From contig CM049321.1 in assembly GCA_026874595.1 (NCBI GenBank), positions 21,484,979 through 21,548,978 on the forward strand: 64,000 bases of DNA. The letters are read 5' to 3'. The stretch's first letter is position 1. The number at the start of each line of letters is the position of its first letter. Below are positions 1 through 64,000 of this stretch, piece by piece. Source of the DNA: Sipunculus nudus. Taxonomy: Eukaryota; Annelida; Sipuncula; Golfingiida; Sipunculidae. The translations under genes and the position numbers were made by a program. Under the pieces are notes generated by a model that worked only from the letters and a program-made list of their open reading frames with translations, was not told where the DNA came from and did not search any database.

Positions 1-215
1 TGGGTAACAGAGACCTCATTTCGGGTTTCCGAAGAGATTTTTCATTGACTTCTCAGAATGTCAAGTTACAAGTTTCAAGGTCCAGCGGTTACTATTTGTG
101 CCAGGTTAACGGACGGACGGACAGATAGACGGACGGACGGACAGACAGACGGACGACGGACAAAGGTTGATCGCTATAGCTCAGATGACTTACAGTCAGC
201 TGAGCTAAAAACACG
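1..215 (-). repeat. Hairpin-headed dispersed repeat, truncated by window start
   Basis: A perfect-length 29-nt hairpin lies at 178-206: two 13-nt arms beginning AGCTCAG around a 3-nt loop, with one internal mismatch. It is followed on the minus strand by a GTCCGTCC-type microsatellite (about 110-160). The same order, hairpin then (GTCC)n tract, is seen at 22371 on the plus strand, so this is an inverted copy of that dispersed family. The body of the element runs off the left edge of the window. No coding capacity is visible. Confidence 0.7.
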
Positions 216-1485
216 TGAGTAAAAGTCAATAACTATAGATGGCATCAACCACTTGTTTTGCAATAGAGTCCGTATAATTAAGATGCTGGCGATCTAGCAG
301 GAAGATTCGAAGATGTGTCTGGATGTCAAACTAAATATGTAAAAACTTAATTCGGCCTGACGGACAAAGACATAGATAAATCTCTGCATGGATTTCAAAA
401 GATTATTTAATTACGCAGATTTTGATTTGTCGAAAAGAGAAGACTTTAGCAAGTCTGCATCACATGATTAAGCAAAGCTGTCTCCTGAATACCGGTAAGC
501 TAACATATAAAACATAATGTAAATCCAGTTTATGCTTTGTTGCTATTGAAACACCTTTGTATTTCATGAAAAGGTTATAAAGAAATTTGAATGTGTAACA
601 TTGAACCTACAATGGACCTGAAAAAGGATGTGATAATATGGTTTCGTAAAGTTTTCCTCGGGCTATCTAGGTAATAATCTCGTATTAAAAACCTTTCCTA
701 ACACAAAAGAACAACAATTTACATAACTTTATTATTCAAACGGATTCTCGTGTAATGTCAACATGTATATATTTAGATCCAGTGATATCTGTCCACAGTA
801 GGTGCATGTTCTCAGCCTTTGCTTCAGTGTTAGTAAGCCAATCAGAGAAGCTCATTCTTAATCTTTATAGCATAACCACAATTTGTTATTTATAATTGCA
901 ATGAACAGCAGTTCACCTAAACATGTTAAAATCATTTAAATATCGATAACATACCCCTGTAATTTATAGGGATGAGAAAATATAATCTACCATCTATAAA
1001 CAAATCGCACATTTGTAGTCACAGGAAAAGAATAACATTACTACTATTCTACGACAGAGATGTTGAGAGAGGACAGATGATGTAGACAAATTGTATCCTC
1101 TGTTGAGTCTATACAGTTAATGCGCAGCGTTAATACACTGCGGTCGTTCCAGATCTCCTTCGTTTTAACCGCTGCTTTGTTTAGCTGGGACAGGACCAAG
1201 AGTCTGACCAACGGATTTAAAACTTGGAGTTGGATACAAAACGTGATACCAAGCTCTGATGGTTTGTATTTTATTTCTTTGCTCTGTGGCAGCCCTGGTT
1301 GGGAAAACCTCTAAATCTTGCCATACAATGCCGTGAATAAATCATTGTTTGTCTTGCTGACGTAAATTCAACATTATTTATAAATCATCGATAAACTTCA
1401 AGCTTAACAAATATCGAGTATCTGTGTACTTCTCTGTACTACCTACGCACATGTATACACGTGCAGTAGTTGGTGTACCAGCTAA
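216..1485. other. Intergenic; contains a decayed copy of the TRIM 3' flank
   Basis: No gene is visible. The part from about 740 to 900 resembles 9740-9830. Shared landmarks are a TGTCCACAG word, then a TCAGTGT..TAAGCCA stretch at similar spacing. It therefore looks like an old copy of the sequence found downstream of TRIM-type genes in this window. The short open frame at 1120-1314 has no recognisable domain. Confidence 0.4.
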
Positions 1486-1782
1486 GGCAAAAAGATAAAA
1501 GATATGGTTTTAAAGGCACCGGCCACGTCAATTTTAACCCCCCGCATCAAAAATTTTTATATTGATTTTCATCTTTCAAGAAGACTAAATAATACAATTT
1601 TGATAAGATTTCTTTTGTTATGTATTGCTTTTACCTGTTTGGCAAAAAATGCTGTTATTTTCATGCTTTCCCCTAATCATATGACATTTTTATCGAAACA
1701 CACGAAGGTAAAAAATATAATATCGCCCGCCCGCACTGATTTCTGAAAAAAAGTGCCTGAGAACCACACACGTTTCTTGGCC
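1486..1782. mobile_element. PIF/Harbinger-like MITE, copy 1
   Basis: This is a non-coding element of about 300 bp, flanked on both sides by TAA (1483-1485 and 1783-1785). Its ends begin and finish with GGC(C)AAAAA-type sequence, and the right subterminal part carries GTGCCTGAGAACCA. Very similar sequence occurs at 47211-47547 and 55530-55865. The 3-bp TWA duplication and the GGCC ends match the PIF/Harbinger superfamily as generally described. Assignment to that superfamily is inference because no autonomous partner is present. Confidence 0.65.
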
Positions 1783-4700
1783 TAACTGCTCGTTGTTCTT
1801 TGTCCAGTTTGTAACGGTACCAACAGTAATTATGTCTCACTTTCAAATATAAGCCTTGATATCCATGAGCGGAAGATTACTTGGACGGTGTACTTTTATC
1901 ATTGTGCCGTGCTTGCATTACTGGCACGATATGTTTAAGACTCAAATATCTTTAGAAACCAGTATCTCTATTAAATATCTCTATAAGTAAAATAGTATAA
2001 TACTGTGGACATGGTTTGTTGTATGAAATTTGTGTGTGTGTGTGTGTCATTAAAAGGTGTCTGGCCTGAAGCCACGTGCGTGGTGATAAGTTCTTACGTT
2101 CGTTTGTTGTGTGAACGGAGGATTTTATCCAGATCCCAGACTTTCCCATGATTTGATTGGCTCTTATACATGTGATATCATGGACTGAATACTATCAACA
2201 CCTCAGCTCTAGTAATGCATGTTGTTTTTATTTTCTCCTGAAAATTTGGGACTGACAGTGGCAGAAATACTGTGCTTTTAGTGGGATTTAGTATTTTCAG
2301 TCACAGGGGATTTCCCAGTGTGTGACGTAACTGACGAGTTGACAGTGCTCATTGATGTGCCAATATTAAAAAAAAAATAACATAACCTCGTTTCTTTTGT
2401 GGAAAAAATAGATAGAAAAAATGTTTTTCCTCCAGAAATTGGGCTCATTTTGTGTACATTCTATATAAATATTTTTTTTTCATAGACAATTATGTTATAT
2501 GATAATATAATGAGACTTGGAATACGTTTGCTTGACCTTAACATGCTGGTGCTCAGTATCAATGGTCAGGTGACCGTTATGAACCATATAGGTCACATGT
2601 TCATATAGGCTTATATCATGTATGATAAAATATCAATGGTATAATATAAATAGGATATTGATCAATAAAGAGCTTTGCCCTCAAAGTGGACGTACACACT
2701 GGACTGCGTTTCCAACGAGGAGATGATCATGAAGCTGTTACCGAAATATACTAGCATAAACATGTATCCCGTTATGGCTTCTATTTCCTACCCTACGTGT
2801 AACAGGCATATAACACAGACGAGACTTGACATTTGCCGGAGTATATTATCACCACCATCCCTGTCATGATTCAACAGTCATAATGGTGGCACCCAAAACG
2901 AGGAATCTAAGGGAACGCCCATGCAGTGTGTTTGAATGATATGACCAAAAAGGGCCTAAACTGTTTGATTGCAAACATTCATACTGCAATATCATATATT
3001 TCAGGACTAGCATTTCATGTTGACAAAAAAAGTTTGAAAATACGATGCCAAATATGTAAAGACAACACTGTTCAGTCGGAATCGTTTAAAAAAGTTAAAA
3101 ACACTTACCTGTAAGAGAACATAATTTCCTCTAAACCTGAACAGGTAAATTTGTGTCGACATGTATTTAATCAAAACCATAGACTTTTGTCCATCTCAGG
3201 CACATGCATTCATACTTTCATTTTACATTCCTAAGCGAATGAGATGAACAAATTATTTATTCTTACATCAAAGAAGATACAAAAAATTACATGGACACAA
3301 GGTTACCTATTTTCTATTTACACAGGTATGAAAAATCACAAAAAAAATAACAATTAAAGCTGGTTGATGGCATAGTATGTTTAATATTTTAGTCAACTTC
3401 TTATAGAAAGGAATATTACCAATATATATATCATTCGATTTTTCAAGTTGAAGTTTCTAAAATCATGTAAACCTGTTTTCCTGTTGTTCTAAATATTCAT
3501 AGTCATCGTATAAAACAATTTTTAAACAGATACTACTAACTGAAATTAATCTCAATAAATAGATTCCCCATTCCATTTGATATGTAATCCGTTTAATCAT
3601 GATTAGGAGGTACACCAATCACATTTCTGTCTCATCTATTGGCATAATAAATATGCAACGAGTCTTAAAAACACTTTCTCCTTATACTCAAATTAACATA
3701 TTCATGAACAACAAACCATCAAATATAAACAAAAGTATTGCCCAGTTGGCATCCATATATTCAACATATCACATGTGACAAATCAGCCTTGTATTACCAT
3801 CTTTAAAGGTGCCCATTCGTCTACCTTTTCAAAAGAATTTGTGATTTCTGGCTTCCTCTGTATATATTAATGATCTAAGGGTAATTCTGGATATGAAATG
3901 TTCTTATAAGGCCTCCGTGAAGGATGTTTGAACTTGTTTATCAACAGCATGTTTGTAAAAACAGCAATGTTGACAAATGGGGGAAAACATCTAACCTAAG
4001 GTGGTATTTTGCATATATGCGGAGGCAGAATTGTCTTTTGTAGGAAAACGCAATTTGCAATGCTCATGCTTATGTTTTACCGCCAGATGCCCTAGTTGAC
4101 ATTGTTTTGATTTTTTTGCGGGCCCCCACATATTGAAAACATGTTGATATAAACAAAACAAGCAGCCAGTGTGCGTTCATATCCACGTTTTCTGGCCTTT
4201 TTTATAAAAGCCCCAGGGGATTACTTTTAGTTCATAAAGGTCAGATAGGTGATTAGGCCCCTTTAAAACAGTATCTTGTATCTTCTTAGTCGTTCGGTCT
4301 ACGTGACTGCTTGATTAAGTATCCAATAATCATATTTGTTTTGTATCTGTGACCAAATTTATTTTTGTACCATTTCGTGTGAGTTAAGGGGTGTTAACTG
4401 TTACATGAACTGATAAATATACACTAAATGTGCTTCGGGGTGACAACGGCAACTGGCTTAAGTTATCGACTCATTGTATATAGATTAAAACATCGCAATC
4501 TCAAGGATATTTGTCCATCATATGCCCACATTACGTATATGTATGTTTGTGTTTGATTCAAAGCCGTAAAAGTATACATTTACAGAACACTTAGCTCAAG
4601 AGGTTTTATAAGGTGAAGAGACAGACGCCTGTTGATAAAAAACACAGCTAGGTTACATTCAATGAATCATGCTTTAGTGTCATGCAATAATCAATATACG

Positions 4701-4946
4701 TGCAAACAAAATAGGTTTATCTTAGCCTGTTGAAACGATGTATTGAGTCAAAGATTTCCTAGTTGCTGATATATGATGATTCATCTTGCTTTGGTAAAAA
4801 GTAAATTCATCTACAATTGACAAATACTCTATAGACATGTTTCACAACCATGTCGTTTCCATGAAGATCCTTGTAAATAAAATGGTTAAATATGGCATAA
4901 AACTGACAAGCCGCACATCACTTTTTTTTTTGTTCGCTAAATTAAT
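1783..4946. other. Intergenic and TRIM 3'-flank sequence
   Basis: AT-rich sequence without a supportable gene; a short (TG)n tract lies near 2030-2047. From about 3160 to 4260 it is clearly related to 9740-10640 (see the separate repeat entries). This is the region downstream of the minus-strand TRIM gene. A possible polyadenylation signal on that strand (AATAAA) lies at about 4359-4364. Confidence 0.5.
3160..4260. repeat. Segmental duplication, TRIM-flank copy A
   Basis: Homologous to 9740-10640 in the same orientation. Shared landmarks in order are GTGATTTC(T/C)GGCTT, a TATTAATGA word, ATCAACA, GTTGACAAA-like words, GCATAT, GTCTTTTG, CGCCAGATG/CACCAGATA, CCCACAT, GTGGATATAAACAAAAC-like sequence, and TTTTTATAAAA..CC. 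Substitutions and indels are frequent, so the duplication is old. It lies directly downstream of the intact TRIM gene, which suggests the duplicated unit once included a TRIM gene. Confidence 0.65.
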
Positions 4947-6815
4947 CTATATAAAGCATTTCAAGCAGCACGTTCCAGATGATTCTTGATCAGCGACCCA
5001 CAAATAGGAGTGACTGTAAACAACGTTCACCGGACACTTCAGGCCATCATCTTTGGTCAACACATCTTGTATATGCTCACCATTCATGGTCAGTTCAACA
5101 ATTTTGCCATCCTCAGAATCTGCAACAAGAATATTTCCTTGGTCGTTTATAGTTGTAGCTCTTGGTTGTTTAATAGGGGAGCCATACTTACTGATAATTT
5201 GCAATTCTTTCCCCTCTGTGTCACAGAGAATCACAGCTTTGTGGGTTACAAATGTAGCTATGAATTCTGGCTGACGATCTCGTTTTACACTGGTAAGCTG
5301 TACATGTCTATCTTGATATGGAATTTTATGACATGTGGTCTTTCCGGACGATTCGTTGTAGCTGTGTAGTGTTCCATTTGGCCAAACTAATATGATGCAA
5401 TCATTACAGACACACAAATCACTGATATACCAAAATGGACGTTCATATAGAGGTATCCAGTCACATCTCAATGCCATGGTCAAATCTGATTGCGTCTCAG
5501 ATCTGAATAGCATAAAGGATCTCCTCAAAGTTTTAGATTGTTTGCAGGTGAAATAGAGGTTCTCACAAACATCTAGGGCAATATCACAGCCATATTCTGT
5601 CACGTGCTCAGTATCAAGGTCACGGGTTTCCATATTAGGAGTAAGCTCAGTGATACAGGTTTTCCCATGACGAACAAACAGCACCCTTCCGTCTCTGGTA
5701 GAGCGTAGTTTGCTTATGTTTTCTTTAAAGCGTTTACTAGCAACAAGGCTGGGTCTGGTTCTTAACATACGCATAACCTTCTGAGTGAATTTTAAGAATT
5801 CCTGCCTGAATTTCTCCTCAAAAGTTGGACTCAGGTTGATATCCATTACTTTCTTAGCCTCGTCTTCGAATTTACCGGATGTCTTTCTAATCTCATCCGT
5901 GGCTTCTTGGATGTCCCGTATCTCTTTGTTTTTACTTCTCAGAAGTTCCATGCCTCTGTTTCTTGATCGTTGGGTATTGTTAGCTGCAAGACGAAACGCT
6001 TTTATGTTTAAGGACCGCTCAAAGTGGAGTGCAGCCTCCTGTTCAAAAGCTTCCAAGCTCTGCTTGGCAGATTCAACATTTGCACGAATTCGTTCCATAT
6101 GTTTTCGTAGTTGATCTTTACAGGCTGAAAACCTAGATTCCATCTGATTTTGTTGATTCAACTTTATTCTGAGGTTTGATTTTTCTTGTGTCACTGCTGC
6201 CATATACACAGAGTATTCAACCAATTCCTCAGGATGACAGGCACCATCCAGAGTCAAACATACTTCACAAAGGCGACGTGCCGGTGCGCAGAGTAAACAA
6301 ACATACCACACAGGTTCGTTATGTTTTAAACAATATTCAAAAGTTTCTCTTTCCTCTTTAACAACAGAAAGTATTTCATGATTTTGAAACTTTGGTGCCT
6401 TTTTGTGTTTCTCCAGGCAATCTTTGCACATGTACCTATGGCATGTGGCGCATAAGCAGACCGCTTTCTGTTCAACATCATTCTTGTTGCAAAAGAAGCA
6501 ATAATGGTGTCGCATGTGGTCATCAAGAACCTCCTTGACCTCTTGAAGAAGGAAATTGTCCGGGAGATTGGCCAAGTTCCCTGACTTTACCACTGTCATG
6601 TACTTACATTTTGGGCACGTGATTTTCAGTCCCGAATAGCCATGTTGCACTGCTAAACCAGTGAGACACGCCAAGCAGAATGAATGCTTACATGTTAGTA
6701 GTTTGGGAGACTTTTTGATCATATCATCCCAACACACTTCACATTTCCTCAGGTCCATAGCAGGTGTCTCCCGGCAATTCGCCATTGTATCAAAATCAGG
6801 CAATTTGTATTCCAA
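4947..6815 (-). CDS. TRIM-like RING/B-box/coiled-coil E3 ligase with NHL-like C-terminus
   Basis: An uninterrupted 622-aa single-exon reading frame. Residues 25-70 form a C3HC4 RING finger (C25, C28, C42, H44, C47, C50, C67, C70), the domain that recruits E2 enzymes for ubiquitin transfer. Two B-box-like Cys/His clusters follow at about 106-146 and 162-194. A Lys/Glu-rich coiled-coil segment spans about 205-350. The C-terminal third includes NHL/beta-propeller-like pieces around 540-615 (a GNILVADSEDGKI block and a LWVAD block). This is the layout of the TRIM2/3/45/56/71-like proteins expanded in molluscs, many of them linked to immunity or development. The first ATG was chosen; a second in-frame ATG at codon 11 still precedes the RING. 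The gene ends with TAG. Substrate and exact orthology cannot be read from sequence. Confidence 0.9.
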   Translation of the reverse strand: MEYKLPDFDTMANCRETPAMDLRKCEVCWDDMIKKSPKLLTCKHSFCLACLTGLAVQHGYSGLKITCPKCKYMTVVKSGNLANLPDNFLLQEVKEVLDDHMRHHYCFFCNKNDVEQKAVCLCATCHRYMCKDCLEKHKKAPKFQNHEILSVVKEERETFEYCLKHNEPVWYVCLLCAPARRLCEVCLTLDGACHPEELVEYSVYMAAVTQEKSNLRIKLNQQNQMESRFSACKDQLRKHMERIRANVESAKQSLEAFEQEAALHFERSLNIKAFRLAANNTQRSRNRGMELLRSKNKEIRDIQEATDEIRKTSGKFEDEAKKVMDINLSPTFEEKFRQEFLKFTQKVMRMLRTRPSLVASKRFKENISKLRSTRDGRVLFVRHGKTCITELTPNMETRDLDTEHVTEYGCDIALDVCENLYFTCKQSKTLRRSFMLFRSETQSDLTMALRCDWIPLYERPFWYISDLCVCNDCIILVWPNGTLHSYNESSGKTTCHKIPYQDRHVQLTSVKRDRQPEFIATFVTHKAVILCDTEGKELQIISKYGSPIKQPRATTINDQGNILVADSEDGKIVELTMNGEHIQDVLTKDDGLKCPVNVVYSHSYLWVADQESSGTCCLKCFI

Positions 6816-7310
6816 TTATTACAATTATGTGTAATACAACTACCTTAGATCCCTTACTGAGCTTTAGACGTGGAAGTCCAGAGTTCAGCACAGTTTCAGG
6901 TCCTAAAGGTACTTCAGAAGGGAATGCGCGAAGAGCTAAAACAACGCGAGTGACAGTGAACACTGCGAACACAGAAATCAGGTGAGTCAGTGAAGCCTGT
7001 CTGACTGCCTCAGCGCATGCGCTGAGTTATATTGATAAACATGTACCGGTAAAATCTCGAGTAACCCACACGGGCCAGGTTTGACAAACAGTACAAATAT
7101 TCAAATTTTAGTAGAATGCATTTTAAATTATTTCAATTTTTGTGATTCCAGTTCAGTCTTTGTGTTTAACATGACAGCGGGATTTCCCATGCCATACACA
7201 GGTTCTGGAAAATTTGTTCGCTGCCAGCACGAGTCACGATGTCGATCGTAACACTCCATGATTATGTAGTTTTATTTATGTCAGAGGCTGTGAGGCTATG
7301 ACCATGCAGT
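6816..7310. other. Upstream region of the TRIM-like gene
   Basis: This contains the presumed 5' UTR and promoter of the minus-strand TRIM gene. No TATA box is obvious near the start codon. The only strong motif is the GCGCATGCGC palindrome annotated separately. Confidence 0.4.
7009..7026. promoter_or_regulatory. Perfect 18-bp palindrome with an NRF1-type core
   Basis: CTCAGCGCATGCGCTGAG is a perfect palindrome containing GCGCATGCGC, the core recognised by NRF1-family activators in animals. It lies about 200 bp upstream of the TRIM start codon, a plausible position for a TATA-less promoter element. Its function is inferred from the motif only. Confidence 0.45.
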
Positions 7311-7315
7311 ATGAC

Positions 7316-7530
7316 GCAGGAAATTGTCAGGGAAAAATTCCCAGATTTTATTACTGTCTCGTGCTTAAATTTTATACGTGCCCTATTTCCAGGGCTAATA
7401 TTGCACTGCTAGCACTTATCCTTAGAGACACACCATGCAATATGATAGCCCATAAGAATGAACTCCTCAATTTTTTTTTCAGTGACTGACGCATTGTGGA
7501 GTCCATAGATTGCACCTGCATTTAACTGTG
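7316..7530 (-). pseudogene. Decayed RING-exon fragment of a TRIM paralogue
   Basis: Read on the minus strand, this aligns with the RING-coding part of the intact TRIM gene (about 6540-6770). Shared blocks include TTCATTCT, GGTGTGTCTC/GGCGTGTCTC, GCAGTGCAA, CACGT, ACAGT, AAATCTGGGAA/AAGTCAGGGAA and GACAATTTCCT in the same order. The reading frame is broken by several stops (for example TAA right after the CTC that matches codon L51) and by small indels. It is a relic of a tandem TRIM duplicate. Confidence 0.7.
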
Positions 7531-9739
7531 ATTATAACACTCCATACACAACTGTGAGATTTAACATATGTCCATTGATTAATGTTCAGTACATCTATGT
7601 GTGTTGTATATTTGACCACTAGAAAACATTACTGTTCTCTTCTAATTAAGCCCTTTTTTGCACCAAGGAAGTTATAATATGAACATAATAGTACACAGGC
7701 CTAAAGCCTTATACAGGACTGCCACCAAATGCAAGATGTCTACCGGGCCTGTTAATGCTTCAATTCTCTCTGGACAAACACTATCAGTTGTTAATGTTAC
7801 AGGTGCTTCATGCTTTCCAGAATGTTTATTTTTTATTACAGGCCTTTCGACAAACAACATTATGTGAACATTGGTTTGCTAAAATCATAGGAAATATTTT
7901 TATTTAATTTTCTTTCTAAGAGTAACAGATCGTATCGTGCTATAACCTCAGTTAGCCCTTTGGTGGGCCGGCGACGCAACAGAAACCTGACACCTGTTGC
8001 GTCGACGTCGGCGGCTAGCAATATGAATGTTTACACTCAAGCGGTTTGAGGTCTTGATACGATACACAGGGCATGTCCTCTGGTTCCTTAGCATCTCAAA
8101 ACAGCAACTCTGGAGAATAATATGAATAAATTATATAGATCAATAGTTAACCTGATTTAACTCGTGCATGTGCTATATCAAACAGCGCGTCACACTCAAG
8201 CAGGGCATAGTTCAATAAACGGAAAGCCTGAACATAACGACTTTCAGTCGGTCCACAAGAGAAAACAATAGCTAACATTTCAAATCACAAAATGGTCGCT
8301 ATAAGATAACTTATTTACACCTTAAATTGTGGACAGTCATAAGCACAATATCAGCAATGAGCAAAACATGTTTTTTTTTATGACTTTATCAATAGAATTT
8401 CCTTTCCATTCACCACTTGATGGTGCTGATGCGTAGAGAACAAACACAACCGCCGCCCCCACAGTAGCCGTGACATGTCGATGTGACTGATGTAATAAAC
8501 CTGATGTCAACGGCACTAAAAGTGGAAGTACTTATGATTACTAACAACAGTTAAACTGTGGTTATTTTTTTATGAAAAGGGTTCAATAACTGTAGCATGA
8601 GCATGAATGCTCCATTGATAACTTAATAAAATCTCGTATGCTTATTGAAACGTATTTATAAGCCGCCCAGCAAGCGGGAACGCATACTAGAATAAACGGA
8701 GGTAAATGGAGCGAAAGCGGAGAACGGCCAGAATCCGGTTCTCGGTTCTCTTGCACTAACTTCCACGACGTAACTGCATGCATGCATGTGTAACCGGCAA
8801 AATAACGTTTTAGTTTTTCAAAGTAGGATTGTGCAGAGAATAGGCCGACATGTAGTTCAACGACCTCATGCCATGTTGTTCTGAATGAATATAATTATAA
8901 ATGATCGGCTATATCCAAACTGTTGTGGTTTTATCCCAGGGGAGGATTGTTTGCTCTTTTTCGAGATTTATAAAGTTCCTGGGCACAATTTACGCTTAAT
9001 GCAGGTTTCGTGTCTCGCATAATTGTCTTGTCTACATCTGATCATGCATGCGAGAGATGTGTATAATGTCTACCTGCACTCTCGGCACACGTTTCCCTGT
9101 GCCAAGGACGCGCCCCCTGTCCACCTTTATCCGCCCCTGTTATCAGCAAAGTTAGGTACATACCACAGACAAATACACACTCGGCCACAGTAAGTTTGTG
9201 TAAATCTAAATAATGAAGAGATAACGTAGGCCCAGGTATATATGTACGATTTCCTTCCGACTTTTTTCAGCAATTTCATATGTTCCAAGATGTCTTAACG
9301 ACTGATTTAACTCAATTCATTGCTATAAAAAAAGGTGAACGTACCTAAGAATATGGGCCGAATAAGTGAATGCAAACACATATGGCTGAGGCTTGCATTC
9401 CTTAAAATGCTGATTTCTAGTTAAAAATTTCATTCATTTCATAGATAAAACTTATAACTTAGGCTTGTCCACATGATTATGCAAAACGGCCGTGATTCAT
9501 AGGGAAAATAAGATGTTAGAGTGACAATGAAAGCGGAGTTAAGGATTTTGTTGCGAAAAAAAAACCCAAAAAAAAAACGCAGCGTGTATAAATTAAGTGT
9601 TTGACTCATTTTGGCAGCTGAAAGTATAATGAGAAACAATAAGTTCTCTGTGGACCTAAAGTGGACACGATCACACACAACCATACCTAACGTGTGAGAA
9701 ACCCATTTTACCTCAATTTTAATTTATGCATTACCATTT
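7531..9739. other. Intergenic, no gene seen
   Basis: No coding exon is recognised. The one compact structure is an 11-bp perfect stem at 7972-8004 (CGACGCAACAG and its complement around an 11-nt loop) in a locally GC-rich patch. The rest is AT-rich unique-looking sequence. Confidence 0.4.
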
Positions 9740-10640
9740 ATTTTAATCCAAATCCACAGATATTTGTCCACAGCATACGAATGCACTCATGCGTCCCTTC
9801 AGTGTCACTAAGCCAGTCATATAAGCCAATAATTTATTCTGATAAAATCATACCAATTTTTTATATTTACAAAAACAAAAGACATCAGGTTACCTGAATT
9901 ACATTAACACAAGTAAAATCACAAAGAGACAAGTATATTATAAAGCACATTTTTGCACTTTATCTGATTTAAATCATATTTCGTTATAATGTTGTTCTAA
10001 ATATTCAAATTCTGGAACGCAACTTTTTTAGGGATACAATTGAAAATTATAGATAAATTCTGTCCTAAGATCAACATCGTTGTAAATATATAGCTTTCTA
10101 ATCTCCATTGATAAGAACCAAGAACTCGAATTTCGGGGTTTACTCAGCTAGTTCCCATCCCATCTAAAGACAAAATAAAGCAAGCCAGTCACCTGGATTT
10201 TCTGTAGAATTAATGTGATTTCCGGCTTACTCTCCGTACTTATTAATGAACTGTGGGTCAATTGTCTTAAAACAAATTCTTTTAACATCTCTATATCAAC
10301 AAGCTGTTAGTAAACATGGTACACACGCCAAAATTGACAAACAAAAACATGTAATATAAAGTGGTTGGTTGCATATTTACGGGAGTTGAAAGATTACAGA
10401 CTGTTAAATGTCTTTTGCAAAACTCGTCTTTTTCGTCTGATTTTGCCACCAGATATCACTGTTGAATGTGTTTGGATTATTTTAGAAGGCCTCCCACATG
10501 TTATAAACACGTGGATATAAACAAAACCAACAGCCTGAGTGCCTTGTGATTGGCGTCTTTTAGCCCATTTTTATAAAATATCCAAGGGATTATAGATGTT
10601 ATATCAGAATAGGCTCCTTTAGTCAACAGTTTCCTATATT
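9740..10640. repeat. Segmental duplication, TRIM-flank copy B
   Basis: Homologous to 3160-4260, with a shorter match to 740-900. It ends where the superoxide dismutase 3' region begins. No TRIM coding sequence follows it, so the coding part of this copy has been lost or displaced; the RING relic at 7316-7530 may belong to another copy. Confidence 0.65.
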
Positions 10641-11096
10641 TTCTTCCTACTGATTATGACACTCTGAAAAAACAGGAAATATGGCTCAAAAGCCATATCC
10701 TATATTGAACAGATTAATGTGATGAGTCAGCCTGGTGTTATGTAATAAAATCATCCCTTCCATTAATTTTGGTATGTTTACCAATATCACCTATTCATGC
10801 AGAATATTTGTATGTTCATACATCTACTTTCTCTCATTGAAGTTCTGCCTCCAAATGATCACATACTTATTCAAAGTGCTATCAATCCAATATTGATTTT
10901 TAGATCATGTATAAAATTATTAAATACTTAATATCAAAAATCAATAACAAATCTGTTATCATTTGAAATGAATTTCTTCCGGCTGCACCATCCTATGGCC
11001 CCACGTGCACATACTTTTTCGTGAGAACTGATCAATGATATGATGACTTGGAATAATTTCGAGATTTCTACCATTCAGTTTCTGTATATGCATCAT
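10641..11096. other. 3' flank/UTR of the superoxide dismutase gene
   Basis: AT-rich sequence downstream of the minus-strand stop codon. I could not identify an unambiguous polyadenylation signal. Confidence 0.3.
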
Positions 11097-14000
11097 TCAT
11101 AATTCGTCCTTCTCTGTTTCGGGATGTTCAGCCTCGACATCGTCCCACCAATTGTAGAGCCGCTCAACGTTATCCCAATCCACCACCTTCCACCAGTCTT
11201 CAATGTGATTGACCCGTTTGTTCTGATGTTTCAAATAGTAGGCGTGTTCCCAAACGTCAATCACCAGAATGGGGCGGAGCTTCAGTGTGATTGGCGAGTC
11301 TTGATTGACAGTTGCTACAATACTGAGCGGCTGGATTTCTGTATCTTTCTCATCATCAGGATTCCTCACTAGCCAAACGTAACCTGAACAGAAGTGTGTA
11401 ACAATCACAAATTCTAAAAGTTTATTAACAATTTTTGGATTTTTTTTATATACAGCTGAACCTCTTTTAATGTGCATCTCCATAATGTAGGCACCTCTAT
11501 AAAGTGGGCATTTTTTAAAGTTCTGTTTTTTTTCTCCCCCTTACTATTTATGTTCAGACCACATGACCTCCATATAGTGAGCAACTCTATAAAGTGAGCA
11601 AATGTGCCCACATTATAGAGGTGTCACTGTATATCTAATAAAATGTGTAATTTTAGATAATGGTTAATCTTACCATAACTAAAACTCCAGATGGCCCTGA
11701 ATCGAGCAAAAATTATGACACTGTGAATAATATCAAAACACAAACGGATTTTACCCAAAAAAAATCAAAACTGTTGATAAATTATGTCACTCACAATTAT
11801 GTCAGATAACACTGCTCATTTTAAAGCTGATTTTTTTCTTTCAAACTGTTTTATTGTACAAAAACATGCAAAAACTTAGTCACCATGTGATTTTCAATAG
11901 AGTAACCTATTTTTTTTATTTTAAAGGGTCAAGAACATTTTTTATGTATTCCAAAAAATTATAAATAAGTAGAATCACTTGTGAACAGGGAAAGAACCAA
12001 TAAGAGAAAATGAGGCTATGTGCAAAGTGACAAATTATATACAGTGAAACCTCTACAATGTGCCAACAGTTGGGCCAAACTTCCATTTTATAGAGGTGCC
12101 AACTATATGGAGGTCATGATTTCAACATAAGTAATAAGGTGGAGAAATATAAAGTGGCCGTAAAAGATTATCCACTCTATGGAGATACCCACTTTATGGA
12201 GATGCCCTATCTATGGAGGTGCCCACTATATAGAGGTGCCCACTATATAGAGGTGCCATTATATAGAGGTGCCCACTTTATGGAGGTGCCCACTAAGAGA
12301 GGTTCTACTGTACTTTATCCTGTATAAATCATAATTCTTCCCCAGAAACAGTTTGTTCATGATCAGCAACTTAATCTAGTCTAAGTTTGAAAGGCAATAA
12401 CATATTACACCCAGTGAGGGAGATGCGTCGACACCGTCAAGTCCAAGTGCAAGTCCAATTCCAGGCCACTCAAATCCAAGTCTTAGTCCATGAAGTTCAA
12501 CTGAAAGTTTACATCCTTTTAGTCTAAATCATTGTAAAGCCAAGTCCAAATATGAGACCAATGCAAACATTCATGTTAAAAGGATTTTATAATTGAAATT
12601 TGCGATTTTCTTGTATATTTTAAGCTTAGTTTGCACATGCTCTTTAGCTGAATGTTTTATTACATAAAGTATCCAAAGCAGAGCTAAAGCTTGGTATATA
12701 AAATTAATTTTAAATTTTTTTAGTAGCTGCACATGTATATAAGTTTTTATAGCATGTGACAGAATTTTTTTTACTGAGCTCTAGATGGACTCGGCCTGAT
12801 TTTTCAAGTCCTTAAATCCAATTCCAAGTACAAGTCCAAATCAATAACCTTTGAGTCCAAGTCTGAATTTGAGTCCATGAAAAAATGTTCTCCAGTCTGG
12901 ACTCTAATCCAAGTGCTGACTATAGGCCTACATCACAAACAACATCGTGACTTGATCACAGTAGAAATGCTCCTCCTGCCACAAGTTACTAGTCTTCACA
13001 GAAAATCAGTAGTTTTGTACTAAACATTTGTTTTTATTTACTCTTTAATGTATAAACAAACTGACCTGTACTATTCTACCGAATCTTGTGACAATGGTTG
13101 ATATAATTTCTTGTTTCATACATTGGAAAATTTAGAGAAGTTGTAAATCTTGTATCCAGAATTTGATTTATCCATTTACATGTATTTTTTTTATGAAATA
13201 TAATTCATCATTAGTTTTGACACCAATGAGAGGTTTTTATTCTAGGTTACGAAATAAAGCAAGAGTGAACTATGCTTGGTAGGAGATGGATTATAAATTT
13301 GCTGAACAAAGAAAATGTGTCCATTTTTTTCATTGAGTTATTCAAATTAGACTGACCTGAACCAAAGAGCTCTGAGGCCTGCTTGGTAAAGAGAGATTTA
13401 AAATGAGTGTAGGAGGAGAAAGATTTGGTGATGAGCTCCTCGACCTTTCCACTTGGCAGCCTGGGTTCCTCAATTGGATTTTTGCTCATACAGGCCCAGT
13501 AAAACAGATGGTTCACAAACCTGAAAAAAAAAATAAAACTTGTATATGGTTTGGTTTAGTTTGGTTATTTTAATGTGGGTAGTTGACAAAAGTCAGCAAC
13601 CTGTAACGATTGTACAACTTACTTCCAGCCGAGCCCACAGCATGTCATTATTACTGGTAACCTCCCTGGGTCCGTGCTCACAACAGTACCAAAACATAAA
13701 TTCATGACCCACTAGTGACGATAGTGTTACAATTTTAATATTTTAAAATTAATTTAAAAGTTTTATCAAACAAACCCCTTTTTGAAAAAAAAAATATTCC
13801 TCCTCCTATGATCAAGAAGGAAAAAAAACCACCAAACTTTTATTTTGTAACAAATGTTTAACTTAAAATTTAATACAAATAAAGTGTTTAGCCCTGTCAT
13901 ATTATCCTTGAAACCCCTCTTTGATTAAATTTGGTGTCCTGATTTGGAAAGAAGGTATGTTTATATATTTCCAAATGTCAAACTGCAGTTCCTAAGAAAA

Positions 14001-16516
14001 CCCAGAAACTGTACACTTCAAAACTTGTGATTGGTTACTGTTAGTGTAAATACTTAAAAAGATGTTGAGCTGGTATGATACTAGTCACACACACACAACT
14101 CAATAGACCAGGGCTTTCAGGAACGCGGAAGAACCAGTAAAGTCTTTGACCCTCAAAATCTAACACGGATTCTCAGATCTGAGAGTTCAACTGGACAAGT
14201 GAAAATTCTGGCTATTGGACTGATAGGAAAAAAGAAAAGTAAGCCTTTGGAGCAGTCACTGACCATTGTTGACTACCACAGAAACCAGTCAATTCTATAA
14301 ACACTGCTGAAAACTGAGCCTTAGATTTCACTCTGATCAAATAATCATACAATGACACAATATCTAATCATGTAATGGTATGAAAATGGCCAAACACCTT
14401 CCCCCCCCCCCTCCCCCTCCCCCCCCCCCCCCCCCCCCAAGTTACATACTTCACACACAGATTGGAACGCGCCATGTGTGCCACACATTTGAGATTCTGG
14501 GTCTCTTCATTTTTTCTTCCTTTTGAAAGCCCTGATAGACATTTATAAATTGGTCAGGTTAGTCTACTTAAGGTGGGATACAAGCCATATCAGGGAATAT
14601 ACTGCAAGAGTCGTCCATCCTTTTGCATTGGTATCAGTTTAAGATGAATAAGTAGTGCTCTGGCGCTGGTCAATGACACACTCTGTGTCAGCTACAATGT
14701 TGCTGGTATGATACTTGTGTATATAGAGTATGTATCAGTTAACATGTATGTGGTTTGTTAAATATTTGAACATTCATCAGATTTTGGTTGTATAACTAGT
14801 AATAATTAGGTAAAAGCCAACCCCTGACCTACCCTCCTCCATTGTTCTGGATTGACTTGCGTAGATTATCTGGTGCCATGTGCAATTTCTCTATTATTTC
14901 CAGGATGGACCTTTTGGCAAGATTGCTTTGTGGAGCCTATGATGGATGAAACAAAAGCACTAACATAAAATGATGGACAAAAGCACAAAAATAAAAAGAT
15001 GGAAAAACAAAACACAAAAAAATGATGGATAATACAAAAGTACAAAAATAAAATGTTCAACTGCTAATGATGCATAGAAACTCTGATTGCAGCCTTGCTT
15101 GATCAGCAGTTGAAAAAAAGGTTAATACTTGTGACTTGTCAACATTATCATTATATGTAAAATGGTAAATGTATTAATCTAATAATTACAGCTAATGTTA
15201 GCAGTATTGATTAAAAATAATGCAGACAAATTGAATTTTGAGAATAAATTAACAGGATGTGAAAACTTTATAATTCAGTATAAATAATTAAAGAGTACAA
15301 TAGATTGTACATATATATACACAGGCGCTTGAATCGCTATTTGTGTTGATCTTGGTTTAAATAGTGTTCAATTTACCTTAACGACAATACCCTACCGTTT
15401 AATGAGCTTTAAACCATGTTATATCGTTTGCCGGTACTTGTTTATATAATAGATACACAAGGCCGGCTTCCAAGTCTGCGGACGGGTGGGCGATAATACA
15501 AGAAATCAATTGAAATTCCCAAATATTTCAAAGATTTTCGAGGGAAGAAACTTACAGTGGTTAAATGGCCAGTTCCTCTTTCTATAAAAGCATCAACAAT
15601 TCCAAAACACACAGTGTACCACGTGTAATGAGCTCTTATTTGTAACTAGTCTGCATCCATTAAGCAGCTGTTACCCCAAACAAGGAAATTCCCATGTATC
15701 TTGGTCAGCAGTAAGGAATCCCCCCTGGAACCTAACACCTGATTGGTTGATAATGATGGAAATAGTAATCTGGGATAAATCTGTCTGTTCGTCGCTTAAT
15801 GGATACAGACTCGTCCGCAGACTTGGATGCCGGCCTTGTGTATCTATTATATAAACAAGTACCGGCAAACGATATAACATGGTTTAAAGCTCATTAAACG
15901 GTAGGAGATTGTTGTTTAGGTAAATTGAACACTATTTAAACCAAGATCAACACAAATAGCGATTCAAGCGCCTGTGATATATATATATACCTTTGAATCA
16001 GAAAACATTAATAAAAATAATAATATTATTATTATTGATATTATTAATGATCAGTATTTTTACTTATATAAATCTGAATTTTAAATATAAAATAATGAAT
16101 AAAATTATTATAATAAAATAATTTATAAAAATAATTAATAAATTATTCTTAATTATTCCTAAATGTATGGGAAGAGACGGCTATAACTGTATATGGCTGA
16201 TACCATGGACAAGCCCACTTGAAAGGAAACAGAACAGTAAAGGGGGCGTGGTAACCTGGTCTCTCCACTGCTTGAGGGCAGCATTCATTTTTTTAGTGTA
16301 TGCAGCGTGATGGCCTTCATGGTGGACACGCAGGGCAGCGGCGTCAACGTACGGCTCCAGGTCATCATGTCCGAACGGCAAAGACGGCAGGGTGTAATGT
16401 GTCAGACTCTTCCCTATGACGTAATACGGGGGCTTACTGACACTGTCAGCGAGCTGTAACAGTGCCAGAAACAACACGACAGCCAAAGCTGACACCCACT
16501 TCATGGGCGCCGCCAT
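11097..16516 (-). CDS. Fe/Mn superoxide dismutase with signal peptide and KDEL tail (4 exons)
   Basis: Coding exons on the minus strand are 16516-16256, 14936-14833, 13520-13357 and 11383-11097. They join with GT-AG introns in phases 0, 2 and 1 to give 271 aa. The enzyme family disproportionates superoxide to peroxide and oxygen. Residues 1-26 form a signal peptide: K6 followed by a long Leu/Val/Ala core and no Arg-rich mitochondrial presequence. The SOD alpha-hairpin domain follows (RVHHEGHHAAY), then the alpha/beta domain. Metal ligands by family alignment are H65, H126, D219 and H223 (the last two in DVWEHAYY). Q204 in NQDSP is the Mn-type active-site Gln. The protein ends in KDEL, the ER retrieval signal, so ER-lumen residence is predicted, unlike mitochondrial SOD2. 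The intron 1 donor (GTTACC) is non-canonical beyond GT. The start lies in a TISU context. Whether the metal is Mn or Fe is uncertain. Confidence 0.88.
11453..11629. mobile_element. pogo/Tigger-like MITE in SOD intron 3
   Basis: A short element of about 177 bp flanked by TA on both sides. It has inverted ends resembling CAG.TGAACCTCTTT and its complement (AGAGGTGTCACTG). Internal words such as CTCTATAAAGTG recur in both orientations. TA target duplication and CAGTGAAACCT-like ends are characteristic of pogo/Tigger MITEs. It lies just upstream of the last SOD exon, on the intron side. Confidence 0.6.
12042..12310. mobile_element. pogo-like MITE with internal minisatellite in SOD intron 3
   Basis: The left end is CAGTGAAACCTCTACAATG and the right end GAGAGGTTCTACTG, each flanked by TA. 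Between about 12170 and 12300 a 16-18-bp unit (ACTATATAGAGGTGCCC) is repeated roughly seven times with variation. The unit is derived from the terminal repeat itself, so the end sequence has been amplified internally. No coding potential. Confidence 0.65.
12430..12910. repeat. AAGTCCAA-rich dispersed repeat in SOD intron 3
   Basis: Both ends of this roughly 480-bp stretch are built of near-repeated 6-8-mers (CAAGTCC, GAGTCCAAGTC), with AT-rich sequence in the middle. The pattern looks like a non-coding dispersed element or degenerate minisatellite. It is non-coding and intronic. Confidence 0.4.
15320..15976. mobile_element. Foldback element in SOD intron 1
   Basis: Two arms of about 165 bp (15320-15485 and 15812-15976) are near-perfect inverted repeats. 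Each begins CACAGGCGCTTGAATCGC at the outer edge and ends near CCAAGTCTGCGGAC at the inner edge, with a spacer of about 325 bp. The element sits in an AT microsatellite (ATATATAC on the left, ATATATAT on the right). The arms differ at only a few positions, which suggests recent insertion or gene conversion. The spacer has no recognisable coding sequence. Confidence 0.8.
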
Positions 16517-16520
16517 CTTG
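16505..16520 (-). promoter_or_regulatory. TISU element at the SOD start codon
   Basis: On the minus strand the start codon context reads CAAGATGGCGGC, an exact match to the TISU consensus SAASATGGCGGC. In animals this element acts both as a YY1-type transcription element and as an initiation signal for very short 5' UTRs. An A/T-rich CTAAAAATAG motif lies about 35-40 bp upstream of the ATG, compatible with a short leader. The consensus match is observed; function is inference. Confidence 0.65.
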
Positions 16521-18305
16521 ACAGGGAATCCCCCTCTCGGCTGGGAGCGTTCTATTTTTAGCTACGGGGTTCCCTGGGGCACCTACGACATGTGGCCCGC
16601 GGGTTCCAACTCCACTAGGTCTTAAAGATTAATATTATCAATAAACTGATACCCTTTTTACACACAAAACAGCTTCAAGACGGGTTGGGCAATGCCGATT
16701 GATCAAATCAGTTTAAATCCGTATAAGGAATTGCTCATTGCATATCAGTGGATATAATGCCCCCTGCCATGAGCGTTTACCACTCTCCATTTAAGACAGA
16801 ATTGTTCAGTGTTTGTTAAAACAGAAATTCATTTACAGCAGCAATACAGGATACCATTGATGAATATATAGGCCTATACATGGCCTAATAATAAAAGTGT
16901 TATTGGTCTTACCTTAATTAATTACTAGTATTTAAACATACTATCTGATTAACAAGGTACGTAACCGCGGGTTTAAAAGGGTGCTCGAGAGATGGGGAAT
17001 GTTCGGTTATTTTATTTTTTTATTCTAAAAGATAAAATATAAAATTTCAGTGATGTACTCTCTCCATACTATATGTATAAATATTGTTAACAATTATTTT
17101 GTTGCGATGTGCTCGTGGCAAGCAATTATACATTGGTATGTTTACCTTGAAGATCCGGTCAGTGATGAATTTTACATTTGCGGATAATGTCCTTGTTGAC
17201 TTTATTTTACACGCCCTCCTTCAGACTTCACACAGAAGGTCTATCTATATGAATGTCAAGCATAAAACTACTGCCAATATGCATTCACACAGTGCGCTTT
17301 TACGCCGAAATCAAGCTATTTGGCCTGAGAAGTGTAAATTACAAAAATTAAGTAAATGAAGCAAATATAGAGTATGCATTGACAATATACATCCCAATAT
17401 ATATCCAACAGAAGGTATTTGTCCAAGAAGCATATGTTATATATTGATATACCTATGGATCTATTTTGCGAAACTTATGCATGTGCTTCCTTGGATAGTT
17501 TACGTGATACCAGTCATACAACTGTTCCAGAAATGTTGAAGATGTAAATGCAAGGTGACAGTGCAGCGACACTTGTTATGGTCATTTCAACATAATGCAA
17601 TAGGATTACCTGGATGAATTGGGGTTAACCATTAGGCCCCGACATACTAACAAAAGAAATGAGTGTCAGGGGATCTCAAGTCACATGTTGTTCATATTCA
17701 CAGATCATGCAAGTGGGTCAAGGACTCGGTCAAATGTCAGGTCAAACTTGCTTGAATCCGTCATAGTCAGCATGGTTTGTTCATATGGACAATAGACTTT
17801 AACCCTGCGCTGAATCGAGGTAGGCCTGTGTTGTAAATAACCAGATCACCAAGAGTGAATCCGGCATTCCGATCTTTGCTGTTTTCGATGAAAACCACGC
17901 AATTTAGAAACCACGCAAAAAATAACCCAAAATGATGTGTGCATTCAAAATTATTTATTTCATATCGGCGAGGTTAATGCGGGTACAATGACCATTTAAA
18001 TGAGATATGGCAGTCTAATACTAGTACACATCGCGGTTTCAGAGAACATGGATGACAAAAGGTGAACCAACTTTATTTTAATATAAGTGGATAATAAATT
18101 AATGTATATATAATATAACTTATATTACTTTTAATGTTCGAACACCACGGGTCGACTTTATTAAATATTTACATGACCCTGGACGATTTGGGCCATCTGT
18201 GGGCCCCTGCATGGCCACGACTGCTACTTCAGTATGTCATGTGCTACAGACTACATGCTATATATGTGCTTTATATACAACATGTAAAATGTTTCCTTTT
18301 TATGA
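16521..18305. other. Intergenic, no gene seen
   Basis: This contains the SOD promoter side and AT-rich sequence. The open frame at 17084-17359 has no recognisable domain. Nothing else is supportable. Confidence 0.35.
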
Positions 18306-19095
18306 TTATGAGCTGCCCCTCAAGTAATGCTCCGGGTCGCCCATGAACCTTTCGATGTTACTGATCACTTTGTTCAGCTTCTCCGGGTCTTTTCCCTTCA
18401 TCAAGTTGACGTCAGGGTAGAAATACGCCGACAGGTGGCGCTGCCTGAGGGCCTGAAGCAGCCTCGTTGTGAGATCCTCAAACCTGGTCCAGAGCATCTC
18501 ATTGGTCCATTCTTCTGCGTAGGGATGTTTTTCACATTCCCAAAACCACACGTTCTTAAGTACATATGACGTCAGCACATGTTTTGCTCCAGGACACCAG
18601 ATGTCGTGCGTAAGGCTTTTCATAATCCCGTGGCACTTTTTACGACATCCGCCATCTTTGTCGATTTCCTTTACTAATTCTTTCTCACATTCCGCGAAAC
18701 TCTCCAACCAATCGAAATCTTTCTTTGCCGCGTTATTTATCCCGACCACCTTGAATTTCTGTATTTTTTCGTGGGACGGCCACCTAGCGTTTGGTCTTGC
18801 ATGGCCATCCATGGCGAGGACAAAAGCTCATCCTGCTTTGAAAGACCGGCGCGAAATCCACGCTGATCATATGATGGCCGGGCGAGTTAAGGTATGTAGT
18901 CATTGCCGGTCCAGTCGGCTTTCGGGACACTTCCACTGTTCTTCTCATTTCCAGGCCTCGGACAGCTTGCTTGAGCAGCGCCTTAAAACTGTTTCTAACC
19001 AGGAGAGGTACCAAGTTGTCATCAACGATGAAATCGCCACAGCGGCGTCGAGGGGCTGGGGTACCGTACACTGGTGTATCCCGTTTCCGGTTCTA
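18306..19095 (-). pseudogene. Mab-21/cGAS-like (cGLR) fragment, frame-disrupted
   Basis: Two overlapping minus-strand frames together resemble the second half of a Mab-21-domain protein, the family that includes cGAS-like receptors. The upstream frame (19092-18784) carries GPAMTTYLN and then HMISVDFAP, which matches the strand bearing the third acidic catalytic residue. The downstream frame (18812-18306) carries the C-terminal helical domain: DFDWLESFAECEKELV, CRKKCHGIMKSL, LTSYVLKNVWFWECEKHP and SAYFYPDVNLM. Joining them needs a +1 shift near the TAG at 18784-18786. The upstream frame is closed by TAG at 19093-19095. No N-terminal catalytic GS..E part was found within several kb. A degenerate partial copy is most likely; a missed intron or sequencing error remains possible. 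Confidence 0.7.
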
Positions 19096-19592
19096 GCAGG
19101 GGCCCGGTGCTTCTCACAACCTGGTTAGGGTTATATGGATTCAACTGCATGTATCGAGAACATGGACGCCTGTGGTATACCATTTACGTATATGCGGTAC
19201 GTATGCAGCAAAATCAGGCTGATTGTATATATAGATTCATGAGTAGAGAATTCATCTGTCAGAGGAATACCCTATCACTGACGTCAAACTTAGGAATTCC
19301 CCCGCCCGTTATGATGTGTATGAGTTTTCAATCGCTACCCTGAGCGATCGAAACGTGTTGCATACGCATACGAATATACGCATGCGTACTGCATACGCAT
19401 CAATGAAATCACCCAAAGATGTGTCCGATTCCTAGCTGGTTATGCATTCGAAACGCATACATACTGCATACGCTTGTAAATGGATATACCACCTTTACCT
19501 GTATGACTCAGCCGGTCTCGATAACGATCTCTGCAAGGTGTCAACGCCCTCGGGCCCGAGAATTCCGGCAGTAGGTATTTACGAGAAAGAAC

Positions 19593-19616
19593 CATATATA
19601 TATATATATATATATA
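19593..19616. repeat. (TA)n microsatellite
   Basis: A run of alternating TA directly abutting the CACTGTTAAAA motif. Similar (TA)n tracts occur at about 20169-20188, 20637-20690, 26222-26252, 28436-28471, 40345-40381, 50287-50300 and 52470-52482. Several of these mark element boundaries. Confidence 0.9.
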
Positions 19617-19700
19617 CACTGTTAAAAATTACCGTAAAATAACGGCGCATAAGACCGTAAATTTACGCCGCTTTGCAATGTAGACGCTCTTGTGCGTTGA
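19617..19700. mobile_element. CACTGTTAAAA terminal motif (left end)
   Basis: Immediately after a (TA)n tract the sequence starts CACTGTTAAAA and continues with CCGTAAAATAACGG-type words. The inverted counterpart, AACTTTTAACAGTG followed by (TA)n, is at 28420-28435. The two could be ends of one large element or solo ends of two related MITEs. Confidence 0.45.
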
Positions 19701-20064
19701 ATAACGCGCAAATGCAACGTCAAATGATGAGCGTCTGTGAAAATGGTGTGACACGTGTGTAAAGCAGACGGTACAGATGAAATAAACCGCGCGTCATGTG
19801 ATCAGCGGGGCCACTCATGACGTCAACATCCTGGATCTTTTGACTCCACGGCGGGAAGAGAAGCCATTTTTGTCCGTCTGCTGGCTGCTGAAAGTCACAG
19901 AAGTTACCCAGCATCTTCATTGGTAAAATGTTCTTCTTTAATATGTAGGCATCAATCTGTTTACTGTGTTAGTTGTTATTCTAATACTGTGTAATAGTGT
20001 ACGTTGGTAATTGTATAGTGGTACGAGGCCAGTCTCGCGATCTCGTTCATGTGTTCCCTCAGTT

Positions 20065-20091
20065 GGGGGGGGGGGGGGGGGGGGGGGGGGG
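20065..20091. repeat. Poly-G tract (27 nt)
   Basis: An uninterrupted run of 27 G. It is one of an unusual series of long G or C homopolymers in this window; others include 20546-20567, 29667-29685 and 31335-31350, plus the C-rich 14401-14438. Confidence 0.95.
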
Positions 20092-20545
20092 CACTGTCAC
20101 TGGCAGGGGTAGAAGAGTGATTGAGTTGGAAATATATATTATGTATATATGTGTATATATAAATATTATATATATATATATATATATACACCTTTTATAA
20201 TGTGTGACATTTGTGTGATGTTGATATTATATATTAATTAAGTGCAGGTTTTATGTTTCCATTAAATGTCAACTCTAAACCATGTTTAGATTATTAGATA
20301 ACCTTATATTTCAGTTAACTCAGAAATGGAAACAAAGTCAAGTTTTCTAATTATTAATATATTACATGTCCAATATATAAAAGCAATTGTTACTTGCTCA
20401 ATATCAGTGTTGGGGATGATTACATTGAGTAAGTGGGGGGGGGGGGGTATATAACCCCCATTCCCTGCATTGATGCCAATGTTTATTATTAATGATTAAG
20501 TCGTTTTTAGTTTCAGGGAATTGCCAATAAGAAAAAGGAAGCAAA

Positions 20546-20567
20546 CCCCCCCCCCCCCCCCCCCCCC
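20546..20567. repeat. Poly-C tract (22 nt)
   Basis: An uninterrupted run of C. Shorter runs of about 11-18 nt also occur near 20437, 21316, 21410, 23839, 32584 and 33557. Confidence 0.95.
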
Positions 20568-20631
20568 GTCCCAAAAACACACACCTGGCCATGTCTGGGT
20601 GTATATCATGCATGATATATAAATATACATG

Positions 20632-20692
<61 letters not shown>

Positions 20693-21195
20693 CTTAAAGG
20701 TGAAATATTGGTAAAGGCACCACTGAAAACAGTTTTGAATTATTTATTCACTAGATTTTAAATGAGGCCTTGAATAAGGTTTTCCCACTTACATGTCAAC
20801 CAGAGAAATTAAGATATCAAAGTCCCTTTATTTTTTTTAAATATTTTTAACAGATGCTTAAACAGAGCATAAACACAGACCAAACAAATAATAAACAGCT
20901 TTGAGACAATTTCCTAAATTTCTTAACATGTTTTAGAAGAAAAAAAAACAAACCATGCTAGCCAAAGTGCAAACATTTTAGCCAGTCTTTTTGAGAGAGA
21001 GAGAGAGGGAGAGAGAGCCTGAAAAGGCTGCTAAGGCACAGCCAAATACTGTTTATGTTTTCAGAAAATGGTCAAGCATTTCCATCAGTGTGGCAAATTC
21101 AAAGAAGATTTGGATACCATCATGGCAACTTTCCTATTTCTTAAGAATAGGAATTATGTAAGTTTACACATCACATAATAATATACTGCCTTTTT

Positions 21196-21224
21196 AGCTC
21201 AGCTGACTGTAAGTCATTTGAGCT
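21196..21224 (+). repeat. Conserved 29-nt hairpin of the AGCTCAG family
   Basis: The same hairpin as at 178-206 and 22371-22399: arms starting AGCTCAGCTGACT, a 3-nt loop and the complementary arm with one or two mismatches. Here the following GTCC tract is largely lost, so this is a short or truncated copy. Confidence 0.6.
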
Positions 21225-22370
21225 ACAGGGAAGACACCACCTCTGTCACTGTCGTTCACTGATACCAGTACTAAAGTTGTTATTGAACTTTTGTTGGAAA
21301 ACATAGCTCATTGACCCCCCCCCCCCCCCCCGCCACAAATTGTTCTAGCAAGGCCTAGTGAAACCATCTGTAATGTCCAGGTTTGCTCAACTGAATTGTT
21401 GCTAGAGACCCCCCCCCCCCCCCCCCCCACTCTGTTGTACAGGGTTGCAATTTCCATTCATAATGTGGGTTGGATGGGGTTTTTGACACCCCCTCACTCA
21501 CATATACCTTTGTAATGGGGTATACCACATCTCATCCATCAGTATGCATCAGACTGAGGGCATTTATACTTGTACTAAGATTCAAAATTGGTAGTACTTG
21601 CTTTAAACATGTACTTGTCACACCTTAAAAAAAATAACTTTTCAAATAATAGTCAAGTTTATCATCAGGGAACCCGGAAAGATTACGCAGGTTTGCATTA
21701 TGACTTTAGCCCTTGTTATATTATAATAGCTAGTATATGTAAATGCAGTTACAAATGTACTGCATATATTGCTTCCTATTTATAAATCCTCATACACATG
21801 TGATGCTGTTTTTGCACCTTTCTGTTTATACACTGAGTAAAAACATTTGTTGACCCAATATTTACCATTTTTATATGCAATATAGCACTTTTGTTTATTA
21901 ATTTATATACCTGCACTTACTTTGTAAATATTATTCATATGCCTGGTGCTGAGATTGTCTTTTGTTGGTTACATGTTAATCAGTTCTGTTTTTATATACT
22001 CCTAGAATTTGTTCTACTTGTGCAGGTGTTCAGAGAGCCATACATGCATCAATTATTAGAGGAAAGATGACGTAAATGTTCCAAGCCTTACCAAACTTAG
22101 AGCTGTGAACAAAGTACAAATGCAAGATGTGCAAGGTGCACAACTACACTGGCAAGCAGTTGCAGGGTAATTTCCTAGCAGAGAACATTGCAGAAAAGGT
22201 ACACCAAGGTAAGTTTGAATTTGATCATATTTTCTTTTGTACAGTCCATGGCAATTTGAATAAGCTGATGAGTTTAATAATCTGTGAAACAAGTATCTTA
22301 CATATTGAACATTATCAGTGATGCTGACCTAAATTTGCCTGCCTGTTTCTCATTCTCTCCATTCATTTTT

Positions 22371-25300
22371 AGCTCAGCTGACTATAAGTCATCTGAGCTA
22401 TAGTGGTGGTCCATTGTCCGTCGTCCGTCCGTCTGTCTGTCCGTCCGTCCGTTTGTCCGTCTGTAAGACTGGCATGTTTCAACACCTTTGGACCTACAAA
22501 TCTGAAATTCTGCATACCGTTAGATGTCCCCAAAATCTCCTACCATGCCGAAAATTGGGTCAATAGGACTTTGTTCCTTTGAGATATTAAGGAAAAACCT
22601 CAATTTTTTATTAGAAATCTATTTTCACACTTCAGGACTGCCTAATATCAAAACCACTCATCTGGTTTTCTTCATATTTACCATAATTAATTCTCTATAT
22701 AGTTCCTATGTACATGCCAGATATTAAGTCAGTATTATATAATATAAAGAAGTTATGGGCCCAAACATAATGGACTTTTTAAAAAAATCAGGAAGATATT
22801 TGGTCACTTAAGACCAAAAGTGTTAAAGTTAGGGACTTTTTTCCAGTAATACAACTTTAATATATCAAAATTTAATTGTATACCAAAAAATTAGATCAAA
22901 ATCTGTTAAATTTTTTTAAATATTGGCAAAAAATATAAAATTGGTACCTTAAATTTTGCCCAACTTTGGCCACGGCACGTTTTTTTTCTGTAAGTACTGT
23001 GGATTTAATTTTCACAGCATGTATACATAAGGATTTAATCTGTTAAAATCTGAAACTTGAAAATAAAAGCTGCAAAATTAGGCTAGTTATTGAATTTTTT
23101 TTCGAGGCGCTCGTTGTATTCCCTTACATTGTCAAGCACTCCACTTTGATGACTGTAGGTCATTCAGTGCACATCTCTATGCTCCCCAAGCTGTTGGCAT
23201 AATTTTAGATTACCCCAAAATCTCCTACCATATCGAAAATTGGGTCATTAGGACTTCGTTCCTTCGAGATATTAAGGAAAAAAAACTCTGTTTTCCAAAA
23301 AAAAAGCCATTGTTACACTTCAAGGCTGCCTAATATCAAAACCACCGATCTTTTTTTGATCGTATTTAGTATTCACATTCTTTCATACATTTTCTATGAA
23401 CATACCAAAAATTAGGTCAGTATTGGGTATTATTTTGAAGTTTTGGGCCAAAACATAATGCAATTTTTTTAAAAATCAGGAAATATATTTACTCATCTAA
23501 CATGAGAATTGCTGAAGTTGGAGACTTTTTTTTCAGGAATATAACTTTATTTAATCAAGATTCAATTGTTTACCCAAAATTAGATCTGAATTTTGCAATT
23601 TTTTCAAGTTATTAGCATAAATAAAAAATCAATACCTTAAATTTTGTCCAACTATCAAGTTGGCACTGTTGATTTAATTTTCACAGCATATATACATAAG
23701 GATTTAATCATTAAAAATCTGAAATTTCAAAGAAAATGATCGGAAAGAATAGCTTTCATTCATGTTTTCATACACCATGTCAAGTGTTGATTACATCTAG
23801 CCCACCTAGTAGTACAGCCTCCACTTGCATTATGTAACCCCCCCCCCCCCCCAGATTGTGCATAAACTAGATGAATGTTATTATTTTCTGTATTTGATTC
23901 ATTCTTATTCTAGGCTATGCTACATTTTAGATTATGTATTGTACCACCAGGGTTACAATGATTAAAGTGTACATTTAATTGTGTCCACAAAGTGGTGTAT
24001 TGCTATGAAAGTGTAGATGTTCATGAGATAAGTAATTCCTTACTTCAGAAGAGTAAAAACTTCACCAGGTGTGAAATTGACAGTAATAAATTAAAACTGG
24101 GATAGTAATTAGCACAATGATATTGATTGTCCCTCATTCAACCAACAGTATGTATACTTTATTTGAAAAGATGTTTTATTTTATCAAATTTACTGAATCT
24201 TTTATTTTATTTTGGTGAATAAAATTAAGCATGTACTGAAAACTCAAATGTGCAAAACTTTTTAATAGTGATTCAAGGATTATTCTTGTAGATGCCATGT
24301 TGTGGCATTATTTTCTTTTAAATTCAGTTTAAACATTTATGATTTAAAAATAATAAAATATATGTGTATGCATAATATGACCCAATATGAGCTACACTCT
24401 TGATATATGATGATTGCAACTTTTGCAACAATTCTAATATTTTAACTTATAGTTTCAGTTTTTTCTCTGTATATAAAATGTTTGCAACTTTTGCATCAAT
24501 TCTAATATTTTAACTTATAATTTCAGGTTTTTTTATTAAAAATTTATAAAACTTGTAAATAAAAAAATGATTCATATAAAACTTCTTAATGGAAAAAGTG
24601 GATATGCTTAAAAAAAATAGGATTATATATAAACTGAAATGCATTATTCCCTTGAAAGTGAAATAAAGGTATTAGTCCATTCTGTCCACCTGCCTGTCCA
24701 TCTGTAAATTTTCATATGCATCACAGTATCTCAAAACTTTTACTGTTTTTCTTCATGACAGTCTTGTCAGAGTATTAGTTCGCAATCATATATTTAGAAC
24801 TTTACTATAACCAAGTAGGAGGGCCCCTTTCCTCTTAGCTTTTCATATTCTTGTATAAACGAAAAACATTACAATAGAATATTTCTACATCCACCTTAGT
24901 GCTGCCCTCACTTTCCCCTTCTCCGAACCCCATCCCAAAGTCAGCCTCAGTAAGCAAGAACAAGATGAATCAGATATATTCATACTTTAATATTTTGTAT
25001 AACTATTCATCCATAGGTACCTATGTACATGCCAGAAATTATGTCAATATTGTGTAATATGTAGACATAGTGGGCATCACAATAATGTACCTTGTCAAGA
25101 CTAAAGAGATATTGTGTCATACAGTCACAAATTCATAAATCACTTCATCAGCATAGTTAATCATAACATCATATCCATCAAATTGAAAGCTTGCAGACTA
25201 CCATACACTTTAGATCCTTCAACAAATAGCCTTATCATCATTCTACTACTGCTTATTACTGCTGTCATTGCATTCATATTTGCTCAAATATATCACAATT

Positions 25301-25515
25301 TTCAACCCCTCCTAAATAAATAAAAAATAAACCACTATATTTGACTCTATTAATCCATCAGGTTATTTCATTTATTATTTACTCACATACTACATTACAT
25401 TCCTTTATAATAGCCCAACATGTCCATGATATTCATAAGCTTTATCGACTAGATATAGTATCACAGTGGAGAAACATTTATAGTCAAATCATGATCAACT
25501 GAGGGCCGTGACCCA
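22371..25515 (+). mobile_element. Hairpin-headed dispersed element with internal duplication
   Basis: It starts with the 29-nt hairpin (22371-22399), then a GTCCGTCC-type tract (22415-22465). A block beginning CCCCAAAATCTCCTACCAT occurs at about 22528 and again at about 23214. Both copies continue through GAGATATTAAGGAAAAA, CTGCCTAATATCAAAACCAC and TTAATTTTCACAGCAT, ending near 23045 and 23720, so a unit of about 680 bp is duplicated. A third partial match (CTATGTACATGCCAGAAATT) is at 25019. A GAGGGCC..CCATGGGTCCCTTGTT motif near 25500 may be the far end, since 55910-55935 has a similar phrase after a related head. The outer limit is inference. Confidence 0.5.
24413..24540. repeat. Tandem duplication, about 67-bp unit
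   Basis: TTGCAACTTTTGCA(A/T)CAATT followed by CTAATATTTTAACTTATA and a TTTCAG word occurs twice in succession. The two copies differ at a few positions. Confidence 0.7.
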
Positions 25516-26218
25516 TGGGTCCCTTGTTATTCTAATAAACTTTTTGGCTTGCTGGAGCTGAGCCACGCTAACCTGACCATCTCTAACCTTACAGTGTCAT
25601 TTGTCAAACCTGCTGATTATTGGCTATTTTGTTAATTTTATGCAGTTTGGAACATGTTTACTCCCTATAAAACATTGCAGATATTCTGGTTATCAAATAT
25701 TCATAATATAATTATTTACAGTTACAATAAATAAAATCCAGGCCCATAGCCTTACTGTTAATTACTTCATATTTACACATACTTTCATTTGTGCCTTTAA
25801 AAATACATTGTCAGGTCTATTGTCTGTAGAAATCATTCTGGAAAAGGACATTTCATAATTAAATCATCAAATCATGTATTTTTTTCCATAACCTTTCATA
25901 TACGATCAGGTATGCACATTCAAAAGAAGTCTCTTTATTCCAATGAAATATTCTAACTCCCTCATAGATTTTAGAAAGATGGGCACTTTACAGGAAACAA
26001 TATCAATGTTATCCTTATGCAGTGAATAAGTATTAACAAGTATAGTTTTGACCCTTCAGTGTGATGTACATGCTAGGCTTAATTTACTCTGTCAATATTT
26101 AGGTATCTATACAACAGATTTTATGTTAATAATATGGCACATAAAATGAAAAAAAAATGATTATTAATTGATCAACTTTCAGTCATAGAGTATGATTTTA
26201 AAACTGATTCGTATCACA

Positions 26219-26256
<38 letters not shown>

Positions 26257-28079
26257 TATATATGCATGCATTGTCTGTGTATTTGTATTTGCAGAAGCAA
26301 AGCTCCTATATACAGGATACTGCCTTCACTGTTTGGAGAATACAAGGATAATATGGGATTGCAGATGGAGGAGAGGTAATTCTTTCAAAACTATTATATT
26401 TGTGTTAATATATTCAGCAAGTATTAAAGATAGTTTTAACCTTTTTTTAAGTAAATACATATATAAAGAAAAATGTTGAAAATGTTAATTTTTTGTGGAG
26501 GTAGAACAAAATCTTGGCTAGTTATTGTCTGTAATGTAAATGTAAAGATATATTTGATATAATAATGTATAATTATTTTCACTTCTAAAGGTTCCCATTG
26601 ACCAAAAGAAAACAATTTTTGTAGTTATTGTTTAAATTTTGTGAAGAAAGAAAAAAAGTTTATTTTCTGTAATGTGAATTGATAGAGTGTCAGACTTTGA
26701 AAAAATTATAAAAAATATAAAAATTAAAGGGATAATTGCACTGAACTATATTCTTGCATATTTCTCTCATGTTTCTTACATTTACAATCTCTCTTTTCTG
26801 TTTATTATTTTGTATGCAGGGAATGAGACCCCCAACACCTGTGAATGTTCAAGATGGGGACTGTAACATCACTGTAACATATGGTGGATGGCCAGAAACT
26901 GTCAACCCATGCAAGTTATTTCTACTTCCAATGGAGGCTTGCTATGCGTCATTTTGGATATTTACCCTGGAGTATCCCAAGGGACTAAAAAGACCTTCAG
27001 GTTTCTTGATTTTGGGGTAATTGAATGTACCTCTAACTGCCCTCCCACTGTCAATAGAGCTGGTTGGTCAGATTTAATGTTTTAATGCTGCATTTTCCTC
27101 TATAATATATCAACAATATAGGAAATATAAGTTAACGACTATTTCACTTTTAATATTCTTGTGTTTAAGTACCTTAATTAAATCAGGTAATTATCTTATT
27201 ATTTTTATGGAAAAACGTTTACATTTGCACCCTTGTTACAGTGTAGGCATTCTCTTCAACTCCCTCCAGTTCGAATTTAATTGATGCAAAAATCATTTAT
27301 TTACCAAGGACCTTTATTATGGAATTCATTATCAGAAACTTAACACAAAGTAGATGCCTTTACTGTAGAAAGATTTGGTGACATATAAGTTAAATCCATT
27401 TCAAATGTTTGACTTGTGTTCTGACCATCTTTTACTTTAAAGATACCATTAATTTAAAACACTGTAAATTTATTGATGCACTTTTATCTATTTTTCATAG
27501 ATACATTATAAATAGATTTGGGCCCCATTGTTTAAAAGATCAGCAACCTTAATGAGATAACACACAGCATTCATAATAGTAATCATAATAATATTGCACT
27601 AATTGCAAAATTTTATATGTTTAGTTGGAGACGATTTAACTGCCATGCAGTGTGGTCAAAATGTTTAAATATGTTTGCTTCCTAATGATGCCTTTTGGAA
27701 GATCAGTATAATCTGAATAACTATATACATTAAGTACACGTATTGTACATGTTGATGATCTGTTGAATATTTCATACAATAAAGAAGTTGTGTGATATTA
27801 TGTGTGAGCATGCATTTTTTATGCCATTTCCCAAATTAACCAAGATGCATTTTCCTGTGTGGATATCCTGATTTGATTTTCGGGACACTTGACTGTCAAA
27901 CAGAAAGTTACAACTCTATCATAAGGAGGTCTGACTTCGTTCGTAATAATTTTACTGGTAAAATCTAAAAAAAACATGTTATGAGAAACCTGAAGTACAC
28001 AGATACAAATAAAGAGTTCGTCCGGAGTGACAAGACAGAAACGTTTTGAGAAAGATTATGAAAACCTGTAACAGGGTAT

Positions 28080-28433
28080 AGCTCCAAGTGCAAAGCACTG
28101 TTATTTATTATAAAGTAACAATGTTTTGTTATTCTACATATCAAAGCACCGTGAAATAACGGTGCAATGCCCTGATTCCAGTTTAAATCACTGTTTATTC
28201 ACGTCTCTTAGCACTGTAAAATAACGGCATATTGTCCCGTAAAATAACAGATGCCCGTTATTTAACGTGGCTAAGCACCGTTTATTTACGTCCCAAAGCG
28301 CTGTAAAATTACGGTGCAATGCGACGTTATTTAACGCACTGCGTTATTTCTTTGCACGTAAAATAACGGTGCATTGCACTGTCAACTTTGCTGCCAGTGC
28401 AAAGCACCGTTATTTTACGTGCAACTTTTAACA

Positions 28434-28435
<2 letters not shown>
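28080..28435. mobile_element. Array of inverted CCGTTATTTTACG words ending in AACAGTG
   Basis: About a dozen variants of GCACCGTTATTTTACGTGC or its complement occur in both orientations over 350 bp, often as near-palindromic pairs. The block finishes TTTTAACAGTG next to a (TA)n tract, the inverse of 19617. It looks like the structured end of a DNA-type element. No coding sequence. Confidence 0.55.
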
Positions 28436-28474
<39 letters not shown>

Positions 28475-28600
28475 TATACATCCATCACAGAGGCATTATA
28501 AAACGTGCCTTTACATTAATTCGTGCATTAATGTTCATTAGTATGTATGCAGGGTAAACAAGAAATATATACTTTAATCTTATACCTATAATATATATAA

Positions 28601-29075
28601 GGCCTGCCAAATCACTCTGTTTTATAAAAATATCGTTCTTTTTCGAGGATTCCCTGAAAATGACGCTTATTACTCTTTTTCATTTTTTTTCAGCAGCACT
28701 CTCTTTTCCTCTTTTTTTTTTAAAAAGAATTCCGAAATATAATATTTCTCTCCTACTTTAACAGTCCAGTTAAAACAAGTATCGGACATTTCGCAATTTT
28801 TGTGTGTGCGTATATCCAGCATGTGTCACAACATGTGGAAAATGTTATCTTCATGCAGGGGAATGTGTGCCATATATGTTTCTGACTTTGGGGATGATAT
28901 ACATCAATATTATATGTACACAATTGTGGTATGCAAAGCACATCATTATCCAGCCTGTGATAAAAAATGGGGAATTGACGCTAATTTACTCTTTTTTCGC
29001 TCTTTATTTCAAATAACTCTACTCTTTTCTTCTCAAATACCTACTCTTTTTATTGTCATTTACCTTTGGCAGGCC
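28601..29075. mobile_element. Possible short-TIR element (GGCCTGCCAAA)
   Basis: GGCCTGCCAAA at the left and its complement TTTGGCAGGCC at the right bound about 475 bp containing repeated TACTCTTTTT words near both ends. No clear target duplication was seen, so the assignment is weak. Confidence 0.3.
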
Positions 29076-30093
29076 AGTGTATGCTTATGTTTCTTTCTCC
29101 GTTTTGTTATATTCTCTTGATAACAGATGTGTGCTGTATTGAAGAAGCCTTTCATTATGCATGAGCGTATTCACAGAAATAACGTGTATTTATGCATGCT
29201 ATATGTATTCAGCTTAACTATGTATTTCTCCTGTATCGTTTCTGTAAAAAAGAAATATCATACCTTGTTTTACACACACGATTGTAAATCAAATTTACGC
29301 CTAGGGAGCGCCTAGGCAACTGGTCTAAGATCCTTCAAAATGGATGGCCCGGAGGGCTTAAAACTTTTTCAGTCAGTGAGTCTTAGATATAGAACTGCAC
29401 ACCCGAGCGAAAAAAACACGAGGGTGGGGGTATATATCTCACCCACCTCTTTTTAGCAACAGGGGATGATCAATGTAATCGTTCCCCTGCTATTCAGAGG
29501 ATAAGTTATATATATTGGAAATAAAATATATTAAGAGTTAAAATGATAGACTTAAGTTCAATATATCCATTTCTAAGTTTAAATATTTTACATCTGAGCT
29601 GAGTCTCGTTTAGAATTAATATTTTCTAAAAACATAATTGGTCCGTTGGCCAATGGGGGTAAAGCTCCCCCCCCCCCCCCCCCCCGGACCAGACTTTTCG
29701 AAAATGGCCTGTTTCTTCAAACCGCGTCAAAGTACCAAATTTGCGGTTGTGACCAGAGGACTGTGACTCAGTTATTATGGCATATCCAGTAGGGAGTATA
29801 CCCAGATGATTGTGTTTATTAATATTCTGTACATTATATGGATTATCAGGTTTAGATATTAGCGTGAGAACTATGGTTAGAGAGCACATGTGTCTCGTTT
29901 GATGTTAATTTCAGCACAGTTTAATTCCACGTGAACCGTATCTGTTTGGCGGTTTCTATAGTGACGATTGTTTGCTGTGGATTTCAAGGGATGAGCATTT
30001 GTTTAGTTTGGTTTTCTTAGGGTTTTGTCTCTAGAGGTGTGTCCATATTAAAATTCATATAATTATTGGCAGTCGGCATTATAGGGAGTGGTG

Positions 30094-30165
30094 ATTGGCC
30101 AGTAGACGGTCTGGACTTGTGACGTCAGCAAACATATATAAGACTTTATTAAGGAAAAATTCGTG
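30094..30165 (+). promoter_or_regulatory. Core promoter: CCAAT, CRE and TATA
   Basis: An inverted CCAAT box (ATTGG, 30094-30098), a full CRE palindrome TGACGTCA (30120-30127) and TATATAAG (30135-30142) are arranged in the order and spacing of an animal RNA polymerase II promoter. Transcription would begin near 30165. Candidate splice donors follow at about 30507 (GTGAGT) and 30549 (GTAAGT), so this may be the non-coding first exon of a plus-strand gene not otherwise identified. Confidence 0.5.
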
Positions 30166-32403
30166 TCTGAGGAAGGCCACGGTGATTACTCGTAACGGAC
30201 TTCAGAGCGAGTATCGCATTTTGCCGACTGAATGGTAATCTGGCGATTTAAACCTGTTGTGAGCGCTTCCAGGAACAGACCGAGGATATTATTTAAACGC
30301 GTAAATGTAGAGGTACTGGATATCGCTGTGTGGAAACATATTCGGTTACCTAGAGCTAGATGATTCCAAGAGACGTCAGCTGTGAAAGCCATTGATTCTG
30401 ATTCCAAATTGAATAGTCTGTACGCTAATTAGTAAGTGCTGTTTGAACGGTGTCTCGAGAGGCAAACCAGTACTCCAGCGAGGGACTGTTGGTGGCCCGT
30501 GTATCTGTGAGTGGACTGATTATCTATGTACACAGCGCGAGGAAACAGTAAGTCGAGCAGTGCAACACTGCGATGTCACGCGTGTGCGATGTTCATGTGA
30601 TCAGTAGAAGTGTAAACAAAGGACTACTCTGTGTAGTGTGGATAACGGACTTGGTGTGATTTTTTTCTGTTTTTATTATTGGACGATTGTTATCATCAGT
30701 GCTTGTATATATGGAGCGCCTTTCCAGAGAAATGTTTCTTCTTTCTTTAATATATTGATTTGTTTTTTATGAACTCATGTCTTCTTAATCTTTTGGAGTG
30801 TAAGTAGGTATGAGTTTCAGCCAGTTGGTATGACAGTTAAAAGAACCTTGTCGTTCACATCTTTAGTGGTCTGACAACGGTAACTTCCTTAATACTTTAG
30901 TCCTATACGGTACTGGTAAAGGTAACGTAGGACTACATGAGATCCTGTTCAGGTAATAAGAATATCCTAACTAATGCATATTTACCTGTGCAGATGAATT
31001 GTTAATTCACCATGTCGGAAAGTTAATCTGCTTTCCGCGAATAATCCAGCGAATTTCAAAACATTGCTTACATAACGAGAACTAAAAAACATCTGCATGT
31101 ATATTTTTGGTGAATATAAGACACAGAAGGCTGATTAAGGCCAATTAGAAAACAATGTTAAATGTTATAACTGTGTTCCCATAACGGCCCACTCTTTTTG
31201 TATGTGTTGTATAACGATTAAATAATTCGACCACGAAAAGCCTCATCATGCAGTAAGTCTGGCCGAGAATACACGAGGAGGCATTTATATTTGGCCGGTA
31301 ACAAATTTAAGCGGATATAAAGGAAGAGGGTCCGCCCCCCCCCCCCCCCCATTTTTTTAAGCCGCCGCAACCTTTTTTCAAGGGTTACAGGCAATTGTTT
31401 GTGGTACTGATCCCCCTTCCGGACCGGGAGTCCTGCTGGTTTGGACCCCTCCTTTTCCTAAATCCTGAATCCGCCCCTAGCTGGCTGCTAAGCCTAACTT
31501 GAGTTGTGATACAAGCCACCGGGGATGTACTTCAACGCTCACCCATTCTGTTGCATTTATAAACATGATAAACAACCGATATTCTAATCAATACTGGCTT
31601 CGAGTAATGAATTAACGCAAACGAATACATGTGAACTCACAAACCAAATTGAAGATTCGTCTCTCTAGTAATGAGTCATTTCCCGTATCGCGTACAAGTT
31701 GGCATTCGTTCAGTAACCCGTGCGAGCTATGCTTGCAGTCTTGCGGTCAGATGCTAGTATTCAACAAACATGCAGAAGGATTTACCAATATGCTTTCTAA
31801 GAGGTAAAACGGAATTTGTCTCGCACATGGTAGATACTGTTAGAAAGTATACCAAAAAAGCTTAGGATTGGTATATGTAAAGTGACTGCGTTCTTGTAGG
31901 CTATCAGGTGTTGTCACAAATGACGAAAGTACTTGCTTCCCCCTCGAGCCCTACAGTGCGGTCCTGGATGAAAGATGTAAAGGCACTCTGACGCTATATT
32001 TCGGTGGTCGCGGATTATCTAATATCCGAGGGCCGAAATGGCGCTACATTTTTTTTTCAGGAAAAATCACAGAGAGTTTAATAGTGGTGTGCAAATTAAA
32101 GTATTATATCAATGATTGGTCGTTTTCTTCATAATTGAATAAATTTCACCCTTCAGCGAGACGTACAAATTAGACTGAATTCACTGCATGGGTCAATGTA
32201 AGATATAATTCCATACAGCTTATGTCATGGTATGCCTAATACAGAAGGTACAATAATTAATCGATTAATTATCGTTTTATTTCTTTTAATCATTTTTACA
32301 ATCAAGCCTTCACATCTAGTTCCTACCACTAGAGTTTAGTGCAAATGACGTATTGCTGCACGGCTATATGAGAATAGGTGACTAATGACGCACAGGGAAG
32401 TAG

Positions 32404-32435
32404 TATATAAGTTCAGGCAAACCAAGATAGGTGGC
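32404..32435 (+). promoter_or_regulatory. Possible TATA promoter
   Basis: TATATAA at 32404-32410, preceded by a TGACGCA word about 25 bp upstream. No downstream reading frame is recognised. Weak, motif only. Confidence 0.25.
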
Positions 32436-32865
32436 AGCACCTAACGAACAGGTTTGTAGAACCAAAAGTTTGCAAGTTGATCATACAATTCAATGCAAAC
32501 GACCTTGAAGAACCACGCATTGATGACTTAACTGTACAGGAATCTTTTCAATCTGGATTGTAATTCTAATTGTTTCGAACCCTGCCCCCCCCCCCCCCAA
32601 TCATCGCAACGGAGGCAATCGTTAAATTCGACATCACACAATCGGAGAGAAACATGGGCTTCGTTTCCTTGTGTGGGCGGGGGTTGGGCGGGAGAGGGGA
32701 CTACGTTTAGGTGATACAAGCAACTTCTCACCGACATTTAGGTGATACAAACAAGTAACTATAATTGGTCGTTTGATGGAGTAAAAATACAGCCTTTTCA
32801 GCTCTTTGCTTTTATCTAGGAGAAAGATATGACACTTGAAATTTCATATTCCTCATGTCCTGCTG

Positions 32866-32953
32866 TAGTCCATACATGGAACTCTATGCACTATGATACT
32901 TCTGCTTGACGGTCTAGAAGTATTTTAGGACATAGAGGTCCATGTATGGACTA
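32866..32953 (+). ncRNA. microRNA-like hairpin candidate
   Basis: An 88-nt near-perfect hairpin. The outer 23-bp stem pairs TAGTCCATACATGGAACTCT and the following ATG with the complementary arm ending at 32953, with one mismatch. An inner 8-bp stem (ATACTTCT/AGAAGTAT) follows after a partly paired internal loop. The terminal loop is about 11 nt. Length, small loop and a single dominant stem resemble an animal pre-miRNA. A tiny palindromic repeat is the alternative. I do not recognise a known miRNA family. Confidence 0.4.
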
Positions 32954-34118
32954 GTTCTGTTGTTACCGGTCAACCATGAGCCAAACACATTCCACCCTAA
33001 CCCTGAGCGCCATCTGGTGGTTAATACGCTAACTAAATTGCCTAGCGCAGACGCATGGGCTCGTTACAGGGATGTGTCAGTTTTTCAGTACCCTTTTCCC
33101 CTTCAATGTTATGGATAGAAAAACACTTAGTATTTTGAACATTCCATATATCAAACATTTTCCTTAATTTAACTTTTCAGTTATGCATCTCAGAATTTCA
33201 TTAATCAAACATTTTTCTTAATTTAACCTTTCAGTTGTAATCTCAGATTTAGAATTTTTAATGTTTTCTATGACCAGTTAGTAGAAACGGCTAGGGTGTT
33301 TTTCTTGCGAATGATGCCTGGTCGACAAACGATCGGCCAAAGGCGTTCAAAATGATGTTGCAGGGCACAAAGTGTCCTGCCAAACTATGCACCAGAGCAA
33401 GAAATGTAACGGGTTGTACGAGGCTTCATTGGGATTTTTTTTTTCAAAAATTGACCTTTTGTATAAAGGATTTTATTGATACACTATAATACAAAACACA
33501 GTGATCATGAAGTGAATACAGAGTATCAAAGGATTGAGCGCAAGCCTGGAGACTTAGGGGGGGGGGGGGGTTGCCCATTCCCACGATATACAGAATTATT
33601 GATATAGCACTGATAAAAGTTGTTTACACACTGATGGTAATGGTCTCGGTTTTGTAGAGATATCTAGAGGGTTGGATTAAAACTGATTGATGTAATGGCA
33701 TAGTAGCTGGCTGTGATGCAGTGGAGGGAATTTTTATATAGAAGAGGAGGAAGAGTGGATAATGGATTATTTCAATGGTAGAGGCTAGTTACAAATGGAG
33801 GTTTACGGTGAGATTTAGCTTTCACCAGTTCTTGGTCTTTTTCAACATCTCCAAATAACCTTTTTATGGTTAAGAAGGGTTCATACGATTCTGTCCATTG
33901 GTGAAAGCTGGAAAAATCAGGAGCACCTGAATTTTAAACAATTTTTGAAGTAACAAAAGGGCCCCGGAAAAACAGGAATTTATTATTAATACTCTGTAGG
34001 ACTCGGAGGAATGGGACTGCTTAGCTGAACTAATGAATTTACTACAATCATAAGCATTTACCACATAAAAAACAAGCACACAAACATGACAAAACAAATG
34101 CAGTCACATTATTTTTTT
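32954..34118. other. Intergenic, no gene seen
   Basis: This contains a tandem duplication of about 55 bp (roughly 33149-33260; TCAAACATTTT(T/C)CTTAATTTAAC twice) and a poly-G tract near 33557. No coding exon is recognised. Confidence 0.4.
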
Positions 34119-34128
34119 TTTATTTATT
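34119..34128 (-). terminator. RPS26 polyadenylation signal
   Basis: Two overlapping AATAAA hexamers on the minus strand, about 42-50 nt beyond the RPS26 stop codon. They are followed by an A/T-rich tract. Confidence 0.75.
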
Positions 34129-34169
34129 TGTACATTTGGATGTCACTAAGTTATGATCATCTTGACTCT

Positions 34170-38538
<4,369 letters not shown>

Positions 38539-38559
38539 GTTCCCTAGCCGCGCTGCAGT

Positions 38560-38570
38560 AAAAGAGGAAG
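38560..38570 (-). promoter_or_regulatory. 5'TOP start of RPS26 exon 1
   Basis: The minus strand reads CTTCCTCTTTT from 38570, a C followed by an unbroken pyrimidine run, 32 nt before the ATG. This is the 5' terminal oligopyrimidine signature of translationally controlled ribosomal-protein mRNAs. CCAAT-type boxes lie within 100 bp upstream (around 38583, 38614 and 38656). Confidence 0.7.
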
Positions 38571-39286
38571 ATATGACTCCGCATTGGCCGAGGGGGAAAA
38601 AAGCTATAAGCTGATTGGCCAATATCCCTTCATCAGGAGCGAGTCCCTCTTACGCTCCAATCAAATGGCAGTTAATATTCGCTCGTGTTTTCGATGAAAT
38701 AGAATATAGTGCATTGAGTTTTAAGACAATGTTTCTCTAATTGAACGAATAATAAACAGAAGATAAACTTTTGTTATCAGAATACATGAAAAATGTGAAA
38801 TTATTTACAAACATCGCAATTTATATAATGTAAAACATGATTTGTCTTTGCGTAGTAATATTTAATAGTTCAGCATTAAATTGATCTGATTTTTTTATGA
38901 CAAGAGTACGGTCAGATTTCTATTTACAGTAGGCTATGAAATTTACCGTTTTATATTTTCCTATACCAGATTTACCAAGTGACGTTGGTAAAAAATAAAA
39001 TTAACTCCGCATAGAATGATAATAAATAGACGTGCTTCCCATTCAATTTTTGAGGTCATTTTTAGTGAGTAGGGAACAAGACTATATTATCAAATTAACC
39101 TTTCCGACCTGCTACTTGACCTGATTAAATATTCATGACCCTACTCATGCCTGGCCTAGTTAGATTGTTGGTGTGACAACTTGGGTCAGGAGTGTATGTA
39201 GTTCATTTCATGTAGTAAGGTGTCCGTTCCAGAGAGGCGGATGGACTAATACTTAAGTAGAAGAACTCGGAAACCTTCCATCCACT

Positions 39287-39386
39287 ATGGATATTAAGTG
39301 GATCTACGTGTTTCTTCATATGACAATCTTTATATCACAAGTTTTGTCGGAGAACTCCGAGTCCTCCAAGGACGACACAAGCTTGG
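39287..39386 (+). CDS. First coding exon of a secreted or membrane protein
   Basis: ATG at 39287 opens a 33-codon exon ending with a strong donor (GG then GTAAGTAA at 39387). The peptide begins MDIKWIYVFLHMTIFISQV and continues LSENSESSKDDTSL. That is a hydrophobic core after a short polar N-terminus, followed by a Ser/Glu/Asp-rich stretch, typical of a signal peptide with a mature N-terminus. Purine-rich leader sequence and an in-frame-free 5' flank precede it. It is divergent from RPS26, with about 720 bp between the RPS26 start region and this ATG. No further exon could be identified, so the downstream sequence is probably intron. Protein identity is unknown. Confidence 0.55.
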
Positions 39387-40341
39387 GTAAGTAATAATAC
39401 TATAAACACGCACCTGTTTTTCAAAGGGGACATCTAATTTTATTGGTCGTCCTTGGTTCATCCAGTTAAGCTGAAGATTTAGTGACATCATGTTAACACT
39501 ATTAATTGGCTTGTTTATTAAACATTGATATATTTCTTTTGCCTTTCAATCCGCAAATGATCATACAAATCATGTAGTTTGCACTTAAACTGCATATGAG
39601 TATTATGATGTGTGCGTCAACAATTCTTGCTACACTTTAACCCTGCACAGAGTACTAAGGAAGTTGTGAACTCTCTTATCAGCTTAACCAAATATTTGAT
39701 AATGCGTTCGTCATGTTAAAATAAATAAAAAAACGTACATAAATATTGTTGCACATACTTTGATTTAGTTTTGTGTGTCCCACAATGTTTTAAATATGGG
39801 TCTATTTGTATTATTTGATTTTTTTAAACAAATGAAAAATGATAAATATGGGAATAAAAGGTGTAACATTATTCAGTGTATTTTAATTTGTAAAAAAATA
39901 TATATATATATATATATTATTTATAAATTTCATGGGATCATGCAAGCCAATTAAAAAAATTGAATATTTTACTAAATTTTAAAATTATTTCATTAATTTA
40001 AAATCATAATTATTTTAGGTCTAGGTTTCAAAAAATTAATATATAACAGAAGGAAAATTGTTTAAAATGGATTTGCCATACACTGGAAATATAAAAATGT
40101 GGCCAATTTGTTCAAAATATAATACCTGTACAGAAACTCTACCCTTCAGGACATCTAAATATGAGGATCAAATCTTGGATCCAGTCAGGATATGAAATGT
40201 AGCTTCATTCTTTTCTTATATGGTCACATCTCCGTGTTTGTTAAAATTTGTTTCCTGGCAGTGTCTTTAATTTGGAGATTAAGCTGTTGCATAATCTGTA
40301 ATGAAGAGTTGATATATTCTGATTTTTCACATGATGGTGTT

Positions 40342-40384
<43 letters not shown>

Positions 40385-41044
40385 CTGTTAGCATAAGGAG
40401 TAGTGCTTCTAGATATAAGGTATTGATGAAACAAGTACAAGATTGTAAAAATATGGAGAAATTAATAATTGTACATGTATATATTTATGTTACGGTCAAC
40501 TTACAATTAAATTAGCTGAGAGTTTATAGTGACTTATATACCCTTTCCTCAGGTTTATGGCATATCAACTCTCCCCCACCTTAATTTAAAATCCTGCCTG
40601 GGCAAGGCCAGTATACATTTCAATTGGAATCCTTCCTGGATAAAACTTCAAATTTTCTCCTAAATGTGAAGTGTTCATTAGGATGATATGTGTGGATCTG
40701 CATGTTTTCATTTGGTTTCAAGTGAAACTAGTTTTCACTTTTTATTCTTTTCAATGATAATGATGCTTGCAGTCAGTTATGTTATCAAAATCTGAAAGAA
40801 AAGTCTGGTAACTTGGCTGGAACAGTGAATTATTGCAATTCTTCTGCCGTCTGCTGTGACAGAGCTACTTTTTTTTAAGTACCACTACAACTAGTGTTGT
40901 CTCAATGGGGTACCCTGGTAGCCTGTTAAATAAGCTGTGGACTTCACATTTGTTTTAGGGCTAGCTCCAACAGTTCTCAGTTGCAAAGATACATTTTCAT
41001 ACAAACCAGATAATGTATTGGTATCATCAGCAGACCTGGGTTCA
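39387..41044. other. Presumed intron, no exon recognised
   Basis: AT-rich sequence after the 39387 donor, with (TA)n tracts at about 39897-39918 and 40345-40381. The open frames here are low-complexity. Confidence 0.35.
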
Positions 41045-41690
41045 GTTCTAAATTGGAATTGAGAGAAAAATTGTGTGAATTGGAATTTATTTTAATGGAA
41101 TTATCAAATAGAAATGAAATGAATTAGATCAATTTGATTTGAAACCCAAATGCTCAGGTGTACTGAACTGAATTAATTAACAAATTGTCCAGCTTTCAGC
41201 CTTTCACAGTTTTCCAATTAATCAATGCTCATAAGAACTTGTTCTTTTTGGAGTTATTTATTTTATGTTCTGAAATTGAAGTTAATTGGAATTAAAGTGA
41301 TAATTCAAATACAATTGAAATAAATGAAAATTGCATGAATTGGAATTGATTCAGTTGAAACCCACAACCACAGTTTCATATGATTTGAACTGATTTAATT
41401 AACAAGTGATGCAGGTTTCACAGTTATTGCTCAATGCTTGCTTTTTTCTTGGAGTTATATATTTTGTTTACCCATCATGTCTGAAGTGCATGCAAGTTCA
41501 TTGAAATTGAAGGGAGAATTGGAATTTAAGTTGAGTAAATAAAATTAAATAAAAAACACAGGCTCAGGTAAACTGAACTGATTGAATGAACAAATGATGC
41601 AGTTTTCGCATTTTCCCAATTATTGCTCTTTTCTTGGAGTTTTTCTTTATTTTTTTTGACCAGCCATGCAGTGTTGAAAGATGCAAACTC
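41045..41690. repeat. Three degenerate tandem repeats, about 215-bp unit
   Basis: A block recurs three times. It begins with AATTGGAATT words, continues GCTCAGGT.TACTGAACTGA and AATTAACAAAT, and ends with TTTTCCAATTA..TGCTC and CTTGGAGTT. The copies are well diverged, so the array is old. Non-coding. Confidence 0.55.
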
Positions 41691-41817
41691 TGGCAATGTA
41701 TTTTGATGTATTGTTATTCTGTTTTCTAGGTTTTAGGTTAAAAAAAAAACTGTGTTATTACACCCCTTGTAAAGTCTAAATCTGCCCACTTCAAAAGGAA
41801 CAGTTCTACAAATAAAA

Positions 41818-43234
41818 ACTAGAATACGGGTAGTCGACAAGCGACTACTTGTATCCGCCTAAATCAGAGTGGAACGGGTGAAGTGTTGCATATTAGCATG
41901 GATGTCTGCAGCCAAATTGTGTATGTAGGTTGCGCTACCTACCAAAAAATCCAGAAAGCCGTCCAAGTTGTATACATATGCAAAATTTAAGGCAGATAAG
42001 TCAAACCACTACATGTATATGAGTGATTTTTGCCCTTGGCAGACAAACAGATGGATGCTGTGCAAAAAAGGGTTGCAGGTGGCGCCACCAGTTTAGTGTA
42101 TGATAAAGAGCTATGTGAGAACTATACACATGCAAAACTTTGGCCCAATCGGTCAAATGGTTCCCAAGATATGAGCTTGGATATCTGCTGCATAAACTAG
42201 AATGCAGGTGGCGCCACCTGTCATAAAATCAAAAGAGCTGTTGGGGATGTAAAAACTTGCAAAATTTTAGGCAGATATGTCAAACCACTGCCGAGATATG
42301 AGTGATTTTATCCCATGGCAGACAAACAGACTGTGCAAACATGGCTGCAGGTGGCGCCACCAGTTTTGCGTATGATAAAGAGCTTTGTGAGATTTATACA
42401 CATGCAAAATTTTGGCCCAATCGGTCAAACGGTTCCCTAGATATGAGCTTGGATGTCTGCAGCGTAAACGTGATTGTAGGTGGCGCCACCTGTCATAAAA
42501 TCAGAAAAGCTATCTAGGATGTATACGCATGCCAAATTTCAGGTGAATTAGTCAAGTCACTGCAGAGATGTGAGTGATTTTAACCCAAGGCAGACAAACA
42601 GATGGACACTGTGCAAACATGGTTGCAGGTAGCGCCATCATTTTTGGTGTATGTTATAAAGCTCTCCAAGGGCTACATTTGTGCAAAAGAATTTTCCTGA
42701 TCGGTCAAACGGTTCCCGAGATATGAGCTTGGATGTCTGCAGCGTAAACGTGAATGTAGGTGGCGCCACCTGTCATAAAATCAGAAAAGCTATCCAGGAT
42801 GTATACGCATGCCGAATTTCAGGTGAATTAGTCAAGTCACTGCAGAGATATGAGTGATTTTAACCCAAGGCAGACAAACAGATGGACACTGTGCAAACAT
42901 GGTTGCAGGTGGCGCCACCATTTTTGGTGTATGTTATAAAGCTCTCCGAGGGCTACATTTGTGCAAAAAAATTTTCCTGATCGGTCAAACGGTTCCCGAG
43001 ATATGTGGGTTTATGTGTGGAAACAGACGCACAAACGGACGCAGAGCGCAGAGGAAAGGTCAGAGGTCAAAACAAAATCGGGGCGCAGCAGTTCACATGT
43101 GACCCGAATATAATCCCGGGTTTCGGAAAATTCCGCCCAGCGGTTACGGAGGAGTTCTCCGGACACCTACGCGGCGGCGGCGGCGTGCAGCTGAAAACAT
43201 AGTATCCGCAAAACTCTGTTTTGGCGGATACAAT
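41818..43234 (+). mobile_element. Hairpin-ended tandem-core element, copy 1
   Basis: It begins AACTAGAATACGGGTAGTCG. The left end contains the hairpin GTAGTCG-ACAAG-CGACTAC. It ends GGCGGATACAAT, with a right-end hairpin GTATCCGC...GCGGATAC. The core is a tandem array of about 275-bp dimeric units, each with two GGTGGCGCCACC palindromes spaced about 130-145 bp. A unique right part (AAACGGACGCAGAGCGCAGA, then a CGG-rich stretch) precedes the terminal hairpin. Open frames in the units are a by-product of the repeats; no protein domain is recognised. The structure is compatible with non-autonomous Helentron-type elements (the HINE or mollusc Pearl style), which is inference. Confidence 0.7.
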
Positions 43235-43390
43235 AAGTCATATGTTGATAGTTTGCATCCATTAGTCATCTCTATCCCATGGTATACATTTTAATCTTAA
43301 AGTGTCCATTGGTACCCCTGTCACAGTGTTCTACTGTAGCCTAATCTGGTGTAACCAATCTCTGTTGTTGTGTAGTGTTTATATTAATGT

Positions 43391-45382
43391 AACTAGAATA
43401 CGGGTAGTCGACAAGCGACTACTTGTATCCGCCTAAATCAGAGTGGAACGGGTGAAGTGTTGCATATTAGCATGGATGTCTGCAGCCAAATTGTGTATGT
43501 AGGTTGCGCTTATACCTACCAAAAAATCCAGAAAGCCGTCCAAGTTGTATACATATGCAAAATTTAAGGCAGATAAGTCAAACCACTATATTGTATATGA
43601 GTGATTTTTTCCCTTGGCAGACAAACAGATGGACGCTGTGCAAAAAAGGGTTGCAGGTGGCGCCACCAGTTTAGCGTATGATAAAGAGCTTTGTGAGAAC
43701 TATACACATGCAAAACTTTGGCCCAATCGGTCAAACGGTTCCCAAGATATGAGCTTGGATATCTGCTGCATAAACTAGAATGCAGGTGGCGACACCTGTC
43801 ATAAAATCAAGAGAGCTGTCGGGGATGTATAAACTTGCAAAATTTTAGGCAGATATGTCAAACCACTGCCGAGATATGAGTGATTTTATCCCATGGCAGA
43901 CAAACAGACGGGAGCTGTGCAAACATGGCTGCAGGTGGCGCCACCAGTTTTGCGTATGATAAAGAGCTATATGAGATTTATACACATGCAAAATTTTGGC
44001 CCGATCGGTCAAAAGGTTCCCTAGATATGAGCTTGGATGTCTGCAGCGTAAACTTGATTGCAGGTGGCGCCACCTGTCATAAAATCAGAAAAGCTATCCA
44101 GGATGTATAAGCATGCCGAATTTGAGGTGAATTAGTCAAACCACTGCAGAGATATGAGTGATTTTAACCCAAGGCAGACAAACAGATGGACACTGTGCAA
44201 ACATGGTTGCAGGTGGCGCCACCATTTTTTGTGAATGTTATAAAGCTCTCCAAGGGCTACATTTGTGCAAAAAAATTTTCCTGATCGGTCAATCGGTTCC
44301 TGAGATATGAGCTTGGATGTCTGCAGCGTAAATGTGAATGTAGGTGGCGCCACCTGTCATAAAATCAGAAAACTATCCAGGTTGTATATGCATGCCAAAT
44401 TTCAGGTGAATTAGTCAAGTCACTGCAGAGATATGAGTGATTTTAACCCAAGGCAGACAAACAGATGGACACTGTGCAAACATGGTTGCAGGTAGCGCCA
44501 CCATTTTTGGTGTATGTTATAAAGCTCTCCAAGGGCTACATTTGTGCAAAAGAATTTTCCTGATCGGTCAAACGATTCCCGAGATATGAGCTTGGATGTC
44601 TGCAGCGTAAACGTGAATGTAGGTGGTGCCACCTGTCATAAAATCAGAAAAGCTATCCAGGATGTATACGCATGCCAAATTTCAGGTGAATTAGTCAAGT
44701 CACTGCAGAGATATGAGTGATTTTAACCCAAGGCAGACAAACAGATGGACACTGTGCAAACATGGTTGCAGGTGGCGCCACCATTTTTGGTGTATGTTAT
44801 AAAGCTCTCCAAGGGCTACATTTGTGCAAAAGAATTTTCCTGATCGGTCAAACCGTTCCCGAGATATGAGCTTGGATGTCTGCAGCGTAAACGTGAATGT
44901 AGGTGGCGCCACCTGTCATAAAATCAGAAAAGCTATCCAGGATGTTTACGCATGCAGAATTTCAGGTGAATTAGTCAAGTCACTGCAGAGATATGAGTGA
45001 TTTTAACCCAAGGCAGACGAACAGATGGACACTGTGCAAACATGGTTGCAGGTGGCGCCACCATTTTTGGTGTATGTTATAAAGCTCTCCGAGGGCTACA
45101 TTTGTGCAAAAAAATTTTCCTGATCGGTCAAACGGTTCCCGAGATATGTGGGTTTATGTGTGGAAACAGATGCACAAACGGACGCAGAGCGCAGAGGAAA
45201 GGTCAGAGGTCAAAACAAAATCGGGGCGCAGCAGTTCACATGTGACCCGAATATAATCCCGGGTTTCGGAAAATTCCGCCCAGCGGTTACAGAGGAGTTC
45301 TCCGGACACCTACGCTGCGGCGGCGGCGGCAGCGGCCAGCTGAAAACATAGTATCCGCAAAACTCTGTTTGGCGGATACAAT
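43391..45382 (+). mobile_element. Hairpin-ended tandem-core element, copy 2
   Basis: Same ends and orientation as the copy at 41818, separated from it by about 155 bp of unrelated sequence. It is longer because it carries about two more core units; those around 44160-44980 are nearly identical to one another. Differences from copy 1 include a 4-bp TATA insertion near 43511 and a CGG-rich stretch of different length near 45310-45340. Confidence 0.75.
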
Positions 45383-47210
45383 TATACTGGAATGCCAGTT
45401 CCAGCAGGCTGCACTCTTGCAGCCAGGCAAACTTCAACATTGGTGCTGTCAAAGTGCATCCAGTGCACTGCTGGAGCAAAACACATTGGATCTGCTCTTT
45501 GTGGAGATCATTCCTCTACCAAGGCTTAGGCAACACTGAGTCTGCCTCCGTATCTGAATATTGCCTCTAGGGTTTGCATATGATCCACATAAAAGCTATT
45601 TTATCCAACCCAGTGGGTAAAACCTCCAAGGGCTGAAAGTATTTTCTCTGTGTTTCACCCAGGGGTTTTCCTATGTTTATTTGTTTTTATCAAGCAGGAC
45701 ACAGGCCTAGTCTTTTTCTGATTGGTGATCAGCAGAAGTTATGCACACATTTTGTGAATATTAGTAGCAAGCCAAGTTGCTCTGACCAGTGACCAAATAA
45801 CCCCTGTCTAAAAGATGTCCTTTACCACTCACACATGAACTCATGTTTGGCTGTGCAGAGCCCATTTCAGATCACACCAATCAATGTAGGAACTTTATAG
45901 GGGTAATTTCCTAGGTAATAGCTAGGTTAAACCTATTTAACACAGCCTGGATTTTACCATGCAGGTTTTAATAGAGTAGAATGCTGGGTTAACTGACCCA
46001 TGTGTTGGGTAAAACCTGGGAACCCTTAAATATTATCACCAGGGGATTTCTGGCACATGCTGATTTGTTGATAGATAGAATATTATATCCCAATTATTTT
46101 GAAAATATAGACGATTTATTGAAGAACTGTTCTATATACTGTAGAAAATAACAATTTGATAACAAAAAACTTGATGTACTGGATCAACATAAACTGTGCT
46201 TTCTCTGTAACATTCTTAAAGGGGTTTGAAAATATATGTGACCTTGTTGTTCTTTTCAAATCTGTAACTCACAAAAGTTCTGAAGATTTTTCCTTCAGCT
46301 GTCACACATAGGTTTAATTGTTCCAAGGTAGAATCTATGGATTTGTGTGTTTTCTGTTGGCGCCACGATTCAGACAGTCTGTGTTATTCCCTCAAGTTTG
46401 GGGCCCAGGGGGGAAGGTATATTTTGTTTTTTGTCAATATTACGCTTTTTGATATTGTTAAAAAAAAGCCATTTATAGAGGATAGTACATTTCTCAGCTC
46501 AGGGATTTTCACTGTACACACAATGAGAATTTGGCTAACCTTTATGGCATCTCCAGGACTAGGATACAACATGCCTATAGTTTGGTTTAAAGCAATTCTA
46601 GTTTTCCAATTGAGTACTATTAACTCTATCAATGCAGAATTTATGAGTAAAACTTAAAATACTAAGATACAAACCTTAATGTTTGTAATGTTAGCCAGGG
46701 CATGGAGTGAACTTTAAAGATTATATTTTGATGGATTTTATCCATTTCACTAAGTGGTCTTACCGTCTAACACATTTCACATTGGTAATGAACATGTATA
46801 TAACATATCCAGTTCTCTAAACTGAACTTCATGCAACCATCATCCGGAATATATTTTAATTTCATAAAAAAATACTTGATTTCTTTTTTTATTTCTGCTT
46901 TTTTTATTGAGATCAAATAGATTTTTAGCTCAGCTGATCAGCTGAGTAGCTGTGTACATTATGAGATGGGAAAACACTGAAAGGCAGTCAAATCTCTAAC
47001 GTATCTTGGATATTTTAAATGGTTTAACATTGCAAATTCATAGTAAACAGGTCTTAATTAAATTGTTTTTCTTTTATAAATATAGAAACAAAAACATGTG
47101 AGCACAATGTTACTTCCAGTTTGTTAAGCAGGTATTGTTTGTCTGGCAAGTAAGTCTCTTATTATAAATTATGATTATTATTAAGGTCAGTTTGTTTAAT
47201 GTAGCAATTA
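45383..47210. other. No gene seen
   Basis: No recognisable exon on either strand. A variant AGCTCAGCTGA palindromic word (46927-46951) marks another remnant of the hairpin-headed repeat family. Confidence 0.35.
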
Positions 47211-47547
47211 GGCCACAATAAAAAAAAAGTATGATTCTCAGGCACTTTTTTTTCAGAAATCAATGCGGGCGGGCACTTTTTTTATTTTAAATTTTTGGTA
47301 TGTTTTCGACAAAAATGTCAAACGATAAGGGAAAAGCATGAAAATAACAGTTTTATTTTGCTAAATAAGTAAAAGCACTACAAAACCATAGAAATTGTAT
47401 GGTTTATCTTCTTGAAAGAAATGTCAGAGCTGCAGCAGCTCAAAATTGGAAAGTTTCTTTTGAAAATCAAAATAAAAAGTTTTGATGCAGGGGTTAAAAA
47501 TTGATGCGGGCAGTGCCTGAGAACCATACCTTTAATTTTTTTTGGCC
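47211..47547. mobile_element. PIF/Harbinger-like MITE, copy 2
   Basis: GGCC at each end is flanked by a perfect TTA duplication (47208-47210 and 47548-47550). The subterminal parts carry GATTCTCAGGCAC on the left and GTGCCTGAGAACCATACC on the right. It is in the opposite orientation to the copy at 55530 when internal words are compared. Non-coding. Confidence 0.75.
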
Positions 47548-48985
47548 TTAAGTAAGTATTATATCTTTATAGTATTCAGACTTTTCTAGTGGGAACATTG
47601 ATGATAAACATCATTTACAACATAATAGGCCAAGCAGCTAGCATAAGCCTGCCTGACCGGATACCAAACAAATAAGTCAACTCAGCACTTGTTTACTAGA
47701 CGCTAGCGTCCAAGCATATTGGCAAACATAAAAGTCCTGCTAAGGTTGTGTCGGGAAACGTTGTGTGGCAATCTCAATAAAAGCACAGGAAGTGGTAATT
47801 GTTTGGGACGACTGCGCTATCAGTATTTTGTAATGCCTGTGTGAAATGCATGTGTAACGCCTTCACATAACAGCTGACAGATTTAAAAGGAGGGAGCAAG
47901 CTTGCTTATTGTTGAGTCGGCAAGTTTCTTTAATGGTTGCAGTCATGTTTACACATGTGCACGCAAAAGCTATTGACTGTACAAATGGCAATAGCACAGT
48001 ACAGTGACATTTTATGTATATGTGGTTTACTGGACAAACCAACTGACCCTAGTCAAAAGAGGGTGCACATTTGCATGTACATTTTCTTTTGTGCAGGTAG
48101 AAATCATAAAGAGGGTGCACTCTGTGCACGTATTATAAACCAATGAAAAAAATGTTGGTGCGGTATCTTATTTTTTACTATCCGTAAACATCACAATCAT
48201 AAATTAGCAGTTCTATTCTTTGAGCAACAGAAACTCCTTAACAAGCAAATTTTCCCACTAGTATTACACAGTGCATGTTAAAATCTTTAGGTGCATGTAG
48301 GTTTTGTTTCAAGGGTGCACCTGGAGCTTGCAAATTTTTTAGCTTAATTCATACCCTGGAGCCCTTGTTATACCTGTAGGGGGAGCCGTTGACCTGAGCT
48401 GATTTGTCTGACCATGTCCCATGTATATCATGTACTGGACTTTGGGCAAGTTATAATGATTGCATCTGATATAACTATATCTGCTCCAAGTTCAATGTAA
48501 GTCATCAGAGCCCAGGGATAGCCAGGGTATTTGGGTCAAAGTGTGTCAAAATTTTATTGTTTAATGAGACACATGTTTTCAGATAGATCTTATATGATAA
48601 ACAGTGTCACCTGATCCTATACCATTTTGGGTCAAAATTATCTCACATTCTTAACTTTTATATCAAGGTGTGTATATACTTAAGGCTTCGTTAAAGGAGC
48701 TAGATTATAGGTTAAGTGGACCGTACTTCATTTACATAATTATACATAGTGACAATAATACTATTTAGGTTTAAATATACTTTTTTTCAGAGGATTAATA
48801 ATTCCTAGGTGCCAAAATTTCACCAAAAATAATTTTGCATTTATTTTTCTTACATATAATATTTGAAATATTATGAACTTAAAATGACACTGAGACATAT
48901 TGGACTAGACCATGCTTGTTTAATTATCATATATTTTTCATCTAAAATATTTTGATCATTTGATTTCCTTGGTAAAATTAAAATA

Positions 48986-49170
48986 CAGTGAAACCTCGTT
49001 GTGTCGAAGTGGAAGGGACCCTAGAGAAAACTTATACACATCCGAGGTTCGACACAGGCAGGTTTTATTTAGCAATAATTTAACTAGAGTTGTCAAGAAT
49101 ATTGAGTCTGTAACTTCGACATAAACGGGGTATTCAACTAAAGCGAGTTCAACACAATAAGGTTTCACTG
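48986..49170. mobile_element. pogo/Tigger-type MITE
   Basis: A 185-bp element flanked by TA on both sides. Terminal inverted repeats of about 22 bp start CAGTGAAACCTCGTTGTGTC on the left and, as complement on the right, CAGTGAAACCTTATTGTGTT. No coding capacity. A textbook non-autonomous pogo-like element. Confidence 0.85.
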
Positions 49171-50009
49171 TAATTGCACTAAAAAGGTGCATATGATAAT
49201 ATAAATTAATTATTAGAACATAATTATAGTATTTACAATTTAATGCTGAAAGGTTGTAGAAAATTTCAGAGTTCCTATAATTCAGGATGTTGCAGGGACA
49301 CATTTTGAATTTACAGAGTATATGCACAATACGGTTACACATTAACCAGAGTAGGTTTCTGTAACCTACTTATGTACTGGTAATTTTCTAAAAGGAAGTA
49401 ACTATTTAGCTGCTAATAGTACTTGTGGTAAGAATTTTTATCATGGGTCTGATTAAACATGCTAACTGCAGAGAAGTTTACATTTAATAGGTTTATGATG
49501 CCTCAAATTTTGTAAATTAGAGAGAAAACAACTTTGTTTGCATCCATCCTTTTCTTGGAAATAATTTTCTGTAAAGTTGATAAAAGCACATGGAAATGAT
49601 GACCTAATTTTGAAATTAAGAATTTACAAAAAATCTCCAGTTTATGTTTCTTAACCATCTTAGGTTGTAAACTGTTTTTTGTTTGTTTGTCAACATGGGT
49701 GCATTTACTATGTTTGCTGACAGCTTGTACATACACAAGCTCATGCATCCACATAACAGGAATTACCTTTAGTTCATTAATTAATATATGTGCAGGATAG
49801 ACCAGAAATCACCAGACTTCTAGATAAATTGTAGGTGAATACATGGCTTCAACACCCTTACCACATTATGCTATATATATATACTTTTTTTTTAATATTT
49901 TTTTTTGTGGGGAGGTAACCGCCACCATTTTTTAATGCTAACTTAACTAGGTATATGTACATCTGCAGAATTCCATTCCTGTTTCGAACTACGTGACAGG
50001 GCAGTATCA
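49171..50009. other. No gene seen
   Basis: AT-rich sequence without a recognisable exon. The open frame at 49503-49754 (minus) has no domain. Confidence 0.3.
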
Positions 50010-50281
50010 CACATTTCCTCTCATTTAAAATCGTGGAGTCAACCAGGCCCGGTGACTACTGCACCTGTGGGCCCATGGTATGTAATCATGCCAATTGCTA
50101 GCTCATACCACCGAGGAACTCCCAAAGGAGTGAGTGAAACACGGCCTTCGGTATGGTCTTCCCATTAAGCCTGTAGTGGGGGCTGACAGTGAAAAATTTC
50201 ACTGCCTTGGCTGAGATTCAAAACTGGCAATCTCCTAGCTTTGAGTCCTGTGCTCTACTCCTGAGGACACAGAAGACGGTT
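50010..50281 (-). mobile_element. tRNA-derived SINE
   Basis: Read on the minus strand, it starts with a tRNA-like head: an A-box-like CAGGAGTAGAGCAC and a B-box-like CCAGTTTTGAATCTC about 40 nt later. A non-tRNA body follows, with TTTCACTCACTCC, GGGAGTTCCTCGGTGG and GGGCCCA words. A related element, including the TTTCACTCAC and GTTCC words, is on the plus strand at 59335-59545. It abuts a (TA)n tract at its head. Confidence 0.6.
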
Positions 50282-50300
50282 ATGCTATATATATATATAT

Positions 50301-52470
50301 GTCAGAGACGAGATTGAAATCCAGGCGGATTTTAAATTCACCTAGACGAGATTGCGATTGTGATCTCGCCTAGGCGAGATTGCAATTGTGATCTCGGCTA
50401 GACGGATTTTAAACTCGCCTAGACGAGTTTTAAACTCGCCTAGACGAGATCACAATCGCAATCTCGCCTAGGCGAGATTAAAATCCATCATGGAGCAGGC
50501 CATGGTGTCTGGTGTCATCCAGGCGAGTTTAAAATCTGCCTGATATCACTTGGGCGAGTTTAAAATCTGCCTAGGCAAGATTAAAATAGTGATCTGATCT
50601 AATTTCCCAATAAATTATGCATTGTAATTGACTTGAGAAAGATGTTTTCAGTCAGATTTTCAATATTTTAACACTGAATGGTTATGTATAGTTCACAAGT
50701 AATATATTTATAAATATTTACAGAATATTATAGTATTAATGTAATAATTAACTTTTTTACAGTAATGTAATAATTATTCATGTGATAATTAACAATAATT
50801 TTGGAAACAGAATTATGAAATTGATTATTATTTGCACCTTTGATGTGTTTCATGTGGTCTACAGCATCCTTATCATACCAATTATTGGCTAAACATTAAT
50901 TAATCTTTATTTTTTTCTCTCCAGTTTTCTTAACAACCTTGTGATTGTAAATATCACTAATAATGTTTACAAAAAAATAATTTGTAATTGTATTTAAATA
51001 TATGGCAATTAGAGAGTAACAAGAGGTATATTGAAGCACACTTATGAGATATTATGAAGAGCAAATCTGGGGGAAAAAGTCATCCACTTGCATATTGAAT
51101 CAATCATAGATAGATAGATATACAGATAGATAGATTAGTCTAGATAGCTATCACTTCACTATTTAATGAGTATATTACACATTAACATAAACAATCATCC
51201 TATTTGATAATTCTTACAGCTAGGACAAACAGAACAAATTAGTTGGTTGATCTAGTTCAAATGTTTCTTTTCACCCAGGTATTCAACACTCAACAGTCAA
51301 AACATGTACACTTATGGTACAAAATATGCAGGGTATCAGTATTTATGATGGACTTTGATACACCATCCTTTTTTTTTGGTAATTAAACATCATATGAGAA
51401 AAGGTAAAAGTTGATACACAGATGTATGCATGTGAATATTTCTTTGTCTTATTTAGTCTTTTCTTATAATGTTTATAATATTCTTCTGATCTTTTTTTTA
51501 ATGTTTTGTGAGGCATTTTGTGAAGCTTCAATATTTATGTAGACTGTGTTACAAGATAACTGTCTATTTTTGGACAGTATTATATCATATCAGAAAAAAT
51601 ATGATTTCTAGATTCATAGAGTAATAGATCATTTATGCATGTGAACATGCATTGAATTATATTGATAAAAAATAAATGAGCTATGTTCCTTTTGTCTTTT
51701 TAAAATACTACATTACTAATATTACTAATACCAGTTTCCCTTCAAATTAATATTGACAACAAAATTATTATGTAAATAATCAGCATCAGCCCACATCATA
51801 TATCATTTGAATATGCCATATACAATACCAATGTAAGTTTCTTATTACCTAGTTTATAAATAAAAATATAAAATAAAAAAATTAATGTTAATTATTACAT
51901 AAATATTATAATATTCTGTAAATATTATTAAATATATATTACTTGTGAACTATACATAACCATATTAATAAAAAATATATAATATAAAATATTCCATTTC
52001 CAAAATTAATGTTAATTATTACATTAATAATATAATATTCTGTAAATATTAATAAATATATTACTTGTGAACTATACATAACCATTCAGTGTTAAAATAT
52101 TGAAAATCTGACTGAAAACATCTTTCCTAAGTCAATACAATGCATAATTTATTGGGAAATTAGATCAGATCACTATTTTAATCTCACCTAGGCAGATTTT
52201 AAACTCGCCCAAGTGATATCAGGCAGATTTTAAACTCGCCTGGATGACACCAGACAGATTTTAAACTCACCTAGGCGAGATTAAAATCCTGGCCTGCTCC
52301 ATGATGGATTTTAATCTCGCCTAGGCGAGATTGCGATCATGATCTCGTCTAGGCGAGTTTAAAATCCGTCTAGCCGAGATCACAATTGCAATCTCGCCTA
52401 GGCGAGATCACAATCGCAATCTCGTCTAGGCGAATTTAAAATCCGCCTGGATTTCAATCTCGTCTCTGAC
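50301..52470. mobile_element. 2.2-kb foldback element with CTCGCCTAGGCGAG palindromes
   Basis: It begins GTCAGAGACGAGATTGAAAT and ends with the exact complement, inside an AT microsatellite. The arms are about 450 bp (50301-50760 and about 52010-52470). The outer 250 bp of each arm is made of repeated half-sites (GAGATTGCGATTGTGATCTCG, GCGAGTTTAAAATC) around perfect 14-bp palindromes CTCGCCTAGGCGAG, so each arm can also fold on itself. The right arm's inner part is duplicated (51890-51965 and 52005-52085). The roughly 1.25-kb AT-rich centre has GATA microsatellite sequence and no recognisable transposase. Confidence 0.8.
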
Positions 52471-55400
52471 ATATATATATATACTACAAGTATATATTAA
52501 TCCTATCTCTACAGACAGTTCTTCTAGCGTACGGTACTAATCAAAATTAAATACCCTGAGCTTGGATAGCCTCATGAAGCATTAAAGCACAGTATGCAAG
52601 CTGTACTTTGGAACCTTAAATGGTCGTGTGTATGTTCACTGAATGCTATCTCAAGTTAGCTTGGATTGCAGTGTCTTTTGGTACACTTGTAGTTATAAAT
52701 ACTTGTCTTTTAGGTCAAGGGTGGGGAACTGTCAATCACAGTGTGAGTGTGCAAACATTTCACATACAGTTACCTTAACACAGTACAGTAAGAAACCTAA
52801 TTGGAGAATTTAACCATAAATAACTAAATAGTTGATTCATTACATTACGGGTAACAGAACTATTATGACACCTTGTGTAACTTTGATACTGCAGCCTGTC
52901 ACAGTGTGTAGACATGCTCTTTGCAGTGATTTGGGTCACTTAATATTACTCAAGCATGAAAGATAAGAAAGCAAACCATGTAAAGGTCACTCGGTGCATT
53001 GTTCCCTCGGTTGAATATCAATTGGGTCCGGATGTTTGCCCATCCTCAGGTAAAAGTTTCAGATAATGAACTAGCAGAAATGAGCGTCTCTGTCAATCTT
53101 AAAAGAAAAGAATTGCAATCGTTCGCTGCTCATTAGGTTATAAATAATAATAAAATATTATGGTATTGACTCTTACTTTGACAACCTTTTGCCAGCCTGC
53201 ATGTTGAGCGAACAATAAATCAAGGCTTGTATTCACAAACAAATTAACACAAACACACTCCTTTATGTTAATTATATATGATTATTTATGATGATTGTGA
53301 TGTCTTGAAAGCAGAAAATATGTCATTTTAGGCGTGAATGACTGAAATGAATGTATTTCATTTATGAAAATCACACATATCAAACTAATAATAGGATGGT
53401 TTTCAATATTAATTATGCATAAAATGTGTATACTATGGTAATACATGTACTGATATTGCATGTAACAAAATTATCATAAATGTTTTAAGATTACTCTGAT
53501 CCTGAGCTGTTATTCATTGTACTCTTTATATGTAAAGATCTTATCGCCCACTTGTGGTAAATCTGGGAAATTCTGACGTTATCTTAATTTACATGACATT
53601 AATGTTATCAGTTTCATATAATATCCTGTTTCCATTGGTCAGGCTTACATCTTTGTTGGACCTCCAACATGCTTATCATATATATCTGTATAACACAATG
53701 GATGTTGTTAAACCCCACCTTAATATTATTATGACCACCCTTGACTATCAATTACCTCACTATCTGACCACACATCGTGGTCCAGCCTAACCCTTATACA
53801 CTATTAAGTCAGTCATCAATAACAATGAGTACAAAGTGTTTCATTTGTGTATAGATGTTTCAAGGTAAAATATTGAAATGTATGTAAAGAATTATATAGG
53901 CCTATATATATGATCATAAAAAGCTATCCTGTCTTATAATCAGTTTAAACCCAATTTTTGTATAAAATACACTAAAACATTTCAAATTCAAGATAAAATA
54001 TTAAATGTATGTAAAGCATTATTCAGGCCCTCTATTACTTACTATCATGAAATGCACTCTTATCTATAGTTTAAACCTTGTTTTTGTCTCAATTTAATAC
54101 ATTGAAAAAAAAATCATTTAAATTTCATAATGGCATGGGTACCAGCTAGTCCACTGGTACCCATAGCACTAGTCATTTTTTCATGATCAAAAGACGGGGA
54201 TGGTGTCACTCCAGGTTTTCAAGTCTGGTGCAATCATGGCAGAGGTCATTTTACTGCCAGGTTTTCAGAAATTACGTTGAAAGGCTGGGTTTTGCTCAGA
54301 AATAAATACTCTTGCTTTTGGTATTATTTCACTGGGGACATTCAGCTTCTAATGCATCTATTAACAAGAAATATCCTTTGTCCTTTGAGAAAATGTTTAA
54401 TTGTTTGGCATGACATGAATGCCTTGATTATTTCGGTCACTGAGGAAATCCTGAAGTCAGCCAAGATTGTGGACATGAAAGCATGAAAATGTGTACTTTT
54501 TAATGCCTGCTTTGGTCTAATTAATCAAGCTGGTATTTCTGAAGTCTCCTGAATTGCAGAAAATGAAAAACTGCAGGCTTAGGTTCAAGTGTAATTAAAT
54601 TAAAATGATTCTAATTAGATTACATGTATGTGTTGTGTGTAGGTGGTTAAGAGCACACCCGTGTAATCTTGATTACAAGTTGCATTTATAAATTCCTTTT
54701 TCAGGGTTCATGTGGGTCCATAAAACCAAGAATTCAATACTGCAGAAATGAAGTACATAAATCTCATTAAAATTTTATAAATATAATCAGAATTAGTCCT
54801 TAAATACTATTATTTACATTTTTGTCATTAGTATTTTCCATTTAATCACTGGTGAATGTTTAATACAGATATCTAAAGAGTGGGAGGTCAGACTGCACAA
54901 TTGCTCAGTAAGGTCCTGATCTCTGTCTGTTAATTCTCTCCAATTACCTGCTCTCTCAGTCCTTTCAAAGTCTTGTGATACTAACTGACTGAAGTGATAT
55001 CAGTAAAAACTTCATGGATTCACCAGCAAAGGATTGGGTGTCATTCATCTGCATTCATGAGCATGTTTTCATCAGCAATATTCATCATTCTTCAGAAGTT
55101 TTATGACTAATAGAGAGATTGGTCCTGAAATCTGATGCATCTTGAAAGCCCTTGCGTTTGTAATCTGGACTGGCCAAGATGAAAATCTTGATCTTGACTG
55201 GCCCAGTTTTAAACTGTATCAGATTCCAGTCTGTTCCTTGACATATATATTATCTTTGAGTTGGACTGAATCATATGAGTTACAGTTTATTTGGAAGCGT
55301 CTTAGCTTTATGAGCTTAATGCTTTGGAGTAATATTCAACTATTCACATATACATTCCTCGAACTGCAGAATAGTTATAAAAGCAGTCGACAAGTCAGCT

Positions 55401-55529
55401 TTAATTTGCTTCAATATGCAGTGTTAAATTTTTTAATTTGCTTCAATATGCAGTGTTAAAATGGTGATGAGTATTCAAATATGAGTCAGTCCAAATGTTG
55501 TACCTAGCTGTTTCAGCCCTAGTTAGTAA
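52471..55529. other. No gene seen
   Basis: No exon with recognisable domains. A 30-bp direct duplication (TTTAATTTGCTTCAATATGC and the following bases) lies at 55400-55460. Confidence 0.3.
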
Positions 55530-55865
55530 GGCCAAAAAAAATAAAAGGTATGGTTCTCAGGCACCACCCGCATTAATTTTAAACCCCCGCATCAAAAATT
55601 CTATTTTGATTTTAATTGAAACTTACCAATTTTGAGCTCCAGCCGCTCGGACATTTCTTTCAAGAAGATAAAATCATACAAATTTGATAAAATTTCCTTT
55701 GGTATGTAGTGCTTTTACAGGTTTAGCAAAAAAATATGTTATTACCATGCTTTTACCTTATCATTTGACATTTTTATCGAAACATACATTAAAATTAAAA
55801 AAACGCCAACCCGCATTGATTTCTGAAAAAAAGTGCCTGAGAACCAAACCTTTTTTTTTTTGCCC
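55530..55865. mobile_element. PIF/Harbinger-like MITE, copy 3
   Basis: The left end is GGCCAAAAAAAA after TAA and the right end TTTTTGCCC before TAG. Subterminal parts carry GGTATGGTTCTCAGGCAC and GTGCCTGAGAACCAAACC. It matches the copies at 1486 and 47211 in length and internal words. A remnant of the AGCTCAG hairpin family follows at 55890-55935. Confidence 0.7.
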
Positions 55866-55935
55866 TAGGACCCTAGAGTCATAATACTGATCTTAGCTCA
55901 TCAGCTGAGCTTCTTGACCTGAGGGTCATCTTGTT

Positions 55936-58900
55936 TCATTACAGTAAAAAGAAAAACAATAATGGTGGCGGATCATGCTGACAGCCAGGTCAGTGTTTCA
56001 TCAGGATTTGTTGACAGATTGCTATGGAGCTGTTTAGTGTTTTTTGTTTTGGATCATAACTCCAGCCTCCTGTTAACTTTTATGGTAATTTGCAGATGGT
56101 GTTTTAGGCATTTTGTGTCAACGTGTAATTTGTGTGTTCACTGGTTAATGCTGATTAGGAATTCTATGCATGGAAAGTGGGAGAAGAGAGATATGGGGAC
56201 TGGACGATGAAATTAAAGTCTCACAAAAAGTGTGGCCTTTTTTACCTCCCAAATTTGATGCCCACACAAAGCCTGCCTCAGTCACTGCTAGCCTCATTAT
56301 CTTGTCGTTCATTTGATATAACGACAAGTTATGCTTTGCTTTGATCTGTTTATAGAAATTTATTTGAAAATCACAGATAGTTTTTGTGCATTACTTCATA
56401 AATATTTTTGCTTTCACAATAGATATTCTTTGATATTTTAATACACAGGTAAACCAGTTTGTGGTTACTGAAGTATTCAGCCATATTGATGCATTGAAAT
56501 AAATATACATGAAAAAAATTTTAGTTGTGGTTTATGTGATATTCTTTACACATACAATGTTTTGCCTGCCAGAATGTGAATTAAAAAATAATAATTTTAT
56601 AGAATTCAGGCACGTAGTAATTATTCTTTTACAAATTGCACCCATGAGTGTTTGTTTCATTTAATCCATTAAGCCAATGTAGATATTTCATTCATGATTT
56701 TCTTTGGCATAAGTTACCTAAAACAGTTAATAACTTTATAAAGGAATGTTGACAGCCAAAATTGGTGTTCTTATGAACATATCAGGTTTACAAGAAGTGT
56801 AAGCTGATGTGATAAAAAGAGGAAGATAGCCTGCAAAAGTCTCAAGACTTGTTTTATGAATTATTCATGTAAATTAAGAATTGTTGATCGAAAGTCCCAG
56901 ATGCACCATAGGATTGGTGTAGCCTGGAACACCCAAAAGAACAGGGTTAGAAAAATGGCACATTGTATACATGTGCAAGAACTGGCACAGATTGGGTCAA
57001 ACTTGAACATGAACCCTTAGTCTTAAGCGTGCATGAAAAAGGTTCATTCCCAAATACTGGAGTGGTATTTTAGTGGTAAATATCACATCAGCAAGACCCA
57101 TCTTTTTGTTAAGTAAGGGCCAGGGTGGCTTTAAAGGTCATGGGGACAGTCACCTCCGCATTCTGTCAAAGTCGATTGGCAGACCCACACTTTAGGCTTG
57201 AATATTTTATATGCTTCCGTGATAGGTCGGGGAAAAACAATCCACTAAAACTTGCCGAGAAATTGGCCACTGGGAAGAAGAATTGGGGATGTTTTCCATT
57301 GGGGAAGAGAGGGTTTTATTTCATAAATGCCAGCAAGAAGGGAGTGATATATCAGAATTATTTGCCATTTTAATGGAAAAGAGGATGTCTCTCTTGAAGT
57401 GGTCAGAAGAAACAGATCCAGCTTTGTATCTTCACCACTGTGCGAGTGATAAACGAAGTAGTAAACCAAATCTTCCATTTTCTTCACAGATTTTTAAAGT
57501 TCTTTTCCATCTAAGATTGGCAACCTGATCTTTTCCCTCTCTTGCTTCAGTTTTCTTTATCCTTCTTTTTACTATTCCATAGGAGCCCTTGACTTGGATA
57601 ACCTTACATTTGTCTTTTTGGTGTTTTGATGCACCTCTTTGGAATCAGTTCAATGTATGTTCTTATCAAATTGCTCTTCAGTGTACATCTATTCCTGTAG
57701 GTTATGTTTTCTTGAAGTTTGTACACACTAATTCTGGTTTAGCCAATTTTGTAGTCCTCTCTGAGTGACAAACAGTGAATCCCTCTTACAGAACAATTTT
57801 ATTGCTAAGTCATTTATGATCATACATTTTCCACAGCCCTATAACCAATGAATTGAAAAGTTAAAGTAAGTTTTAGTTTCTTTCATATGAAAATTATTTT
57901 TTTTTACTTTTTTTGGCACTGTCCATATCAACTTCAAGAAGATGAAGACAGTTGTAATAGAACACTAATGTGTTATTATTTACCAGTCTATATATCACAA
58001 TATCTACCTTGTGCACACTAGAGATGTTGGGATAATCCAAGTTGGGATAGGATTGATGTAGCCTTGCACAGTGGTTAAAGGATTGTCAGCTCAGGGGCTG
58101 AAGGATTCAGTTTTCAACAGGTCAACCAACAAAAGGCAAAATGGTAATTATTAAAGTGTAGATAAAATCTCCAGAAATTGACTCATATGTGTAAGAAGGC
58201 TTACTAATAAAATTTTGACATAACTTCATTATAATATTATGATTGTAAGGATCATTCTTATGCCAAAGACAGTGCCACTACCTGGCTGTGTATATGTCTT
58301 TTCAGTACAGAAGAATACAATAGTATAATTCTGAAGTCACAAGTTAACCTATTTGTTTTTTTGAAAATCACTGGATTTCTGAAATTTGGATGAAAATTCA
58401 CCAATTATTTTCCCAATATTCTAAATTAAGCTGTAGCAGCCACATTTGTGGTTTGAATGCTCTACTTGAATGGAACCTGCAAAAGTAAAAAAGAAAAAGA
58501 AAAAAAAGGTGAAAATTATCTCCAAAAATGGTCTTAGGACTGCATGGATATATAAAGGCTGTAAAGCTAATCTTTCTCTTTTACTGAAGTAATTTTGATA
58601 GATTTGTTTGTGTTTACTTTATGATAAATAGTCCAGTAATTGTGATGTGACATCACCTATTTGGTGGGTGGTACAAAGCCATTGTTAAATTATTTGCTGT
58701 TTATGAGGGGAAACTGTTGGTTAATACAAGGTTAATCTGTGGCAATCAACAGCATGCGTACCACTCACTGTGACGTTTAAACGCCTACACTCAAATTATT
58801 GCCAAGACTGTGCAATAATGGGCCTACATTTTATTGATTGTCATGGGGGATGGTGGTACTTTTTTATGATAGCCCATAATACCAGACAAATCAGGGATCA

Positions 58901-59334
58901 TATAGTGAAAAATCAGACAATTACTAATGCACAGATCCTTCAGTAAAAAAATACATCTTGTAAAATTTGAATCAGATTAGTATGTTAGGCATCTTATTCA
59001 ATTTAAAAATACCTATCCTCATTCAGTGTATATGTTTTTTTAAGTGTAGTGTATACATACACATATATTTATATATATAGCAGTGAAGTGAACATTATTT
59101 TCCACAAACCTGGCGGTCTGTGTTTTGAAATAAATATTAAAAGTAGGTAGCTATTGTGTCCATGCATGTAGTTTTTCTACCTGATTATAGAATTGTTCCC
59201 ATAATTATCATAGTGGTAATAAGGCTGTACACAAACTTGTATATATTGCTATATTATTTTCATTTAATAAAGAAATATTAGGTTCAAAACTTGTATATAT
59301 TATACAACGACAGGCAAGCTTTGGATTTGAGGTA
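55936..59334. other. No gene seen
   Basis: Open frames around 57125-57530 overlap on both strands and match no domain known to me; splice signals around them are not convincing. The rest is AT-rich. Confidence 0.3.
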
Positions 59335-59545
59335 CCTGCTTCCATGTTCTAGGGGTAGAGCACATTGCTCAAAGCCGGGAAATTGTGAGTTCCAATCACA
59401 GCTGAGGATGGGTTAGACATTTCACAATCAGTCCCCACCCAGGGTGAGCACTCTGCAGCATTAATGAGGAGACAACAGTGCCTAACAGTCTTATTTCACT
59501 CACAGAAGAGTGCGCCTTTCAGGGGTTCCAAATTTCCAAGGTGAT
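59335..59545 (+). mobile_element. tRNA-derived SINE
   Basis: An A-box-like TAGGGGTAGAGCAC and a B-box-like GAGTTCCAATCAC are about 40 nt apart. A body with TTATTTCACTCAC and GGGGTTCC words follows, shared with the minus-strand copy at 50010-50281. The copy is degenerate, so probably old. Confidence 0.55.
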
Positions 59546-59657
59546 TGCGTCCAAGGTAAAATTGACACAAGATGTTTCAATTAACTTTGTAATAGGATTA
59601 TCTATTGGACTTCACAGAGATTAAAATTGTCACAGTGATGTTTTTATGTATGTGCAT

Positions 59658-59855
59658 GTCAAGGCCCAGATCTCGATCTGCACTAATGGCGATTGGTCCA
59701 GACCAAATCACTATCAGGATTCAGTCCAGCCTAAACCCAGATCAGGATTTGAGCCAGACTGATACCCAGTAAGGGTTTGGTCCAGCCTAAATCTCAATAG
59801 GGATTTGGTCTTGACTAATCGCTGATTGGTCCTGGTTGGGATCCAGGCCTTGACA
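59658..59855. mobile_element. Small inverted-repeat element with GGTCCAG minisatellite
   Basis: The ends GTCAAGGCCCAGATC and GATCCAGGCCTTGAC are inverted copies with few differences. In between, a unit of about 32 bp (AGGATTTGGTCCAGCCTAAA and the following bases) is repeated four to five times with variation. It looks like a MITE whose interior has become a minisatellite. Confidence 0.5.
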
Positions 59856-61115
59856 AGTTGACATATGCATGCATGGTACTTGTAAAGTACATGTAAAGTG
59901 ACATATTTAACATCATTAAAGATATAACATCATGAAAGGAAAGGTCACAGTGTGCAGACTTGGATTCACAACAGTGGGTCTCTTCAGGATTTGTGGGCAT
60001 CACAATCTCACACTCGCAATGCACTGGGGCTTCTAAATACACCAGTGGTGTATATAGGTATAAATGTAGTGAAGGGGGTAATTAATGTAGTCCAACCAAG
60101 TAAGATTTTTTTCAAAGCAAATTACATAAAATGGGTGTTTTGTGTGTAGGACTTTACAGAATAAGTTATATCTTGTAAGCATGCACATGTGAAATGTAAA
60201 CAGAAGATATATGTTTTACTTGAAATGTAACAAATTTTGATTTTGAAGTTTGATAGTTGAGAAAAGCTGTCTGTCAGTGCCTGACAGGAGGAGGTTCATT
60301 TTGACTAGAAATGACCTCTGGTGGGAGGCTGAGGAGTTCAGTGGCCTGTTGGTGATGCAGTTTGTCCTGTATATGAGAATAAAGATAACCAATTGTGTTA
60401 ACTTTGATCAATTTTTATTTTTGTACCAATATATGGTGGAGACTCCGGGTAATCATCAATTATGGTAAATGCAGCACACCATAAGTCAAGTTTATGTGCT
60501 ATATTCTAAATGCTGATTAAATTGTTACGTGAACTTATAGGTACTATTTAAAGTCATATTCATTCATTACTCATCACAGTTTTATCTTATTATACACACT
60601 TAAAATATGAGTAGTTGTTTGCTAAACAGGACAGGGGTCCATAATAAGTAACATTTATTCAATCCCCATGAAAGCGAGGTCTGATATTATGTGTAAATTA
60701 AAGTTTAATAAGTCACGTCCAGTCTGTCATGGGACGTGCAGTTTTACATTATTTTGCCAAATGTGAAAGTTCATATACCATAAATGTACCATGATGTCCA
60801 TGGGAAATGAATGATTGTGGTTTGTAATGCTTTCCCACTATACGAGTGCTCATGGGACCATCATCCCACACCACCACTAACAACTCATCTTGGTATAATG
60901 GAAGTCAAATACATTGATGGCTGGACTAATTGTGTATCGGTAATGGCCACAGGGGGGTATATGTGGTTATGTGTGGGTTCAGGCATTAATGCCTGATGGT
61001 TTCCATACAGTTGGCCATTTATTTAATTAATGAGATTTCTTTATAAATGCACAGTTCTCTTCTTTCATAAAAACAAAACTGAAGTATGGTTATATTGTCC
61101 TCTGTGACCTACTTA
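59856..61115. other. No gene seen
   Basis: No recognisable exon on either strand. Confidence 0.3.
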
Positions 61116-62298
61116 ATTGTATCCGCCAAAACAGAGTTTTGCGGATACTATGTTTTCAGCCCGCCGCCGCCGCGGCAGCGGCTGCGTAGCTTACTGGTGT
61201 CTGGAGAACTCCTCCGTAACTGCTGAGCAGAATTTTACGAAACCCGGGATTATGTTCGGGTCACATGTGAACTGCTGCACCCCGATTTTGTTTTGACCTC
61301 TGACCTTTCCTCTGCACTCTGCGTCTGTTTGTGCGTCTGTTTCCACACATAAACCCACATATCTCAGGAACAGTTTGACGGATCAGAAAATTTTTTTGCA
61401 CAAATGTAGCCCTTGGAGAGCTTTATAACATACACAAAAAATGGTGGCACCACCAGCAACCAGGTTTGCACAGTGTCCATCTGTTCGTCTGCCTTGGGTT
61501 AAAATCACTCATATCTCTGCAGTGATTTGACAAAATTCACCTGAAATTCGGCATGCGTATACATCCTGGATAGCTTTACTGATTTTATGACAGGTGGCGC
61601 CACCTACATTCACGTTTACGCTGCAGACATCCAAGCTCATATCTCGGGAACCGTTTGACTGATTGGGCCAAAATTGTGCATGTGTACAGATCTCACATAG
61701 CTCTTTATCATACGCAAAACTGGTGGCGCCACCTGTAGCCATTTTTGCACAGCTCCCGTCTGTTTGTCTGCCATGGGATAAAATCACTCATATCTCGGCA
61801 GTGGTTTGACATATCTGCCTAAAATTTTGCAGGTTTATACATCCCCAACAGCTCTCTTGATTTTATGACAGGTGGCGCCACCTGCATTCTAGTTTATGCA
61901 GCAGACATCCAAGCTCATATCTTGGGAACTGTTTGACCGATTGGGCCAAAGTTTTGCATGTGTATAGTTCTCACATAGCTCTTTATCATACACAAAACCT
62001 TCAGCCATTTTTGCACAGCTTCCATCTGTTTGTCTGCCACGGGCTAAAATCACTCATAAACATGTAGTGGTTTGACTTATCTGCCTCAAATTTTGCATAT
62101 GTATACAACTTGGACGGCTTTCTGGATTTTGTGGTAGGTGGCGCAACCTACATACACCATTTGGCTGCAGACATCCATGCTAATATGCAACACTTCACTC
62201 TATTTCCCCTTGCCACTCAATCCATGCCTCACTTCACCCGTTCCACTCTGATTTAGGCGGATACACGTAGTCGCTTGTCGACTACCTGTATTCTAGTT
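61116..62298 (-). mobile_element. Hairpin-ended tandem-core element, copy 3 (inverted)
   Basis: This is the reverse complement of the copies at 41818 and 43391. It starts ATTGTATCCGCC and ends GTATTCTAGTT, with both terminal hairpins preserved. The core is shorter, about four GGTGGCGCCACC-type sites, some decayed (for example near 61446 and 62000). Because it shares exact ends with the other two copies, it fixes the element termini as AACTAGAATAC and GGCGGATACAAT. Confidence 0.75.
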
Positions 62299-63205
62299 TG
62301 ATTAGCTCTTTGCTCATGAATATTTCAAATTGGCGATATTTGCAGAAGGAAAATTATCACAAAAATTAACTTTTGTTTATACTGTTGCCTTATTTGCATT
62401 TTGTATACATTATCTATGATGGAAGGGACAAGACTGAAATATTGATAATAGTAAAATTAACAGATCTTTTATTTTTTTCAGTAAGTTAAATATTGATATT
62501 ATGGGTCATATGAAATCTTTTACATTATGTACAATTAATGAACAAGAATTTCCACTTGTTTGTTGTATGTCCCCTGGGTCCTTCTAAATTTATAAAGATT
62601 AAATAATTTATACAGTAAAGTATATACTCGCTGTCATTTAATGTAGTATGAGATCCACTAAATTAAACCTCAGGAAACACTGAAATGGTGGAAATTGTGA
62701 AATTTAACCTTGCGAATATAAATTAAGCCTACCACAGTATGTACAAATGAACATAGGAACACATTAAATGATGGAATCTTTGTGCTCTTTTGGTGCAGTT
62801 GTAAAAAGAATAAAATAGCCCAGTATATGCAGTTTCCTTTTAAATATTCTTTTAAATTAAAGATGTAAAGGCTTGAACCTTAAAGGAATATACATTTCAG
62901 TTTAATGTCCTTTATAATTTATTGCTGTCATTTAACCACACGTATATTACAGTGTTTATTTAATTTGACTTTTATTGTGATTGGGAGAGTAAAATTAGGA
63001 AGTGATGCTCAACTGTAACTCCGTCCAAGCCTTACAAGAAAGGAGATTTACCTTAGTACCTTGCTGCATGGTAGCTGGACTATTGAAGCCACATTGCAGC
63101 CAGCTGTTGACTGTTACAGCCAGCAGACAGTATCAGAGACTAGCCGAGAAACTAACCAATCTTCATCACATGTACATGTAACCAGACAAGTGAGCTGCCT
63201 CAGAG
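62299..63205. other. No gene seen
   Basis: AT-rich sequence without a recognisable exon. Confidence 0.3.
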
Positions 63206-63363
63206 TCAACTGTCATCACCTGATTGGTGGAACCCCAGGTCATGTGATTAATGGTAGAACAATTATCATCACCTGATTGGTTCAACCTCTTAGGTCATGT
63301 GATTAATAAGGGGAAATTGTTATCACTGATTGGTTGAACCTCCAGGGTCATGTGATTTATGGT
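63206..63363. repeat. Three tandem repeats with TCATGTGAT and ATTGG motifs
   Basis: A unit of about 55-60 bp occurs three times. Each contains a TGATTGGTTGAACC-like part (inverted CCAAT) and a GGTCATGTGATT part (an E-box of the TCATGTGA type). It may be a minisatellite or a small regulatory cluster. Confidence 0.55.
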
Positions 63364-64000
63364 CCCAGTGCCAGGCAGGGGGTTGTTGGAAGGCCATTTG
63401 GGAACCATTAACCTTTCTACACAGTTCTGTATCTAATTTGACTACAGTGTGATGAGAGATCATTCATGGAGACTGACATCTGACTATTCCAGGAATTTCC
63501 AGGAAATCCGAGAACTTCAGGGGTCAAAGCCCATTGACCTAAATCAAGAAAATATGTGTCACAGTTTTGACCCCTTTTCGGGATACAGTTTCACAAAACA
63601 ATATTCTACATAAAATCCTATTGGTTGATGTACATATATTTTTGTCAGTTATGGCACATCAAACATATATTCTACTTTGAGTCATGCTCAGGGTTTTAAG
63701 GTTAAAGGGTATTAATTTTCATTAACCAATGAGATATCAGGGAATGTTTTTGTTATCTGCATATGTTCCTGTTTGCAAAAAAAAAAATATGAAAAGAGGA
63801 ACATGATCCTATTCCAACAATAAAGGCATTATTCACACACCAATCAACAGTGCATATTGTTTGACTTCATTGCTGTTTATCAATTTTATGAGCTTGATTG
63901 CAAAGAATGACACATTTAATGTTATATCATTCAATTTAATCAAAATGAACAGTCTAAGTGTGGGTGCAGTCCAAGTGTGGCACTTCTAGCCTTGCCCTCT
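63364..64000. other. No gene seen
   Basis: No recognisable exon in the last 640 bp of the window. Confidence 0.3.

What the first reader, a model, noticed from the sequence alone, without database searches (positions are those of the whole stretch)
11097..16516. Predicted ER-retained Fe/Mn superoxide dismutase (signal peptide plus KDEL)
The four exons join in consistent phases to a 271-aa protein with all four metal ligands (H65, H126, D219, H223). It has a hydrophobic signal peptide instead of a mitochondrial presequence and ends exactly in KDEL. Fe/Mn SODs in animals are normally mitochondrial or, in some crustaceans, cytosolic; an ER-lumen form is not one I recognise. It could control superoxide during oxidative folding.
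Basis: partly seen in the sequence, partly recalled or inferred. Interest (0 to 1): 0.75.

Follow-up and report, generated by a model that had tools for sequence, protein, structure and literature searches.

The report
ER-addressed superoxide dismutase in an animal
This animal genome holds a bacterial-looking Fe/Mn superoxide dismutase gene with a secretion-type signal at one end and the ER-retrieval tag KDEL at the other, which suggests an antioxidant enzyme stationed in the endoplasmic reticulum instead of mitochondria; the enzyme family is well known, and the location is predicted but not tested.

Summary
Four exons on the minus strand, with GT-AG introns, join in phase to a 271-residue Fe/Mn SOD with all four metal ligands, a strongly hydrophobic N-terminus and a C-terminal KDEL. 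The hydrophobic segment shares an exon with ligand H65, and KDEL shares one with D219 and H223, so exon swapping cannot remove an address and keep all ligands. It is not a recent copy of the host's mitochondrial-type SOD2, which has other intron positions and is 33.5% identical. Its signature and best database matches are of the prokaryotic SodFM1 type, but the tree leaves its origin open (p-AU 0.226). Its V217-I218 pair predicts Fe-leaning or cambialistic metal use. A probable relative is printed: scallop Mn-SOD8, filed as cytosolic (PMC6949909); its ligand spacing and tail length match ours and none of the rows compared. If that is right, the gene family is known and its ER address was missed. 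Signal cleavage, ER retention, activity and role are inferred.

The parts
16256..16516 (-). Exon 1: start codon, signal segment, ligand H65, first part of the alpha-hairpin domain
   Evidence: ATG at 16516-16514, donor CAG/GTTACC
16436..16516 (-). Predicted signal peptide, residues 1-27 (MAAPMKWVSALAVVLFLALLQLADSVS); the cleavage site is a guess by the -3,-1 rule (recalled)
   Evidence: hydropathy; no trained predictor was run
14833..14936 (-). Exon 2
   Evidence: acceptor TAG, donor GTAGGT
13357..13520 (-). Exon 3: ligand H126 (codon 13510-13508), single cysteine C132
   Evidence: acceptor CAG, donor GTCAGT
11097..11383 (-). Exon 4: Q204, V217-I218, ligands D219 (codon 11258-11256) and H223 (codon 11246-11244), acidic tail, stop
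   Evidence: acceptor CAG
11100..11111 (-). KDEL codons, directly before the stop TGA at 11099-11097

Best explanation
A host-encoded Fe/Mn superoxide dismutase with SodFM1-type signature that enters the secretory pathway by a cleaved signal peptide and is kept in the ER lumen by KDEL-receptor retrieval. There it would turn luminal superoxide (most plausibly from NADPH oxidases that face the lumen) into H2O2, which ER peroxidases such as PRDX4 or GPx7/8 could use. Shown: gene structure, intact ligands and active-site residues, the two address sequences, and a KDEL-receptor family gene in the same genome. Inferred: splicing, cleavage, retention, activity, metal (Fe-leaning or cambialistic, from V217-I218) and role.
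For: In-phase four-exon gene with both Pfam halves. Hydrophobic N-terminus and KDEL end, each rare by chance, and each in one exon with metal ligands. In an alignment with 94 other rows the ligand columns, Y73, H69, W221 and E222 are conserved and ours agrees; Q204 agrees with 89 of 94. No N-glycosylation sequon and one cysteine, which is compatible with the lumen but not proof. PF00810 (KDEL receptor) matches on contig C2. The ligand-spacing and tail match to scallop Mn-SOD8, which is transcribed, suggests a conserved gene.
Against: No transcript, no SignalP/TargetP run, no localisation and no assay. No ERSE or UPRE motif near the gene. Second-shell departures F123 (H in 68 of 94 rows) and Y178 (W in 92 of 94) could lower activity. 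The end branch in the tree is long, 1.59 against a median of 0.31. The scallop authors' predictors gave cytosol for SOD8 (two of three tools, and chloroplast by the third). Partners PRDX4, GPx7/8 and NOX were not searched for in the genome.
Confidence: 0.68

Rival explanations
1. A secretory-pathway SOD whose main site is not the ER: it escapes retrieval or is stored in granules and acts as an extracellular Fe/Mn SOD.
For: The signal segment alone sends a protein out; some KDEL proteins leak (recalled). Scallop SOD8 transcripts are highest in hepatopancreas and ganglia.
Against: The exact KDEL end after an acidic tail and a KDEL-receptor gene in the genome.
Confidence: 0.13
2. An ER-resident protein of the SOD fold with little or no SOD activity (a pseudoenzyme, metal buffer or chaperone).
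For: Long end branch; F123 and Y178 in the second shell.
Against: All four ligands and the conserved Y73, H69, W221, E222 are intact. One archaeal homologue (L018) shares Y at 178 and the V-I pair.
Confidence: 0.1
3. A cytosolic or mitochondrial Mn-SOD, as scallop SOD8 was filed; the hydrophobic N-terminus or the KDEL end is a gene-model error or is not used.
For: Published tools put scallop SOD8 in the cytosol. Splicing here is untested and join 1 is not pinned by a motif.
Against: Each address shares an exon with ligands; the ATG has a good context; the next in-frame methionines are M77, M107 and M133, inside the SOD domain. A host SOD2 already covers the mitochondrial role.
Confidence: 0.09

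Closest known systems
Chlamys farreri Mn-SOD8, MK374372 (PMC6949909; passages and sections 5, 6, 8, 21)
   Same: Second Fe/Mn SOD beside a mitochondrial one; 262 aa against 271; ligand spacings 64 and 89 against 61 and 93; 44 against 48 residues after the last ligand; the printed motif allows GHHAAYVKK[LM]N, close to our GHHAAYTKKMN.
   Different: Described as cytosolic; pI 4.94 against 6.0 for ours. Its full sequence was not seen, so signal peptide and KDEL there are unknown.
Prokaryotic SodFM1 MnSODs (scheme of PMC10172142, passages)
   Same: C-terminal Gln Q204, G at the N-terminal Gln place, ligand set; best PDB score 174 bits with 1gv3; 34-44% identity to the 80 best prokaryotic loci.
   Different: Introns, signal segment, KDEL tail, inserts in the hairpin and between H126 and D219, V217-I218.
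Mitochondrial SOD2 (SodFM5), including the host's own copy on C6
   Same: Family, ligands and C-terminal Gln.
   Different: 33.5% identity, other intron positions, hairpin gap absent in ours; 117 bits with 1n0j against 174 with 1gv3.
Fe-active Bacillus SodA2 with the V-I pair (PMC13008324, passages)
   Same: V at D-2 and I at D-1.
   Different: A prokaryotic enzyme without these addresses (recalled); ours is unmeasured.
Crustacean cytosolic MnSOD (recalled; mentioned in PMC6949909 section 6)
   Same: An extra-mitochondrial animal Fe/Mn SOD.
   Different: Described as cytosolic; I saw no sequence and could not compare.

Membership tests
Fe/Mn superoxide dismutase | Sod_Fe_N and Sod_Fe_C domains with H, H, D, H ligands | tested here: met
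Fe/Mn superoxide dismutase | SOD activity with Mn or Fe | not testable with these tools
   needs the protein
SodFM1 | C-terminal water-coordinating Gln and no N-terminal Gln | tested here: met
   Q204, G122; SodFM5 shares this feature
SodFM1 | Placed with SodFM1 and apart from SodFM5 in a tree | tested here: inconclusive
   groups with L052, L018, L085 at 99/85 on a long branch; union with SOD2 not rejected, p-AU 0.226
SodFM1 | Homodimer | not testable with these tools
   no fold or protein
Mitochondrial SOD2 (SodFM5) | Mitochondrial presequence and SOD2-like hairpin | tested here: not met
   hydrophobic signal-like N-terminus by hydropathy, no hairpin gap; MitoFates or TargetP not run
Soluble ER-resident proteins | Cleavable N-terminal signal peptide | tested here: inconclusive
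   hydropathy only, 46 of 100,000 shuffles; no trained predictor
Soluble ER-resident proteins | C-terminal KDEL or variant | tested here: met
   EKDEL directly before the stop
Soluble ER-resident proteins | Steady-state location in the ER | not testable with these tools
   needs cells
Orthologue of scallop Mn-SOD8 | Shared ligand spacing, tail length and motif | tested here: inconclusive
   SOD8 and ours alone have both spacings at least 60 and 88 (0 of 94 other rows); 79 of 80 prokaryotic tails are 43 or shorter; motif is a blend
Orthologue of scallop Mn-SOD8 | Reciprocal best match of full sequences | not tested
   the scallop sequence is in no collection offered here

The most novel reading that the evidence does not exclude
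A conserved molluscan, perhaps wider, lineage of ER-luminal SodFM1-type enzymes, taken from prokaryotes independently of the mitochondrial SOD and filed until now as 'cytosolic Mn-SOD', gives some animals a dedicated ER superoxide dismutase, tuned toward Fe or mixed Fe/Mn use, that turns luminal superoxide into H2O2 for oxidative folding or redox signalling.
Probability: 0.33. Interest if true: 0.75.

Novelty: new variant of a known kind. Interest (0 to 1): 0.58.

Why it matters
As far as I recall, mammals have no SOD built for the ER; a paper that I saw in passages speaks of SOD1 reaching the ER lumen and of engineered ER-targeted SOD1 (PMC6819749). A natural ER-addressed Fe/Mn SOD would show that some animals do manage superoxide in that compartment, would make the question of luminal superoxide testable by gene removal, and would correct the 'cytosolic Mn-SOD' label in bivalves if scallop SOD8 is its orthologue. 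The V217-I218 pair also gives a direct test of metal use in a compartment with its own metal supply.

Tried and rejected
Recent duplicate of the host SOD2: rejected; other intron positions and 33.5% identity. Gift of the bacteria whose contigs lie in the assembly: their SOD has the N-terminal Gln pattern (L001) and is about 37-40% identical. Phage or plasmid source: best hits under 42%, no nearer than chromosomal genes. KDEL-like ends in relatives: 0 of 164; viral matches that ran to query residue 271 belong to longer proteins without such ends. UPR elements: no ERSE in the window; one UPRE match at 1523-1530, far from the gene, with 1.49 expected by chance; two ERSE-II matches with one mismatch, at 29644 and 31225, with 2.31 expected. 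Naming the host by mitochondrial COX1 failed: C123 proved to be a bacterial contig. Big defensin: no match, but no control rang either, so no conclusion. Presequence exon of host SOD2: not found in the stretch read. Identity alone does not show a prokaryotic source: the host SOD2 is closer to L009, L010 and L021 (47-50%) than our protein is (42-45%).

Of 200 loci held, 191 were searched and all matched; 145 remained after removing duplicates, and of the viral ones four were kept, leaving 93 loci plus the two host proteins.

Full report
What is there. On the minus strand four exons (16516-16256, 14936-14833, 13520-13357, 11383-11097) join with GT-AG introns and consistent phases into an 816-nt frame for 271 residues. 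Pfam finds both halves of the Fe/Mn SOD family, Sod_Fe_N at 74.8 and Sod_Fe_C at 117.3 bits, well over their cut-offs. The protein begins MAAPMKWVSALAVVLFLALLQLADSVS and ends EAEHPETEKDEL. The hydrophobic peak was reached by 46 of 100,000 shuffles, and a KDEL end has a chance of about 3.5e-5 by composition. The start codon has A at -3 and G at +4.

Why alternative exons are an unlikely escape. The signal segment is in the same exon as ligand H65, and KDEL is in the same exon as D219 and H223. A transcript without either address would lose ligands too, unless a splice site inside the exon were used. The next in-frame methionines after M5 are M77, M107 and M133, inside the SOD domain. Join 1 is the only one not pinned by a conserved motif.

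How many such genes. A whole-genome search with the protein listed 17 matches: four exon matches of this gene, two on contig C6, and 11 on bacterial contigs. Searches with PF00081 and PF02777 (14 matches each) show the same places. The tool says that counts are lower bounds. The C6 gene is an ordinary mitochondrial-type SOD2; its exons 2-5 were joined, and it scores 346 bits with PDB chain 1n0j (human SOD2 is recalled). Its three introns between exons 2 and 5 are all phase 1, read by eye, and sit elsewhere than those of the window gene. Its first exon was not found. The two host proteins are 33.5% identical.

What kind of SOD. Of 156 matching PDB sequences 60 were shown; the best is 1gv3 at 174 bits (an Anabaena enzyme, organism recalled), and the first entry labelled mitochondrial is 45th, at 119 bits; 1n0j is at 117. 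By the scheme of PMC10172142 (passages), SodFM1 and SodFM5 have a C-terminal Gln and SodFM2 an N-terminal one; ours has Q204, and G at the N-terminal place. It lacks the hairpin gap of SOD2. The tree of 95 rows puts it with L052 (Vogelbacteria, 100/85) and then two Pacearchaeota (99/85), but on a branch of 1.59 against a median of 0.31. Holding it together with SOD2 costs 27.7 log-likelihood units and is not rejected (p-AU 0.226). The host SOD2 is itself nearer to three of the bacterial rows (47-50%) than our protein is (42-45%), so ours is simply more divergent. I therefore say SodFM1-like, origin open; transfer from prokaryotes is possible and not shown.

Metal. The residues before D219 are V217 and I218. 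Among 94 compared rows the D-2 residue is G in 78, A in 7, T in 5, V in 2 and M in 2. PMC13008324 (passages) reports that the V-I pair belongs to an Fe-dependent Bacillus SodA2, and that putting it into Mn-SodFM1s raised the Fe/Mn activity ratio to 1.49, 1.01 and 0.99, and to 0.74 in a fourth. PMC10172142 (passages) warns that changes at this place do not always alter metal use. I predict cambialism or Fe preference. Against ordinary activity: F123, where 68 of 94 rows have H, and Y178, where 92 of 94 have W.

A probable printed relative. Four oysters were reported with one Fe/Mn SOD each (PMC9118643, passages and section 5). Zhikong scallop has two: mitochondrial Mn-SOD7 and a 262-residue Mn-SOD8 that the authors call cytosolic (PMC6949909, passages and sections 5, 6, 8, 21). 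SOD8's ligand numbers (H61, H125, D214, H218) give spacings of 64 and 89, with 44 residues after the last ligand; ours are 61, 93 and 48. Of the 94 other rows in my alignment none has spacings of at least 60 and 88 together, and 79 of 80 prokaryotic tails are 43 or shorter. Motif 5 of that paper allows GHHAAYVKK[LM]N; the pattern GHHxxYxKK is in our protein and in no other row. The motif blends sequences, so this is suggestive only. The localisation tools in the passage that I saw are CELLO, Euk-mPLoc, WoLF PSORT, cNLS Mapper and MitoFates, with no secretory signal-peptide predictor among them; two of the three general tools gave cytosol and one chloroplast for SOD8. SOD8 is widely expressed, more in hepatopancreas and ganglia, and comes on in umbo larvae, so the gene is transcribed there.

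Is an ER SOD in print? Searches for KDEL or ER-resident SODs (6, 1, 6 and 2 papers) and for extracellular MnSOD with a signal peptide (none) listed no natural ER-retained SOD by title or start of abstract. I opened two of these papers, in passages: PMC6819749 uses engineered ER-targeted SOD1 and says that SOD1 can be in the ER lumen; PMC3141003 speaks of ER retention of calumenin, not of a SOD. The others were not opened, and the library holds open-access papers only.

How it most likely works. Import by the signal peptide, retrieval by the KDEL receptor (PF00810 matches on contig C2), dismutation of luminal superoxide to H2O2, and use of that H2O2 by ER peroxidases. The last two steps are inference, and the peroxidases and oxidases were not searched for. 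No unfolded-protein-response motif lies near the gene, so I do not claim stress regulation.

Limits. No animal proteomes, transcripts or trained targeting predictors were available.

Noticed in passing
15320-15487 and 15809-15976: Inverted repeat in intron 1: 168-nt arms, 96% complementary, 321 nt apart, perhaps a small DNA transposon.
   Followed up: partly
about 12060-12300: Short repeated phrase (like tatagaggtgcccac) in intron 3, seen by eye; not run through a repeat finder.
   Followed up: no
18309-18827 (-) and 4950-6815 (-): Neighbouring open frames: a Mab-21_C domain (75 bits, cut-off 24.1) and a RING plus NHL protein of TRIM type.
   Followed up: partly
G000 contigs C61, C62, C66, C72, C74, C77, C83, C89, C90: Eleven equal-scoring copies of a bacterial Fe/Mn SOD on nine contigs; pairs on C61 and C72 lie 2.01 and 2.09 Mb apart, as if a circular bacterial genome of about 2 Mb, perhaps a symbiont, had been assembled several times. 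Which bacterium was not determined.
   Followed up: partly
G000 contig C123 (L169, L170): A 112-kb contig whose first 20 kb read as a bacterium with cytochrome oxidase genes, a second bacterial source in the assembly by its composition.
   Followed up: partly
many of L093-L168: Many viral contigs encode proteins of about 490-521 residues with an Fe/Mn SOD domain after a short leader and a long C-terminal part; others are of 200-362 residues.
   Followed up: no
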